From Panacagrimonas sp. (GTDB lineage: Bacteria; Pseudomonadota; Gammaproteobacteria; Nevskiales; Nevskiaceae): a stretch of DNA of 64,000 bases. The notes under the pieces are model-generated. The model made no database searches, was not told the origin of the DNA, and was given only the letters and a program-made list of their open reading frames with translations. The position numbers and the translations under genes were made by a program. Positions 1-64,000 of this stretch are shown here, piece by piece. The DNA is taken from positions 1 to 64,000 of the forward strand of contig NZ_JAJFBP010000019.1 in NCBI RefSeq assembly GCF_020697055.1, read 5' to 3'. How positions within the stretch are numbered: position 1 is the stretch's first letter; each line of letters opens with the position of its first letter.

Positions 1-143
1 TTTCGGGAGGCGGGGCTTGTTCATGCCGGAGAACGTCGTCGCGGGCCAGTGAACGCGAAGTGTAGCCAAACCTCTATGTTCAGCATCAGGCCGGTATCAT
101 CCGCGCCGGCTCGAAACCCCCATCCCGACGGAGTCTCCATCCC
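1..143. other. left edge: possible 3' tail of a preceding gene plus leader
   Basis: One plus-strand frame is open from the window edge to a TGA at 50-52 and would encode a 16-residue C-terminal tail. This is too short to identify and may be chance in GC-rich DNA. The rest is the leader of the DUF4399 gene. A -10-like TATCAT lies at 95-100, without a convincing -35. Confidence 0.2.
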
Positions 144-644
144 ATGAACATGCGTCGCCTGTGTCCCCTGCTACTCGCTTTCACCGGTCTTGCTTCATCG
201 GCGATCGCCGCCGAGAACGGCACGATGTCCGCGATCAAGGAGGCCGCGCGTGCGCAGGCCAACGCCAAGATGGCGGAGAAGTTCAATCTGCCGACCGCCG
301 CACCCGCGGGTGCCAAGGTCTACATCATCTCGCCGGCCAAGGACGCGACCGTGACCAGCCCGGTCACCGTCGTGTTCGGCCTGTCCGGCCTGGGCGTGGC
401 CCCTGCCGGCACGCAGGTCGCCAACACCGGACATCACCATCTGCTGATCGACGATCCGACGGTGGACCTCACGGTGCCGCTGCCGACCTCCGAGCAGGTC
501 GTGCACTTCGGCGCCGGCCAGACCGAGGCGAGCGTCAAGCTCAAGCCCGGCAAGCACACGCTGCAGCTGGTGTTCGGCGACTGGAAGCACCAGGCCTTCA
601 ATCCGACGCTGGCGTCGGAAAAGATCACGATCACCGTCAAGTAA
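144..644 (+). CDS. DUF4399 domain periplasmic protein
   Basis: The 166-residue product starts with a Sec signal peptide (basic Met-Arg-Arg start, hydrophobic core to about residue 20, cleavage after an Ala-Ile-Ala-Ala stretch near residue 23). The mature part carries the DUF4399 pattern: a segment of the form ISPAKDATVTSPVTVVFGL (about residues 56-74) and then a His-rich GHHHLLID segment near residue 98. The GHHHL motif suggests metal or ligand binding, but the family has no settled function. The SDR gene follows after 15 bases, so the two are probably co-transcribed. I am confident of gene and family, not of the role. Confidence 0.85.
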   Translation: MNMRRLCPLLLAFTGLASSAIAAENGTMSAIKEAARAQANAKMAEKFNLPTAAPAGAKVYIISPAKDATVTSPVTVVFGLSGLGVAPAGTQVANTGHHHLLIDDPTVDLTVPLPTSEQVVHFGAGQTEASVKLKPGKHTLQLVFGDWKHQAFNPTLASEKITITVK

Positions 645-659
645 CGCCTGGGGGCCGCG

Positions 660-1427
660 ATGAAGATCGACCGCAACGTATTCCTGGTCACCGGCGGCGC
701 ATCGGGCCTGGGCGCCGCCACCGTCCGCCACCTGGTCAAGCAGGGCGGGCGCGTCGTGGTCGCCGATCTGAACGAGGTCGGCGGTCATGCGCTCACCACC
801 GAGCTCGGCGAGCACTGCCGCTTCGTCAAGGTCAACGTCACCGACGAAGCCGACGTGCGCAATGCCATCGCGCTGGCCGTGTCGGCCTTCGGCGGCCTGC
901 ACGGCGCGATCAACTGCGCGGGCGTGGCCAACGCGGTGAAGGTGCTGGGCAAGGAAGGCCCGCAGCCGCTCGACGTGTTCGCCCGCGTGATCACCATCAA
1001 CCTGGTCGGCAGCTTCAATGTGATCCGGCTCGCGGCCGACCAGATGGCGCAGCAATCGCCCAATGAGGACGGCGAGCGCGGAGTGCTGATCAACACCGCC
1101 TCGATCGCCGCGTACGACGGCCAGATCGGCCAGGCCTCGTACGCGGCATCGAAAGCCGGCGTCGTGGGCATGACGCTGCCGATCGCGCGCGAGCTGGCAC
1201 GTCAGGGCATCCGCATCGTGACGATCGCCCCCGGCCTGTTCGAAACACCGCTGCTCGCCGGTCTGCCCAAGGAGGCGCAGGAGTCGCTCGGCAAGAGCGT
1301 GCCGTTCCCGTCCCGCCTGGGCCGTCCGTCCGAGTACGCGCAGCTGGTGCAGTCGATCCTCGAGAACGCGATGCTCAACGGCGAGACGATCCGCCTCGAC
1401 GGCGCGCTGCGCATGGCGCCCAAGTAG
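660..1427 (+). CDS. SDR-family 3-hydroxyacyl-CoA dehydrogenase-like oxidoreductase
   Basis: A classical short-chain dehydrogenase of 255 residues. The nucleotide-binding TGGASGLG loop is at residues 11-18, followed by an acidic residue after the second strand (VVVADLNE), which favours NAD(H). The catalytic set is S148, Y161 and K165, with NCAG at about 86-89. The C-terminal pattern around [14 protein letters not shown] resembles type 2 3-hydroxyacyl-CoA dehydrogenases (HSD17B10 group). A G-rich Shine-Dalgarno precedes the ATG. The thiolase gene downstream on the same strand fits a beta-oxidation or short-chain acyl-CoA context, but 231 bases with repeats separate them, so an operon is uncertain. 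Confidence 0.88.
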
Positions 1428-1444
1428 GGGTTATCGCCGCGCTG

Positions 1445-1574
1445 CGTCGCGATAACTCGCCGGATTCGAGCGGCGCTTGGCGCCCGCTCAATCCGGCGGG
1501 CGGCGCGCAAGCGGCTCGCGGCACGGCCGCGCTTCGCGTGATAACTGGCCGGATCCGGGCGGGCGCTAGCGCCC
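1445..1574. repeat. two diverged copies of an intergenic hairpin repeat
   Basis: Segments 1445-1485 and 1532-1574 are direct repeats of about 42 bases and share the core pattern CGCGATAACT-GCCGGAT-CGGGCG-GGCGCT-GCGCCC with scattered differences. The first copy overlaps a hairpin in which GTTATCGC pairs with GCGATAAC around 1432-1458. Both lie between the SDR stop and the thiolase start. They look like degenerate palindromic intergenic repeats, and could also end the upstream transcript. Confidence 0.5.
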
Positions 1575-1618
1575 AACCAACTGGCGCTACGGCCGCATGA
1601 GCACCGGCAGGGCGCGAC

Positions 1619-1624
1619 TAGAAT
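1619..1624 (+). promoter_or_regulatory. -10-like element upstream of the thiolase gene
   Basis: TAGAAT, 35 bases before the chosen ATG. No good -35 is visible. A similar TAGAAT precedes hisG at 60461. Confidence 0.3.
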
Positions 1625-1658
1625 CGCCGCGGTCTTTCGATTGCAGCGGAGCAGTCCC

Positions 1659-2936
1659 ATGAAGCAGACGGTCAAGCGCGTCGCGATCCTCGGCGGCGCC
1701 CGCATCCCCTTCGCACGCTCCAACGGCGCCTACGCGGAAGCCTCCAACAAGGACATGCTGACCGCCTCGCTGCGCGGCGTGGTCGACAAGTTCCAGCTGC
1801 ATGGCGAACGTCTCGGCGAAGTCGCCGCCGGCGCGGTGCTCAAGCATTCACGCGACTTCAACCTGTGTCGCGAGTCGGTGCTGTCGGCCGGCCTGTCGCC
1901 CGACACGCCCGCCTACGACGTGCAGATGGCCTGCGGCACCGGCCTGCAGGCGGCGGTGAACATCGGCAACAAGATCGCGCTCGGCCAGATCGAGGTCGGG
2001 ATCTCCGGCGGCGTGGACACCACATCCGACGCGCCGATCGGCGTGAACGAGAAACTCCGCAAGATCCTGCTGGAAGCCAATCGCGGCCGGACCAACGGGC
2101 AGAAGCTCAAGGCGCTGTCGAAATTTCGTCCGAGCATGCTGGCGCCGGCGATTCCGGCGGTGACCGAGCCGCGCACGCGCATGAGCATGGGCCAGCACTG
2201 CGAGGTGATGGCCAAGACCTGGAACATCGCGCGCGAGGAGCAGGACCAGCTCGCGTTCGAGTCGCACATGAAAGCTGCCGCGGCCTACGAATCAGGCTTC
2301 TACTCGGACCTGGTCGTGCCGTTCCGCGGGCTCGAGCGCGACAACAACATGCGCGCCGACACCAGCCTGGAGAAGCTCGCGTCGCTCAAGCCCGCGTACG
2401 ACCGCACGTCCGGCACGCTCACGGCCGGCAACTCGACGCCGCTGACCGATGGCGCATCGACGGTGCTGCTGGCAAGCGAGGACTGGGCCGCGTCGCGCGG
2501 CCTCGAGCCGCAGGCCTACCTCACGCACGCCGAAACCGCGGCGGTCGACTTCGCCAGCGGCAAGGAAGGCCTGCTGATGGCACCGGCCTACGCCGTGCCG
2601 CGCATGCTGGCGCGTGCCGGCATCAAGCTGCAGGACTTCGACTTCTACGAGATCCACGAAGCGTTTGCGGCGCAGGTGCTGTGCACGCTCAAGGCCTGGA
2701 ACGATCCGAAGTTCTGCAAGGAACGGCTGGGTCTCAATGCACCGCTGGGCACGATCGATCGATCGCGCATGAACATCCGCGGCGGCTCGGTCGCGCTGGG
2801 CCATCCGTTCGCCGCCACCGGCGGCCGCATCCTCGCCACGCTGGCCAAGATCATCGAGGAGAACAAGGGGGGTCGCGGATTGATCTCGATCTGCGCGGCC
2901 GGCGGCCTGGGCATCACGGCGATCGTCGAGCGCTAG
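1659..2936 (+). CDS. acetyl-CoA C-acyltransferase (thiolase)
   Basis: A thiolase of 425 residues from the ATG at 1659; an in-frame TTG at 1641 would add six residues. The acylated active-site cysteine is C92 in the segment MACGTGLQA. The HEAFAAQV and GHPFAATGGR segments carry the catalytic histidines, and the C-terminal ISICAAGGLG supplies the second cysteine. The unusual length and CGTGLQ core resemble FadI-type long-chain thiolases, so the enzyme probably acts in fatty-acid beta-oxidation; biosynthetic acetoacetyl-CoA formation cannot be excluded. The 3' end overlaps the convergent epimerase gene by 4 bases. Confidence 0.9.
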   Translation: MKQTVKRVAILGGARIPFARSNGAYAEASNKDMLTASLRGVVDKFQLHGERLGEVAAGAVLKHSRDFNLCRESVLSAGLSPDTPAYDVQMACGTGLQAAVNIGNKIALGQIEVGISGGVDTTSDAPIGVNEKLRKILLEANRGRTNGQKLKALSKFRPSMLAPAIPAVTEPRTRMSMGQHCEVMAKTWNIAREEQDQLAFESHMKAAAAYESGFYSDLVVPFRGLERDNNMRADTSLEKLASLKPAYDRTSGTLTAGNSTPLTDGASTVLLASEDWAASRGLEPQAYLTHAETAAVDFASGKEGLLMAPAYAVPRMLARAGIKLQDFDFYEIHEAFAAQVLCTLKAWNDPKFCKERLGLNAPLGTIDRSRMNIRGGSVALGHPFAATGGRILATLAKIIEENKGGRGLISICAAGGLGITAIVER

Positions 2937-3913
2937 GCCCTCGCGGCTGCACGCATGGCCGCCAGGCCCTGCGCACGCGTGACGCCACCCGTGTAGCCCA
3001 GTTCACGGCGCGCCTTGGCGTCGATCGGCGTCACCGCCTGTCCGCCCAGCGCCACGGGCATCCGCGTCACCGGCGGGGCGCCGCGCAGCGGCAGGTGTTC
3101 CCACAACCATTCGCACATCGCGCCGAACGCGTAGGCCACGCGGAACGACACCGACTTGTCCGGCACGGTGATCCCCTGCGTCGCCAGCAGGTCCGACAGG
3201 AACGCGCGGAATTCCACCGGCTCACCGTCGGTGAGGAAATAGGCCTCGCCGCCGCGCCCGTTCGTCGCGGCCAGCAGCAGGCCCTCGACGACGTTGTCGA
3301 TGTGGCAGCTCTGCGTGGGATAGCGTCCGTGATCGATCCAGGCCAGGCGCCCGGCCCCGGCCGCCTCGACCAGCTTGGGCAGCACGGACGTGTCGCCCGC
3401 ACCCCAGATCAGTCGCGGTCGACAGATCACCGTCGCGAAGTCCGGCGTGTTGGCCGCGACGACCTCGTGCTCCGCCTGGTTCTTGCTCTCGGGATAGCGC
3501 GGCAGCGGCCGACGCGGCAACGGCCGGGTCTCGTCGAAGTCCGCCATCGGACTTCCGTCGGCGTAGATCGCTTCGGTCGAGACGTGCACGAAGCGCGCGA
3601 CACGCGCGGCGCGGGCCGCCGCGAGCAGGTCGCGCGTCGCGTCGACGTTGATCCGCTGATAGAGCGATCGCGGCCCCCATTCCTCGACCACGGCCGCGCA
3701 ATGGAACACGACGTCGCAGCCGCGCAGCGCCTGGCCCAGCGCACCGACATCGTCCAGATCGCCGCGCACGCCCTGCGCTCCGCAAGCTTCGACCGCGTCG
3801 ACGGCCGCCGCCGATCGCGCCAGCGCGCGCACCGCCACATCGCGCGCACGCAGCGCACGGATCAGGTTGCGACCCACGAAGCCCGAACCGCCGGTGACGA
3901 ATGCCGTGCGCAT
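2933..3913 (-). CDS. NAD-dependent epimerase/dehydratase (extended SDR, 3-beta-HSD-like)
   Basis: The 326-residue extended SDR has a GGSGFVG Rossmann loop at residues 8-14 and D51-L52 after the third strand (GDLDD). A Ser-Thr-Glu segment (HVSTEAIYADG) is followed by the YxxxK pair in YPESK at about residues 140-144. It resembles 3-beta-hydroxysteroid dehydrogenase/NSDHL-type and OleD-type reductases, but no oleABC neighbour is visible, so the substrate is unknown. The ATG has a GGGAG ribosome site 5 bases upstream. It is divergent from the permease gene, with a shared 106-base control region. Confidence 0.82.
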   Translation of the reverse strand: MRTAFVTGGSGFVGRNLIRALRARDVAVRALARSAAAVDAVEACGAQGVRGDLDDVGALGQALRGCDVVFHCAAVVEEWGPRSLYQRINVDATRDLLAAARAARVARFVHVSTEAIYADGSPMADFDETRPLPRRPLPRYPESKNQAEHEVVAANTPDFATVICRPRLIWGAGDTSVLPKLVEAAGAGRLAWIDHGRYPTQSCHIDNVVEGLLLAATNGRGGEAYFLTDGEPVEFRAFLSDLLATQGITVPDKSVSFRVAYAFGAMCEWLWEHLPLRGAPPVTRMPVALGGQAVTPIDAKARRELGYTGGVTRAQGLAAMRAAARA

Positions 3914-4019
3914 GAGGACTCCCGCGACTGAAAAAGTTCGCGACCTCGCGGCCGCCGGACGGGCATACTTATCGCATCGGGCTCAGGCTCGAACAATCGC
4001 GCAGAGGAAACAGCACGGG

Positions 4020-5429
4020 ATGAATCTGATGCGAACAAAGCCGGTCGCGATCGACGCGAACACCGGCCTCAAACGCTGCCTCACGGCGTTCGACCTGACC
4101 CTGCTCGGCATCGGCTGCATCATCGGCACCGGCATCTTCGTCCTCAGCGGCGTGGCGGCGGCACAGCACGCGGGTCCCGCGATCGTCCTGTCCTTCATCC
4201 TCTCCGGCACCGCGTGCGGCTTCGCCGCGCTGTGCTACGCCGAACTCGCCAGCGCGGTCGGCGGCTGCGGCAGCGCCTACGGCTATGCCTACGCCGGCAT
4301 CGGCGAGTTCGTCGCGTGGATCATCGGCTGGCTGCTGATCCTGGAATACGCGGTGGCCACCGCCACGGTCTCGATCGGCTGGTCGGGATATCTGTCGAGC
4401 ATCCTCGACGCCTTCTTCGGCGTGCGGCTTCCGCACGCGTTCATCTCCGCGCCCGCCGAAGGCGGTATCGCCAACGTGCCCGCGATGCTGATCGTGATGA
4501 CGCTCGCCGGCCTGCTGTCCTGGGGCGTGAAGGAATCGGCCCGGTTCAACGGCGTGATGGTGTTCGTCAAGCTCGCCACGATCCTGGCGTTCATCTTCAT
4601 CGCCGGACAGCACGTCAACGTCGACAACTGGACGCCCTTCATCCCCGAACGCGTGATCGACGAGCACGGCGAGGGCCACTACGGCCTGATGGGCGTGACC
4701 ACGGCCGCGGCGCTGATCTTCTTCGCCTACATCGGCTTCGACGCGGTCTCGACCGCGGGCGAGGAATGCGTGCATCCGCAGCGCGACCTGCCGATCGGCA
4801 TCCTGGCCTCGCTCGCCATCTGCACGGTGCTCTACATCGTGGTGTCCGGAATCCTCACCGGCGTCGTCCCCTACCAGCAGATCGACATCAAGGCGCCCGT
4901 CGCCGAAGCGATGAGCGGCCTGGGGGTCTCCTGGGCCAAGGGCGCGGTGGCCACCGGGGCGATCTTCGGCATCACCACGGTGATGCTGGTGCTGTACTAC
5001 GGCCTGACGCGCGTAGTGCTGGCGATGTCGCGCGACGGCCTGCTTCCGGCCGCGATGGCCAGACTCAATCCGAACACGCAGACGCCGGTCCGGCTGATTC
5101 TGGGCAGCGGCGTGCTGATCTCGCTGGTCGCCGGGTTTTTTCCGATCGGCAAGGTCGCCGAGCTGGTGAACCTGGGCACGCTCGGCGCGTTCTTCCTGGT
5201 CTGCGCGAGCGTGCTGATCATGCGTCGCACGCGTCCCGACCTCGTGCGTCCCTTTCGCGTTCCGTTCTCTCCGGTCGTGCCGATCCTGGGCATGCTGTTC
5301 TGCGCCTGGCTGATGGTGAGCCTGCCGCTGCTGACCTGGATGGCGTTCTCGGTCTGGTTCAGCGTCGGCATGGTGGTTTACTTCGTGTACTCGCGCAGCC
5401 ACAGCACGCTCGCGTTGAGCGCCGGCTGA
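4020..5429 (+). CDS. APC-superfamily cationic amino-acid permease
   Basis: Starting at ATG 4020, which follows AGAGGAAA by about 9 bases, the protein has 469 residues. The frame is open further upstream to 3867, but that extension lacks membrane character and overlaps the divergent gene. The N-terminal segment LKRCLTAFDLTLLGIGCIIGTGIFVLSG is the hallmark of the CAT branch of APC transporters (only its pattern is quoted; residues about 16-43). Around 12-14 hydrophobic helices follow, and the GFDAVSTAGEEC segment in helix 6 is conserved in CAT proteins. It is an inner-membrane amino-acid importer; the substrate cannot be read from sequence. The AGCS transporter gene starts 19 bases downstream. 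Confidence 0.88.
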   Translation: MNLMRTKPVAIDANTGLKRCLTAFDLTLLGIGCIIGTGIFVLSGVAAAQHAGPAIVLSFILSGTACGFAALCYAELASAVGGCGSAYGYAYAGIGEFVAWIIGWLLILEYAVATATVSIGWSGYLSSILDAFFGVRLPHAFISAPAEGGIANVPAMLIVMTLAGLLSWGVKESARFNGVMVFVKLATILAFIFIAGQHVNVDNWTPFIPERVIDEHGEGHYGLMGVTTAAALIFFAYIGFDAVSTAGEECVHPQRDLPIGILASLAICTVLYIVVSGILTGVVPYQQIDIKAPVAEAMSGLGVSWAKGAVATGAIFGITTVMLVLYYGLTRVVLAMSRDGLLPAAMARLNPNTQTPVRLILGSGVLISLVAGFFPIGKVAELVNLGTLGAFFLVCASVLIMRRTRPDLVRPFRVPFSPVVPILGMLFCAWLMVSLPLLTWMAFSVWFSVGMVVYFVYSRSHSTLALSAG

Positions 5430-5448
5430 GACGCGACCGCCACCACTG

Positions 5449-7125
5449 ATGGATGCCTTCTTCGCGCTGCTCGGGCGCATCAACGAGGTGATGTTGTCGG
5501 TGCCGGTGCTCGCCTCGCTGCTCGGCGCCGGCGTGCTCTTCACCCTCTGGAGCGGCTTCTCCCAATACCGCTCGCTGACGCACGGCGTCGCGCTGGTCGC
5601 CGGACGCGGCATCGACACGAGCCGGGGCGCGGGCGCGCTGACCCATTTCCAGGCCTTGTCGGCGGCGCTGTCCGGGACCGTCGGGCTGGGCAACGTCGCC
5701 GGCGTCGCGATCGCGGTCGAGTTCGGCGGGCCGGGCGCGGTGTTCTGGATGTGGGTGGTCGGCATCGTCGGCATGGCGCTGAAGAGCACCGAGGTGACGC
5801 TGTCGCTGATCTACCGGGATCTGTCGGATCCGGAGGACCCGCATGGCGGCGCGATGTACGTGTGCCGGCGCGGCCTGGCCGCGAAGGGCCCGGTCTGGGG
5901 CGCACTGGGCAAGCTGGCCGGCGCGCTGTTCTGCCTGTCGATGCTCGCGTTCGCCGTGACCGGCGGGAACATGTTCCAGGCGTGGAACGTGGCCGATACC
6001 ACGCAGGCGTACTTCGGCGTGCCGCCCTGGGCCAGCGGCCTGACGCTGGCGGTGCTGGCGGCCGCCGTGCTGCTGGGCGGCGTCAAACGCCTGGGCGCGA
6101 CCGCCGACAAGCTGGTCCCCTTGATGTGCCTGCTCTACCTGATCGGCGGGGTGTACGTGCTGACGATCAACGCGCACGCGCTGCCCGATGTCTTCCGCCT
6201 GATCTTCCGATGCGCGTTCGCCCCGGCCGAGGCGATGGGCGCGTTCACCGGCGCGAGCCTTGGCATGGCCTTCATCTTCGGCATGAAGCGCGCGCTGTTC
6301 TCGTCGGAGGCGGGACTGGGCACCGCGCCGATGGCGCACGCCGCGGTCAAGACGCCCGAGCCGGTCACCGAGGGCGTCGTCGCGGGCCTCGAACCGTTCG
6401 TCGATACGATCGTGCTGTGCACGATCACGGCGCTGGTCATTCTCTGCAGCGGCGTGTGGAGCCGCGGCCCCGCGGGGACCTGGCCGGTGCCGCCTTCGAT
6501 GACGCAGATCGAACCGGGCCAGTGGGAACCGGCCACGCGCGAGCTGCCGACGCAATCGAGCGAGACCTTCCGTCCCGGCGATCCGGTGTTCGTGATGCTC
6601 GAGATCGACGGCGAACGCGCGCGCCAGTACGGCACGGTAACGCTGCAGGAGACCGGCATCGGCATCGAGTGGCAGCGCCACTACGGCGTGTCGACACCGG
6701 TGATGGTCGAGCCCGGCGTGTTCCTCGACTATCGCGGATCGACGCTCGCCGCCAAGGCGTTCGACAGCGGCCACGCGGGCCTGGGCAAGTGGATGGTGAC
6801 GGCGGCGATCTGGCTGTTCGCACTCGCCACGATCATCACCTACGGCTACTACGGCGAGCAGGGCGTGCGCTATTTCGGCGGCGGGAATCGCGCGGTGATG
6901 GTCTATCGCGTCATCTGGTGCGCGATCGTCGCCGCGACGTGCCTCGGTTTCATCCGCACCTCGAAAGAGATCGACACGCTCTCGACGGTGGCGATGGGCT
7001 TCATGCTGGCGATCAACCTTCCCGTCATGCTGCTGCTCGGCACGCGCGCGATGGGCGCGTGGCACGACTACTTCCGACGACTAAAGCGCGGCGAGATCGC
7101 GCGTCCTGCCCCCAGATCCAGATGA
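5449..7125 (+). CDS. sodium:alanine symporter family (AGCS) transporter with large insertion
   Basis: The 558-residue polytopic protein carries AGCS signatures: an ALSGTVGLGNVAGVAIAVEFG-type segment (about residues 65-90), a GAMYV segment and FSSEAGLGTAPMAHAA (about 285-300). It should import alanine or glycine with sodium. It is about 100 residues longer than common AGCS proteins because of a hydrophilic insertion at about residues 343-445, between LVILCSGVW and the next helix (WMVTAAIWLFALATI). Its last codons overlap the hemH start in an ATGA, so translation of the two is coupled. Confidence 0.87.
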   Translation: MDAFFALLGRINEVMLSVPVLASLLGAGVLFTLWSGFSQYRSLTHGVALVAGRGIDTSRGAGALTHFQALSAALSGTVGLGNVAGVAIAVEFGGPGAVFWMWVVGIVGMALKSTEVTLSLIYRDLSDPEDPHGGAMYVCRRGLAAKGPVWGALGKLAGALFCLSMLAFAVTGGNMFQAWNVADTTQAYFGVPPWASGLTLAVLAAAVLLGGVKRLGATADKLVPLMCLLYLIGGVYVLTINAHALPDVFRLIFRCAFAPAEAMGAFTGASLGMAFIFGMKRALFSSEAGLGTAPMAHAAVKTPEPVTEGVVAGLEPFVDTIVLCTITALVILCSGVWSRGPAGTWPVPPSMTQIEPGQWEPATRELPTQSSETFRPGDPVFVMLEIDGERARQYGTVTLQETGIGIEWQRHYGVSTPVMVEPGVFLDYRGSTLAAKAFDSGHAGLGKWMVTAAIWLFALATIITYGYYGEQGVRYFGGGNRAVMVYRVIWCAIVAATCLGFIRTSKEIDTLSTVAMGFMLAINLPVMLLLGTRAMGAWHDYFRRLKRGEIARPAPRSR

Positions 7126-8216
7126 CGACCGTGATCGACGCCGATCGCATCCATCGCCAGAGCGCCCGCACCGGCGTGCTGCTGGTGAACCTGGGCACGC
7201 CGGACACGCCGACGGCACCGGCGATCCGCCGCTACCTGCGCCAGTTCCTGTCCGATCGGCGCGTGGTCGAGCTGCCGCGCTGGCTGTGGCTCGCGGTGCT
7301 GTACCTGTTCATCCTGCCGTTTCGCCCAGGCCGCCTGGTGCACGCCTACGCCAAGGTCTGGGGTCCGCAGGGATCGCCGTTGATGACGATCTCGCGGGAA
7401 CAGGCGGACCGCCTTTCGGCAGCGCTCGCCAAGCACGCGATCGTGGGCCTGGCGATGACCTACGGCGAGCCTTCGATCGAATCCGGGCTGGCCCGGCTCG
7501 AACAGGCCGGCGTGCGTCGCGTGCTGGTGCTGCCGCTCTATCCGCAGTACTCGGCGACGTCGACCGCCGCGGTGTTCGATGCGCTGCACGCGGCGCTCGG
7601 TCGGCGCCGCTGGATGCCCGAGGTGCGCACGATCGGCAGCTATCACGACGATCCGGGATACATCGAGGCGGCGGCGCGCAGCATCGAAGCGCACTGGCGC
7701 GACAGCGGACGCGGCGATCACCTGCTGATCTCCTTTCATTCGATCCCGCGCCACTACGTCGAGGCCGGCGACCCCTATTTCTGCCAGTGCCAGAAGACCG
7801 CGCGCCTGCTGATGCAGCGGCTGGCGCTCGACGACCACGCGTGCACGGTGAGCTTCCAGTCGCGCCTGGGTCGCCAGCCATGGCTGATGCCCTACACCGA
7901 CATCGTGGTGCCGCAGCTGGCCGCGTCCGGCGTTCGCACGCTCGATGTCGTCTGCCCCGGCTTCGCGGCGGACTGCCTGGAGACGCTGGAGGAAGTGGCG
8001 ATCCGTTATGCGGACGACTTCAAGTCCGCAGGCGGCGCGTCACTGCGCTACATCCCCGCGCTCAACGCGCAGCCGATGCATATCGACGCATTGGCCGCGC
8101 TCTGCCGCCGCCATCTGCAGGGCTGGGAAGGCGACGCGCGCAACGCGGATATCGATCAGCGGCTCCAGCGCGTCGAGCGCCTGCGCCCTTCGCTGGATTC
8201 GCCCACCAAGCGCTGA
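7122..8216 (+). CDS. hemH: ferrochelatase
   Basis: A 364-residue ferrochelatase that inserts ferrous iron into protoporphyrin IX, the last step of heme synthesis. Recognition comes from VLLVNLGTPDTPTAPAIRRY at the N-terminus, the SRGSPL-equivalent WGPQGSPLMTIS, MTYGEPSIESGL, the LPLYPQYSATSTA block, the catalytic histidine in LISFHSIP (about residue 205) and PGFAADCLETLEE near the C-terminus. The ATG overlaps the stop of the AGCS gene (ATGA at 7122-7125). A link between alanine/glycine uptake and heme synthesis is conceivable but is only inferred from the overlap. Confidence 0.96.
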   Translation: MTTVIDADRIHRQSARTGVLLVNLGTPDTPTAPAIRRYLRQFLSDRRVVELPRWLWLAVLYLFILPFRPGRLVHAYAKVWGPQGSPLMTISREQADRLSAALAKHAIVGLAMTYGEPSIESGLARLEQAGVRRVLVLPLYPQYSATSTAAVFDALHAALGRRRWMPEVRTIGSYHDDPGYIEAAARSIEAHWRDSGRGDHLLISFHSIPRHYVEAGDPYFCQCQKTARLLMQRLALDDHACTVSFQSRLGRQPWLMPYTDIVVPQLAASGVRTLDVVCPGFAADCLETLEEVAIRYADDFKSAGGASLRYIPALNAQPMHIDALAALCRRHLQGWEGDARNADIDQRLQRVERLRPSLDSPTKR

Positions 8217-8219
8217 GCT

Positions 8220-9779
8220 TCAGGGCGAGACGACGCTGACGTCGGCGCGACGCTCGCCGGTCTGGGCCTGGTTCGAGACGTCGATTCGGCTGCGCGGCAG
8301 ACCCAGCGAGGCCAGGTACGAGGTGACGCTGCCCGCGCGGCTCTCGGCGAGCCGCTGCGCGGTGGCGCCGGCTTCGCCGGTGCCGATGCCGGTCACGATC
8401 GTGATCCGCGACGTCGTGTCGGCGAGCATCATGCGCGTCGCCGTCTGCACGAAGCCGTTCAACGCGCGCATCGAGGTCTCGTCGAGCACCGCGCTGAAGG
8501 GCTCGAACGACACCGTCGCCCGCGTCAGCGTGCGCGGCGCCGAGGCGGGTTGCGCGATGGCCGGCGGCGCGGGTCGTGTCGATGAGGGCGGCGCAGGCCC
8601 AGCCGGACGCGGCGACGGCGGATTCGGCAGCGCGCGCGGCGGCGGATCCGGGAAGACCCGCTGCGCGGGTGCAGCGACCGCAGCCGCGGCTGGTGCGGGC
8701 GTCGCGACCGCGGGTGCCGCGACGGGCGCCGCAGGTGCCGGCGGCGGCGCGGCCACTCGACCCGACACGCGCAGCTCCACGCGACAGTTGCGCGGCTGGT
8801 CGGTGCCGTAGAAGCGCGGTTCGTTGATGCCCGGGACGCGCATCGTGATGCGCTGCGCCGGAACACCGGCCGCGATCAGCGCATCGCGGACCGCGGTGGC
8901 GCGCGCCAACGACACGCGCGGCACCGACATGCCGTCGAACTTGATGTCGCCGTGACCGGACACGACCAGGCTCAGCGCCGGGTTGTGCTCCAGTTCCAGC
9001 ATCAGCTCGCGCGCGCTCTGCCTGACCGCACGCGAGTTGCCCCAGCCCAGGCCGGACTCGCCCTCGTCGAAGTAGAACGTGCGATCGGGTTGCGCCGGCG
9101 ACGACACGGCCGCCGGCTTCGGTGCAGGTGCAGACGCCTCCGGCGGCAGCGATCGGCCCGGGGCCACCGGCACGACGATCGGCGACGCCGAAATCACCAC
9201 CGGCGGCGGTGTCGTCGGCGCGGTCGTAGCAGGAGCAGGCGCGGCCCTCGCGGGAGGCGGCGCGGTTGCAGCGGGAGCAGGTGCGGTGCTCACCGGAGGC
9301 GGCGCGATCGCGACGGGAACCGGCGCGGGCCTTGATGGGGGCGGCGCGACCGCCACCGGGACCGCGGCGCGTCGCATCGGCGGTGCCGAGGCGACCTGCC
9401 CGGCGGCGCAGCCTCGCGCATCGACGCGCGTCCCCGGCGCCGAGCTCATGCAACGGTCGACCCCATCGGCGACACCGTCGAGATCCTCGTCCATTGCGCA
9501 GCCCTGCGCATCGACGACGGCGCCCGGCGGAGACAGCGGACACGCATCGACCGCGTCGGCGACCTGGTCTTCATCTTCGTCGCCCGGGGTCGAGCAGCCG
9601 TTGGGGCCCACGACGATGCCGCGCGGCGAATACAGGCAGGCGTCGCGCTCGTCCGCAATGCCGTCGGCGTCACCGTCGGCGCCCAGCTGCGCCGACGCCG
9701 GCACCGCGATCGCCACCATCAGCGCCGCGCCGACGGCCGCCGAACGCAATCGCGGCTTGTTCACGGCGTCATTTCGCAC
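8220..9779 (-). CDS. OmpA-like envelope protein with thrombospondin type 3 repeats and two OmpA-type modules
   Basis: The 519-residue protein starts at GTG 9779 (another GTG at 9764 would avoid overlap with the upstream gene). It has a signal peptide ending in VPASA-Q. Three thrombospondin type 3-like calcium repeats follow (about residues 34-125), each with Asp-rich DxDxDGxAD and ending in GC. A Pro/Ala/Val-rich linker (about 130-215) comes next, then an OmpA-like module (FYFDEGESGLGW to NCRVELRVSG). A second Pro/Ala linker leads to a second OmpA-like module (ATVSFEPFSAVLD to RRADVSVV). The peptidoglycan-binding residues look less conserved than in the neighbour. It probably bridges outer membrane and cell wall. 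It overlaps the upstream OmpA gene by 11 bases. Confidence 0.78.
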   Translation of the reverse strand: MRNDAVNKPRLRSAAVGAALMVAIAVPASAQLGADGDADGIADERDACLYSPRGIVVGPNGCSTPGDEDEDQVADAVDACPLSPPGAVVDAQGCAMDEDLDGVADGVDRCMSSAPGTRVDARGCAAGQVASAPPMRRAAVPVAVAPPPSRPAPVPVAIAPPPVSTAPAPAATAPPPARAAPAPATTAPTTPPPVVISASPIVVPVAPGRSLPPEASAPAPKPAAVSSPAQPDRTFYFDEGESGLGWGNSRAVRQSARELMLELEHNPALSLVVSGHGDIKFDGMSVPRVSLARATAVRDALIAAGVPAQRITMRVPGINEPRFYGTDQPRNCRVELRVSGRVAAPPPAPAAPVAAPAVATPAPAAAAVAAPAQRVFPDPPPRALPNPPSPRPAGPAPPSSTRPAPPAIAQPASAPRTLTRATVSFEPFSAVLDETSMRALNGFVQTATRMMLADTTSRITIVTGIGTGEAGATAQRLAESRAGSVTSYLASLGLPRSRIDVSNQAQTGERRADVSVVSP

Positions 9780-10881
9780 GCGTGCGGACTTCGCTGCGCC
9801 GATTCAGCGCCCGACCTTCGTCGGTCTCGTTGGTGGCCTTGGGCCGTGTCTCGCCGTACGACTGCAGGTTGATGCGGGTGCCGTCGACACCTTTGCGCTG
9901 CAGGTACTGCTTGACGACGTTCGCACGGCGTTCGGACAGGCCCTGGTTGTAGCCGTCGGTGCCGACCGCGTCGGTGTGTCCGGCGACGTCGACCTTGAGA
10001 TCGGGGTATTCGCGGGTCAGGTCCTGGATCACCTTGGATGCGCCGTCGAGCAGCGACTTGGCGTAGTCGGTCAGCTCCGAGCGGTCGAAGGCGAAGTGCA
10101 CGTCGTCGAACTTCTGGTTCGGGTCGCCCTTGGCCGCGGCCTTCACCGCCGGGCATCCCTTGGCATCGACCGGCGTGCCCTTGGGCGTTTCCGGACACAG
10201 GTCGGCGGTGTCGCAGACGCTGTCGCCGTCGCTGTCGACGCAGGCGGCGGGTGCCGGCGGCGGCGCGCTCGCCGCACGCGCGCCCAGCGGCACCACCAGG
10301 CCGACCTTCATCACGGCTTCGCCCACGTCGTCCTGCTGATCGCGGTCCAACGCGTCTTCGCTGAAGAAGATGCGGCGATAGCGCACGTCGCCGCGTACGC
10401 CCAGATCCAGACCGGCGATCTGGAAGAACTTCATGAAGCCCAGGCCGACGTCCGCGAAAGGATCGGTCGAAGACGTTCCGGTTCCCTTGATGTCGGTCAC
10501 GATGCCGCCGAGCCCGAGACCGAAATACGGCGAGAAGGCGGGAGAGCGGCTGTAGAAGAACAGGCCGTCGATCTTGCCGCCGTAGTCGCGCATGCTCGAG
10601 CCGGCCGCGTCGCCGGTGTAGTTGTGTCCGAACGCCGCGATCTCGAAACCGAGCCAGCGGTTGATCGGCTTGCCGACGCTTAGCTGCAGGCCCTTGCCTT
10701 CGTTGAACGCCCGCGTGGGAACGCCGACGAGATCCCCGCGATCGTCCTCCTGCGGGACATAGCTGAAGAGCGCCGAGAGGTAGGGCCGCATCTCCATCTC
10801 GGAAGGCGCTTCGTCCGCCTGCGCCGGTACGCTTGCCAACGCAGCTGCCGCGAGCAGGCCGATCCCCATCAGTCTGTTCAT
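9769..10881 (-). CDS. OmpA family outer-membrane protein
   Basis: A 370-residue protein with a signal peptide (cleavage near VPAQA-DEAP). An N-terminal beta-barrel of about 200 residues (alternating patterns such as YFGLGLGGIVTDIKG, ending VGLVVPLGAR) comes first. One thrombospondin type 3 repeat follows (DSDGDSVCDTADLCPETPKG). The C-terminal OmpA domain has VDVAGHTDAVGTDGYNQGLSERRA, including the Asp and Arg that bind diaminopimelate. It anchors the outer membrane to peptidoglycan. It is the first gene of a two-gene unit with the TSP3/OmpA-like gene and is divergent from the SohB-like gene. Confidence 0.9.
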   Translation of the reverse strand: MNRLMGIGLLAAAALASVPAQADEAPSEMEMRPYLSALFSYVPQEDDRGDLVGVPTRAFNEGKGLQLSVGKPINRWLGFEIAAFGHNYTGDAAGSSMRDYGGKIDGLFFYSRSPAFSPYFGLGLGGIVTDIKGTGTSSTDPFADVGLGFMKFFQIAGLDLGVRGDVRYRRIFFSEDALDRDQQDDVGEAVMKVGLVVPLGARAASAPPPAPAACVDSDGDSVCDTADLCPETPKGTPVDAKGCPAVKAAAKGDPNQKFDDVHFAFDRSELTDYAKSLLDGASKVIQDLTREYPDLKVDVAGHTDAVGTDGYNQGLSERRANVVKQYLQRKGVDGTRINLQSYGETRPKATNETDEGRALNRRSEVRTRAK

Positions 10882-11042
10882 TGGTCCCGACTCCCCAACA
10901 CGATTGTTCGATTGCCGCTTGTTCGCGACGGTATCATACGTCCCGATTTGCGCGTCGCGACAATGGGTTGACGTCGCGTCCCCACTTTCGACGCCGCGGC
11001 TCGCGGTGGCCGATCGGATCCCTGAATGGAGAGCGTCGCGTG

Positions 11043-12065
11043 ATGGAGTTCGTGTCCGAGTACGGACTGTTCCTGGCCAAGTCGGTGACGCTGGTCGTGG
11101 CGGTGCTGCTGGTCGCCGCCGGCCTCTTCTCGATGGCCCGCGGAGCGCGCGGTCACGGCGCAGAGCGCCTCGAGGTGCGCAATCTCAACGAACGACTGCG
11201 CGAACTCGGCGACGCACTGCATGACGAGATGCTCGACGCGCCCGAGCGCAAGCGCCTGGTCAAGGCGCGACGCGCCGAGGAGAAAGCCCAGCGCAAGGCA
11301 CGCGCCAAGGGCGTCGCGCCGCGGCCGCGCGTCTTCGTGCTCGACTTCCACGGTGACCTGCAGGCACACGCCGTCGCCAGCCTGCGCCAGGAGATCAGCT
11401 CGGTGCTGCAGGTGGCGCGCAAGGAGGACGAGATCCTGCTGCGGCTCGAAAGCGCGGGCGGACTGGTCCACGCCTACGGCCTGGCGGCTTCGCAGCTGGT
11501 GCGCGTGCGCGCACGCGGGCTGCGACTGACCGTTGCGGTCGACAAGGTCGCGGCCAGCGGCGGCTATCTGATGGCCTGCGTCGCCGACCGGATCCTGGCG
11601 GCGCCGTTCGCGGTCGTCGGCTCGATCGGCGTGGTCGCGCAGATCCCCAACTTCAACCGCCTGCTGCGCAAGAACGCGATCGACCTGGAGCTGCATACGG
11701 CCGGCGAGTTCAAGCGCACGCTCACGCTGTTCGGGGAGAACACCGAGGCCGCGCGCGCCAAGTTCCGCGAGGAGCTCGAGGACACCCACGTGTTGTTCAA
11801 GCGCTTCATCGCCGAACACCGGCCGACGCTGGACCTGGACCGCGTCGCCACCGGCGAGCACTGGTTCGGCACGCGTGCGGCCGAGCTGCGGCTCGTGGAC
11901 GAGCTGCGCAGCAGCGACGACTACCTGCTGCAGCGCGTGGAAGATGCCGACGTGTTCGAAGTGCGCTACCGCCTGCGCAAGGCGCTGTCCGAACGCCTGG
12001 GCGTGGGCCTTGCGAAGCTCACCACCGCGTTCGGACGCAAGGCTCTGGAACCGGAACTTCCCTGA
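11043..12065 (+). CDS. sohB: S49 family peptidase, SohB-like
   Basis: Beginning at ATG 11043 (GGAGAG 9 bases upstream), 340 residues. An N-terminal membrane helix at about residues 8-30 is followed by a charged Lys/Arg/Ala-rich cytoplasmic or periplasmic segment. The ClpP-like serine protease fold starts at VFVLDFHGDLQAHAVASL. The nucleophile serine lies in VAASGGYLMACVAD and the general-base lysine in GEFKRTLTLFGENTE, the Ser-Lys dyad of signal-peptide peptidase A/SohB proteins. Length and N-terminal extension fit SohB rather than SppA. It probably degrades peptides or membrane-associated proteins at the inner membrane. Confidence 0.88.
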   Translation: MEFVSEYGLFLAKSVTLVVAVLLVAAGLFSMARGARGHGAERLEVRNLNERLRELGDALHDEMLDAPERKRLVKARRAEEKAQRKARAKGVAPRPRVFVLDFHGDLQAHAVASLRQEISSVLQVARKEDEILLRLESAGGLVHAYGLAASQLVRVRARGLRLTVAVDKVAASGGYLMACVADRILAAPFAVVGSIGVVAQIPNFNRLLRKNAIDLELHTAGEFKRTLTLFGENTEAARAKFREELEDTHVLFKRFIAEHRPTLDLDRVATGEHWFGTRAAELRLVDELRSSDDYLLQRVEDADVFEVRYRLRKALSERLGVGLAKLTTAFGRKALEPELP

Positions 12066-12188
12066 GTGCGCGGCCGGCGCAAGGCTGACGACCTCGCGCG
12101 CGGGTTGTTAGGCTAGCGACTTGCACTGTGGCGACGGACCGCGCACGTCGCGGCGGTGCACACAACAACCAGAACGGGATCGATCACG

Positions 12189-12821
12189 ATGAAGCTGAGC
12201 AGCAAGTCGTTCGACAACGGGGGCGTCATGCCAGGACGCTGCGCCTTCGCGGTGAAGGCACCCAAGGGCCACGTCCGGCTGTCGGACAATCTCAACCCCG
12301 AGCTCAGCTGGACCGGCGCGCCGCCGGCCACCCGCAGCTTCGTGCTGCTCTGCATCGACCCGGACGTCCCGACCCGGCCGGACGACGTCAACAAGGAAGA
12401 TCGCGAAGTCCCGCTCAAGCTCGCGCGCACCACCTTCACGCACTGGGCGATGGTCGACATCCCCGCCACCGTCGATGCGATCGAGGAAGGTGCGTGCTCG
12501 CGCGGTGTCACCGCCCGCGGCAAGCGCGAACCCGGCGGACCCGAAGGTTCGCGCCAGGGCGTCAACGACTACACGGCCTGGTTCAAGGGCGATTCGGAAA
12601 TGGGCGGCGACTACCTGGGCTACGACGGCCCCTGCCCGCCCTGGAACGACAGCGTGGTGCACCACTACCGCTTCGATCTGCACGCACTGGACCTGGACCG
12701 GTGCCCGGTCGAGGGCTTGTTCACGGCCGCGGACGTGCAGAAAGCGATCCAGGGCCACGTCCTGGCCAGCGCCAGCCTGACCGCGCGGTACAGTCTGAAC
12801 CCGCGTATCCGCCTCCTCTGA
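12189..12821 (+). CDS. YbhB/YbcL-type phosphatidylethanolamine-binding protein (PEBP)
   Basis: 210 residues from ATG 12189. PEBP-family hallmarks are the segment LSWTGAPPATRSFVLLCIDPDVP (about residues 40-62, only the pattern is meant), THWAMVDIP, and the anion-pocket segment GYDGPCPPWNDSVVHHYRFDLHAL. It is larger than E. coli YbhB because of an internal segment after DPDVP (VNKEDREVPLKLARTT) and a loop with GGPEGSRQGVNDYTAWF. No signal peptide, so cytoplasmic. Bacterial members have no firmly assigned function. The gene stands alone between sohB and the protease gene. Confidence 0.88.
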   Translation: MKLSSKSFDNGGVMPGRCAFAVKAPKGHVRLSDNLNPELSWTGAPPATRSFVLLCIDPDVPTRPDDVNKEDREVPLKLARTTFTHWAMVDIPATVDAIEEGACSRGVTARGKREPGGPEGSRQGVNDYTAWFKGDSEMGGDYLGYDGPCPPWNDSVVHHYRFDLHALDLDRCPVEGLFTAADVQKAIQGHVLASASLTARYSLNPRIRLL

Positions 12822-12920
12822 ATCCGCCGCGAGCTCCGCGGCGTAGCGAACTCTGTGCAACCCGCGCGGTCCTAGCGCCCGACGGGGCCTGCTGGCCCAC
12901 TCCCACCAACCGAGGAATCG

Positions 12921-14327
12921 ATGTCCCGCAACCTTGCCCTGAAAGTCGCGGCGCCCCTGGTCGTGTCCGCTGGCGTGCTGTCGTTCGCATTCATGAGTTC
13001 GGCACCGGTGCCGGGCCAGGCCGACATCGTCGTGCCGATGCAGCAAGGCGTGCCCTCGCTCGCGCCGATGCTCAAGCAGGTCATGCCCGGCGTGGTGAAC
13101 ATTTCGGTCACGGCCAAGGTCGAGATCCAGAATCCGCTGCTCCAGGATCCGTTCTTCCGCCGTTTCTTCGAAGGCCCCAACGCGCCGGAGCAGCCGCAGG
13201 AGCGCGATGAGCAATCCACCGGCTCGGGCGTGATCGTCGACGCCGCCAAGGGTTACGTCATCACCAACAACCATGTCGTCGACCAGGCCGAGTCGATCAA
13301 GGTGCGCCTGTCGGACGATCGCGAGTTCGAAGCCAAGTTGATCGGCAAGGACCCGCAGACCGACGTGGCGATCCTGCAGATCAAGGCCGACAAGCTCACC
13401 GCCATTCCGCTGGCGGACTCCGACAAGGTGCAGGTGGGCGATTTCGTCGTCGCCATCGGCTCGCCGTTCGGCCTGCGCCAGACGGTGACCTCGGGAATCA
13501 TCAGCGCCACCGGGCGCTACACCGGCATCAGCGAAGGCGGCTACGAGGATTTCATCCAGACCGATGCGTCGATCAACCCGGGCAACTCCGGCGGCGCGCT
13601 GGTGAATCTCAACGGCCAGCTCGTCGGCATTCCTTCGAACATCCTGTCGCGCTCCGGCGGCAACATCGGCATCGGCTTCGCCATCCCGATCAACCAGGCC
13701 CGCGGCGTGATGAGCCAGCTCATCGAGCACGGCTCGGTGCAGCGCGGACGCATCGGCGTGGTCGGTCAGGACGTGACGCCGGACCTGGCCAAGGCCTTCG
13801 GCCTGCCGTCGGCGCGTGGCGCGGTGGTCGCGCAGGTCGTACCGGATTCGCCGGCGGCCAAGGCGGGGCTCAAGCCCGAGGACATCGTGCTCGAAGCCAA
13901 CGGCCGCGAAGTGCAGAGCATGGCGCAGCTGCGCAACATCGTCGGCCTGATGCGCGTGGGCGAGAAGGTGGACCTCAAGGTCCTGCGTGAAGGCAAGCCG
14001 CGCAACCTCACCGTCGTGATCGGCAAGGACACCGAGCAGGCGAGCTCCGCGGAGAACCTGCATCCGGCGCTGACCGGCGCGACGTTCGCTCCGCTGGACG
14101 ATGCGACCGCCAAGAGCACCAAGACCCAGGGCGTGCTGGTGCAGAAGGTCGCGCCGGGATCGCCCGCGGCTCGCACCGGACTGCGCGACGGCGACGTCGT
14201 GCTCGCGGTGAATCGCGAGCCGACGCCGGACCTGGCCAAGTTCAACAAGCTCGCCGGCGTCAAGGAAGGCCAGCTGCTGCTGCACGTCCAGCGCGGCAAC
14301 GGCGCGCTCTTCATCATCGTTCGCTGA
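12921..14327 (+). CDS. degQ: DegQ/DegP-family periplasmic serine endoprotease
   Basis: A 468-residue HtrA protease with a signal sequence over residues 1-34. A DPFFRRFF linker segment is followed by the trypsin-like domain with catalytic triad H118 (TNNHVVD), D148 (QTDVAIL) and S223 (GNSGGAL). Two PDZ domains follow (about 265-355 and 375-465), each with an APDSPAAKAGL-like start. Two PDZ domains and this length fit DegQ/DegP/MucD rather than DegS. It degrades or refolds misfolded envelope proteins. A GAGGA ribosome site precedes the ATG. No rpoE or mucAB genes adjoin it. Confidence 0.92.
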   Translation: MSRNLALKVAAPLVVSAGVLSFAFMSSAPVPGQADIVVPMQQGVPSLAPMLKQVMPGVVNISVTAKVEIQNPLLQDPFFRRFFEGPNAPEQPQERDEQSTGSGVIVDAAKGYVITNNHVVDQAESIKVRLSDDREFEAKLIGKDPQTDVAILQIKADKLTAIPLADSDKVQVGDFVVAIGSPFGLRQTVTSGIISATGRYTGISEGGYEDFIQTDASINPGNSGGALVNLNGQLVGIPSNILSRSGGNIGIGFAIPINQARGVMSQLIEHGSVQRGRIGVVGQDVTPDLAKAFGLPSARGAVVAQVVPDSPAAKAGLKPEDIVLEANGREVQSMAQLRNIVGLMRVGEKVDLKVLREGKPRNLTVVIGKDTEQASSAENLHPALTGATFAPLDDATAKSTKTQGVLVQKVAPGSPAARTGLRDGDVVLAVNREPTPDLAKFNKLAGVKEGQLLLHVQRGNGALFIIVR

Positions 14328-14338
14328 TCGTCGACACC

Positions 14339-14359
14339 GCGGCCCGCTGTGCGGGCCGC
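14339..14359 (+). terminator. hairpin after the DegQ-type gene
   Basis: GCGGCCCGC (14339-14347) pairs perfectly with GCGGGCCGC (14351-14359) around a TGT loop, 12 bases after the stop codon. There is no T-run behind it, so it is a pause or weak terminator candidate. Confidence 0.45.
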
Positions 14360-14381
14360 CCGTCGCGGGAAAGGGCCGGGC

Positions 14382-14387
14382 TATACT
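14382..14387 (+). promoter_or_regulatory. -10-like element before the zapA pair
   Basis: TATACT located 29 bases before the GTG start of the small coiled-coil gene; no convincing -35. Confidence 0.35.
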
Positions 14388-14415
14388 CCGGCCCGATCCC
14401 TCTCCGGCGGCCGAC

Positions 14416-14625
14416 GTGCTCGAAGCGGAACTCGAACAGCTCGAACAACGCGTGCAACGACTGGTCGCCGCCTATCGGCAGGCCAAGCTCGAGGCCAAGC
14501 GCGCGATCCAGGAGCGTGATCGCCTGACGGCGCTCAACAGCGAACTGCGCCGTCGCATCGAAGGCGTGGTCGATCGGGTACGCAAGCTCGAAAACGAACA
14601 AGGATCGGAGGAGGAACAGACATGA
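14416..14625 (+). CDS. TIGR02449-type small coiled-coil protein upstream of zapA
   Basis: A 69-residue, highly charged protein with a GTG start. Nearly the whole length is predicted coiled coil (heptad-like LEQLEQRVQRLVAAYRQAKLEAKRA, pattern over residues 4-28). It matches the small proteins regularly encoded just before zapA in gammaproteobacteria (TIGR02449), which look ZapB-like. Its stop overlaps the zapA start in ATGA, so translation is coupled. A role with ZapA at the division ring is inferred from context only. Confidence 0.85.
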   Translation: MLEAELEQLEQRVQRLVAAYRQAKLEAKRAIQERDRLTALNSELRRRIEGVVDRVRKLENEQGSEEEQT

Positions 14626-14948
14626 GTCCGCGTGCCGCGCCTCCAGAACCCGAGAATCTCAGCGTCACCGTGCGCATCATGGGGCGCGAGTACACCGTCG
14701 TGTGTCCGCAGGAAGAACACGAGGCGCTGGTCGCGTCGGCCGACTTCCTCAACGACCGCATGATGGCGATCCGCAAGCGCGGCAAGGCACTCGGCGCCGA
14801 GCGCATCGCGGTGATGGCCGCGCTCAACCTCGCACGCGAACTGCTCGAGGCGCGTGGATCCGAGAAAGTGCTTCCTCCGGACAGCGCCTCCATCGAGCGC
14901 GTGAAGCAGCTGCGGCTGGATATCGACTCGACGCTCTCGCTCGAATAG
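14622..14948 (+). CDS. zapA: cell division protein ZapA
   Basis: 108 residues with the ZapA pattern. The N-terminal globular part (SVTVRIMGREYTVVCP) is followed by LVASADFLNDRMMAIRKRGK and a C-terminal helix. ZapA binds and bundles FtsZ filaments at the septum. A strong GGAGGAGG-like ribosome site precedes ATG 14622. The neighbours (coiled-coil gene upstream, 6S RNA and fau downstream) are the canonical gammaproteobacterial arrangement, which strengthens the call. Confidence 0.95.
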   Translation: MSPRAAPPEPENLSVTVRIMGREYTVVCPQEEHEALVASADFLNDRMMAIRKRGKALGAERIAVMAALNLARELLEARGSEKVLPPDSASIERVKQLRLDIDSTLSLE

Positions 14949-14982
14949 CGCGACGAGCGCGCATCTCGAGCCGATGAGGCCC

Positions 14983-15010
14983 TTGGGATTGCGCGATCAG
15001 ATGCTATATC
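14983..15010 (+). promoter_or_regulatory. sigma-70-type promoter of 6S RNA
   Basis: TTGGGA at 14983-14988, a 16-base spacer, then TATATC at 15005-15010. The predicted start falls at about 15016-15018, exactly at the base of the closing stem of the 6S RNA. Confidence 0.65.
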
Positions 15011-15017
15011 TTGTCTC

Positions 15018-15201
15018 GTGCCTCTCGTAGCGCCCAAGCGTGCTCCAAGCCCCTTGAGCCTATTTTCACCACCAGGGAGCCTTACCCGTTTCTGGCGTGC
15101 AGGCCCGCGATTTCGGCGGGAAGCCCGATGATCTGGCGCGGCACCCACTTGAGACCTTCGTCTCAAGGACCCGAGCAAGCTTCGGGCGCCGCGGGGGGCA
15201 C
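15018..15201 (+). ncRNA. ssrS: 6S RNA
   Basis: Located between zapA and fau, the standard site of ssrS. The ends pair (GTGCCTC at 15018-15024 with GGGGCAC at 15195-15201; then GCGCCC with GGGCGC and GCTC with GAGC), giving the closing stem. The conserved 5' block CCCTTGAGCCTATTTTCACC and 3' block CACTTGAGACCTTCGTCTCA match the E. coli 6S blocks CCCCTGAGCCGATATTTCA and CACCTTGAACCAAGGGTTCA in position and pattern. Predicted length is 184 nt, the same as in E. coli. 6S RNA mimics an open promoter and sequesters sigma-70 RNA polymerase in stationary phase. Ends are accurate to a few bases. Confidence 0.9.
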
Positions 15202-15232
15202 CTCGAATTCGTCATCGTCCACGTCGACCGAC

Positions 15233-15811
15233 GTGGCGGCATTCAAATCGCAACTGCGGCGCCATCTGCGCATCGCGCGTGGCGCGATTCCCGCGTCCGA
15301 CGCGCGGCGTGCCGCACGTCGCGCCGCCCTGCACCTGCTGCGCTCGGGACGCCTGGATCGGGCGCGCTGCGTCGCGGTCTATCTCGCGACCGGCTCGGAG
15401 CTCGATACCGCGCCGCTGATCCGCGCGCTGCATCGCGCGCGCAAGCGCGTGCTGGTGCCGACCGTCGATCCGGCTCGCGCCGGCACGATGCACCTGGTCC
15501 GCCTGGCACCGGACAGCCCGCTGCGTCGCCGCCGGTTCGGCATCGGCGAGCCGGTCGATCGCCGCCGGCTCCCGTTCGTTCGCGTCGACGTCATGGTGCT
15601 GCCGTTGCGCGGTTTCGATCGGCACGGGACGCGACTGGGCAGCGGCGCCGGCTATTACGATCGCTGGCTCGCGCGCGCCGCGTTTCGGCCGTACTGCGTG
15701 GGTTATGCCTTCGCCCAGCAGGAAGTGCCCGAACTGCCACGTGAAGCACACGACCAGCGTCTCGATGCGATCTGTACCGAACGCGGGCTGCGACGCGTGG
15801 CTGCGCGATAA
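15233..15811 (+). CDS. fau: 5-formyltetrahydrofolate cyclo-ligase
   Basis: 192 residues from GTG 15233. The frame is open further upstream, but that stretch is the 6S RNA gene. The family pattern is clear: FKSQLRRHLRIARGAIP at the start, VAVYLATGSELDTAPLIRAL, VLVPTVDP, and the nucleotide-binding block RLGSGAGYYDRWLA (about residues 136-149). C-terminal HDQRLDAICTERGLRRV completes it. It converts 5-formyl-THF to methenyl-THF with ATP. Co-transcription from the 6S promoter is known in E. coli and is likely here given the 31-base gap. Confidence 0.92.
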   Translation: MAAFKSQLRRHLRIARGAIPASDARRAARRAALHLLRSGRLDRARCVAVYLATGSELDTAPLIRALHRARKRVLVPTVDPARAGTMHLVRLAPDSPLRRRRFGIGEPVDRRRLPFVRVDVMVLPLRGFDRHGTRLGSGAGYYDRWLARAAFRPYCVGYAFAQQEVPELPREAHDQRLDAICTERGLRRVAAR

Positions 15812-15827
15812 TCGCGCCGCCTTTTTT
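15803..15827 (+). terminator. intrinsic terminator overlapping the fau stop codon
   Basis: GCGCG (15803-15807) pairs with CGCGC (15813-15817) around a loop that contains the TAA stop of fau; six T residues follow at 15822-15827. Confidence 0.5.
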
Positions 15828-15849
15828 ACCGTCGCAGGAACCCCGCGCA

Positions 15850-16323
15850 ATGGCCTACTGGCTGATGAAGTCCGAGCCCGACTGTTTCTCGATCGACGAT
15901 CTCGCCGCGCGACCCAAGCAGACCGAGGCCTGGGACGGCGTGCGCAATTACCAGGTGCGCAACATGTTCCGCGACGACATGAAGCCGGGCGATCTGGCGT
16001 TCTTCTACCACTCCACCTGCCCGCAACCCGGTATCTACGGGCTGATGGAGATCGTCTCGCACGCGTATCCGGACCCGACGCAGTTCGATCCCAGGCACGA
16101 GCACTACGACGCCGGCGCCAAGCGTGAGGAACCGCGCTGGCTGCTGGTCGACGTGAAGTTCAAGCGCAAGTTCGCCAAGCCCGTGCTGCTCGACGTGCTG
16201 CGCGAGCAGGAATCCCGCTTCAAGGGTCTACGCATCCTCGAGCGCGGCTCGCGCCTGTCGGTGACGCCGGTCTCGGCGTCTCACTGGAAAGCGATCCTGA
16301 AGCTCGCCGGCGAGAAGCCGTAG
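15850..16323 (+). CDS. EVE domain protein
   Basis: A 157-residue, single-domain EVE protein (PUA-like fold). It starts MAYWLMKSEPDCFSIDDL and contains TEAWDGVRNYQVRNMFRDDM, GDLAFFYHSTC and PGIYGLMEIV, the usual signature blocks of stand-alone bacterial EVE proteins of this length. The fold is thought to bind modified nucleobases in DNA or RNA; the physiological role is unknown. AGGAA precedes the ATG. It lies head-to-tail with fau and converges on ilvA. Confidence 0.93.
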   Translation: MAYWLMKSEPDCFSIDDLAARPKQTEAWDGVRNYQVRNMFRDDMKPGDLAFFYHSTCPQPGIYGLMEIVSHAYPDPTQFDPRHEHYDAGAKREEPRWLLVDVKFKRKFAKPVLLDVLREQESRFKGLRILERGSRLSVTPVSASHWKAILKLAGEKP

Positions 16324-16339
16324 TCGGTAGGGCGCGAAA

Positions 16340-16352
16340 GGCGCGAAGCGCC
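16340..16352. terminator. short hairpin between convergent EVE and ilvA genes
   Basis: GGCGC pairs with GCGCC around a GAA loop; no T-run on either side, so termination is uncertain. Confidence 0.25.
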
Positions 16353-16370
16353 GCATCCCGCCGGCTTCGA

Positions 16371-17969
16371 TCACGTCCCCGGCCCGAGGAACAGCTCGTA
16401 CGCCGGGTTGTCGGTTTCCTCGAAATACGGATAGCCCAGCGCGTCGAGCGAGCGTTTGAACTCCGCGCGCTGCTTGGCCGGCACCTGCAGACCGCACAAC
16501 ACGCGACCGTAGGCCGCGCCGTGGTTGCGGTAATGGAACAGTGAGATGTTCCAGCGCCCGCCGATCGCGTTGAGAAAGTCGACCAGCGCGCCCGGTCGCT
16601 CCGGAAACTCGAACCTGTAGAGGTGCTCGTTGGCCAGTCCCGGCACGCGCCCGCCGACCATGAAGCGCACGTGCATCTTGGCCATCTCGTTGCCGGACAT
16701 GTCGACCACGGCGAACCCGTGGCTGCGCAGGTTGGCGATGATCGACTCGCGCTCGACGTGCCCTTCGGCCAGCTTGATGCCGGCGAACACGTGCGCGGCC
16801 GACTCGGACGAATAGCGGTAGTTGAACTCGGTGATGACGCGGCGACCGATCTGGCGCAGGAACTTCCGGAAACTGCCGGGCTGCTCGGGGATCGTGACCG
16901 CGAGCAGGCCCTCGGCCTCGTCGCCCAGTTCGGCGCGCTCGGCGATGTGGCGCAGGCGGTCGAAGTTCACGTTGGCGCCCGACACGATCGCGCACAGCGT
17001 CTTGCCGCTGGCGCCGTTCTCGATCACCCAGCGCTTGACGCCCGCGACCGCGAGCGCACCGGCCGGCTCCGGCACCGCGCGCTGCTCGTGGAACACGTCG
17101 CGGATGGCCGCGCAGATCTCGTCGATCGACACGCGCATCCAGCCATCGACCAGTTCGCGCGCGACGCGATACGTCTCCTTGCCCGCCTGCTTGACCGCCA
17201 CGCCGTCGGCGAACAGGCCCACCTGCGGCAGTTTCACGCGACGTCCCGCGTCGAGCGCGCTGGCCATGCAGTCCGAATCGTCGGGCTCGACCGAGATCAC
17301 CTTGGTGTGCGGACTGACGTGCTTGACCCAGGCCGCGATGCCGGCCAGCAGGCCGCCACCGCCGGTGCAGACGAACACGGCATCGAGCGTCGCGAGGTCC
17401 AGCGCGGCCATCTGCGAAAAAATCTCGCGCGCGATGGTGCCCTGCCCGGCGATGACCTCTGGATCGTCGTAGGGATGGATCAGCGTCATGCCGCGTTCGG
17501 CGGCGAGCTCCTCGGCGTGGGCCTGCGCGTCGTCGTAGGCGTCGCCGTGCAGGATCGCCTTGCCACCCAGCGCGCGCACCGACTCGACCTTGATCGTCGG
17601 CGTGGTGCGCGGCATGACGATCCACGCGGGAATGCCGAGCGTGCGTCCGGCAAGCGCCACGCCCTGGGCATGGTTTCCGGCCGAGGCGCAGATCACGCCG
17701 CGCGCGCGCGTCGAGGCGTCGAGCCCGGCGATCTTGTTGTAGGCGCCGCGCAGCTTGAACGAGTGCACCGGCTGCAGGTCCTCGCGCTTGAGCAGCACGG
17801 TATTGCCCAGACGGGCCGACATGCGCGGCGCCGGCAGCAGCGGCGTCACCTGCGCCACGGCGTAGATTCGTTCTGCGGCCTGCTCGATGCGACGTGCGTA
17901 ACGCGTGGCAATCGGCGAGACGGGCGCGGACGCACCGCGGCGGGTGGATTTGCGGGAGGGGGACTTCAC
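16371..17969 (-). CDS. ilvA: threonine ammonia-lyase, biosynthetic
   Basis: About 532 residues from GTG 17969. Another in-frame GTG at 18038 would extend into the likely proC promoter and adds no conserved residues. The catalytic PLP fold contains the lysine in VHSFKLRGAYNK, the ASAGNHAQGVA loop and the glycine-rich VFVCTGGGGLLAG phosphate loop. Two ACT-like regulatory regions follow (from about GLLAVTIPEQPGSFRKFL and from YRFEFPERPGALVDFL), so this is the long, isoleucine-inhibited form that starts isoleucine synthesis from threonine. No ilv operon partner lies here. Confidence 0.94.
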   Translation of the reverse strand: MKSPSRKSTRRGASAPVSPIATRYARRIEQAAERIYAVAQVTPLLPAPRMSARLGNTVLLKREDLQPVHSFKLRGAYNKIAGLDASTRARGVICASAGNHAQGVALAGRTLGIPAWIVMPRTTPTIKVESVRALGGKAILHGDAYDDAQAHAEELAAERGMTLIHPYDDPEVIAGQGTIAREIFSQMAALDLATLDAVFVCTGGGGLLAGIAAWVKHVSPHTKVISVEPDDSDCMASALDAGRRVKLPQVGLFADGVAVKQAGKETYRVARELVDGWMRVSIDEICAAIRDVFHEQRAVPEPAGALAVAGVKRWVIENGASGKTLCAIVSGANVNFDRLRHIAERAELGDEAEGLLAVTIPEQPGSFRKFLRQIGRRVITEFNYRYSSESAAHVFAGIKLAEGHVERESIIANLRSHGFAVVDMSGNEMAKMHVRFMVGGRVPGLANEHLYRFEFPERPGALVDFLNAIGGRWNISLFHYRNHGAAYGRVLCGLQVPAKQRAEFKRSLDALGYPYFEETDNPAYELFLGPGT

Positions 17970-17992
17970 GGATCGACCGGACTTCAGGCCGG

Positions 17993-18020
17993 TTTCATGG
18001 GGTTGCGGGGGCCGTATGAT
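17993..18020 (+). promoter_or_regulatory. putative proC promoter
   Basis: TATGAT at 18015-18020, with a weak -35 TTTCAT at 17993-17998 and a 16-base spacer. The predicted transcript start is about 35 bases before the proC ATG. The element lies in the ilvA-proC divergent region. Confidence 0.4.
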
Positions 18021-18061
18021 AGCGGCCCTCCACCGCACCCCCTATTCGAATCCCGCGTCCG

Positions 18062-18883
18062 ATGCCCGAAATCATTGCCTTCGTGGGCGGCGGCAACATG
18101 GCCACCAGCCTGATCGGCGGACTGGTCGCGGCCGGCCATGCGCCGTCGGCGCTGCGCGTCGCCGAACCCGACAGGGACCGCGCCGCGGCGCTGCGCACGC
18201 GTTTCGGCGTGACGGTCGAGGCCGAGGCACGCGCCATCGTCGGTGGTGCCGGCACCGTGGTGCTCGCGGTCAAGCCGCAGCAGATGGGCGAGGCGCTGCG
18301 CGGCCTCGCGCTCGATGCGGGCGCCTGCGTCGTGTCGATCGCTGCAGGCATTCGTCTGGATTTCCTGCGCCAGGCGCTGGGTCCGGACGCGCACTACGTG
18401 CGCAGCATGCCCAACACGCCCGCGCTGTACGGTTGCGGCATCAGCGGCCTGTACGCCGCGCCGCAGACGCCGGCGAGTGCCCGCGATCGCGCCGCACACG
18501 TGCTGCGTGCCGCCGGCGAGACCGTGTGGCTGGAACGGGAATCCGATCTCGACGCCGTCACCGCGGTCTCGGGCTCGGGTCCCGCCTACTTCTTCCTGCT
18601 GGTCGAAGCGATGCGCGACGCCGGCGTGGCGCTGGGCCTGTCGCCGCAGACGGCGGCACGGCTCGCCGCCCGCACCTGCGTGGGTGCCGCGCGCATGGTC
18701 GACGGCGGCACCACCGATGTCGCCGAACTGCGTCAGCAGGTCACGTCCAAGGGCGGCACCACCGAGGCGGCGCTCCAGCATTTCGAAGCCGCCGGACTGC
18801 GCGGCATCGTGCGCGACGCGCTGACCGCGGCGGCGCGGCGGTCGGAAGAACTGGGCGACCAGCTCGCCAAGGCTTCTCGTTGA
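18062..18883 (+). CDS. proC: pyrroline-5-carboxylate reductase
   Basis: 273 residues. Rossmann motif [14 protein letters not shown] at residues 7-20, VKPQQM, the family signature [25 protein letters not shown] (about 172-196, pattern only) and [11 protein letters not shown] near the C-terminus. It reduces pyrroline-5-carboxylate to proline with NAD(P)H in the cytoplasm. It is followed by yggT after 101 bases, a common pairing in proteobacteria (often yggS-proC-yggT); yggS is not present immediately upstream. Confidence 0.95.
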
Positions 18884-18928
18884 ACCGGGCTTCCGTCACC
18901 CCACCCTGTGCCCCGTCCAGGGTCTCCC

Positions 18929-18953
18929 CCCTCTCCCGCTGCGCGGGAGAGGG
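18929..18953. repeat. intergenic palindromic repeat
   Basis: CCCTCTCCCGC (18929-18939) pairs with GCGGGAGAGGG (18943-18953) around TGC, an 11-base-pair perfect stem between proC and yggT. The type resembles dispersed hairpin repeats in GC-rich proteobacteria. It may attenuate read-through. Confidence 0.6.
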
Positions 18954-18984
18954 ACATACGACTCGCTGCGCGAGATAAGAATTA

Positions 18985-19557
18985 ATGGGCGCCAACGCGA
19001 ACAACGCACTCACCTACCTGGTTTCGACGCTGCTGAACCTGTACCTGTGCGCGGTGATCCTGCGCATCGTGCTGGCCTGGGTGCGCGCCGACTTCTACAA
19101 CCCGGTGTCACAGCTGGTGTGGAAGATCACGCAGCCCGTGCTCGCGCCGTTCCACAAGGCGGTGCCGCGCTGGCGACGGCTCGATACCGCCGCCATGCTC
19201 TACCTGCTGATCCTGGGACTGGTCTACGTCTACGTGACGATGTGGATGTTCGGCATCGGTCTGTCGGTGCTGTCCGCCGCGTTCTACGCGGCGCTCAAGA
19301 TCATCGTGCTGGCCGCCAACCTCTATACCGTCGCGCTGACGTTCCAGGCGATCCTGTCGTGGTTCGGACCGGGCGTGAACAATCCGGCATCGAACATCCT
19401 GTGGAGCATGAACGAGCCGATCCTGCGGCCGATCCGGCGGCTGATTCCGCCGATCGCGGGGCTGGATCTGTCGCCGTTGTTCGCCATCATCCTGATGCAG
19501 GTGCTGGTGATGCTGGTGCCGCTGCCCAACATATTCCGCGTGGGCATTCTCGGCTGA
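18985..19557 (+). CDS. yggT: YggT family membrane protein
   Basis: 190 residues with two YGGT domains in tandem, each with two membrane helices and the conserved [25 protein letters not shown]-like block (about residues 25-49) and, in the second repeat, [37 protein letters not shown] (about 125-160). The family affects osmotic shock resistance and is linked to division and photosystem biogenesis in other bacteria; the molecular role is open. Its stop shares one base with the metX start (TGATG). Confidence 0.92.
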
Positions 19558-20732
19558 TGAACGACACGCCTGCCGCGCCGGCGACGATCGTTGTCGCGAC
19601 GGACTCCGTCGGCGTCGTCGAACCGCGCCGCATCGCCATCGAGCAGCCGCTCAAACTCGACTGCGGACGCACGTTGCCGCGCTTCGACCTGATGCTGGAG
19701 ACCTACGGCACGCTCAACGCCGATGCATCCAACGCGATCCTCGTGTGCCACGCGCTGTCGGGCGACCACCATGCGGCCGGCGTGCACGCGACCGACGATC
19801 GCAAGCCGGGCTGGTGGGACAACTGCATCGGACCGGGCAAGCCGATCGACACGCGGCGCTTCCACGTGGTGAGTCTCAACAATCTGGGCGGCTGCCGCGG
19901 CTCGACCGGTCCCAACACGTTCAACCCGGACACCGGCCGACAGTGGGGCCCCGACTTTCCGCTGCTCACCGTGCGCGACTGGGTCCGCTGCCAGGCGCTG
20001 CTCGCCGACGCGCTCGGGATTCGCCGTTGGGCGGCGGTGATCGGCGGCTCGCTCGGCGGCATGCAGGTGATGCAGTGGGCCATCGATCTTCCCGATCGCA
20101 TCCGCAACGCCTGCGTGATCGCCGCCGCGCCCAAGCTCTCGGCGCAGAACATCGCGTTCAACGAGATCGCGCGCCAGGCGATCCTGTCGGATCCGGAGTT
20201 CCACGGCGGACGCTTCTACGAGCACGATGTCGTGCCCTCGCGCGGCCTCAAGCTCGCGCGCATGCTCGGCCACATCACCTACCTGTCCGACGCGGCGATG
20301 CGCAGCCGGTTCGGCTCGGAGCTCAAGCTCGCGGCGCCCTCGTTCAACTTCGACGTGGAGTTCGAGGTCGAAAGCTACCTGCGCCACCAGGGCCAGAGCT
20401 TCGTCGACCGCTTCGACGCCAACACCTATCTGCTGATGACCAAGGCGCTGGACTATTTCGATCCGGCACGCGACTACGGCGACTCGCTTGCACGCGCGTT
20501 CCGCCAGGCGCAGGCGCGCTTCCTGGTGATCGCGTTTTCGAGCGACTGGCGTTTCTCGCCGGCGCGGTCGCGCGAAATCGTGAAATCGCTGGTCGAGGCC
20601 GATCGTGACGTCAGCTACGCCCTGATCGAATCCCAGCTGGGTCACGACGACTTTCTGATGCCGATCCCGGCCTACCACGACGTGCTCGGCCGCTACCTGT
20701 CGCGCGTCGCCGACGAAGTGGAGCGCGCATGA
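19557..20732 (+). CDS. metX: homoserine O-acyltransferase (MetX)
   Basis: 391 residues in the alpha/beta-hydrolase fold. The nucleophile serine sits in GGSLGGMQ (about residue 165). The oxyanion region is [17 protein letters not shown], and the catalytic Asp and His lie in [11 protein letters not shown] and LGHDDFLMP. The block [15 protein letters not shown] and the [14 protein letters not shown] segment are typical of MetX. It activates homoserine for methionine synthesis. Whether the donor is acetyl- or succinyl-CoA cannot be settled by eye; MetX proteins of related gammaproteobacteria paired with metW include succinyltransferases. Its stop overlaps metW in ATGA. Confidence 0.92.
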
Positions 20733-21349
20733 CACCGCCCTCCCCGCTCATCGACGGCGCCCTGCGTCCGGATCTCGCGGTGATCAGCGAGTGGATCGAA
20801 CCGCACAGCCGCATCCTCGACCTCGGCTGCGGCGACGGCACCCTGCTCGACCATCTCGCGCGCACGCGCGACGTGCGCGGCTACGGTCTGGAGATCGATC
20901 CCGCCAAGCTCAGCGCCTGCGTGGCGCGCGGCGTCAACGCGATCCAGGCCGACGTCGACGACGGCCTTCGGGACTTCGGCACCGACTCCTTCGATTACGT
21001 TGTGCTGACGCAGACGCTGCAGGCGCTGGCGCGGCCGGACCTCGCGCTGACCGAGATCCTGCGCGTCGGCCGCAAGGCGATCGTGACGTTTCCCAACTTC
21101 GGCCACTGGCGCGTGCGCCTGCAGCTGATGGCGGGCCGCATGCCGTTGACGCCTTCGCTGCCGGACGAGTGGTACGACACGCCCAACATCCACCTGTGCA
21201 CCGTCGACGATTTCGAAGCGCTGTGCGAATCGCGACGCTGGACCCGCCTGCGCCGCAGCCTGCTCGACAGCGCGCTGCGACAGGGCAAGCGCATCACCGC
21301 GTGGCCGAATCTGTTCGCGGAGGTTGCGCTATATCTGCTCGAGGACTGA
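20729..21349 (+). CDS. metW: methionine biosynthesis protein MetW
   Basis: 206 residues of a small class I methyltransferase fold with SAM motif [16 protein letters not shown] (about residues 27-42), [18 protein letters not shown] and [14 protein letters not shown]. MetW is almost always encoded directly after metX and is needed for MetX activity in several bacteria, probably as a partner subunit. The ATG lies inside the metX stop (ATGA), so expression is coupled. Confidence 0.94.
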
Positions 21350-21351
21350 GC

Positions 21352-21496
21352 CGGGGATTTCAAGGCGTGCCAGTGGCACGCCTTGCCCGGCGAAGGCTCG
21401 GGGCTGGGGCCCCGAGCACGCGTAGCGACGGGGATTTCAAGGCGTGCCAGTGGCACGCCTTGCCCGGCGAAGGCTCGGGGCTGGGGCCCCGAGCAC
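21352..21496. repeat. tandem duplication of a 68-base double-hairpin element
   Basis: 21352-21419 and 21429-21496 are identical 68-base copies with a 77-base period. Each copy holds two perfect hairpins: AAGGCGTGCC/GGCACGCCTT around AGT, and GCTCGGGGC/GCCCCGAGC around TGGG. The array starts three bases after the metW stop and ends 9 bases before the end of the convergent GGDEF gene. It may act as a two-way terminator and is a likely dispersed intergenic repeat. Confidence 0.85.
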
Positions 21497-21504
21497 CTAG
21501 CGGT

Positions 21505-22575
21505 TCAGCTGGACCGCGCCGCGACCGTCACCCGGTTCTTCCCCGTGCGCTTGGACTCGTACATCGCCGCGTCGGCGATCCGGATCAGGTCCTCCATCCG
21601 CTCCTCGTGCGACGGGCTCGGCGTGACCGCCGGATCGTACTCGGCGAACAGCGCGATGCCGATGCTGGCTCCAACCTGCACCTGCACCCGCCCGTCCTCC
21701 AGGTCCAGTTCGAACGGCTGACGCAGCAGATCGCACAGCTTCTGGCCGAGCCGCTGGGCTTCGCCGTCCGGCGCACCGTCCATGATGATGGCGAACTCGT
21801 CGCCGCCGAGTCGGGCACAGGTGTCCGACTTGCGCACGCCGTGCTCCAGGGAGGACGCGATCTTCTTGAGCGCCAGGTCGCCCGCCAGATGTCCGTAGCG
21901 ATCGTTGATCGGCTTGAAGCCGTCGAGATCGATGTAGAGCAGCGCCAGGCGATCGTGGCGACGCTCGGATCGCGCCACGGCCTGCGACAGTCGATCCATG
22001 AACAGCAGGCGATTGGGCAGTCCGGTCAGCGCGTCGTGGCCGGCCTGGTGTCGCGCCAGTTCCTCGAGACGCTTGCGTTCGGCAACCTCGCGTTCGAGCT
22101 CGGCGTTGCGTTGGCCGAGCACGTCGAGCAGGTCGCGCATCATGCGCTTGCCGTTGTAGAGCTCCAGGAACACGCGGACCTTCGACAACAGCACGACATC
22201 GTTCACCGGCTTGGCGATGTAATCGACCGCGCCGTGCTTGTAGCCCTTCAGCCGATTGAGGTCATCGCCGTAGGCGGCGGTGACGAAGATGATCGGGGTG
22301 TCACGTGTGCGGGTCTCTTCGGACAACAGCGCCGCGACCTCGAATCCGTCGATGTCGGGCATCTGCACGTCGAGCAGGATCAACGCGAACTCGTGGTCGA
22401 GACAGGCGGCCAGCGCCTCGTTGCCCGACGCCGCTTCGATCACGCGCGCGCCGGAGTTGCGCAGGAGTCGGCGCATCGCGACCAGATTGGCCGGGGTGTC
22501 GTCGACCACCAGGATCTTGGGCAGTTCGGCCAGATCGGGCAGCGTCGCCGCCGGTGCGACGTTCTCGCCATTCAT
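21505..22575 (-). CDS. response regulator with GGDEF (diguanylate cyclase) domain
   Basis: 356 residues from ATG 22575. N-terminal receiver domain with acidic pair D25-D26, phospho-acceptor D69 (LLDVQMPD), T99 and K122 (AKP). A short helical linker (about 145-175) leads to the GGDEF domain with an intact GGDEF at 257-261 and an RxxD inhibitory site at R248-D251. It should make c-di-GMP upon phosphorylation, with product feedback. The start overlaps the CheB stop (ATGA). As the last gene of the cluster it is the likely output of the hybrid kinase. Confidence 0.93.
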   Translation of the reverse strand: MNGENVAPAATLPDLAELPKILVVDDTPANLVAMRRLLRNSGARVIEAASGNEALAACLDHEFALILLDVQMPDIDGFEVAALLSEETRTRDTPIIFVTAAYGDDLNRLKGYKHGAVDYIAKPVNDVVLLSKVRVFLELYNGKRMMRDLLDVLGQRNAELEREVAERKRLEELARHQAGHDALTGLPNRLLFMDRLSQAVARSERRHDRLALLYIDLDGFKPINDRYGHLAGDLALKKIASSLEHGVRKSDTCARLGGDEFAIIMDGAPDGEAQRLGQKLCDLLRQPFELDLEDGRVQVQVGASIGIALFAEYDPAVTPSPSHEERMEDLIRIADAAMYESKRTGKNRVTVAARSS

Positions 22576-23147
22576 CGGCACAACAACCGGTTCAGCAACG
22601 GACCGATCTCCTGCAAGGACAGGACGTGGTCGGCGCCCGCGCGTCGCAGCGTGGCCTCCGGCATCTCGCGCATCTCGGCTTCCTCCGGTTTCTGGACGAC
22701 GGCCAGTCCCCTTCGACTGCGGATCGCCGCCATTCCGGCGGCGCCATCCTCGTTGGCACCGGTGAGTACGATCCCGATCAATCCGCCTCGCCAGACATCG
22801 GCGGCAGATGTGAACAGAACATCGGCGGAAGGTCTCACATGGCAGACCTTCTCGTCCATGCTCAGCGCAGCGCGCGGACCTGGCTCCACCAGCAGGTGAT
22901 AACCGGGCGGCGCAAGGTACGCGCATCCATTCACGAGCGGCTGCCGCGACTCGGCTTCGACGACCGGAATGGCACTGCCGGCGGCCAGCACGTCGCACAG
23001 CGCCTGGGCGTTCTCCGACGCGGTGTGCTGCACGATCACCACCGGCGCGGCGATGCGCGGATCGACCGCACGAAGCACGGCGCGCAAGGCTTCTATTCCG
23101 CCGGTCGAGGCGGCGATGACCACGGCCTCGTAGCGCCTACGGCGCAC
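22572..23147 (-). CDS. stand-alone CheB-type methylesterase domain protein
   Basis: 191 residues from a GTG start, made only of the CheB esterase domain; the usual N-terminal receiver is absent. The catalytic triad is visible: serine in AASTGGIEAL (about residue 14), histidine in VIVQHTASE (about 41) and aspartate in VLTGANEDGAAGM (about 134). It overlaps cheR by 11 bases and the GGDEF gene by 4. No chemoreceptor is encoded nearby, so its target glutamyl esters may lie on a non-classical partner or distant receptors. Confidence 0.9.
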   Translation of the reverse strand: MRRRRYEAVVIAASTGGIEALRAVLRAVDPRIAAPVVIVQHTASENAQALCDVLAAGSAIPVVEAESRQPLVNGCAYLAPPGYHLLVEPGPRAALSMDEKVCHVRPSADVLFTSAADVWRGGLIGIVLTGANEDGAAGMAAIRSRRGLAVVQKPEEAEMREMPEATLRRAGADHVLSLQEIGPLLNRLLCR

Positions 23148-23970
23148 GTATCACGCGCCGATAGATCGGACTGCCGGGCGCCAGACGCTCGAAGTCCTGG
23201 TCGACCGCGGTGTACGCGAGCGACTCCTTGCTGCCCAGGCACAGGAAGCCGCCGTGCACCAGGCTGTCGCGGAACAGGCGCAGCGCGCGATCCTGCAATT
23301 CGTCGCCGAAGTAGATGAGCACGTTGCGGCACACGATCAGCTGCATCTCGCCGAACACGCCGTCGCTCACCAGGTTGTGGTTGGCGAACGTCACGCGCCG
23401 ACGCAGCGACTCGTCGAGCTTGATGCGCTGGTAGCGCGCGATGAACCAGTCCGACAGCGAACCGGTGCCGCCGGCCTTCAGGTAGTTGTCGGAATAGGTT
23501 CGGGCGTCGTGCAGCGGGTAGATGCCCTCCTCGGCCCGCGTCAGCGCCTCGTCGCTGAAATCGGTCGCGAAGATGTGCGCGCGGTCGTACAAGCCGCACT
23601 CGCGCAGCACGATCGCCAGCGAATACACCTCTTCGCCGTGCGCGCACCCGGCCTGCCACACGTTGATCACCGGCCAGGTCGCGAGCACCGGCATCACCTC
23701 GCTGCGCAGCAGGCCGAAGACGCGCGGGTCGCGGAACATCTCCGACACCGGCACCGACAGGCGCGCGATGACCTCGCGAACGAACCCTTCCTCGTGCAGC
23801 AGGCGCTCGATGAGCTGCGTCAGCGAGCCGGCCCCGACCGCGGCCTGCAAGGCCAGCACGCGACGCTTGAACGACGCCGGTGCATAACCCGAGAAGTCGT
23901 AGCCGTGGCGCATGCGCAGCGCTTCCCGGAACAGCGTGATCTCGACGTCCTGAAGGTCCGAAGGATGCAT
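23137..23970 (-). CDS. CheR-type protein-glutamate methyltransferase
   Basis: 277 residues with an N-terminal all-alpha CheR domain (GYDFSGYAPASFKRRVLAL, about residues 19-37) and a SAM-binding domain with WQAGCAHGEEVYSLAI (about 107-122), IFATDFSDEALTRAEEGIY, and CRNVLIYFGDELQDRALRLF. Lys/Arg in the first helix and RNVLIYF are typical. It should methylate receptor-like glutamates with SAM. It sits 12 bases after the hybrid kinase gene and is coupled to the CheB-domain gene. Confidence 0.92.
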   Translation of the reverse strand: MHPSDLQDVEITLFREALRMRHGYDFSGYAPASFKRRVLALQAAVGAGSLTQLIERLLHEEGFVREVIARLSVPVSEMFRDPRVFGLLRSEVMPVLATWPVINVWQAGCAHGEEVYSLAIVLRECGLYDRAHIFATDFSDEALTRAEEGIYPLHDARTYSDNYLKAGGTGSLSDWFIARYQRIKLDESLRRRVTFANHNLVSDGVFGEMQLIVCRNVLIYFGDELQDRALRLFRDSLVHGGFLCLGSKESLAYTAVDQDFERLAPGSPIYRRVIRAP

Positions 23971-23982
23971 GGGCCGCCTGCG

Positions 23983-27575
<3,593 letters not shown>

Positions 27576-27579
<4 letters not shown>

Positions 27580-28019
27580 ACGCCCCTGCCTTCGACGGCA
27601 CCCAGCTTGGCGCGGATGTAGTCCGCGTGGGAGACGTACAACAGGTCGGCGACCTTGCGCAGCAGGTGTTCCTCGTGCGGATCGACGCGGCCGTCGGCCG
27701 CGGCGACCTTCCACATCCACTCCATGAGCGCCCGCTTGTCGTCCGGCGTCAGCTCCGAGTTCAAGCGCGACACCGGCCCATGCAACGAGACGGCCGAAGA
27801 CGCGCTCTCGGTGGCCTGGCTCATCAGCCGCTCCACCTCCGCGTCGTCGAGGCCGGACTGCGTGCGCAGCGCCGCTCGGATCTCGTCGAGTTCGGCCGGC
27901 TGCTTGTCGAAGTCGGCACGCGCGCATTCGAGCAGCAGCACCGCGATGGCGACGTCGCGCGGCGGATGCGCCTCGGCCTGCGGCCTATCGAGGTTCGACA
28001 GCCAGCGTTTCCAACTCAT
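27576..28019 (-). CDS. TerB-like (tellurite-resistance fold) protein
   Basis: 147 residues, wholly helical. The family-like segment DVAIAVLLLECARADFDKQPAELDEI (residues about 22-47) and MEWMWKVAAADGRVDPHEEHLLRKVADLLYVS (about 98-129) carry the acidic AxADGxxxxxE pattern of TerB/DjlA-N domains, which can bind metal. In this setting it is the first gene of a coupled signalling cluster and its stop overlaps the kinase start, so a regulatory role is more likely than tellurite resistance. Confidence 0.87.
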
Positions 28020-28023
28020 TCGA

Positions 28024-28758
28024 TCAGAACGCGAAGCCGAACCGCAGATTGAACACGTCGCGATCGCCGATGCGCTCGTACTCGGGCGTCAGTCCGATGA
28101 GCGCCGACAGGCGCAGGCCCACGAAGAAGCGCGTGTCGTCGATCTTTTCCTTGTCCAGTCCGAACGCCGAATCGGGCTTTAGCTCGCTCCACACCTGGCC
28201 GACGCCCGCGTACGGCGTCAGCGGTCCGAATCCCTTCGAGATCGCGATCTCGATGCCGTAGGAATCGAAGTCGACCTCGTCGACCCCGTCGAGTTTCGAA
28301 TAGCTGCCGCGAAGGCCGATCGCCGGCGTGGCCACGCCTCCTTCGAGCAGCGCGTAGCGGATCTCGGCGCCCAACATCTCGACGTCGGATTCCGGCACCC
28401 ACGCATAGCTCGCGCCGACGTCGATGCCCAGCGGCAGACCCTTCTGCGCCACGACCCCGACCATGCCGATCTCGTCGATGTCCTCGCCGGTGACGCGCTG
28501 CCACGCACCGGCACTCTCGGTCTCGAGATAAGAGGCATATACGCCGATGCCGAATCCGGTCAGGCCCATCGGCTCGGCCGGTGTGAGGGTCTTGGAGTTG
28601 AGAAGCGCCGCGACGTCCTCCGCGACGCTCTCGAAATCCTCCTGCGTCGCACCGGGCTGGATCTCGAAATCGAAGTCCAGTCCCGCATGGGCACCAGGTG
28701 ACAGCATCAGGAGAAAAAGTGCGGCGGCCCCGGTCTTGTGGCGATGAAACGGCTGCAT
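28024..28758 (-). CDS. outer-membrane beta-barrel protein, unassigned
   Basis: 244 residues with a signal peptide ending near SPGAHA-GLDF. The mature part has alternating beta-strand patterns (GLTGFGIGVYASYLET, PLGIDVGASYAWVP, GEIRYALLEG, LTPYAGVGQVW) and ends in LRFGFAF, a terminal Phe typical of BAM substrates. The strong AGGAG ribosome site and TATACT -10 (28800-28805) decide the ATG at 28758; the frame is open further but not protein-like. I do not recognise a named family. Its stop is 4 bases from the TerB-like gene. Confidence 0.75.
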   Translation of the reverse strand: MQPFHRHKTGAAALFLLMLSPGAHAGLDFDFEIQPGATQEDFESVAEDVAALLNSKTLTPAEPMGLTGFGIGVYASYLETESAGAWQRVTGEDIDEIGMVGVVAQKGLPLGIDVGASYAWVPESDVEMLGAEIRYALLEGGVATPAIGLRGSYSKLDGVDEVDFDSYGIEIAISKGFGPLTPYAGVGQVWSELKPDSAFGLDKEKIDDTRFFVGLRLSALIGLTPEYERIGDRDVFNLRFGFAF

Positions 28759-28799
28759 GGTCGGCTCCTGTTCGTTCGAAGGATCGTGGTCGTCGCCAG

Positions 28800-28805
28800 A
28801 GTATA
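28800..28805 (-). promoter_or_regulatory. -10 element for the outer-membrane protein gene
   Basis: TATACT on the minus strand, 42 bases upstream of the ATG, followed by an AGGAG ribosome site. No clear -35. Because the TerB-like gene follows 4 bases after the OMP stop, this promoter may also drive the signalling cluster. Confidence 0.4.
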
Positions 28806-28876
28806 GGAACGCGGTCGAGGCGCGATCGAGGCGCGGGCGCGGGCACGCGGCGTGCAATCCGGACCCGCCGCGCCAC

Positions 28877-29536
28877 TCAGGTCCAGTGATCGGCCAGGAA
28901 GCCCTGCATCGCGTTGCGCACTTCGTCGAGACGGCCGTGAAAGAAGTGACCTGCGCCGTCGACGGTGACGCGCTGCGGCGGCGGATCGTAGGTATCCAGG
29001 ATCGCGGCCGTCTCCTCGTACGACACCGTGTCGTCGTCCCGCGAATGCAAAACCAGCCACGGACAGCCGGGGTGCGGCGGCGGCGCCGCATCGTCGAAGT
29101 AGCGCCCGAACGGCGGCGCGATGCTGACCAGCGCGGCGGCCCCTGCCCGCGAGGCCGCCTGCAGGCTCACGAACGCGCCGAACGAAAAGCCCGCCAGCAG
29201 CAGCGGCTGGCCGGGCTGCAGCGCGCGGAGCCAGTCGACCACGGCAAGGCAGTCGTCGACCTCGCCCCGCGCCGAATCGTGCGTGCCCTGGCTGTTGCCC
29301 ACGCCGCGGAAATTGAAGCGCGCGGCAACCAGGCCGTGCGACAGCGCGGTCGAGGCCAGCGTGTAGACCACCTTGTTGCTCATCGCCCCGCCGTAGAGGG
29401 GATGCGGATGACAGGCCACCGCCACGCCGCGCACGGGCTCGCGCGGTACCGCCACGTGGCATTCGAGATCGCCCGCCGGACCCGCCACCAGCCCCTGTGC
29501 GGACTGTCCCGGAGCCGGCAACGACGCCAGGCGCAT
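28877..29536 (-). CDS. alpha/beta hydrolase (dienelactone hydrolase/KANL3-like)
   Basis: 219 residues. The pattern is that of small serine hydrolases: VACHPHPLYGGAMSNKVVYTLA (about residues 39-60, pattern only), RFNFRGVGNSQG, the nucleophile in LAGFSFGAFVSL (serine about residue 113), LVLHSRDDDTVSYE with the acid, and the histidine in DGAGHFFHG. No signal peptide; cytoplasmic. The substrate is unknown. The ATG overlaps the upstream SH3 gene stop by one base, so the two are co-translated. Confidence 0.85.
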   Translation of the reverse strand: MRLASLPAPGQSAQGLVAGPAGDLECHVAVPREPVRGVAVACHPHPLYGGAMSNKVVYTLASTALSHGLVAARFNFRGVGNSQGTHDSARGEVDDCLAVVDWLRALQPGQPLLLAGFSFGAFVSLQAASRAGAAALVSIAPPFGRYFDDAAPPPHPGCPWLVLHSRDDDTVSYEETAAILDTYDPPPQRVTVDGAGHFFHGRLDEVRNAMQGFLADHWT

Positions 29537-30129
29537 CAGAGGTCGGCGCCCCAGCGCCGCCGCGGCTTGCCGCGAACCACCAGCGGAATCAGAACGCCGG
29601 CGAGCAGCCCCGCGACGAACAGGCCGGCACCGGTGACCATCACGGCGGTTTCGGCCTCGGCTGTCGCCGGCGCTTCGTCGGCGTCCGCGTCTTCGTCCGC
29701 GGGTGCGCTGGCGGCCCCCGCAGGGGCCTGACTGCGCGCGGCGACGGCCTCGCGCAGGCGCGCGTTGTCGTTTTCGAGCTTGCGCACCGTCGCCTGCTGT
29801 TCGGCGAGCTGCGATTGGATGGCGGCGAGGCGTTCGCGCGCGGCAGGTTCGGTCGACAGGTAACGCGCCAGCACCCAGCCCTCGCGGCCGGGTCCGACGC
29901 GGACGCGCGCGTAACCGCTGGCCGAGTCTTCCTCTATGAGTTCGACCTTGGTTCCCGATTTGAGCAACGCGGCGACGGGCGAGCTCATGCCCTTTTCCTC
30001 GCGCAGCGTGATCGCGGTTTCGTCGCTGATGTAGCGCGTGGCGCCGGACTGGGCCCACGCGCACGAGCCGAAGAGCATCAGGCAGAGGGTCAGGCAGAGC
30101 GGGCGTGCAACGTCGACGCGAAGGTCCAT
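29536..30129 (-). CDS. TIGR04211-type SH3 domain and membrane anchor protein
   Basis: 197 residues: signal peptide (about 1-26, cleavage CAWA-QSG), bacterial SH3b domain 32-92 (YISDETAITLREEKG, GYARVRVGPGREGWVLARYL), a coiled coil about 93-130 and an Asp/Glu/Ala linker. A C-terminal membrane helix follows (about 163-186) with a basic tail. This is the architecture of YgiM-like proteins of gammaproteobacteria, anchored in the inner membrane with the SH3 domain in the periplasm, probably binding cell-wall peptides. First gene of the pair with the hydrolase. Confidence 0.85.
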   Translation of the reverse strand: MDLRVDVARPLCLTLCLMLFGSCAWAQSGATRYISDETAITLREEKGMSSPVAALLKSGTKVELIEEDSASGYARVRVGPGREGWVLARYLSTEPAARERLAAIQSQLAEQQATVRKLENDNARLREAVAARSQAPAGAASAPADEDADADEAPATAEAETAVMVTGAGLFVAGLLAGVLIPLVVRGKPRRRWGADL

Positions 30130-30282
30130 GGAACGGTCGGCAGGCAGGAGCGGCGATTCGGTGGCCTCCGGCAGCGCATCGTGGTGCGTGCGTCGGGCCG
30201 CAGCAGTCTAATGCGAGTGCTCCCCCCTTGCCGTTTCGCAAGGAAGCGGCGAGCCTTGCGCCGCTCGTTTTCCCTTCCCTCC

Positions 30283-31995
30283 ATGACCCTTACCGACACC
30301 CGCGCGGGCGCGACGCTGCGCGCCCGCCTCGCCCTCGATCCGCGAGGTCTGGCGCTGCTGCGCGCCGGCCTCGGACTGCTGTTCGCCATCGACGCCGCAC
30401 TGCGCCTCTGCGCGGCCGGCGCCCTGTACACCGACGCCGGCCTGCTGCCGCGCGCCGACGCGGTGGATCTGCAGGGACCGCTGCAATGGTCGCTGCACCT
30501 GGCCAACGGCAGCCTGGCGTTCGCGCTGGCGATGGGCGTGCTGCAGCTGCTCGCCGCGCTCGTCCTGGCCGTCGGTTGGCGCTCGCGCGTAGCGGGCGCA
30601 CTGCTCTGGGTGCTGGTGGTCTCGGCCTTCGCGCGTCACCCCGCGGTGGTCGGTGCCTCCGATCTGCTGATGCTGTCAGTGGCGAGCTTGGGCCTGCTGA
30701 TGCCCTGGAATCGGCGCTGGAGCGTGGATGGCGCGCTCGCGCCGGAGACGCACGAGGACGCTGCCGGATCCTGGCCCGATCTGGCCCTGCGCATGTTCGC
30801 GGCGCTGCTCCCGGCGTTTCTGGCACTGGCGACCGTGGATGCCGCTGGCGGCCTGGCCGGCTTGCTGGCGAGCGAGCACGCCAATGCACTGGGACACGCG
30901 TGGGCGGCGCGCCTGCCGGGGTCGCTCGGCGTGCTCGAGACCGCGCTACGCGGCATGGCGGTGCTGATCGTGCCGCTGGCGCTGTGGCCTTCGACCTGGG
31001 CGCATCGCGCCGCAGCCGCGCTGTACGCGTCGCTCGCGCTGCTGGCCTTGCTGCTGCTGCACGCTGGCGCCCTGCCGTGGCTGGCACTGCTGTGCGCCGG
31101 CCTGCTCGTCGACGGCGCGTCGTGGAATCGTCTGCGCGGCGCTGCCGATCAGCCGGAACTGCGCCTCCACTACGATCGCAACACGCCCGGCGCCGCGGGT
31201 CTGGCGCGACTGCTCGACGTGTTCCTGGGCCTGCCACGCACGCAGGTGGGCCCTGCGCAGGACAACGCGCGCGCCGCGCGCCTGCTCGACTCGGGCCCGC
31301 TGCTGGTGGTGATCGATCGCGACGAGCAGGCGCACCTGGATGCCGCGGGCATCGTGGTGCTGCTGCGCCGCTCGCCGCTGCTGGCGCCGCTGCGCCCGCT
31401 GCTCGCCGCGGGCCTCGGCTCCGCGCTGGCCGCCGCGGTGCTGGCATTGCGTCGCGTCGGCGTCTGCGCAGCGCGCATCGGCGTCGATCCGGTCCGTGCA
31501 TGCCGGTGCGCGGGCGTCGCGTCCGTCACCGCGCTGGCCCTGTTCGCGCTGCTGTGCGGGTCGAACGCAGCGGCGGCCGGACTGCTGCCGCGCGCGATGG
31601 GCCGCGTGGTGGGCGTGCCGCTGCAGGCGATCGGGCTGGATCGCGCCTGGCTCGACGCGCTGCCTTCGATCGACGGCGCGCGGCACTGGATCACCCTCGT
31701 CGGCGAGCGCGTCGACGGCGGCGAAGTGGACGCCACCGACGCGCGGCTGCGCGCCGCGGACTACGCGTCCAGACCCCTGCCCTGGTTCGCCGGGCCGCAC
31801 GCGCGCGCCTTCGCCGCAACGCTCGCGCAACCCGGAGCGAGCGCCGGTGTGCGGGTGGCCCTGGCTCGGCATCTGTGCGAGGAGCACGCCGGCACGCTGG
31901 CGCGCGTGCGCGTCACCTCGATGGTGCGCGAGGCCGGCGCGGCGATCGCCGAGCAGCGCGTGCTGCTGCGGTACGAGTGCGGGCCCGACGAATGA
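30283..31995 (+). CDS. HTTM-like multi-pass membrane protein with degenerate DCC domain
   Basis: 570 residues from ATG 30283. The first ~270 residues hold about six to eight hydrophobic helices (GLALLRAGLGLLFAIDAALRL, ALAMGVLQLLAALVLAVGW and others) and resemble the HTTM/gamma-carboxylase-like membrane domain. A segment at about residues 285-370 aligns by pattern with DUF393 (DCC) domains (LRLHYDRNTPGAAGLARLLD), but the DxxCxxC redox motif is absent. A further membrane helix (about 400-425) and a C-terminal soluble domain follow. Function unknown. The composition is extremely Ala/Leu rich. Confidence 0.7.
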   Translation: MTLTDTRAGATLRARLALDPRGLALLRAGLGLLFAIDAALRLCAAGALYTDAGLLPRADAVDLQGPLQWSLHLANGSLAFALAMGVLQLLAALVLAVGWRSRVAGALLWVLVVSAFARHPAVVGASDLLMLSVASLGLLMPWNRRWSVDGALAPETHEDAAGSWPDLALRMFAALLPAFLALATVDAAGGLAGLLASEHANALGHAWAARLPGSLGVLETALRGMAVLIVPLALWPSTWAHRAAAALYASLALLALLLLHAGALPWLALLCAGLLVDGASWNRLRGAADQPELRLHYDRNTPGAAGLARLLDVFLGLPRTQVGPAQDNARAARLLDSGPLLVVIDRDEQAHLDAAGIVVLLRRSPLLAPLRPLLAAGLGSALAAAVLALRRVGVCAARIGVDPVRACRCAGVASVTALALFALLCGSNAAAAGLLPRAMGRVVGVPLQAIGLDRAWLDALPSIDGARHWITLVGERVDGGEVDATDARLRAADYASRPLPWFAGPHARAFAATLAQPGASAGVRVALARHLCEEHAGTLARVRVTSMVREAGAAIAEQRVLLRYECGPDE

Positions 31996-32068
31996 TCATC
32001 GGCGGCGCTCCACTTGTTGCGCGGGGCATCGATCGCCACTGGCGTTCGATGAAAAAATCCCCCGCTCG

Positions 32069-32860
32069 ATGATCGACATCGGGGCGAATCTGGCGCACGA
32101 CAGCTTCGATGGCGACCGCGAAGCCGTTCTGCAGCGCGCGTGGGACGCCGGCGTCGAGGCGATCGTCGTGACCGGCAGCTGCGCCGCCAGCTCGCGCCGC
32201 GCGCTCGAGATCGCGCGCGCGCATCCCGGCCGGCTCCACGCGACCGCGGGCCTGCATCCGCATCACGCGGCGGACTGGAGCCCGGCGCACGCCGCGCTGT
32301 TTCGCGAGCTGGCGCAGGATCCGGCGCTGGTGTCGCTCGGCGAATGCGGACTGGACTACTTCCGCGATCTGTCGCCGCGACCGGTGCAGCGCGCGGCCTT
32401 CGAGGCGCAGCTGGAGCTGGCGGTGGAACTGCGCCGACCGCTGTTCCTGCACCAGCGCGACGCGCACGCCGACTTCCTGGCGATCCTGCGCGACCATCGT
32501 TCGCGCCTGGGCGCGGTGTGCGTGCACTGCTTCACCGACACGCACGCGGCAGCCGAGGACTATCTCGCTCTCGACTGCCACATCGGCATCACCGGCTGGA
32601 TCTGCGACGAGCGTCGCGGCCGTCACCTGCTGCAGATCGTTCCGCAAATCCCGGCGGACCGGCTGCTGCTGGAGACCGACGCGCCCTACCTGCTGCCGCG
32701 CACGGTGCCCAAGGCGCAGCAGCCGCGCGACGGCCGGCGCAACGAGCCCGCGTACCTGCCCTTCGTCGTGCGCGCGGTCGCGGCGGCGCGGGTCGAGTCG
32801 GTCGACACGGTCGCGCGCAATAGCGCGGATGCCGCGCGCGCCTTCTTCGGGATCGGGTGA
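32069..32860 (+). CDS. tatD: TatD family metal-dependent DNase
   Basis: 263 residues from ATG 32069. The pattern follows E. coli TatD closely: MIDIGANL start, GLHPHHAADW, SLGECGLDYFRD (metal-ligand Glu), FLHQRDAHADF, VCVHCFTDT, HIGITGWICDERRG and LLLETDAPYLLPR with the final Asp ligand. It is a TIM-barrel hydrolase with 3'-5' exonuclease and endonuclease activity; in E. coli it is linked to DNA repair and is not needed for Tat export. No tatABC genes lie nearby. Confidence 0.93.
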   Translation: MIDIGANLAHDSFDGDREAVLQRAWDAGVEAIVVTGSCAASSRRALEIARAHPGRLHATAGLHPHHAADWSPAHAALFRELAQDPALVSLGECGLDYFRDLSPRPVQRAAFEAQLELAVELRRPLFLHQRDAHADFLAILRDHRSRLGAVCVHCFTDTHAAAEDYLALDCHIGITGWICDERRGRHLLQIVPQIPADRLLLETDAPYLLPRTVPKAQQPRDGRRNEPAYLPFVVRAVAAARVESVDTVARNSADAARAFFGIG

Positions 32861-32869
32861 AGGTGCGAC

Positions 32870-34000
32870 TCAGGACGTGCAGCTGCCCTTGATCGGCGGC
32901 GGCGGCTCGATGGCGGTCTTGCCCGCACGCAGATCCGCCAGCGAGATCCGGCCGATGGCGGTGTCGGTGAGGCTTCCCAGGTACAGCATGCCGTCGCGTT
33001 CGATCACGCTGGTCACCGGGCCGAAGGCGCCATCTCCGGCGTAGCGATACTGCTCGACCACCTTGCCGTCGAGATCCAGGCCTAGAACGAAACCCTGGCG
33101 CGCGCCCTTGGGCAGCCACGCCACCGGCAGCCGCGCGATCACCGAGCGCAGAAACGGAACCGGACCCAGCGCGTCGATCATCGGGTCCCGCGGACCGAAC
33201 AGCGCGACCCAGAAACGGTCGCTGCCGTTGAACGTGATGTTGTCCGGCAGTCCCGGCAGGTTGTCGACAAATGTATCGACCTGTCCCGAGCGCTCGCCTT
33301 TCATCCAGTAGCGCTTGATGCGGTAGGCGGTGGTCTCGTTGACCAGCACGTACTGCTCGTCGGGTCCGATCGTCACACCGTTGGCGAACTCGAGCTGCGC
33401 GAGCACGGTCGCCGAGGCTTTCTGCTGGGGGTCGTACAGGAACAACCGGCCGCGACCACCGTGCTCGAGCGCATCGAGCACGAGGCGGTCGTATGTGAAC
33501 TTCCACGAGGCGTCCGAGAAGAACACGCGGCCGCGCGCGTCGAGGTCCAGGTCGTCGGCGATGCCCACCGGCCAGCCGTCGACTTCCTTGTCCAGCAGTT
33601 CGAGCTTGCCGTTGCCGTCGATGCGCAACAGCCCCTTGACGAGATCGGCGACGATCACGCTGCCGTCGGCCTGCACTTTCAATCCGCCGGGTCGTCCGCC
33701 GGTATCGACGAGCACGCGGCAATCGCTGCCGTCGACCGCCATCGAGACGACGCGACCGTCCTCCAGCCCGGTATACAGGCGACCGTTCGCATCGAAGGTG
33801 ATCGCCTCGGGTCCGACCACGCCGCCATCGGCGATGCGCTGCACGCCGCGCAGCGCGTCGTCCTTGGCGTACAAGCCTTCTTCCATCGACGGCGCCTCCG
33901 GCGGATTCCACGCGACCGGACTGATATCGGCCGGCCAAGCCACGAGATAGAGCACCAGCAGCAGCGGAAGGATCCAGGCGAGGCGTTTCAAGCGCGTCAA
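32870..34000 (-). CDS. SMP-30/strictosidine-synthase-like beta-propeller protein
   Basis: 376 residues with a TTG start at 34000 (no ATG is available in a sensible place). An N-terminal membrane helix (about 7-24) anchors a six-bladed beta-propeller: GPEAITFDANGRLYTGLEDGRV, LDLDARGRVFFSDASWKF, EFANGVTIGPDEQYVLVNETT and LPGLPDNITFNGSDRFWVAL are the strictosidine synthase/APMAP-type blades (given as patterns). The family includes lactonases and arylesterases; the bacterial substrate is unknown. It converges on tatD and is divergent from the acyl-CoA ligase gene. Confidence 0.83.
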   Translation of the reverse strand: MTRLKRLAWILPLLLVLYLVAWPADISPVAWNPPEAPSMEEGLYAKDDALRGVQRIADGGVVGPEAITFDANGRLYTGLEDGRVVSMAVDGSDCRVLVDTGGRPGGLKVQADGSVIVADLVKGLLRIDGNGKLELLDKEVDGWPVGIADDLDLDARGRVFFSDASWKFTYDRLVLDALEHGGRGRLFLYDPQQKASATVLAQLEFANGVTIGPDEQYVLVNETTAYRIKRYWMKGERSGQVDTFVDNLPGLPDNITFNGSDRFWVALFGPRDPMIDALGPVPFLRSVIARLPVAWLPKGARQGFVLGLDLDGKVVEQYRYAGDGAFGPVTSVIERDGMLYLGSLTDTAIGRISLADLRAGKTAIEPPPPIKGSCTS

Positions 34001-34105
34001 TCCATGCGTGGAGAAGTGGAACCGGATTGTGCCCCAAGGTCCGCGGAGCCGCGGTTACACTCGCCCAGGCTACGGCCCACGAGAACGCACAAAAGGGGAC
34101 TCTCG

Positions 34106-35761
34106 ATGAGCGAAATGAACACGCCGGTCGACATGCTGCTGAAGTGGTCGCGCGAGCGCGGTGACAAGGTCTGGCTGGTGCAGCCGCGTGGCGGTGAAAC
34201 GCTGACCTGGACGTGGAAGCAGGTCGAGACCGAAGCGCGGCGCATGGCCGGAGCGTTGCTCGCGATGGGCCTGAACCGCGGCGATCGCGTGGCGATCTCG
34301 GGCCGCAACACCGCGCACTGGTTCCTGTCGGACATGGCCTGCGGCTTCGCCGGCCTTGTCGCGGTGGGCCTGTACCCCAAGCAGTCGCCCGACGCGGTGA
34401 CCTTCATCCTCAAGCACAGCGACGCCAAGGTGCTCTTCCTTGGTCCGATGATGGATCAGGAGGAATTCATGGGCGCGGTGCCCAAGGATCTGCCAACCAT
34501 CGGGTTCCCCTATCCGGACACGCCGTCCGCGCAGCAGCAGTGGAGCGACGTGATCGCCAAGGCCGCGCCGGTCGACGGCTACCAGCGTCCCGCACGCGAC
34601 GATCTCGCCGCCCTGATCTACACCTCGGGCACCACCGGCAATCCCAAGGGCGTGATGATCACCTGGGGCAACCTGGTGTTTGCCGCCGCCCAGACGCTCA
34701 AGCTGATGCCGGCTCAGGGCGAGGAGCGCTTCTTCTCCTACCTGCCGTTGGCGCACGCGTTCGAACGGGGCGCGGTGCTGGGCCTTTCGGCCTACCTGGG
34801 CGCCGAGGTGCATTTCCTCGAGCAGCTCGACAAGCTCGCCGAGCAGCTGCCCAGGGTCGCGCCGACGCGCTTCTACGGTGTTCCGCTCGTGTACGGACGC
34901 TTCCAGTCCGGCGTGCTGCGCAAGATGCCGCAGGACAAGCTCGCGCGACTGACCTCGATCCCGATTCTCGGCGGCATCGTCCGCAGGAAGATCCTCAGGA
35001 CGCTGGGACTGCACAACGCGCGATACATCTTCTCCGGCGCGGCACCGCTGCCGATCTCGGTGATGGAGTGGTTCAAGCAATACCTGAAGCTCGATCTGCT
35101 GCAGGGCTACGGCATGACCGAGAACAGCATCTACGCAACCGCCAATCTGCCGCACCAGAACCGCATCGGCTCGGTCGGCAAGCCCTTGCCCGAGTCCGGG
35201 TTCAAGCTGTCGGCCGAAGGCGAGATCCTGTTCAAGCACGCCGGCGTCATGGCGGGCTACTACAAGGAGCCCGAGAAAACGCGCGAGACGTTCACCGAGG
35301 ACGGCTACCTGCGCACCGGTGACAAGGGCCGCGTCGATGACGATGGCTACGTCTACATCACCGGCCGCGTGAAGGACATCTTCAAGACGCTGAAGGGCAA
35401 GTACGTGTCCCCGGCTCCGATCGAAGGCGCGCTCGCGCGCAACGTCGACATCGATCAGCTGTGCCTGGTCGGCAGCGGCCTGTCGCAGCCGCTGATGCTG
35501 GTGTCGTTGCTGCCCGGCGTGGAGAAGCACAAGTCGCGCGAGCAGCTCGAAAAGGAACTGATCGCCGACATGAAGATCGTCAACGAAAAACTCGAGCCGC
35601 ACGAGGCGATCGCCAAGGTCGTCGTGGTCAAGGACCCGTGGACGATCGACAACGGGATCATGACGCCGACCATGAAGGTCAAGCGCAACGAGATCGAAAA
35701 ACGCTATGCGGCGCTGATCGAGGCCGAAGGCGCCACGCGCACGCAGATCGCGTGGGAGTAG
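34106..35761 (+). CDS. AMP-dependent acyl-CoA synthetase (long-chain type)
   Basis: 551 residues from ATG 34106 (GGGGA ribosome site). The ANL-superfamily motifs are intact: P-loop-like YTSGTTGNPKG (about residues 171-181), LLQGYGMTENS (about 332-342), YLRTGDKGRVDDDGYVYITGR (about 404-424, pattern) and the C-terminal KGKYVSPAPIE. Placement of the motifs and the ACSL-like FKTLKGKYV segment suggest long-chain fatty acids. It may feed the thiolase/SDR pair at the start of the window, which is inference from function only. Confidence 0.9.
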   Translation: MSEMNTPVDMLLKWSRERGDKVWLVQPRGGETLTWTWKQVETEARRMAGALLAMGLNRGDRVAISGRNTAHWFLSDMACGFAGLVAVGLYPKQSPDAVTFILKHSDAKVLFLGPMMDQEEFMGAVPKDLPTIGFPYPDTPSAQQQWSDVIAKAAPVDGYQRPARDDLAALIYTSGTTGNPKGVMITWGNLVFAAAQTLKLMPAQGEERFFSYLPLAHAFERGAVLGLSAYLGAEVHFLEQLDKLAEQLPRVAPTRFYGVPLVYGRFQSGVLRKMPQDKLARLTSIPILGGIVRRKILRTLGLHNARYIFSGAAPLPISVMEWFKQYLKLDLLQGYGMTENSIYATANLPHQNRIGSVGKPLPESGFKLSAEGEILFKHAGVMAGYYKEPEKTRETFTEDGYLRTGDKGRVDDDGYVYITGRVKDIFKTLKGKYVSPAPIEGALARNVDIDQLCLVGSGLSQPLMLVSLLPGVEKHKSREQLEKELIADMKIVNEKLEPHEAIAKVVVVKDPWTIDNGIMTPTMKVKRNEIEKRYAALIEAEGATRTQIAWE

Positions 35762-35783
35762 GCGGACCCGAACGCCGTCCGGG

Positions 35784-37511
35784 TCAGGGTTTCAAGGCCT
35801 GCAGCTCGCGTTCGAATTCGTCCATCCCCGTGGCGGCGAATACGCGGTCGACCTTCGCGCGCAGGTCGCCGACCTCCGACTCGCGTACCGCGCGCTTGAC
35901 CTCGAGCACGTTGGCCGGGTGCATCGAGAACTCGGTCAGGCCCAGGCCGAGCAGCAGGCGCGTGTAGCGCACGTCGCCGGCCATCTCGCCGCACATCCCC
36001 ACTTCGATGCCGGCGGCGTGGCCGGCCTCGATGGTCATGCGGATCAGGCGCAGCACCGCCGGATGCAGCGGGTCGTAGAGGTAGTTGACCTCGTCGTCCA
36101 CGCGATCGATCGCCAGCGTGTACTGGATCAGATCGTTCGTGCCGATCGAGAAGAAGTCGACCTCGCGCGCCAGCAGGGGCGCGGCGATCGCGGCGGCCGG
36201 AACTTCGATCATCGCGCCCACCGGGATATGGTCCGCCACCTTCCTGCCTTCGCGCGCCAGCTCCGTGCGACAGGCCGAGATCAGGGTCCTGGCCTGCCGC
36301 AGCTCGGCCAGGCTCGAGATCATCGGCAGCATGATGCGCACCTGTCCGTGCGCCGAGGCGCGGAGCAAAGCACGCATCTGCACGCGAAACAGTTCCGGCT
36401 CCTTGAGGCACAGCCGGATCGCGCGCAGACCCAGCGCCGGGTTGTTCGGCGTCGGCCCGTGGCGCTGGCCCGAATCGACCTGCTTGTCGGCACCCAGGTC
36501 GAGCGTGCGGATGGTGATCGGCCCCTTCACCGCGGAAACCACGCGCGAGTACGCCTCGTACTGCTCCTCCTCGGTCGGCAGGCCCTTCCGGTTCATGTAC
36601 AGAAACTCGGTGCGATACAGGCCCACGCCGGCCGCGCCGTTGGCTTCGGCCTCCTGCGCATCCTCCGGCAGCTCGATGTTGGCCTGCAGGCGCACGCCGA
36701 CCCCGTCGCGCGACAGCGCCGGCTTGTCGCGCAGGGACTGCAGCAGACGGCGATCCTCGGCCTGCTGATCCTGCTTGCGCCGGTAGTGATCGAGCGCCTT
36801 GGCATCGGGATCGGCAAGCACGTGTCCGTGCTCGCCGTCGACGATCACCGTCTCGTTCTCGCGCAGCAGCTTGCGCGCGTTGTGCAGACCCACGACCGCC
36901 GGTATGCCCAGGCTGCGCGCGAGGATCGCGGTGTGCGACAGCGGACCGCCGTACTCGGTGACGATCGCCAGCATCGACTGCTGCGATAGCAGGATGATGT
37001 CGGCCGGCGTGATGTCGTCGGATACGATCACGCAGGGCTCGGTCAGGCCCGCGTCCGGCAGCGCCCGCTCGGACTTGGTGAGCACGCGCTGTACGCGGCT
37101 GACCACGTGTTCGACATCGTCGCGCCGCGTGCGCAGGTACGGGTCCTCCATCTGCTCGAACACCGCCACCAGCGCGTCGCGCGATCGACGCAGCGCCGCT
37201 TCGGCATTGATGCCCAGCGTGCGGATGTGGCCGACGGTGGCGTCGACCAGCGAACGGTCGTCGAGCATCAACAGGTGCGTGTCGATGAACGCGGCGATGT
37301 CGCCCGGCGTTCCCGGCGGAATGCGGCTGCGCACCTCGTGCAACTGCGCCAGCGCCTGGTTCTGCGCGTCGCGAAACCGCTCGACCTCGCGATCCAGTTC
37401 CTCCGGGGTCACCGCGTACTCGGCGATCTCCAGGTCGCCGCCGTGCAGCTTCTGCACGCGCGCGATCGCGATGCCGCGCGAGACACCGATTCCGGAAAGC
37501 CAGAGGGACAT
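35784..37511 (-). CDS. ptsI: PTS enzyme I (phosphoenolpyruvate-protein phosphotransferase)
   Basis: 575 residues with full EI architecture and no N-terminal GAF, so EI rather than EI-Ntr (PtsP). Phospho-histidine H193 lies in GGPLSHTAILARSLGIPAVVG (pattern, about 188-208). The PEP-binding barrel contains GVGLYRTEFLYM, IRTLDLGADKQ, FFSIGTNDLIQYTLAIDR and the cysteine segment GMCGEMAGD. It takes phosphate from PEP and passes it to HPr. As no sugar permease EIIBC is encoded here, the chain is probably regulatory. Confidence 0.95.
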   Translation of the reverse strand: MSLWLSGIGVSRGIAIARVQKLHGGDLEIAEYAVTPEELDREVERFRDAQNQALAQLHEVRSRIPPGTPGDIAAFIDTHLLMLDDRSLVDATVGHIRTLGINAEAALRRSRDALVAVFEQMEDPYLRTRRDDVEHVVSRVQRVLTKSERALPDAGLTEPCVIVSDDITPADIILLSQQSMLAIVTEYGGPLSHTAILARSLGIPAVVGLHNARKLLRENETVIVDGEHGHVLADPDAKALDHYRRKQDQQAEDRRLLQSLRDKPALSRDGVGVRLQANIELPEDAQEAEANGAAGVGLYRTEFLYMNRKGLPTEEEQYEAYSRVVSAVKGPITIRTLDLGADKQVDSGQRHGPTPNNPALGLRAIRLCLKEPELFRVQMRALLRASAHGQVRIMLPMISSLAELRQARTLISACRTELAREGRKVADHIPVGAMIEVPAAAIAAPLLAREVDFFSIGTNDLIQYTLAIDRVDDEVNYLYDPLHPAVLRLIRMTIEAGHAAGIEVGMCGEMAGDVRYTRLLLGLGLTEFSMHPANVLEVKRAVRESEVGDLRAKVDRVFAATGMDEFERELQALKP

Positions 37512-37524
37512 GGGGGCGGGCGTT

Positions 37525-37586
37525 AGGCGTTGGGCGTCAGGCGGCGGCCCACACCTGCAGCGAGCGGAGCGAGCGTCCCAACGCCT
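37525..37586. repeat. inverted repeat between HPr and EI genes
   Basis: AGGCGTTGGG (37525-37534) is complementary to CCCAACGCCT (37577-37586), enclosing 42 bases. The left arm also belongs to a run of related GGCGTTAGGCGTTGGGCGT units. It could form a long hairpin in the HPr-EI intergenic RNA. Confidence 0.45.
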
Positions 37587-37599
37587 ACCGCCTGCTTTT

Positions 37600-37866
37600 T
37601 CACGCCTCTTCTCCGAACCGGTCCGCGATCAGGCCGCACAACTCGTCGAGTGCCTTTTCCGCATCCTCGCCTTCCACGATCAGCGTGATCTGGCTGCCCT
37701 GCGCGGCCGCGAGCATCATCACCCCCATGATCGACTTGCCGCTGACCTCGCGCGCGTCCTTGCGCACGCGCACGTCGCTGGAGAACTTGCTCGCCAGCGT
37801 GACGAGCTTGGCCGCCGCCCGCGCGTGAAGCCCGAGGCGGTTGACGATGTCGACGGTGCGTTCCAT
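37600..37866 (-). CDS. ptsH: HPr phosphocarrier protein
   Basis: 88 residues. The phosphorylation histidine is H14 (NRLGLHARAAAKLV), and the regulatory serine region is S45 in GKSIMGVMML, the target of HPr kinase in organisms that have it. It shuttles phosphate from EI to the EIIA-Man-type protein encoded upstream. It belongs to the minus-strand chain rapZ-EIIA-HPr-EI, separated from EIIA by 105 bases that hold a 7-base tandem repeat. Confidence 0.96.
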   Translation of the reverse strand: MERTVDIVNRLGLHARAAAKLVTLASKFSSDVRVRKDAREVSGKSIMGVMMLAAAQGSQITLIVEGEDAEKALDELCGLIADRFGEEA

Positions 37867-37876
37867 GGGGCGGTAA

Positions 37877-37905
37877 TCAGTGGTCAGTGGTCAGTGGTCA
37901 GTAGG
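37877..37905. repeat. 7-base tandem repeat upstream of ptsH
   Basis: TCAGTGG is repeated three times (37877-37897) and followed by the variant TCAGTAGG (37898-37905), only 10 bases from the ptsH start codon on the minus strand. Repeat-number changes would alter the leader length. Confidence 0.75.
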
Positions 37906-37971
37906 CAAATCAACGATCGACAGAACCAAACCGTGCAAGCACGCGACGACGGCCCCCTCGCCCACGGACCG

Positions 37972-38370
37972 TCAGCCACTGCTTTTCGGACAGAGAATGA
38001 TGCCGCGCTGGCCGCCTTCGACCGCCAGACGCGCGAGTTCGTCCACCGCGGCTTTCGGATAATTGAAGACGCGCACCAGCATCGGCAGGTTCAGGCCCGA
38101 CACGACCGGCGAGCCATGGATCGCCGAGAGCTTGTTGGCGATGTTGCTGGGCGTCGAACCGAATGCATCGGTCAGCAGCAGCACGCCGGCGCCGGTGTCC
38201 AGACGCTCGATCATCTTGCTGCCCTGGTTGATCAGCACCTCGTGCGCCTGTACGCGGCGCACTTCGAGCACGTCGGCGGGTACCGGCAGCTCGCCGATCA
38301 TGTCGCGCATGCAGTCGAGCATGAAGTGCCCGAGCTTGCCGTGCGTGACCAGCAGGATTCCGACGCTCAT
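37972..38370 (-). CDS. PTS mannose/fructose-type EIIA component
   Basis: 132 residues of a stand-alone EIIA-Man domain. Phospho-histidine H10 sits in GILLVTHGKLGHFM, and VLLLTDAFGSTPSNIANKL and VVSGLNLPMLVRV are typical. No EIIB, EIIC or EIID partner is visible, so it is most likely a regulatory phospho-protein, as in other proteobacteria with incomplete PTS chains. It follows rapZ with a 4-base gap. Confidence 0.93.
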   Translation of the reverse strand: MSVGILLVTHGKLGHFMLDCMRDMIGELPVPADVLEVRRVQAHEVLINQGSKMIERLDTGAGVLLLTDAFGSTPSNIANKLSAIHGSPVVSGLNLPMLVRVFNYPKAAVDELARLAVEGGQRGIILCPKSSG

Positions 38371-38374
38371 CGAT

Positions 38375-39235
38375 CTATCTCAGTTCCTTGTGCTTGACGA
38401 TCACGGGATCGAAGGATTTGCGGAAGTGGCGCGCCAGGCGCTCGACCAGGTACACGCTGCGGTGCTGGCCGCCCGTGCAGCCCACGCCGATCGTGACATA
38501 GGCACGATCCTGTCGACGGAACGCCGCCAGCCACGGCTCGAGGAACTCGCGGATGTCGCGCAGCATCCGCTGCACGTCCTCGCGCGCGTCGAGCCATTGT
38601 TCGACCGCTTCGTCACGACCGGTCAGATCCTTGAGCGCCAGATTCCAGTGCGGATTGGGCAGGCAGCGCACATCGAACAGATAGTCGAAGTCGCCCGGCA
38701 CGCCGTTCTTGAATCCGAACGACACGAACTGCACCGCCAGCTTGCCCTTCACCGCTTCGGGCAGCCTTTGCAGGATCACCTCGCGCAGTTCGTGCAGGTT
38801 CATCTGCGAGGTGTCGAACGGCTCGTCGGCGAGATCCGCGATCGGGGCGAGCAGCGTGCGCTCGCGTTCGATGGCCTCGGCCAGCGAGGTGGTCTCGTCC
38901 GCCAGGGGATGCGGGCGACGCGTCTCGCTATAGCGACGCAGGATGATCTCGTCCGACGCGGTCAGGAAGATCAGGTGCACGTCCACGCCGCGCGCCTTGA
39001 GCCGCGCGAGGTGCTGCGGGAAGCGCCGGATCTCGCGCGGTGATTCGCGCGCATCGACCCCGATGGCGATGCGCTCGTAGCGCTCGTGCCCGCTCTTGGC
39101 GAGCATGCGCGTGATCATCGGTCCGAGCAGCGCCAGCGGAATGTTGTCGATGCAGGTGTAGCCCAGGTCCTCGTACTGCTTGAGCGCGACGGTCTTGCCA
39201 GCGCCCGAGAGTCCGCTGAGCACCACCAGCTTCAT
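38375..39235 (-). CDS. rapZ: RNase adapter protein RapZ
   Basis: 286 residues from ATG 39235; the frame continues upstream into hprK but without conservation. Walker A SGLSGAGKT (7-15), SYR-type CIDNIP, FGFKNGVPGDFDYLFDVRCLPNPHW (about 165-189, pattern) and VGCTGGQHRSVYLVE near the C-terminus define the family. In E. coli it guides RNase E to the GlmZ sRNA and so controls GlmS; in other bacteria it binds nucleotides. The start overlaps the hprK stop (ATGA). Confidence 0.95.
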   Translation of the reverse strand: MKLVVLSGLSGAGKTVALKQYEDLGYTCIDNIPLALLGPMITRMLAKSGHERYERIAIGVDARESPREIRRFPQHLARLKARGVDVHLIFLTASDEIILRRYSETRRPHPLADETTSLAEAIERERTLLAPIADLADEPFDTSQMNLHELREVILQRLPEAVKGKLAVQFVSFGFKNGVPGDFDYLFDVRCLPNPHWNLALKDLTGRDEAVEQWLDAREDVQRMLRDIREFLEPWLAAFRRQDRAYVTIGVGCTGGQHRSVYLVERLARHFRKSFDPVIVKHKELR

Positions 39236-39783
39236 CGTCCGGACTCCTTGATGTGCTTCATCTGCCGCGCGACGAAATCCTCGGCCGCGTCGTAGCCGTC
39301 GCGCTTGAGCGTCTGGTCGCGGCATGCGGCCTCGGCGAGCGTTGCCAGGCTCTGCCCCACGCGCACTGGCAGCGAGATTTCCGGAATCGCCTTGCCGCAC
39401 ACCATCACGTCGTTGCGACGCCCGCGCAGCCGATCGGGCGGGTCCATGTAATCCGGTGCGCCATCCAGGCGCAGGATCAGGTCCAGCGCCTTGCTCGCAC
39501 GCAGGGCCGGCTCACCGAACATGCGCCCGATGTGCAGGATCCCGAGGCCACGCACCTCGAGGAAACCGTAGAGCAGCGGCGGGCAGCGGCCGACCACGCG
39601 GCCGTCGTGCGCGAGCTCGAATTCGGCGGCGTCGTCGGCGATCAGGCGATGACCGCGTGCGAGCATCTCCAGCGCCAGTTCGCTCTTGCCCACGCCGCTT
39701 TTACCGGCGAGCAGGACTCCGAGACCGAAGATCTCGACGAAGACGCCGTGGAGAGTGACCTTGGGCGCGGACACGCGCCGCAC
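39232..39783 (-). CDS. hprK: HPr kinase/phosphorylase, catalytic domain only
   Basis: Starting at GTG 39783 (a later GTG at 39774 is also possible) the product has 183 residues. The kinase domain is complete: Walker A GKSGVGKS (about 27-34), ADD (49-51), RCPPLL, and the family signature LEVRGLGILHI. The N-terminal domain of about 130 residues seen in Firmicute and Xanthomonas HprK is absent: ptsN ends 14 bases upstream, leaving no room. Alphaproteobacterial HprK proteins have a similar short form. It would phosphorylate HPr on S45 and thus gate the regulatory PTS. It is coupled to rapZ by a 4-base overlap. Confidence 0.88.
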   Translation of the reverse strand: MRRVSAPKVTLHGVFVEIFGLGVLLAGKSGVGKSELALEMLARGHRLIADDAAEFELAHDGRVVGRCPPLLYGFLEVRGLGILHIGRMFGEPALRASKALDLILRLDGAPDYMDPPDRLRGRRNDVMVCGKAIPEISLPVRVGQSLATLAEAACRDQTLKRDGYDAAEDFVARQMKHIKESGR

Positions 39784-39797
39784 CAGGGACCGGGGAC

Positions 39798-40259
39798 TCA
39801 GCGCGCGGGCGAGTAGCCCGACAGCAGCGCGTACAGCGACGCGTTGTCCTGCGCAGCGCGAAGCTTGGCGCAGAACGCATCGTCCGAGAACATCTCGGCC
39901 ACCGCGGCCAGGTGCTTGAGATGCGCCTCCGTCGCGGTCTGCGGGACCAGCAGGCCGAAGATCAGATCCACCGGATTGCCGTCGTGCGAGTCGTAGTCCA
40001 CCGGGTGCTTGAGGCGCATGAACGCGCCGACGCTGCGATCGACGCCGGCCACGCGGCCGTGCGGAATCGCCACGCCGTGACCCAGACCGGTGCTGCCCAG
40101 CTTTTCGCGACTGGTGAGGCTGTTGAACACCTCGTGCTGGCCCAGGTTGGCCGCGCCCGCTGCGAGCAGGTTGGACAGCTCCTCGAGCGCCTTTTTCTTG
40201 CTCGTGACGGCAGTGCCGCTCACGACGCGCTCCGCGCTGAGGATCTCGGTCAACTTCAT
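39798..40259 (-). CDS. ptsN: nitrogen-regulatory EIIA-Ntr (PtsN)
   Basis: 153 residues of a fructose-type EIIA fold. Phospho-histidine H67 is in GHGVAIPHGRV, and FMRLKHPVDYDSHDGNPVDLIFGLLVP is the conserved core (about 81-107, pattern). Its phosphorylation state controls potassium transport and sigma-factor balance in other proteobacteria. It follows the hpf terminator, so it needs its own promoter in 40260-40340; a CATAAT -10-like element is present there at 40322-40327. Confidence 0.95.
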   Translation of the reverse strand: MKLTEILSAERVVSGTAVTSKKKALEELSNLLAAGAANLGQHEVFNSLTSREKLGSTGLGHGVAIPHGRVAGVDRSVGAFMRLKHPVDYDSHDGNPVDLIFGLLVPQTATEAHLKHLAAVAEMFSDDAFCAKLRAAQDNASLYALLSGYSPAR

Positions 40260-40340
40260 CGGGACGACTCCGGTTCGGATCGCGCCTTGAGCGCGTTCGA
40301 TGTTGGTCTTGGTCGGCGCGAATTATGGGCGCTTCGCCAC

Positions 40341-40372
40341 AAAAAAGCCCCGTCACCGGCGGTGACGGGGCT
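40341..40372 (-). terminator. intrinsic terminator after hpf
   Basis: On the minus strand AGCCCCGTCACC and GGTGACGGGGCT form a perfect 12-base-pair stem around a 3-base loop (40346-40372), followed by TTTTTT (40346-40341). It ends the rpoN-hpf transcript and separates it from ptsN. Confidence 0.9.
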
Positions 40373-40389
40373 CGGGTTCGACGCGGTCC

Positions 40390-40713
40390 TTACTGCAGCG
40401 TTCGCTTGACCGCCTGCTTGACGTGGTGATGGCGCAGCTTCTCCTTGTGCTTGCGCGTCTGCTGATCGAGCTTGTCCATCAGCGCGTCGATCGCGGCGTA
40501 CATGTCCGCGTCCACCACCGCCTCGGCATGCAGATCGGCGCCGCTCGCATGAACCGTCGCCTCCGCCTTGTGCCGCAGCTTCTCGACCGACAGGATCACG
40601 TCCGCATTGATGAGGTGATCGAAGTGACGCTCGATGCGCTTGAGCTTCGTCGTCACGTACTCGCGCAACGGCGCGGTCAGGTCGAGATGATGGCCGGAGA
40701 TGTTCAGATTCAT
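40390..40713 (-). CDS. hpf: ribosome hibernation promoting factor
   Basis: 107 residues from ATG 40713, which has a strong AGGAGG site; upstream in-frame codons lack conservation. The short HPF pattern is clear: MNLNISGHHLDLTAPLREYV, KLKRIERHFDHLI, KAEATVHASGADLHAEA and MYAAIDALMDKLDQQ. It promotes 100S ribosome dimers in stationary phase. Its place between rpoN and ptsN is the canonical one. Confidence 0.95.
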   Translation of the reverse strand: MNLNISGHHLDLTAPLREYVTTKLKRIERHFDHLINADVILSVEKLRHKAEATVHASGADLHAEAVVDADMYAAIDALMDKLDQQTRKHKEKLRHHHVKQAVKRTLQ

Positions 40714-40774
40714 CGCACAGTGCCTCCTGGTTTGGGGCCATCCGGCCCCGGGGTGAACTACAAAATCGAATGGA

Positions 40775-42244
40775 TCAGGCCACCGCCTTGCGTTCGTGCG
40801 ACGGCGGGATGTTGAGCGCCTCGCGATATTTGGCGACGGTGCGGCGCGCAACCTGGATGCCTTCCTTCAGCAAAAGATCCGCCAGCGTGGAATCCGACAG
40901 CGGACGCGCCGGGTCCTCGCCACCGACCATGCGCTTGATCATCGCCTGGATGGCGGTGGCCGAAGCCACGCCGCCCTGCGTCGTGGCCACGTGGCTGGAA
41001 AAGAAATACTTGAGTTCGTAGAGACCGCGCGGGGTCAACATGTACTTGTTGGCGGTGGCTCTGGACACGGTTGATTCGTGGATCCCCAATGTCTGGGCGA
41101 CGTCCCTCAGGACCAGCGGACGCATCGCTTCCTCCCCATATTCCAGAAATGCCCGTTGCTCTTCAACTATGCATTGCGACACACGCAGGATCGTTTCGTT
41201 CCGCGACTCGAGACTGTTGATGAAGTAGCGCGCTTCCTGCAGGTGCTGCTTGAGCTGCAGCTGATCCTTGGACTGGTCGGCGCGCTTGATGAAGCCCTGG
41301 TAGCGGCCGTTGATACGCAGCTTGGGCATGTGCTCGGGATTGAGGGCCACGCGCCAGCGTCCGTTCTTCTTGGTGACGATGACGTCGGGCATCAGGTAGT
41401 CCGACTCGTGCGCCTGGAACGGGCGGCCCGGATGCGGCTGCAGGCTGCGCACCAATTCGAGGCCCATGCGCACGTCCTCGGCGGTCAGTCCGGTGGCGCG
41501 CATGATGGCGGCCTCGTCCTTGCGCGCGATGTTGAGCAGGCCCGTTTCGACGATCTCCATCGCCGCCCAGCGGCCGGGGCGCGAACGCGGCATCTGCTTG
41601 AGCTGCAGCATCAGGCATTCGGCGAGGTCGCGTGCCGCCACGCCCGGTGGGTCGAATTCCTGGACCTTGGCCAGCACCGCTTCCAGACAGGCCTGCGAGA
41701 TGCCATGGGCCTCGCCCAGTCGCTCGCAGATTCCAGGCCAGTCCTCGAGGTAGCCGTCCTCGTTGATCGCGTCGATCAGGTGCGCCGCGACCACCGCTTC
41801 CTCGTCGTCGAACGGCGCCGCGCGCGCCTGCATCATCAGGTGGTCGAGCAGGCTGGTGGCCGTGTGCAGGTTGGCCTGCAGGTAGTCCTGAAGGCCCTCG
41901 TCGTCCGAGGCGCTCGACGACGACGAAACCGGGACGTGGTCGTCGAACACGTCCCCCCAGTCGGCGTCGACCGGCATGTCCTCGGGAATCGTCTCGTCGG
42001 CGCGCACTTCTCCGAGAATTTCCGTCGGCGCTTCTTCGGCGCTCGCCGCGGGTGCGTCCGCCATGCCGTCGATCTCGAGTTCGGGTCCGTCCGAGTCCTG
42101 CTCGAGCATCAGGTTCGAGTCCAGCACCTGCTGGATCTCCATGTGCAGGTCGAGGCTCGAGAGCTGGAGCAGGCGGATGGCCTGCTGCAGCGCGGGGGTC
42201 ATGGTGAGGCCCATGCCTTGCCGCAAGGCCAGGGATTGCTTCAT
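40775..42244 (-). CDS. rpoN: RNA polymerase sigma-54 factor
   Basis: 489 residues from ATG 42244. Region I is Gln/Leu rich (MKQSLALRQGMGLTMTPALQ, the enhancer-response part), followed by an acidic linker (about 50-110), the core-binding domain and the C-terminal DNA-binding region with the RpoN box ARRTVAKYRE (about 470-479). It directs transcription of sigma-54 promoters with activator proteins. It heads the rpoN-hpf transcript from the promoter at 42289-42317, independently of the lpt operon. Confidence 0.97.
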   Translation of the reverse strand: MKQSLALRQGMGLTMTPALQQAIRLLQLSSLDLHMEIQQVLDSNLMLEQDSDGPELEIDGMADAPAASAEEAPTEILGEVRADETIPEDMPVDADWGDVFDDHVPVSSSSSASDDEGLQDYLQANLHTATSLLDHLMMQARAAPFDDEEAVVAAHLIDAINEDGYLEDWPGICERLGEAHGISQACLEAVLAKVQEFDPPGVAARDLAECLMLQLKQMPRSRPGRWAAMEIVETGLLNIARKDEAAIMRATGLTAEDVRMGLELVRSLQPHPGRPFQAHESDYLMPDVIVTKKNGRWRVALNPEHMPKLRINGRYQGFIKRADQSKDQLQLKQHLQEARYFINSLESRNETILRVSQCIVEEQRAFLEYGEEAMRPLVLRDVAQTLGIHESTVSRATANKYMLTPRGLYELKYFFSSHVATTQGGVASATAIQAMIKRMVGGEDPARPLSDSTLADLLLKEGIQVARRTVAKYREALNIPPSHERKAVA

Positions 42245-42288
42245 CGGTCTCGGGTCGGGGTGACGCGGCAATAGTCCATGGGCGTGAT

Positions 42289-42317
42289 TCTATACGCCGG
42301 TATGACTTTTGCTTCAA
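42289..42317 (-). promoter_or_regulatory. sigma-70-type promoter of rpoN
   Basis: On the minus strand TTGAAG (42317-42312), a 17-base spacer and TATAGA (42294-42289). The start of transcription would be about 38 bases before the rpoN ATG. The element lies in the 155-base gap after lptB. Confidence 0.7.
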
Positions 42318-42399
42318 CAAATTGGGAATCGACCCTATGCGCTCCGACGGCCAACCGTCGGGCCGCGCTCCGCACTTCGACCGCGGGCGCGCGAAGACC

Positions 42400-43151
<752 letters not shown>

Positions 43152-43155
<4 letters not shown>

Positions 43156-43754
43156 GGCGTCGGCCCGGCGGCCGGCGCCGGCGGCGCGGCTGCCTCCGCA
43201 CCCGGCTTGGGCTTGCGTGGCGGCGGTTGCAGTTCGATCTGTACCTGGCCGCCCTCGGCCGCCTTGGCTTCGATGCGCCGTTGCGCGACGTCGTAACGGA
43301 TGTTCTCGCCGGTGATCTTGTCGGTACCCCGCGTGAGCAGCGCCTGGCCCGCGATCTCGACGATCTCTTCGCGCGAGTCGTAGGTGAGCTGGCTCGCACG
43401 CGCGCTCACCGGCGGTCGTTCGCCGTCACGGGCTCCCGTGAATTCCAGACCCTTGTGATCGAGCATCGCCGGCTTGCCGTCGACCTTGGCCTCGAACTGG
43501 CCGTCCTCGTATTGCTTGAGCGTCAGCTTGTCGCCGCTGAGCTTCAGATCACCCGATTCGAGCCGGACGTTGCCCGTGTAGACCATCGATCCGCCCTTCT
43601 GCCACTCGGCGCGATCGGCGTTGATCTTCACCGGCCCGGTCGGCCGCAGGCTATCCCGGGTGCTTTCCGCCGTCGCGGCAAGCGACCCACCGCCAACGCC
43701 CAATGCGAGGAACAAGGCCAGGGCCGCGAACAGGCCGCGGTCAGCGCGGGACAT
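43152..43754 (-). CDS. lptA: LPS transport periplasmic protein LptA
   Basis: About 200 residues from ATG 43754, chosen for its GGAG site 8 bases upstream; an in-frame start at 43769 adds five residues. Signal peptide ends near GGSLAATA. The OstA-type beta-jellyroll follows: [26 protein letters not shown] (pattern), [20 protein letters not shown], and [17 protein letters not shown] Pro/Ala-rich tail ([10 protein letters not shown] to the end) is an extension. LptA forms the periplasmic LPS bridge. Overlaps lptC by 14 bases. Confidence 0.93.
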
Positions 43755-44298
43755 ATTGCATCTCCACATCGTGCAGGAGGGACATCTGCTGTTTGTCGCC
43801 GGTCACGCGCAGTCCGCGCGCGATCGCGTTGCGGCTGCGGCTCTCGAGCGTGACCTTGGCGTCGGTCGAAAGGGTCTCGGCCTGGGTGTCGACCCACAGC
43901 TCCGGCGTGCGGAACTCCAGGGGCTCGCCATCGGGCCAGCGTCCGCGCCCTTCGACGCCGCCGCGCAGCTGCAGCTTCTGCTGCTTGCTACCGGGCGGCG
44001 CGTAGCCTTCGGGCGCGGTCGCGATCCACGGTTGCTGGCCTTCGCGGCCGAACACCGACAGCGCGAACGTGCGCATGCGCGCCGACTCGTCGTCGAAGTA
44101 GTCGATGTTGTCGGCGCTGCCCTTGAACTGCAGGCGACCGGTCTCGTCGAAGCTGCTCCACTCCGCGCCGCGCAGGACGTAGCGCGGCTGCTCGGCATCG
44201 GTGGTCTCTTCTTCGGCAGGACCGCCATCGTCGCGGAAGCTCCAGAACACCAGCAGACAGGCGAGCACCACCGCGAGCGGAATGGCCAGACGCTTCAA
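43741..44298 (-). CDS. lptC: LPS export system protein LptC
   Basis: 185 residues with a TTG start inside the kdsC stop (TTGA). A single N-terminal membrane helix (about 3-22) precedes a periplasmic OstA-like domain (YVLRGAEWSSFDETGRLQFKG, ALDNIDYFDDESARM type segments, LWVDTQAETLSTDAKVTLES). LptC is the bitopic link between LptBFG and LptA. Position and overlaps support the call even though LptC diverges fast. Confidence 0.92.
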   Translation of the reverse strand: MKRLAIPLAVVLACLLVFWSFRDDGGPAEEETTDAEQPRYVLRGAEWSSFDETGRLQFKGSADNIDYFDDESARMRTFALSVFGREGQQPWIATAPEGYAPPGSKQQKLQLRGGVEGRGRWPDGEPLEFRTPELWVDTQAETLSTDAKVTLESRSRNAIARGLRVTGDKQQMSLLHDVEMQYVPR

Positions 44299-44822
44299 GC
44301 GGCCACCTCGCGCGCGGCCACGATCAGGTCGGCGGCCTCGCGGATCGCGCCGTCACCGCCGCGACATGCGCTGATGAAGTGCACCGCGGAGCGCGCCTTG
44401 GAATGCGCATCGGCAGGGCACATCGCCAGACCGACCCGCTGCAGCAGCGGCAGGTCGGGAACGTCGTCGCCCATCATCGCGCACTGCTCGTCGCGCAAGC
44501 CCAACGCATCGCGGATGCGTTCGTACGCGGGCAATTTCACTTCCGTATCGAGAACGATGTGCCGCAGGCCCAGCGATTCGAGCCGCTTCTGCATCGCCAC
44601 CGAAGGGCGGCCGGAGATCACCGCCACCTCCACACCGTGGCGCATCAGCGCTTTCATGCCCCACCCATCGCGCACGTTGACCGCCTTGAGCTCTTCGCCC
44701 TCGGGGGTCAGGTACAGCTTGCAGTCGGTCATCACGCCATCGATGTCGAGGAACAGGCAGCGGATCTTCGCCGCGCGAGCCTGAATGTCCGTGGAATCGC
44801 TCGCCTGGATCATCCTGCTCAC
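44295..44822 (-). CDS. kdsC: 3-deoxy-D-manno-octulosonate 8-phosphate phosphatase
   Basis: 175 residues from GTG 44822 (ATG 44813 is possible). HAD phosphatase of the C0 class: catalytic Asp pair in LFLDIDGVMTD, VISGRPS, and GDDVPDLPLLQRVGLAMCP with the metal-binding acid residues. It hydrolyses KDO-8-P to KDO for the LPS inner core. Overlaps kdsD and lptC by 4 bases each. Confidence 0.95.
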   Translation of the reverse strand: MSRMIQASDSTDIQARAAKIRCLFLDIDGVMTDCKLYLTPEGEELKAVNVRDGWGMKALMRHGVEVAVISGRPSVAMQKRLESLGLRHIVLDTEVKLPAYERIRDALGLRDEQCAMMGDDVPDLPLLQRVGLAMCPADAHSKARSAVHFISACRGGDGAIREAADLIVAAREVAA

Positions 44823-45793
44823 ACCACCCCCGCGCGCAGAAGATCATTGATGTGGATCACGCCTTCCAGGCGCCCGTCCGCATCCTTGACCAGCAGCGCG
44901 CTGATCTTGTGCTGCTCCATCAGCTGCACCGCTTCGACCGCGAGATGGTCGGCCGCGACGGTCCTGCCGCCGCGGGTCATGACCTCGTCGATGCTTGCAC
45001 TGCGCACGTCGATGCCGTGGTCGAGCGTGCGACGCAAGTCGCCGTCGGTGTAGATGCCGACCACGTGATCCTGCGCATCGACTATCGCGGTCATGCCCAG
45101 TCCCTTGCGCGTCATCTCCAGCAACGCCTTCGTCAACGGCGTGCCCGGTGCCACGCGCGGCAGCGCTTCGCCCGAACGCATCACGTCGCGGATCTTCAGC
45201 AGAAGACGACGGCCGAGCGCACCGCCCGGATGCGACAGCGCGAAATCCTCCGACGTGAAGCCACGCGCCTCGAGCAGCGCCACGGCCAGCGCGTCGCCCA
45301 TCGCGAGCGTCGCGGTCGTGCTGGCGGTGGGCGCGAGATTGAGCGGACAGGCCTCCTGCGCGACCGACACGTCGAGGTGCACCTCGGCGGCCCTGGCCAG
45401 CGTCGAGGCCGGCTTGCCGGTCATCGCGATCAGCGGCGCCGCCATGCGCTTGAACAACGGCAGGATCGTCAGCACCTCGGGCGTCTCGCCCGAGTTGCTG
45501 ATCGCGATCACGACATCGTGGCGCGTCACCATGCCCAGGTCGCCGTGGCTGGCTTCGCCGGGATGCACGAAGAACGCGGGCGTGCCGGTCGACGCGAGCG
45601 TCGCGGCGATCTTGCCGCCGATGTGCCCGGACTTGCCCATGCCGGTCACGACCACGCGCCCGGTGCACGCCAGCATCAGTCCGCAGGCGCGCGCAAAGCT
45701 CTCGTCGACGCGATCGATCAGCGTCGCGACGGCGTCGCGCTCGATCTCGAGCGTTCGGCGGCCGAGCTTCTGGAAATCGGGATGGGAGGGCAT
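44819..45793 (-). CDS. kdsD: arabinose-5-phosphate isomerase
   Basis: 324 residues from ATG 45793. SIS sugar-isomerase domain (about 30-180: VVVTGMGKSGHIGGKIAATLASTGTPAFFVHPGEASHGDLGM, pattern) followed by two CBS domains (about 205-262 and 275-324). Histidines in the HPGEASHGDLG and LALSHPGGALGRRLL-type segments match KdsD/KpsF. It makes arabinose-5-phosphate for KDO synthesis. First gene of kdsD-kdsC-lptC-lptA-lptB. Confidence 0.96.
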   Translation of the reverse strand: MPSHPDFQKLGRRTLEIERDAVATLIDRVDESFARACGLMLACTGRVVVTGMGKSGHIGGKIAATLASTGTPAFFVHPGEASHGDLGMVTRHDVVIAISNSGETPEVLTILPLFKRMAAPLIAMTGKPASTLARAAEVHLDVSVAQEACPLNLAPTASTTATLAMGDALAVALLEARGFTSEDFALSHPGGALGRRLLLKIRDVMRSGEALPRVAPGTPLTKALLEMTRKGLGMTAIVDAQDHVVGIYTDGDLRRTLDHGIDVRSASIDEVMTRGGRTVAADHLAVEAVQLMEQHKISALLVKDADGRLEGVIHINDLLRAGVV

Positions 45794-45825
45794 GGACACG
45801 GGGAAACGGCGCAATCGGCGAGCAG

Positions 45826-45831
45826 TATAAG
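45826..45831 (+). promoter_or_regulatory. -10-like element before the sirtuin gene
   Basis: TATAAG, 22 bases before ATG 45854; no clear -35. Lies in the divergent kdsD-sirtuin region. Confidence 0.4.
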
Positions 45832-45853
45832 CGGCCACCCTCGCCGGCCTACC

Positions 45854-46567
45854 ATGCGCCTCATGACTCCGATCGACCTGCGCCAATTCGAGCGCGTTGT
45901 CTTGTTCACTGGCGCGGGCATGAGTGCCGAATGCGGCGTGCCGACCTACCGCGGGCGCGGCGGCATCTGGCACCAGTACAACTACGAGGATTACGCCTGC
46001 CAGCGCGCGTTCGAGCGCGATCCCGCAAAGGTGCTCGACTTCCACGAACTGCGGCGCACGAGCGTGCTGGCCTGCGCGCCGCATGCGGGGCATGTGCACC
46101 TCGCAAACCTGCAGGCTGCGATGCCCGGGATCGAGGTCGTCACGCAGAACATCGACGGCATGTTCCAGCGCGCGGGCGTGCGCGTCGCGGCCGAGCTGCA
46201 CGGTTCGATGTGGCGCGTGCGCTGCGCCGAGCACGGAATCAGCGCCGACGAAGGCCACGGCGCTTTTCGTCACCGCCAATGCCCGCAGTGCAACGCCTGG
46301 CTGCGTCCCGACATCACGTGGTTCGAGGACAACGTCGATGCCGCAGTGTTCGCGCACGCTGCCGATCTGGTGAAGCGGGCCGACCTGTTCGTTTCGGTCG
46401 GCACGTCCGGCGCCGTGTGGCCGGCGGCGGGCTTTGCGCAACAGGCACAGCGCAGCGGCGCGCGCATGGTCGAGATCAATCCCGAGGACAACGAGGCCTC
46501 GTCGCTGTACGAGACGCGCGTGCGGGAAGCCGCCAGCGCGGCGATACCGGCCCTGTTCCCGCTGTGA
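45854..46567 (+). CDS. Sir2-family NAD-dependent protein deacylase
   Basis: 237 residues from ATG 45854 (ATG 45863 also possible). NAD-binding GAGMSAECGVPTYRG (20-34), TQNIDGMFQRAG (97-108), catalytic H116 (LHGSMW), VGTSGAVWPAAGF and VEINPE. Zinc ligands are unusual: C124 and probably H127 in place of the first CxxC, then C143 and C146. The acyl-specificity Tyr-x-x-Arg of class III desuccinylases reads H64-x-x-R67 here. It removes acyl groups from lysines; acyl preference cannot be told. Converges on the photolyase gene. Confidence 0.9.
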   Translation: MRLMTPIDLRQFERVVLFTGAGMSAECGVPTYRGRGGIWHQYNYEDYACQRAFERDPAKVLDFHELRRTSVLACAPHAGHVHLANLQAAMPGIEVVTQNIDGMFQRAGVRVAAELHGSMWRVRCAEHGISADEGHGAFRHRQCPQCNAWLRPDITWFEDNVDAAVFAHAADLVKRADLFVSVGTSGAVWPAAGFAQQAQRSGARMVEINPEDNEASSLYETRVREAASAAIPALFPL

Positions 46568-46573
46568 GCGCGG

Positions 46574-48040
46574 CTACGCCGCCTTGACCTGCTCGTAGGC
46601 GGCCAGCGCGCGCGCCCGCGACGAGGCGAGATCAACGATCGGCTGCGGGTAATCGCGACCGAGCGTCAGCCCGGCCTTCGACAGGACCGCCGCATCCGCC
46701 TGCCACGGCGCGTGGATCGCGGCATCCGGCAGTCGCGCGAGCTCAGGCACCCAGCGCCGGAGGTAGACGCCTGGCGCATCGAACTTCCCCGACTGCAGCA
46801 CCGGGTTGAAGATCCGGTAGAACGGCGATGCATCGGCGCCGCAGCCCGCGGTCCACTGCCAGCCCATCGTGTTGTTGGCCAGGCTCGCGTCGACCAGCGT
46901 GTCCCAGAACCAGCGCGCGCCTTCGATCCACGGGATCAGCAGGTTCTTGGTCAGGAAGCTCGCGACGATCATGCGCACGCGGTTGTGCATCCAGCCGGTG
47001 CGCCACAGCTGGCGCATGCCCGCATCGACGATCGGCACGCCGGTCAGTCCACGCTGCCAGGCGATCAGATCGGCGGCGTACTCGCGCAACGGCCGCCATG
47101 GCATCGCGGCGAACTTCTCGACCAGCGGCGTCTCGGGCGTTCGCGGAAAGTGGAACAGCAGGTGATGCGCGAACTCGCGCCAGCCCAGTTCGCGCACGAA
47201 CCATTCGGCGTTGGCCTGCACGCCGGTCGGCGCGCCATGGGCCGTGAGCCGCTGCAGTCGCGCGACCAGCTGCAGCGGGGAGATCTCGCCGAAGTGCAGC
47301 GCCGGCGACAGGCCCGAGGTCGCGTCGATCGCCGGCTGGTCGCGACCCTGTCGATACTGCGCGAGCGCCTTTCTGGCGAAGCGTTCGAGCCGCGCGTGCG
47401 CGCCCTCCTCGCCCGGCGTCCATGCGGCGTCGAACTCCCGATCCCAGCGCACGCGCGGCAGCAGGCCCAGTTCCTCCAGCGGCGTGGACGCCGGCGCGCG
47501 ATCGAGTGCGGTGAACTGGCGCGGCGCCGGCAGCGGCGCGCGGCCGGATTCGAGTTCCTGCTGCAGGCGCGCCTGCGCGGTGCGCCAGAACGGCGTGAAG
47601 ACGCGGTACGGCTCACCGGCGCCGGTGCGGATCGAATGGGGCTCCACCAGCACCGCGCCGTTGAAGCTCTCCGCGATCCGGCCGTCCTCGCGCAGCGCCT
47701 CCTTGATGTGCCGATCGCGCTCGACGTATCCCGGGTCGTACAGACGGTTCCAGTAGACCGCATCGGCACCGCATTCCTTGACCAGCGACCGGATGCGCGT
47801 CGAGGCCGGTCCTTGCCGGATGACCAGTCCCCCACCGCGCTCGCGCAGGCTCGCGTCGAGCGCGGCCAGCGCGTGGTGCAACCACCAGCGGCTGGCGCCG
47901 CCCGGCGCCCACGGGGCTTCGGCATCCGGGTCGTGAACGTAGACGCAGACCACGCGTTCGTGACGGTCGGTCGCGGCGGCCAGGGCCGGGTTGTCGGCCA
48001 GGCGCAGGTCGCGACGGAACCAGACCAGGGCGGTGCTCAT
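46574..48040 (-). CDS. phrB: deoxyribodipyrimidine photo-lyase
   Basis: 488 residues. N-terminal Rossmann antenna domain (MSTALVWFRRDLRLADNPAL), GASRWWLHHALAALD, then the helical FAD domain with LSPALHFGEISP, NAEWFVRELGWREFAHHLLFHFP (pattern), MRQLWRTGWMHNRVRM and NTMGWQWTAGCGADASPFYRIFNP (pattern). These mark class I CPD photolyases with a folate antenna. It repairs UV-made cyclobutane dimers using blue light. Stands alone, convergent with the sirtuin gene by 6 bases. Confidence 0.94.
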   Translation of the reverse strand: MSTALVWFRRDLRLADNPALAAATDRHERVVCVYVHDPDAEAPWAPGGASRWWLHHALAALDASLRERGGGLVIRQGPASTRIRSLVKECGADAVYWNRLYDPGYVERDRHIKEALREDGRIAESFNGAVLVEPHSIRTGAGEPYRVFTPFWRTAQARLQQELESGRAPLPAPRQFTALDRAPASTPLEELGLLPRVRWDREFDAAWTPGEEGAHARLERFARKALAQYRQGRDQPAIDATSGLSPALHFGEISPLQLVARLQRLTAHGAPTGVQANAEWFVRELGWREFAHHLLFHFPRTPETPLVEKFAAMPWRPLREYAADLIAWQRGLTGVPIVDAGMRQLWRTGWMHNRVRMIVASFLTKNLLIPWIEGARWFWDTLVDASLANNTMGWQWTAGCGADASPFYRIFNPVLQSGKFDAPGVYLRRWVPELARLPDAAIHAPWQADAAVLSKAGLTLGRDYPQPIVDLASSRARALAAYEQVKAA

Positions 48041-48095
48041 GTCGCGATGGTAAGCGCGGCGGGCCGCGCGTCAGGACCGCGTCGAAGCGATTCGA

Positions 48096-48887
48096 TCAGC
48101 CGACCGCCGCTTCGTCGCGCGCCGGCGCGCCCCACCCGACCCAGCGGCACACGCGGCCGATCGGCCGGCGAACCCAGCGCCGCGACATCCGGCGGCGCCA
48201 GCGGTCGCGCTCGGCCCCCCGCATCTCGACTTTCAGTCGATCCAGGCCGAAATCGCAGGGCGCAGGATCCGGCGCGGTCCGCAGCTCTCGCCGCATCCAG
48301 GCGTCGAGGAAGAGGTCGCGCGCCCGCGCGTCGGTCTCGCCGTTGCCGCCCAGCATCGCGGACAAGGCATCGCGGCCCTGTCGACGGTTCCATCCGACCG
48401 CCGTTTCAGCCAGGTCCAGGACGTGCGCGATCTCGCCATCGTCGAGGTGTTCGAAGTAGGCCAGGTGCAGCACCGTGCGATACCGGTCCGGCAGGCGCCG
48501 CAGCGCCGTGTGCAGGTTCTCGACCATCCCTGTCCGCGCCGGGGCCGGCACGATCGCCTGCGTCGACGGATCGATCGTGGCGTCGTCTGCGTCGGCCGCG
48601 AGGCTTTGCGAGGCGCGAGCCACCAGTCGCAGGATCCAGGCGCGGGGGCGGTTCCCCGGCCGCCAGACCTGCATCCCGGTCCAGATCTGCAGCATCAGGG
48701 CCTGCAGCACCTGCGCCGCGCTCGCCGGATGGCCCAGGCGCACCAGCGCCAGCCGATACACCGGTTCCTGGTAGACCGCGTAGAACTGTTCCATCGCGCC
48801 GCGCTCGCGCCGCGCGATGCGCAGCAGCAGCCCGGCCACGTACGCGTCCTCGCCGTCTCTGTATTCGTTGTCGCTCACCCCGATCAT
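48096..48887 (-). CDS. ECF-like sigma factor with C-terminal extension
   Basis: 263 residues. Region 2-like helices at about 15-95 (LLLRIARRERGAMEQFYAVYQEPVYRLALVRL, pattern; WRPGNRPRAWILRLVARAS) and region 4-like HTH at about 126-178 (LRRLPDRYRTVLHLAYFEHLDDGEIAHVLDL, pattern). The last 85 residues are an unusual, basic, Trp/Arg-rich extension (RDRWRRRMSRRWVRRPIGRV). The sequence is a divergent member, so promoter recognition may be altered. No anti-sigma gene adjoins it. The divergent region to yadG holds an inverted repeat that could be a control site. Confidence 0.75.
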   Translation of the reverse strand: MIGVSDNEYRDGEDAYVAGLLLRIARRERGAMEQFYAVYQEPVYRLALVRLGHPASAAQVLQALMLQIWTGMQVWRPGNRPRAWILRLVARASQSLAADADDATIDPSTQAIVPAPARTGMVENLHTALRRLPDRYRTVLHLAYFEHLDDGEIAHVLDLAETAVGWNRRQGRDALSAMLGGNGETDARARDLFLDAWMRRELRTAPDPAPCDFGLDRLKVEMRGAERDRWRRRMSRRWVRRPIGRVCRWVGWGAPARDEAAVG

Positions 48888-48944
48888 GTGACCTCATCCT
48901 TGCCTGGCCTGTAGTTCGGCCTTCATGCAGGACCTGCGAATGGT

Positions 48945-48970
48945 GCGTGAACGCGCAGTGCGATTCACGC
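48945..48970. promoter_or_regulatory. inverted repeat in the sigma factor-yadG divergent region
   Basis: GCGTGAA (48945-48951) and TTCACGC (48964-48970) are perfect complements, with 12 bases between them. They lie 58-83 bases upstream of the sigma factor ATG. Spacing of about two helical turns fits a dimeric regulator, but nothing else supports this. The remainder of 48888-49131 shows no gene. Confidence 0.35.
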
Positions 48971-49115
48971 GTGCAATTTGATCGGCATCACAGTGGATCG
49001 GGCCGTTTCGTCCATCTGCGTGACGTCGCTCACGCGCGCGCGAGCCGCGCCCGCGGCGAGGTGGACTTGGCTAGGTAGCGCGCACCCTCCAGGCGGCCCC
49101 GCACCGCGCGCTCCG

Positions 49116-49121
49116 TATAAT
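49116..49121 (+). promoter_or_regulatory. -10 element of the yadG-type operon
   Basis: A perfect TATAAT, 10 bases before the ATG at 49132, with no good -35. The transcript would have a leader of only a few bases. Confidence 0.5.
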
Positions 49122-49131
49122 CGACCGGTCC

Positions 49132-50026
<895 letters not shown>

Positions 50027-50046
<20 letters not shown>

Positions 50047-51580
50047 CGCGCGAAGACCCGTGCGGGCACTGCTGCTGACGGCGCTGCTGACGGCCGGCTG
50101 CAGCACGCTGCCGACCGCGGACAGCATTCCCACCGAAGGGATCGAGTGGATCCACACGGTCGCGCCGGGGTGCGAGCCGCCCTCGGCCGACGAGGCGCTG
50201 CGTGCCGCGGTCGGTGACGATCCCGGGCAGCTGGCGTTCGCGCGCCGCGTGGGGGCGATCGAATCCGCGATCACCCGCAAACCGATCCAGGCCGGCAACA
50301 CCGTGCATCTGCTGGTCGACGGGCCGGCCACGCACGCCGCGCAGCTCGAGGCGATCCGCGCCGCCAAGCACCACGTCCACCTCGAGGTCTACATTCTCAC
50401 CGACGAGCACATCGGCAAGCAGTACGCCGATGCGCTCGCCGATCGCGCCCGCGCCGGCGTCAAGGTGCGACTGATGTTCGATGGCGTCGGCTCGCTCGGC
50501 GCCGGTGCCCAGTTCCGCGAGGAGCTGCGCAAGCAGGGCGTCGAGATCGAGGAGATCAACAGCGTCAATCCGCTCGAGGAGCCGCGCGTGTGGCGGCTCA
50601 ACCGTCGCAGTCATCGCAAGATGCTGGTGGTCGACGGCAAGGTCGCCTTCACCGGCGGCGTCAACATCATGGACGAGTACATGTCGTCGTCGTCCGGCTC
50701 CACGTCCGGCGACGGAGGATCGGGCTCGTCGTCGGGTGCGTCCAAGTCCGGGGCGGAAGCCTCTTCCGTGGGCGGTTCGGGCGGTTCCAAGGGCGGCGGC
50801 AAGAAGGAGACGAAAACCGCGCGCCTGGGCTGGCGCGACACGCACATCCGCGTCGAGGGCCCTGCGGTGGCCGACTTCCAGCGCGAATTCGTGCGCAACT
50901 GGGAGGAAACCGGAGGCAAGAAGCTCGAGCTGTCGGCCGACTACCTGCCGCCCACGTCCGCCGTCGGCCACAGCCTGGTGCGGGTGATCGGCACCGAGGG
51001 CGAGGACTTCCTGGGACTGGCCCTGGGCGTGCCGCAGGAACTCGTGCACAAGCTGCTCGGCAAGCGCAAGCGATCGAGTCCGATCTACGCCTCCTACATT
51101 TCGGCGATCCGCGAAGCCCAGCGCCGCATCTGGATCACGCAGGCCTACTTCGCGCCCAGCGACGAGCTGGTCAAGCTGCTGGGCAAGGCCGCCAAGCGCG
51201 GCGTCGACGTGCGCATCGTCGTGCCCGCTCGATCCGACACCAAGCTGCTGCCGCTGGCCGCGCGCCACTACTACGACCGGATGCTCGAAGCCGGCATCAA
51301 GCTGTACGAATACGACCCGGTGATGATCCATGCCAAGACCGCGGTGGTCGACGGCGTGTGGTCGACGGTCGGCTCGAGCAATCTCGACTTCCGCAGCCTG
51401 ATCCACAACGACGAAGCCAACGCGATCATCATCGGCCGGGAGTTCGGCCACGAGATGGAAGAGTTGTTTGAACGCGACGTGTCGAAGTCCACCGAGGTCA
51501 CGCTCGAACAGTGGAAGGATCGGCCGCTGCTGGATCGGGTCAAGGAAGCCGGCGCGGCGGCGATCAAGTACTGGATGTGA
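50027..51580 (+). CDS. exported lipoprotein of the cardiolipin synthase/phospholipase D family
   Basis: 517 residues from TTG 50027, chosen because GGAGG lies 6 bases upstream and it gives a full lipoprotein signal (RR, hydrophobic core, LLTAGC with C25); a GTG at 50060 would leave only 13 residues before the cysteine. Two HKD motifs: H196-K198-D203 (HRKMLVVD) and H435-K437-D442 (HAKTAVVD), each followed by GG/GSSN. A Ser/Gly/Lys low-complexity stretch at about 219-260 interrupts the first half. The family makes cardiolipin or cleaves phospholipids. Location would be periplasmic, membrane anchored. Sits inside the yadGH operon. Confidence 0.88.
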
Positions 51581-51597
51581 GGAACGACGCCGACGTG

Positions 51598-52380
51598 ATG
51601 CCGGAACCTGCGCCCCCGACGCCGCTGCTGGGCTTCCGCACGCTGCTGAAAAAAGAGGTGATGCGCTTCACCTCGGTGCTGGCGCAGACCGTGACGGCGC
51701 CGGTGATCATGGCCCTGCTGTACCTGCTGGTGTTTTCCCAGGCGCTGGGCGATCGGCCTTCGGCCTACGAGGGCGTCAGCTACACGCAATTCCTGCTGCC
51801 GGGGCTGATCATGATGTCGGTGATCCAGAACGCGTTCGCCAACACCAGCTCCTCGCTGATCCAGAGCAAGATGATGGGCAACATCGTCTTCCTGATGATG
51901 TCGCCGCTGGGGGCGATCGAATGGTTCTGCGCGTACGTGCTGGCGGCGCTGTTCCGAGTGACGCTGGTGCTGGTGGCGATGCTGGTGGTGACCTATCCGT
52001 TCGTGCATCTGCCGCTGAACGCGCCGGTTGCGCTGATCGCGCACTTCCTGTTCGCCGGCGGCAGCCTGGCGGTGCTCGGGCTGATCGCCGCGATCGTGGC
52101 GCAAAAGTTCGACCACATCGCGTCCTTCACCAACTTCTTCATCACGCCGCTGTCGTTCCTGTCCGGCGTGTTCTATTCGGTGCATTCGCTGCCGCCGCTG
52201 TGGAACCAGGTATCGCATCTGAATCCGTTCTTCTACATGATCGACGGCTTTCGCTACGGCTTCTTCGGCAAGGCCGACGTCCCGGTGTGGATGAGCCTGA
52301 GCTGGTCGGCCGGGTTCTTCGCCGTGGCCTCGGCGGTCTGCCTGGTCCTGCTCCATCGCGGGTATCGCCTGCGGCCCTGA
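51598..52380 (+). CDS. yadH: YadH-type ABC-2 permease
   Basis: 260 residues from ATG 51598; GTG codons at 51577 (overlapping the PLD stop) and 51595 are alternatives. Six hydrophobic helices with the ABC-2 pattern: LLKKEVMRFTSVLAQTVTAPVIMALLYLLVFSQAL (pattern), YTQFLLPGLIMMSVIQNAFANTSSSLIQSKMMGN, and FFITPLSFLSGVFYSVHSLPPLWNQVSHLNPFFYMIDGFRYGFFG. This matches E. coli YadH. The substrate of YadGH is not established. It ends 94 bases before ibaG. Confidence 0.88.
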   Translation: MPEPAPPTPLLGFRTLLKKEVMRFTSVLAQTVTAPVIMALLYLLVFSQALGDRPSAYEGVSYTQFLLPGLIMMSVIQNAFANTSSSLIQSKMMGNIVFLMMSPLGAIEWFCAYVLAALFRVTLVLVAMLVVTYPFVHLPLNAPVALIAHFLFAGGSLAVLGLIAAIVAQKFDHIASFTNFFITPLSFLSGVFYSVHSLPPLWNQVSHLNPFFYMIDGFRYGFFGKADVPVWMSLSWSAGFFAVASAVCLVLLHRGYRLRP

Positions 52381-52474
52381 GCCGGGTTGTGCACTGTCGA
52401 TGGCGCCACTGTCGCCGGCGCGGCGCCTCGCCCACAATTCGCCCCCCCGTGACCGCCGTATCCCACCGTTTCCG

Positions 52475-52696
52475 ATGACCAAGGAAGAGATCCAGCAGCT
52501 GATCCAGGCCGGCCTGCCGGGCGCGCAAGTGCGCGTCACCGGCGACGACGGCCGCCATTTCGAAGCCGAAGTGATCTGCGCGGCCTTCGCCGGCAAGATG
52601 CCGGTCGCGCAGCACCGCATGGTCTACGCCACGCTGGGCGACCGCATGGGCGGCGAGATCCACGCGCTGCAGCTGACGACGCGCGCTGCACCCTAA
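52475..52696 (+). CDS. ibaG: BolA-family protein IbaG
   Basis: 73 residues from ATG 52475; earlier in-frame codons are not conserved. The BolA core is intact: TKEEIQQLIQAGLPGAQVRVTGDDGRHFEAEVICAAFAGK (pattern over 2-41), PVAQHRMVYATLG, and EIHALQL with the invariant His. IbaG/BolA proteins pair with monothiol glutaredoxins in iron-sulfur handling and respond to acid stress. Its place directly before murA is conserved in gammaproteobacteria. Confidence 0.94.
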   Translation: MTKEEIQQLIQAGLPGAQVRVTGDDGRHFEAEVICAAFAGKMPVAQHRMVYATLGDRMGGEIHALQLTTRAAP

Positions 52697-52756
52697 TTGC
52701 ACGACGGCGCCCCACGGGCGCCACCGGCGATCGGCACACTGCGCGCCGTCGTCTGA

Positions 52757-54052
<1,296 letters not shown>

Positions 54053-54058
54053 ATCTCA

Positions 54059-54116
54059 TAGCCCGGGCGAAGCCCGGGGACGCCCCCAAACCGCTTCCCG
54101 GACTGCGCCCGGGCTA
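54059..54116. repeat. REP-like palindromic intergenic element
   Basis: TAGCCCGGGC (54059-54068) and GCCCGGGCTA (54107-54116) are perfect inverted ends of a 58-base element with an inner GCCCGGGCGAAGCCCGGG hairpin near the left end. It lies between convergent murA and eutC and its right end includes the eutC stop codon. It may serve as a two-way terminator. Confidence 0.7.
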
Positions 54117-54854
54117 CGTTGGGTTCAGCGCTTTCGCGTTCAGCGCGACGCCCGTGACGCCTGCCGCGAGGCCCGCCTCGATCAACGCGGCGATCTGCGC
54201 CGCTGCCTGCTCGTAGCCCAATCCCGCGCCGTGGATGTTGGAGACGCAGTTGCGTTCGGCATCGTTGCGGCCGCGCCGGGGACGCGCCGTCAGGTAGGCG
54301 CCCAGGCTGTCCGGCGACGACAGTCCCGGCCGCTCGCCGATCAGCATCAGTGCGAACTTCGCGCCCAGGCATTCGCCGATCTCGTCGGCCAGCGCCACGC
54401 GCGCCTGCGTGGCGATCACCAGCGGACCGGGTGCCAGATGCGAGACGCGCGGCAGAAGCGCGGCCAGCAACGCCGGGGCGTGGCGCTGCACCGCTGTCGC
54501 CGACAGGCCGTCGCCGAGCACGATCAGCAAATCGCACGCGGCGCCGTTCAATCGATTACGCGACGCCGGGTCGAGCCGTCGTCCCCAGTCGGGCCGCGCC
54601 AGGTACGCCGCGCGATCCGCAGCGGCGCTGGCGACTTCGATCGCGTCGCGACCCGCCCGACCCAGCGCATCCCGCAGCGCCGGCAGATCGAGCGCCGCGT
54701 GCACCGCATCGCGCGCCTGCGCATGCGCCAGGCCGAACGACAGCACGTCCGACGTGGACTGGCTCACGCCGCTGCGACCCAGCGCCACGCGCGCCGGCGT
54801 CAACGGCTTGAGCGAGCGCATCACCTCGCCCGGACGCTCGTCGCGCGGGCTCAT
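54114..54854 (-). CDS. eutC: ethanolamine ammonia-lyase small subunit
   Basis: 246 residues. EutC pattern: LTPARVALGRSGVSQSTSDVLSFGLAHAQARDAVHAALD (pattern, about 17-55), DLLIVLGDGLSATAVQRHA, VALADEIGECLGAKFALMLIGERPGLSSPDSLGAYLT (pattern) and RNCVSNIHGAGL. With EutB it forms the adenosylcobalamin-dependent enzyme that converts ethanolamine to acetaldehyde and ammonia. The ATG overlaps the eutB stop. Its stop codon lies in the palindromic repeat. Confidence 0.95.
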   Translation of the reverse strand: MSPRDERPGEVMRSLKPLTPARVALGRSGVSQSTSDVLSFGLAHAQARDAVHAALDLPALRDALGRAGRDAIEVASAAADRAAYLARPDWGRRLDPASRNRLNGAACDLLIVLGDGLSATAVQRHAPALLAALLPRVSHLAPGPLVIATQARVALADEIGECLGAKFALMLIGERPGLSSPDSLGAYLTARPRRGRNDAERNCVSNIHGAGLGYEQAAAQIAALIEAGLAAGVTGVALNAKALNPT

Positions 54855-56248
54855 GTCCGGGCCCTTTCGACGAAGTCGCGCAGGTCGGCCAGCGCTTCCA
54901 CGCGCGCATCCTCGATCGGCACGCCGGCCTCGTCGACGATGTGCTGATCGCGCAGCCAGCCCTCGAACTCGGGTGCGCAGCGCAGACCGAGCGTGCGCCG
55001 CAGGTACAACGCGTCGTGAAAACTGGTCGACTGGTAGTTGAGCATCACGTCGTCGGCGCCGGGCACCCCCATCACGTAGTTCACACCGGCGGCGCCGAGC
55101 ATCGTGAGGGTCGTGTCCATGTCGTCCTGGTCGGCTTCGGCGTGGTTGGTGTAGCAGACGTCCACGCCCATCGGCAGGCCCAGCAGCTTGCCGCAGAAGT
55201 GATCCTCGAGCGCCGCGCGCAGGATCTGCTTGCCGTCGTAGAGATATTCGGGCCCGATGAAGCCGACCACCGTGTTCACCAGCAGAGGCTCGAACTCGCG
55301 CGCCACCGCGTACGCCCGCGCTTCGAGCGTCTGCTGATCGACGCCGTGGTGCGCGTCGGCCGACAGCGCGCTGCCCTGCCCGGTCTCGAAATACATCACG
55401 TGCTCGCCGAGAGTCCCCCGTCGCAGCGATCGCGCGGCGTCGTGCGCTTCGCGCAGCATCGCCAGGTCGATGCCGAAGCTGCGGTTGAGCGCCTCGGTCC
55501 CACCGATCGACTGGAACACCAGGTCCAGCGGCAGTCCCGCTTCGATCGCCGCGATCTGGCGCGTGACGTGGGTGAGCACGCAGGACTGCGTCGGAATCCC
55601 GAAGCGGGCGATCAGCTCGTCGAGCAGTCGCCACAGGCGCTCGAGCAGCGCCGGCTCGTCGCTCGCCGGATTGATGCCGATGCAGGCGTCGCCGCAGCCC
55701 AGCAGCAGGCCATCGAGGATCGACACCGCGATGCCACGCGCATCGTCGGTCGGATGGTTCGGCTGCAGGCGTACGGCGAGCACGCCAGATCCGCCCAGCG
55801 TGTTGCGAAAGCGCGTCTCGACGCGCCGCTTGCGCGCTGCCAGAACCAGGTCCTGGTTGCGCATCAGCTTGCTGACCGCCGCAACCATTTCGGGCATCAA
55901 GCCCGGGGAGAGCCCCGCCAACGCCGCAGCGTCCACCGCGTCCGAGAGCAGCCAGTCGCGGAACCCGCCGACGGTGAGCGCGGAAACGGGCGCGAAGGCG
56001 GCGCGATCGAATCGATCCAGGATCAGCCGCGTGACCTCGTCGGTCTCCGGTGCGATCAACGGCTCGTCCAGGAACGCCGACAGCGGCACGTCGGCCAGTG
56101 CGTAGCGCGCGGCCATGCGTTCTTCGGCGCTCGCGGCCGCGATGCCCGCCAGTCCGTCGCCGGAGCGCGCGGGCGACGCCTTGGCCAGCAGCACGCACAG
56201 GTCGTCGAAACGATGGCCGCGGATGCCGACGCGCGCGACGCGGTTCAT
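54851..56248 (-). CDS. eutB: ethanolamine ammonia-lyase heavy chain
   Basis: 465 residues from ATG 56248. A TIM-barrel EutB with FRDWLLSDAVDAA, LMRNQDLVLAARKRRVETRFRNTLG (pattern), LQPNHPTDD, GDACIGINPASD, QSIGGTEALNRSFGI, MYFETGQGSALSADAHHGVDQQTLEARAY (pattern) and VCYTNHAEADQDDMD. It needs B12. No eutA reactivase, no microcompartment shell genes, no aldehyde dehydrogenase and no ethanolamine permease lie in the window, so this is the minimal eut type. Start overlaps the SnoaL-like gene stop. Confidence 0.96.
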   Translation of the reverse strand: MNRVARVGIRGHRFDDLCVLLAKASPARSGDGLAGIAAASAEERMAARYALADVPLSAFLDEPLIAPETDEVTRLILDRFDRAAFAPVSALTVGGFRDWLLSDAVDAAALAGLSPGLMPEMVAAVSKLMRNQDLVLAARKRRVETRFRNTLGGSGVLAVRLQPNHPTDDARGIAVSILDGLLLGCGDACIGINPASDEPALLERLWRLLDELIARFGIPTQSCVLTHVTRQIAAIEAGLPLDLVFQSIGGTEALNRSFGIDLAMLREAHDAARSLRRGTLGEHVMYFETGQGSALSADAHHGVDQQTLEARAYAVAREFEPLLVNTVVGFIGPEYLYDGKQILRAALEDHFCGKLLGLPMGVDVCYTNHAEADQDDMDTTLTMLGAAGVNYVMGVPGADDVMLNYQSTSFHDALYLRRTLGLRCAPEFEGWLRDQHIVDEAGVPIEDARVEALADLRDFVERART

Positions 56249-56619
56249 CTCGCGGCCGGCTTCCGGCTGTGGAACATGTCGACGACGCATTTCCACGCAC
56301 CGTCGGCCTGCCGCTCGTAGGTTTCGAGCGTCACGCAATCCAGTCCCAGTGCGGGAAAGGCGGCGGTGCCTGCGATGTAGGCGAGCCCGCCTTCGGTCGC
56401 CGTGCGCATCACGCCGAAGACGCCTTTGCCGGATTGCTCGCGCAGTCCCTTGAGAAAGTCGACGATCGCGGCGCGCCCGCGCACCGGCTCGGCATCGGGC
56501 GGCAGTAGCAGGGCGTCAGGGGCGTAGAACACCTCGCCGATCTCGTTGATCCGGCCCTCGGCGTAATACACGTCGAAGAGTTCGCGCAGCGCAACGGCAT
56601 TCGCGGGCTGGGATTGCAT
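56245..56619 (-). CDS. SnoaL/DUF4440-like NTF2-fold protein
   Basis: 124 residues from ATG 56619, with AAAGGAG 6 bases upstream. The fold pattern is clear: VALRELFDVYYAEGRINEIGEVFYAPDALLLPPDAEPVRGRAAI (pattern, about 9-52), FLKGLREQSGKG and CVVDMFHSRKPA. These small conical domains act as hydrolases, isomerases or stress proteins; no catalytic set can be assigned here. It is the first gene of the operon with eutB (ATGA overlap), which suggests a role in ethanolamine use or in handling its toxic aldehyde, by context only. Confidence 0.82.
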   Translation of the reverse strand: MQSQPANAVALRELFDVYYAEGRINEIGEVFYAPDALLLPPDAEPVRGRAAIVDFLKGLREQSGKGVFGVMRTATEGGLAYIAGTAAFPALGLDCVTLETYERQADGAWKCVVDMFHSRKPAAR

Positions 56620-56787
56620 GGTTTTACTCCTTTGCGGTGGAACACGCGGCGAGCGAGTCGCCCGACTGCATCGCGACCGATTAAAGCGCGATTCGTCACG
56701 GGCGTCCTTCCTGCCGAACCCGCATGCCATTTGACGGTGCCTCGCGCTCGCGCCAGCGTTGCGATCCCGCCCCCCGACGGAATCGCG

Positions 56788-58869
56788 ATGAAACGGCTCG
56801 TCCTCGCTGCGCTCCTGCCCTTGCTCGCGCATGCCGCGGCACCGCCGGCCTCGCCCGCGGACGATCCGTACCTGTGGCTCGAGGAGATCGAAGGCTCGCG
56901 CGCGCTCGACTGGGTTCGCGCGCAGAACGCGGTGTCGCAGAAGGAACTGGAGTCGGAACCACGGTTCAAGGACACGTTCGATCGGCTGCTCGCGATCTAC
57001 GATTCGGACGCGCGCATTCCGGATGTCGAACTTCGCCACGGCTGGCTCTACAACTTCTGGCGCGACGCCGAACACGGTCGTGGGATCTGGCGGCGCACGA
57101 CGCCCGAACAGTTCCGCAAAGCCGCACCGGCCTGGGAAACGGTGCTGGATCTCGATGCGCTGGCCGCGAGCGAGAAGGAGAACTGGGTGTGGAAGGGCGC
57201 CGATTGCCTGTATCCGCGCTATCGACGCTGCCTGCTGAAGCTCTCGCGTGGCGGCGCCGATGCGCACGTGGTGCGCGAGTTCGACGTCGGTACGCGTGCC
57301 TTCGTCACCGGCGGCTTTTCCCTGCCCGAGGCCAAGCACGAGGTCGCGTGGCGCGATGCGGATCATCTGCTCGTGGCCACCGATGCCGGTCCGGACAGTC
57401 TCACCACCTCGGGCTATCCGCGCATCGTGCGCGAGTGGAGACGCGGCACGCCGATCGCGGCGGCATCGCCCGTGTACGAGGCGCAGAAGAGCGATGTCGC
57501 GGTCGGGTTTGCGATCTACCACGGGTCCGATCACCCGCGCGAAATCGTCCAGCGCGCGATCACCTTCTTCGAGTACGCGTATTTCCTGCGCTCGGGCGAT
57601 CACCTCGCGCCGCTGCCGGTGCCGGCCGACGCCGATCTGGATCTTCTGCACGACCAGCTGCTGCTGCGCCTGCGCAGCGACTGGAACATCGTGGGCCACC
57701 GCTATGCGGCCGGCAGCCTGATCACGATGCCGCTGGTGGGCTTCATCGAGGGCCGCCGCGACTTCCAGGTGCTGTTCGAGCCCACGTCGCAGGTTTCGCT
57801 GGACGGCTACGCGCGGGTGAAGAACGGCCTGCTGCTCAACCAGCTCGATCGCGTGCGCGGCCGTGTCACCGCGCTGCGCTATCACCGTGGTCAATGGACA
57901 CGGCGCACGGTGCCGGTGCCCGAGTCCGGAGAAGCCGAGGCACGCGCGCTCAATCCCGACGAGTCCGACCAGTACCACCTCCACGTGCAGAGCTTCACGG
58001 TGCCGCCGCGCGTGCTCGACGGCACGCTCGGCCACGACGAACACCGCCTGCTCAAGCAGCAGCCGGCCTTCTTCGACGCCGGCGGCCTCGAGATCGCGCA
58101 GCACGAGGCGGTGTCCGCCGACGGAACGCGCGTGCCCTACTTCGAGGTCGGTCGCACGGGTCGCAAGACCGACGGCAGGCAGCCGACCCTGCTGTACGCA
58201 TACGGCGGATTCGAGGTCTCGCTGACGCCCGGCTACTACGCCGCGGTCGGCGCGGCCTGGCTCGAGCGTGGCGGCACCTACGTGCTCGCCAACATCCGCG
58301 GCGGCGGCGAGTTCGGTCCGGGCTGGCACCAGGCGGCCGTTCGCGAGCATCGCCAGCGCGCATATGACGACTTCGCCGCGGTTGCGCAGGACCTGATCAG
58401 GCGCGGCGTCACCACGCCGGCGCACCTGGGCATCCAGGGCGGCAGCAACGGCGGGCTGCTCGTCGGCGTGGCGATGACCCAGCATCCCGAACTGTTCGGC
58501 GCCGTCGTCTGTCAGGTGCCGTTGCTCGACATGCGCCGCTACCACCAACTGCTGGCCGGCGCGAGCTGGATGAGCGAGTACGGCGATCCCGACGACGCGG
58601 CGCAGTGGGCCTACCTGTCGCGCTATTCGCCGTACCAGAACGTGAAGCCCGGCACCCGCTACCCGCGCATCCTGCTGACCACCTCGACCCGCGACGACCG
58701 TGTCCATCCGGGCCACGCCCGCAAGATGACGGCGCGGCTGCTCGAATACGGCCAGCCGGCGCTCTATTACGAGAACATCGAAGGCGGGCACGGCGGCGCG
58801 GCCAACCATCGGCAAAAGGCGTACATGGGCGCGCTGGCCTACACCTTCCTCTGGCAACGATTGCATTGA
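56788..58869 (+). CDS. prolyl oligopeptidase family serine peptidase, exported
   Basis: 693 residues with a signal peptide (cleavage near LAHAA). N-terminal DDPYLWLEEIEGSRALDWVRAQN leads into a beta-propeller (about 80-415). The C-terminal catalytic domain holds the nucleophile serine in GIQGGSNGGLLVG (about 556), the aspartate in TSTRDDRVHPGHA (about 640) and the histidine in EGGHGGAANH (about 673). It cuts short peptides after proline or works as an acyl-aminoacyl hydrolase in the periplasm. Divergent from the eut operon, with about 170 bases between; no repeat or further gene there. Confidence 0.9.
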   Translation: MKRLVLAALLPLLAHAAAPPASPADDPYLWLEEIEGSRALDWVRAQNAVSQKELESEPRFKDTFDRLLAIYDSDARIPDVELRHGWLYNFWRDAEHGRGIWRRTTPEQFRKAAPAWETVLDLDALAASEKENWVWKGADCLYPRYRRCLLKLSRGGADAHVVREFDVGTRAFVTGGFSLPEAKHEVAWRDADHLLVATDAGPDSLTTSGYPRIVREWRRGTPIAAASPVYEAQKSDVAVGFAIYHGSDHPREIVQRAITFFEYAYFLRSGDHLAPLPVPADADLDLLHDQLLLRLRSDWNIVGHRYAAGSLITMPLVGFIEGRRDFQVLFEPTSQVSLDGYARVKNGLLLNQLDRVRGRVTALRYHRGQWTRRTVPVPESGEAEARALNPDESDQYHLHVQSFTVPPRVLDGTLGHDEHRLLKQQPAFFDAGGLEIAQHEAVSADGTRVPYFEVGRTGRKTDGRQPTLLYAYGGFEVSLTPGYYAAVGAAWLERGGTYVLANIRGGGEFGPGWHQAAVREHRQRAYDDFAAVAQDLIRRGVTTPAHLGIQGGSNGGLLVGVAMTQHPELFGAVVCQVPLLDMRRYHQLLAGASWMSEYGDPDDAAQWAYLSRYSPYQNVKPGTRYPRILLTTSTRDDRVHPGHARKMTARLLEYGQPALYYENIEGGHGGAANHRQKAYMGALAYTFLWQRLH

Positions 58870-58952
58870 GAACTGCCGGCTGCAGCGCCCCGAGGGTGTG
58901 AATCCCGTCTCGGGCATCAATCCAGTGGTTGATAGCCATGGGCCGCCCGACC

Positions 58953-58978
58953 GGGCAGCCTCGCCGGGCGAGTTGCCC
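58953..58978. terminator. hairpin after the prolyl oligopeptidase gene
   Basis: GGGCA (58953-58957) pairs with TGCCC (58974-58978), and inside it CTCGC pairs with GCGAG around CGG. No T-run follows; termination is possible but weak. It lies about 70 bases before the next start codon, so it could also affect that leader. Confidence 0.35.
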
Positions 58979-59046
58979 ACCCTATCCGACCTCGGAATCG
59001 ATCGATCGGCGTGCGAACTCGACGCACATACCAATCGGAGAGAGAC

Positions 59047-60324
59047 ATGCACGCCTTGCCCTTTACCCCGGAGTCGAGTCGGCCGGCTTTGTTGCGCCGG
59101 GTCCGCACGATCGCGCTGTCGTTCCTGAGCACGGCCGCGTTGGCCGGCGCCCTGCTTGCCAGCGGCCAGGCGAGCGCGGCGGTCACCGAAATTCCCTACA
59201 GCGGAAACAAGAACTGCCCGGCCGGCAGCAACGAGGTGCGATTCGATCCCGTGGTTGCCGGGACGAAAACCGTCGGCGGATTCTCCGTCACGTTGACCCT
59301 CGACCAGCTGCCGCTGGGCCCCGGATTCGACTGGAGTGCAACCGGCGGCACGGTCTCGAGTGTCTTCGTGAAGGGCGGACCGGTCGGCATCCAGTTCAAG
59401 TACGCCCCCGCTGCGAACTCGGGAGAGAACCTGCATTCGCAGATCAATCCCAGCAACGGCAGGTACTACGGGCTGAGCCACGTCTCGTTCTGCTACACCC
59501 CGGGCCAGGCCAGGATCGATGTGCAGAAGGATTGCGCCGATCAAATCGTCGTAGGCGACAAGGTTCGCTCCATCAATACGGTCACCCTGATCAACAACGG
59601 TGACTTCGCGCTGACCAACCTCCTCGTGGAGGAAGTCACCACCAGCTTCGAGCAGTGCAGTCTCACCGCGGTCAATGGAGTACCGGTTGCACCGGTGACG
59701 CTGGTGCCGGGAACCAAGACGGCGGTGCCGGGGGTCAGTTCACTGGCCGTGGGTGCCCAGGCCACCGCCACGGTGGAATGTACCGGCCTTACCGCGAACA
59801 TCCAGAACACCATCAAGGCCTATGGAACTCATACCACCGGCGAGATCGACGATTCCGCCACATCGGATCCGGAACACACCTCTGCTTGTGACCTGCCACC
59901 TCCGAAGTTGGTCGTGGAGAAAGACTGCCCCGCGGACACCGACGTGCGCCTGATCAAGACCGACGCCGGCCTCGTCGTCCAGGTCTGCCCCACCATCAAG
60001 GTGACCAATACGGGAACGGAGATCCTGGACAACGTCACCATCACCGATGCGCTGCTTCCGGGGTCGCCGTTCGCCATCGGTACCCTCGCTGCGTCCGCGA
60101 GCCAGAGCATCCGCAAGTGCTACATCCCCACCCAGACCGAACAGATGACCGAGACCGACGGCGCGACGGGCCAGGTCTATGACGTGCCCAGCACGGCCTC
60201 GTTCTTCAATACGGCATCGGCGACCGGCACCGGCAGGTTCACCAAGGTCCAGGCCAAGCACGATGACAGCGCGAGCGGCGCCGAATGCAAGCTCTGCATC
60301 TGCGACGGCCCCGAATGTGAGTAG
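59047..60324 (+). CDS. secreted cysteine-rich DUF11-like repeat protein
   Basis: 425 residues from ATG 59047 (GGAGAGA upstream). A long signal peptide ends near GQASA-AVTE. The mature part is beta-rich and Thr/Val rich, with two or three DUF11-like immunoglobulin units marked by VQKDCADQIVVGDKV, VTLINNGDFALTNLLV, VVEKDCPADT and VTNTGTEILDNVTITDALLPG. Thirteen cysteines are visible, four of them in a C-terminal CKLCICDGPEC cluster. Probably an extracellular or cell-surface structural protein; I cannot assign a function. It is followed by a strong terminator and stands alone. Confidence 0.8.
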   Translation: MHALPFTPESSRPALLRRVRTIALSFLSTAALAGALLASGQASAAVTEIPYSGNKNCPAGSNEVRFDPVVAGTKTVGGFSVTLTLDQLPLGPGFDWSATGGTVSSVFVKGGPVGIQFKYAPAANSGENLHSQINPSNGRYYGLSHVSFCYTPGQARIDVQKDCADQIVVGDKVRSINTVTLINNGDFALTNLLVEEVTTSFEQCSLTAVNGVPVAPVTLVPGTKTAVPGVSSLAVGAQATATVECTGLTANIQNTIKAYGTHTTGEIDDSATSDPEHTSACDLPPPKLVVEKDCPADTDVRLIKTDAGLVVQVCPTIKVTNTGTEILDNVTITDALLPGSPFAIGTLAASASQSIRKCYIPTQTEQMTETDGATGQVYDVPSTASFFNTASATGTGRFTKVQAKHDDSASGAECKLCICDGPECE

Positions 60325-60365
60325 CGACGCGCTCGGCTGAAATTCGGCACGCAGACGAAGCGTTC

Positions 60366-60395
60366 ATGCCGGCCCGGAAACGGGCCGGCATTTTT
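60366..60395 (+). terminator. intrinsic terminator after the DUF11-like gene
   Basis: ATGCCGGCCCG and CGGGCCGGCAT form a perfect 11-base-pair stem around GAAA, followed by five T residues at 60391-60395. Confidence 0.92.
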
Positions 60396-60460
60396 CGTGG
60401 GAGAACGGAACGCCGGACCCTCACACGTAGGTCATTCGGCCGGTCACCGGTGGGGACGGG

Positions 60461-60466
60461 TAGAAT
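60461..60466 (+). promoter_or_regulatory. -10-like element before hisG
   Basis: TAGAAT, 27 bases before the hisG ATG. No convincing -35. The terminator just upstream makes an independent his promoter necessary. Confidence 0.4.
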
Positions 60467-60493
60467 TGCGCCCTTTCTGGCCGCGCTACACCC

Positions 60494-61144
60494 ATGTCCC
60501 AGCTCACGCTGGCCCTGTCCAAGGGCCGCATCCTCGAAGACAGCCTGCCGATGCTCGACCGCCTGGGCCTGGCCCCGGCCGGTGACATCGACCGCCTGCT
60601 GCGCGTGCCTTCGCGCGATCCGAACCTGCATTTCCTGATCATCCGGCCGTCGGACGTGCCCACCTACGTCGAGCACGGCGCCGCGGACCTGGGGATCGTG
60701 GGCAAGGACGTGCTGATGGAGCACGGCGGCGAGGCGCTGTACGAGCCGATGGACCTGGACATCGCCAAGTGCCGGCTGTCGATCGCGGCGGTCAAGGGCT
60801 CGCCGTTCGCGGTCGCCGGGGGTGCGGCGACGATCCGCCGGCGCGTGCGCGTGGCCACCAAGTACCCCGAGATCACGCGGCGCTACTTCGCCGCTCGCGG
60901 CGAACAGGTCGAGATCATCAAGCTCTACGGCTCGATGGAACTCGCGCCGCTGGTCGGGCTGGCGGACCTGATCGTGGACCTGGTCGCCACCGGCAACACG
61001 CTCAAGGCCAATGGCCTGGTCGAGACCGAGGTGATCTGCCAGGTCAGTTCGCGCGTGGTGGTCAACAAGGCCTCGATGAAGATGAAGCACGCGGCGCTGC
61101 GCGATCTGCTGGGACGCCTGCAGACGCTCGACCAGGCGGCGTGA
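60494..61144 (+). CDS. hisG: ATP phosphoribosyltransferase, short form
   Basis: 216 residues: [18 protein letters not shown] at the start, [28 protein letters not shown] (pattern), [51 protein letters not shown] (pattern). It lacks the C-terminal allosteric domain of long HisG, so it belongs to the short form that works only with the regulatory subunit HisZ (encoded elsewhere). It starts histidine synthesis. The stop overlaps a GTG upstream of hisD. Confidence 0.96.
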
Positions 61145-61155
61145 GCGCAGCCCGC

Positions 61156-62448
61156 ATGGACACGAACCGGCTCGACACGGCCGATCCCGGCTTCGACGCG
61201 GCGCTCGCGCATCTGCTCGATCGCGCACCGACGCAGGATCCGGCGGTGACGCAGGCGGTCGAGCGCATCGTCGCCGACGTGCGTGCGCGCGGCGACGCGG
61301 CGCTGCTCGAACACACCAACCACTTCGATCGATCGGCCTGGACCTCGGCCGGGCAGCTCGAACTGTCGCGCGGCGATCTGGCGACCGCCTGGGACAGCCT
61401 CCCCGCCGGGCTGCAGACCGCGCTGCAGCGCGCGCACGAGCGCATCCGCGCCTACGCCGAGCGCCAGCCGCTGGAACCGTTCGAATTCGGCGACGCACTG
61501 GGCAATCGGCTCGGCCAGCGCATCACGCCGCTCGATCGCGTCGGCATCTACGTCCCGGGCGGCAAGGCGGCGTACCCGTCGTCGGTGCTGATGAATGCGG
61601 TGCCGGCCAAGGTCGCCGGTGTTCCCGAGATCGTGATGGTGGTGCCCACGCCGGGCGGCGAGACCAATGCGGCGGTACTGGGCGCCGCGCACCTGGCCGG
61701 CGTCGATCGCGTATTCCGCATCGGCGGCGCGCAGGCGGTGGCGGCGCTCGCTTACGGCACGCAGTGCGTGCCGGCGGTCGACAAGATCGTCGGGCCCGGC
61801 AACGCCTACGTGGCGGCCGCCAAGCGCCGCGTGTTCGGGCAGGTCGGCATCGATTCGATCGCGGGGCCTTCGGAGATCGTCGTGATCTCGGATGGCGCCA
61901 GCGACCCGCGCTGGATCGCGATGGACCTGTTCAGCCAGGCCGAGCACGACGAGGACGCACAGTCGATCCTGATCTCGCCGGACGCCGCGTTCCTCGAGCG
62001 CGTGGCGCAGGCGATGGACGAACGGGTGAAGGACCTGCCGCGCGCGGCGATCGTGCGCGCGTCGATCCGGTCGCGCGGCGCGCTGATCCAGGTGCGCTCG
62101 CTGGAGGAGGCGGTCGAGGTCTCCAACCGCATCGCGCCCGAGCATCTCGAATTGGCCGTCGACGCGCCGCGGGCGTTGCTGCCGCGCGTGCGCCACGCCG
62201 GTGCGGTGTTCCTCGGCCGCCACACGCCGGAAGCCTTCGGCGACTACTGCGCCGGGCCCAACCACGTGCTGCCGACTTCGCGGGCCGCGCGTTTTTCGAA
62301 TCCGCTGGGCGTCTACGAGTTCCAGAAGCGCACCAGCCTGATCGAATGCAGCCCGGAAGGGGCGCGCACGCTCGCCGCGATCGCCGGCACCCTGGCCGAT
62401 GCCGAAGGCCTGCAGGCGCACGCCGCCTCGGCCCGCGACCGCGCCTGA
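61156..62448 (+). CDS. hisD: histidinol dehydrogenase
   Basis: 430 residues from ATG 61156; GTG 61141, which overlaps the hisG stop as GTGA, would add five residues and is equally possible. HisD motifs: [63 protein letters not shown], the zinc-binding [11 protein letters not shown] (Gln and His) and APEHLEL (catalytic Glu-His). It catalyses the last two oxidations to histidine with NAD. The rest of the his genes are not in the 1.5 kb that follow. Confidence 0.96.
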
Positions 62449-62512
62449 CCCGGCGGCGGCTCCGACGCCGCCGACCGATGCAACGTCAAACGCGGCCTGC
62501 CAAACTCGGCCG

Positions 62513-63391
62513 ATGCGCACGTACCTCCTACCTCGCCCCTGGTGGGCCACCCTGGCCGCCCTGCCGCTGCTGGCCGGTTGCGAATCCAAGTTCGACATCG
62601 ACCTGGTGGTCGGCCCGGCACCGGAGGAATCGAACGTCACCGTGCGCGTCGAAGGCGTGGACCTGCGACGCATCGACGGCGACCTCGAAAAAGTCCGGCG
62701 CAACGCGACCGGCGAGTTCGAGTCGCAAGCGGGCAGCCCGGACACCGCCCGGGAACTGGTCACCGACGCCAAGATCGACAACGGCGAATACGCCGGCGTG
62801 CGCCTGATCCTGGCCGAGGATGCGGGCGATGTGCAGGTCGAAGGCGAACCCGACGAGCTGATCGAACCTTCGGCCACCGCCGATACCCGTGATGCCGAGG
62901 TCGCGTTCGACTTCGAGGACAACGACGACAACGACGTCGGCGTCGTGGTGGCGCTGGATCTGGTGCTGTCGCTGAGCCAGGACAACGGCGAAGGCGAATA
63001 CACGCTGGACCCCGTGATCCGCGCGATGGAGACCGAAGACGCCGCCGGCATCAACGGCACCATCCCCGCTTCACGCTTCGACGATGCCGCCTGCGACGAA
63101 GGCACCAAGCGCGTCTACGCCTTCGTCGGCACCGGCGTGGAGCCGGACGAACGGGATGGCAACGAGGCCGAACCGATCGCGGTCGCGGACATCGTCCGTA
63201 CCAGTGCGGTGTCGGCCGGTACGTTCGAATTCCAATACATGCCGCCGGACGACTACACCCTGGCCTTCACCTGCGAAGGCGAGTTCGAGAATGGCATCGA
63301 GCCGGCCGACGACGAGGTGATCGACTTCTTCGAGGGCGCGGACATCCGGCTCGATCCGGGCGAGGAACTCCAGGTCGAATTCGACGACTGA
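62513..63391 (+). CDS. acidic DUF4382-like lipoprotein
   Basis: 292 residues from ATG 62513. The signal peptide ends in the lipobox LLAGC (cysteine at about 23). The mature part is highly acidic (runs such as DFEDNDDNDVG and DEVIDFFEGADIRLDPGEE), has a central beta-rich segment of the DUF4382 type (VTVRVEGVDLRRIDGD, YAGVRLILAEDAGDV) and a C-terminal CNA/carboxypeptidase-like segment (FQYMPPDDYTLAFTCEG). Function unknown; the acidic loops suggest divalent-cation binding. It lies before the membrane-fusion protein gene, with 58 bases between. Confidence 0.72.
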   Translation: MRTYLLPRPWWATLAALPLLAGCESKFDIDLVVGPAPEESNVTVRVEGVDLRRIDGDLEKVRRNATGEFESQAGSPDTARELVTDAKIDNGEYAGVRLILAEDAGDVQVEGEPDELIEPSATADTRDAEVAFDFEDNDDNDVGVVVALDLVLSLSQDNGEGEYTLDPVIRAMETEDAAGINGTIPASRFDDAACDEGTKRVYAFVGTGVEPDERDGNEAEPIAVADIVRTSAVSAGTFEFQYMPPDDYTLAFTCEGEFENGIEPADDEVIDFFEGADIRLDPGEELQVEFDD

Positions 63392-63449
63392 CGCGCCGCG
63401 TGGAAGCTGCCAAGCTAGCTTCCTCTCCCCTTTCGTCACCGTCGCCGTA

Positions 63450-64000
63450 ATGAAGGACGACAAGTCCGCGCTGCTCGGCAGCCTGAAGATCGAACGCGGC
63501 ACCGAGGATGCGTCTCCGGGCGGCCCTCGCCGACGCCACCTGCTGTTGATCGCCGCCGGCGTGCTGATCGCGGCGCTGGCCATCGTGCTGGCCACGCGCG
63601 ACCGCACCGTGAGCGTGCGCACCGTCGTGGCGCGCACGCCCGGCGCCGAGGCCGGCTCGGTGCTCGATGCCTCCGGCTACGTCGTGGCGCGACGGCGTGC
63701 CACCGTCTCGTCCAAGGTCACCGGCAAGGTGGTGGAGCTGCTGATCGAGGAGGGCTCGCGCGTCGAGGAAGGCCAGGTGCTCGCACGCATCGACGACTCC
63801 AACCTGAAGGCGCAGCTCGAACTGGCGCGCTCGCAGCTCGACGCCGCGCGCTCGCAGCTCGCCGAAGTGCAGGTGCAGCTGGTCGAGGCCGATCGCAACC
63901 TGTCGCGCACCCGCGAACTGGCCGGTCGCAAGCTGCTCAGCCAGGCGGCGCTCGACAACGCGCAGGCCAATCGCGACACCTTGCGCGCCCGCATCGAGAG
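63450..64000 (+). CDS. HlyD/RND-type membrane fusion protein (partial, runs off the window)
   Basis: The ATG at 63450 opens a frame that continues without stop to the window end (183 codons). It encodes a cytoplasmic N-terminus, a membrane helix (about 30-50: LLLIAAGVLIAALAIVLA), then SVRTVVAR and a biotinyl-lipoyl half motif (SGYVVARRRATVSSKVTGKV, VEEGQVLARIDDSNLKAQLE) leading into a coiled-coil hairpin (ARSQLDAARSQLAEVQVQL). This is the adaptor of a tripartite or MacAB-type exporter; the partner pump is expected downstream. Confidence 0.88.
   Translation, partial: MKDDKSALLGSLKIERGTEDASPGGPRRRHLLLIAAGVLIAALAIVLATRDRTVSVRTVVARTPGAEAGSVLDASGYVVARRRATVSSKVTGKVVELLIEEGSRVEEGQVLARIDDSNLKAQLELARSQLDAARSQLAEVQVQLVEADRNLSRTRELAGRKLLSQAALDNAQANRDTLRARIE

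Follow-up and report, generated by a model that had tools for sequence, protein, structure and literature searches.

The window, by which we mean the whole stretch of 64,000 nucleotides analyzed here, comes from a draft genome (72 contigs, 90.6% complete) of Panacagrimonas (Nevskiaceae, Nevskiales), the nearest named relative being Panacagrimonas perspica DSM 26377 with 91% identity. Although the preliminary description treated the host as a relative of xanthomonads, it belongs to Nevskiaceae and is not a xanthomonad in the current taxonomy. The window carries a cluster of genes in the order rpoN-hpf-ptsN-hprK-rapZ-EIIA(Man)-ptsH-ptsI, with the following features:

40775–42271, reverse strand: rpoN (sigma-54); NF004595 over cut-off
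40390–40713, reverse strand: hpf; TIGR00741 over cut-off
39798–40259, reverse strand: ptsN (EIIA-Ntr); TIGR01419 over cut-off
39784–39797, no strand: spacer of 14 bases from the ptsN stop to the hprK GTG, in which the N-domain would not fit
39232–39783, reverse strand: hprK, C-terminal kinase/phosphorylase domain only; 183 aa from GTG 39783, 180 aa if the start is GTG 39774
38375–39235, reverse strand: rapZ; NF003828 over cut-off; start overlapping the hprK stop (ATGA)
37972–38370, reverse strand: EIIA of mannose type; best NCBIfam matches below the curated cut-offs, alone in the cluster
37600–37866, reverse strand: ptsH (HPr), with LHARA and KSIMGVM motifs; the expected HprK substrate
35784–37511, reverse strand: ptsI, enzyme I; TIGR01417 over cut-off

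The hprK product matches PF07475 (Hpr_kinase_C) over positions 4–170 of 171 (8e-51; 172.4 bits, curated cut-off 33.3). Its match to TIGR00679 (199.7 bits) is below the cut-off of 240 bits, which is set for full-length two-domain proteins, and covers positions 128–300 of 300, with the first ~127 model positions being absent. The Walker A (GKSGVGKSE), ADD and signature (LEVRGLGILHIGRMFG) segments are intact in the translated frame, as the preliminary description had read them. The gene opens with a GTG just past the TGA of ptsN and its own TGA overlaps the ATG of rapZ; further upstream the frame stays open, yet there it runs through ptsN in a different register. Nine bases downstream, the alternative GTG would serve equally well as a start; P. 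perspica hprK likewise has GTG-TCC ahead of the conserved part, and the residues preceding VTLHG differ among the three Panacagrimonas congeners. Our analysis confirms that the gene encodes a genuine HPr kinase/phosphorylase with the catalytic domain only, in close succession to ptsN, as had been claimed. In the HPr of the same cluster, His14 of LHARA is the equivalent of His15 and Ser45 of KSIMGVM the equivalent of Ser46. Short CAGTGGT-like tandem repeats were noticed by eye in the space separating ptsH from the EIIA(Man) gene (window positions ~37879–37905).

The N-domain might be supplied by a separate gene, and a search for such a detached domain had been proposed. In the window's own genome, PF02603 gave zero matches at E ≤ 10 and a model built from 22 proteobacterial N-domain sequences gave no match, although this absence is not absolute because the genome is an incomplete draft. 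The 22-sequence model recovered 86 of 86 long-form loci outside its training set, as well as 4 of the 9 loci with degenerate N-domains described below, but none of the 40 short Nevskiaceae loci, 54 other short loci and 16 alphaproteobacterial loci. At the PF02603 cut-off, 0 of 58 Nevskiaceae genomes had a match; the lone weaker one (G055, E 0.04) is a degenerate stretch fused to the hprK of that genome. Thus, a separately encoded N-domain appears extremely improbable.

HprK forms in Nevskiales and other gammaproteobacteria

A kinase domain scoring over cut-off is present in 49 of the 58 Nevskiaceae genomes. Forty of these 49 encode the C-terminal domain only, whereas 9 carry an in-frame degenerate N-terminal stretch (duplicate loci L033, L034, L035 and L056 were dropped and 9 uncertain loci left aside; loci were picked to include short forms, and their proportions are not frequencies). 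All 3 Panacagrimonas members examined have the short form; the preliminary description had named a short form in all close relatives as grounds for refuting its reading, and within the genus this is what we observe. From the ptsN stop to the kinase domain, the gap measures 16–196 bases in 39 of the 40 short Nevskiaceae loci (the remaining piece, from G027, is without ptsN), 304–442 bases with an open in-frame stretch in the degenerate-N loci, and 382–554 bases in 102 of 108 long loci (ptsN was not found in the other 6). In P. perspica and isolate OFTM46, which are separate records, the gaps are 58 and 114 bases, far short of those in the long loci. They refute the idea that the assembly dropped, or the sequencing misread, a segment separating ptsN from hprK, an explanation which the draft state of the genome might invite but which is practically negligible.

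Across 85 genomes of the order, 15 (G058 and 14 members of genus g21) match TIGR00679 over cut-off, starting at model positions 2–23. In most Nevskiaceae, the match begins at ~123–133; it begins at 29–35 in G003, G004, G034, G051, G052, and G055, and at 104–106 in G001 and G002. Together with G035, the latter 8 genomes make up the degenerate-N set (n = 9; genera g2, g3, g8, and g11). The degenerate stretches can be aligned with VGYLNxxHPxxVQVLGxxE, the core that is conserved in long-form N-domains. A first N-domain model recognized 5 of the 9 loci at E ≤ 0.1, the stretch of G035 being suggested by alignment alone and not by the models. The stretches evolve faster than the kinase domain: amino-acid identity is 0.39–0.69 versus 0.80–0.87 for the kinase in four pairs and 0.96 versus 1.00 in a fifth. 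Because the dN/dS of the stretches ranges from 0.15 to 0.76, they may remain under some constraint rather than being simply free of it.

Short forms extend well beyond Nevskiaceae. In a sample of 370 gammaproteobacterial genomes, 227 matched TIGR00679, 161 of them over cut-off, and ~50 of 74 re-scored weaker matches (counted by eye) begin at model position 101 or later. Outside Nevskiaceae, the 54 short loci collected are spread over 25 family codes of Gammaproteobacteria, a count that takes in other families of Nevskiales; a search for ptsN upstream located it in 43 of these loci. Short and long forms occur together within families f104, f95, f129, f13, and f82; in f104, one short and one long form are sisters in both the kinase-domain tree (98/91) and the ptsN+RapZ tree (100/100). 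Loss of the N-domain is probably recurrent, and the sequences point to its having occurred in place.

Full-length HprK encoded in other gammaproteobacterial ptsN-hprK-rapZ clusters has the same position, neighbours and kinase domain as the window hprK but, unlike it, has kept the N-domain of ~130 residues. As stated in the available text of Comas et al. (2008, PMC2405797), Coxiella burnetii and alphaproteobacteria retain only the C-terminal HprK domain. The Coxiella protein is likewise a natural gammaproteobacterial form without the N-domain and is 31% identical to the window HprK; however, Coxiella is described there as having retained ptsK but not the EIIA-Man gene, whereas Panacagrimonas has EIIA-Man, ptsH, and ptsI. 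The proposal of a lineage-specific domain loss therefore stands as far as loss is concerned, given the 9 degenerate-N relatives and the 15 full-length order-mates, but not as to its being lineage-specific, considering the short forms in most hprK-bearing Nevskiaceae, in the 25 family codes and in Coxiella. Whereas the short kind of HprK is already known, the graded Nevskiales series, of which we found no description in the open-access literature, is the part worth keeping.

Vertical descent and horizontal transfer

The preliminary description also considered xenologous replacement. Under this reading, a short hprK acquired from an alphaproteobacterium or another short-form lineage would have taken over the position of the long gene. 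Short alphaproteobacterial HprK, such as that of Brucella, is also devoid of the N-domain and is a serine kinase of HPr/NPr; as far as the available text of PMC2937029 describes it, it has no counterpart of the C-terminal segment to which phosphorylase activity is tied, whereas the window HprK has equivalents of G270, K287, and G290. Consistent with replacement, none of 16 loci taken as alphaproteobacterial (a label assigned from their belonging to the same phylum but another class) matches the N-domain model, and a tree with Nevskiaceae and alphaproteobacteria on one side of a branch was not rejected by the AU test (p 0.407). In the free kinase-domain tree, moreover, Nevskiaceae are not grouped with their long order-mates, although some branches of this tree are very long, its bootstrap had yet to stabilize, and its deep branching order was not used. 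Conversely, constraining Nevskiaceae, one short Salinisphaeraceae and the long order-mates to a clade gave a likelihood 5.89 above that of the free quick search (p-AU 0.565); both AU analyses omit 31 long-branch rows.

The remaining evidence also argues against replacement. In the kinase-domain tree, 10 alphaproteobacterial sequences form a separate clade (100/97). Alphaproteobacterial proteins match NF003883 far more weakly than the window HprK (~1e-11 to 1e-17 versus 1.4e-40). In the L. casei numbering, which we set from H140 as the presumed anchor, they have a gap at position 270 in 16 of 16 sequences and at positions 218, 287, and 290 in 15 of 16, whereas the window protein keeps all four. 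No ptsN was found upstream of hprK in any of the 16 alphaproteobacterial loci, whereas the Panacagrimonas hprK follows ptsN. The degenerate N stretches within Nevskiaceae likewise point to loss in place. Overall, replacement is very unlikely, and an alphaproteobacterial origin of the short form is not supported by C-terminal positions or gene neighbours; as to grouping, the sequences are separate in the tree, but the AU test did not reject a joint placement. Upstream of the alphaproteobacterial hprK, frames resembling a histidine kinase on visual inspection were seen in 7 of the 8 loci viewed; a histidine kinase gene is known beside alphaproteobacterial hprK.

In the ptsN+RapZ tree, which leaves out L190 (no RapZ match), the sampled order is a clade (100/100). 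The degenerate-N genera fall in three places (g2+g3, g11, and g8) and the short f6g19, from a family identified by inference as Salinisphaeraceae, is the sister of the long g21. Based on these placements, the N-domain was probably lost more than once in Nevskiales, although the degenerate-N genera are one clade in the kinase-domain tree. Short HprK is not an alphaproteobacterial trait, and HprK length is therefore unfit as a mark of horizontal transfer.

Loss of hprK and the HPr Ser46 motif

In nine Nevskiaceae genomes, no kinase match reaches the cut-off. Six of them (G017, G019, G020, G042, G053, and G054) have ptsN followed by RapZ, with hprK not found in between; G020 has a weak PF07475 match below cut-off on another contig (1.9e-6). 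In G009, ptsN is present but no RapZ match follows in the short remainder of the piece, and in G013 ptsN is not properly matched. In G028, a kinase remnant corresponding to residues 115–187 and leaving no room for Walker A lies between ptsN and rapZ (L249, ~2041–2250); HPr was not matched at E ≤ 1e-5 in a search of this genome. The same arrangement, with rapZ next after ptsN and hprK missing, is seen outside Nevskiaceae in G059.

The state of HPr largely follows the presence of HprK. Of the genomes examined, 29 have HprK (the window's own, 25 from Nevskiaceae, and 3 from long order-mates), and the best-matching HPr has KSIMG in every one of them, whereas the motif is altered to KSILN, KSILK, or KSTMD in 6 of the 7 HprK-less genomes that have an HPr close to that of the window. 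This comparison excludes G013 (weak, partial-identity ptsN and HPr matches) as well as G009, G028, G069, and G070, in which HPr was not matched, and it disregards weak second HPr-like hits in G005, G011, G039, and G071. The altered motifs (L256, L257, and L259–L262) come from genera g11, g6, and g9, the examined HprK-bearing members of which keep KSIMG; the exception is the HprK-less G059, with KSIMG kept in both HPr copies. The serine itself is conserved in all genomes, HprK-less ones included, and the changes fall in the residues after it (IMG). Since KSIMG is kept where HprK is present and mostly altered where it is missing, the pattern supports, although it does not prove, that the short enzyme acts on HPr.

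Catalytic core and likely function

Residues K161, D178, D179, R206, G209, E278, and G290, the individual roles of which we take to be as in L. casei, are kept in all 40 short Nevskiaceae proteins, and R245 is kept in 39. The AlphaFold model of the window HprK (pLDDT 87.9) matches HprK/P entries with Z scores of 23.9–25.5, including Coxiella 3tqf (Z 25.2, rmsd 1.3 over 150) and the truncated L. casei HprK/P 1kkm (Z 25.5, rmsd 1.7 over 175). The L. casei construct (1jb1, 1kkl, and 1kkm; Z 24.6–25.5) is the same domain with the same fold, ~40% identity and shared catalytic residues; it is an artificially truncated long protein (PMC2937029), whereas the truncation in Panacagrimonas is natural. 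According to the available text of the same paper, L. casei HprK/P without residues 1–127 retains kinase and phosphorylase activity as well as the known regulation, and the short HprK of Brucella phosphorylates NPr on Ser61.

Panacagrimonas HprK has Q and S at the equivalents of L. casei R271 and N272 (3 of 3 genus members and no other of the 40 short Nevskiaceae), where most Nevskiaceae have H and N, the Panacagrimonas segment being GQS. Because phosphorylase activity is associated with the part of the C-terminus where these substitutions fall, the predicted bifunctionality of the enzyme is not certain. The GQS segment, along with the six Nevskiaceae that have ptsN and rapZ but no hprK and the one more with only the stretch of residues 115–187, could also be taken as signs of a decaying, non-functional kinase on its way to gene loss. 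However, the dN/dS of hprK relative to P. perspica (0.084) shows purifying selection and equals those of the neighbouring ptsN (0.086) and rapZ (0.097), the catalytic residues are intact and HPr retains KSIMG. Decay is thus unlikely, and the window HprK is, as judged from its conservation, probably active.

Collectively, sequence comparisons and the structural model make it highly likely that the window encodes a working HPr-Ser46 kinase/phosphorylase, the N-domain of which was lost in place during vertical descent within Nevskiales, leaving the catalytic domain only. The domain would have been lost at the ptsN-hprK-rapZ position, where relatives display full-length, degenerate-N, N-less, and deleted states. 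HprK/P of other bacteria is a hexamer, and the window protein would be expected to assemble likewise. It would phosphorylate Ser46 of HPr with ATP, so that phosphotransfer from enzyme I towards HPr and the EIIAs becomes slower, and would remove the phosphate from Ser46 by phosphorolysis; the N-domain would be dispensable for catalysis. In some lineages, its erosion seems to precede loss of the whole gene.

More tentatively, HprK may be decaying convergently in Nevskiales, with the N-domain lost first, the kinase next, and the docking site around Ser46 of HPr drifting last. In that case, the N-domain would act as a regulatory module that can be detached from the kinase and is dropped whenever its input is of no further use, and Panacagrimonas, with its GQS segment, may hold a kinase-biased enzyme; we put this scenario forward as a possibility rather than an expectation. 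In the available text of papers from 2008 (PMC2405797) and 2010 (PMC2937029), the function of the HprK N-domain is given as unknown. Species with eroding, N-less, and deleted hprK at one locus, along with full-length order-mates, offer natural variants for testing this function. Within genus g11, L094, L095, and L096 have a degenerate N stretch and the kinase, and L243 and L244 have ptsN and rapZ without hprK.
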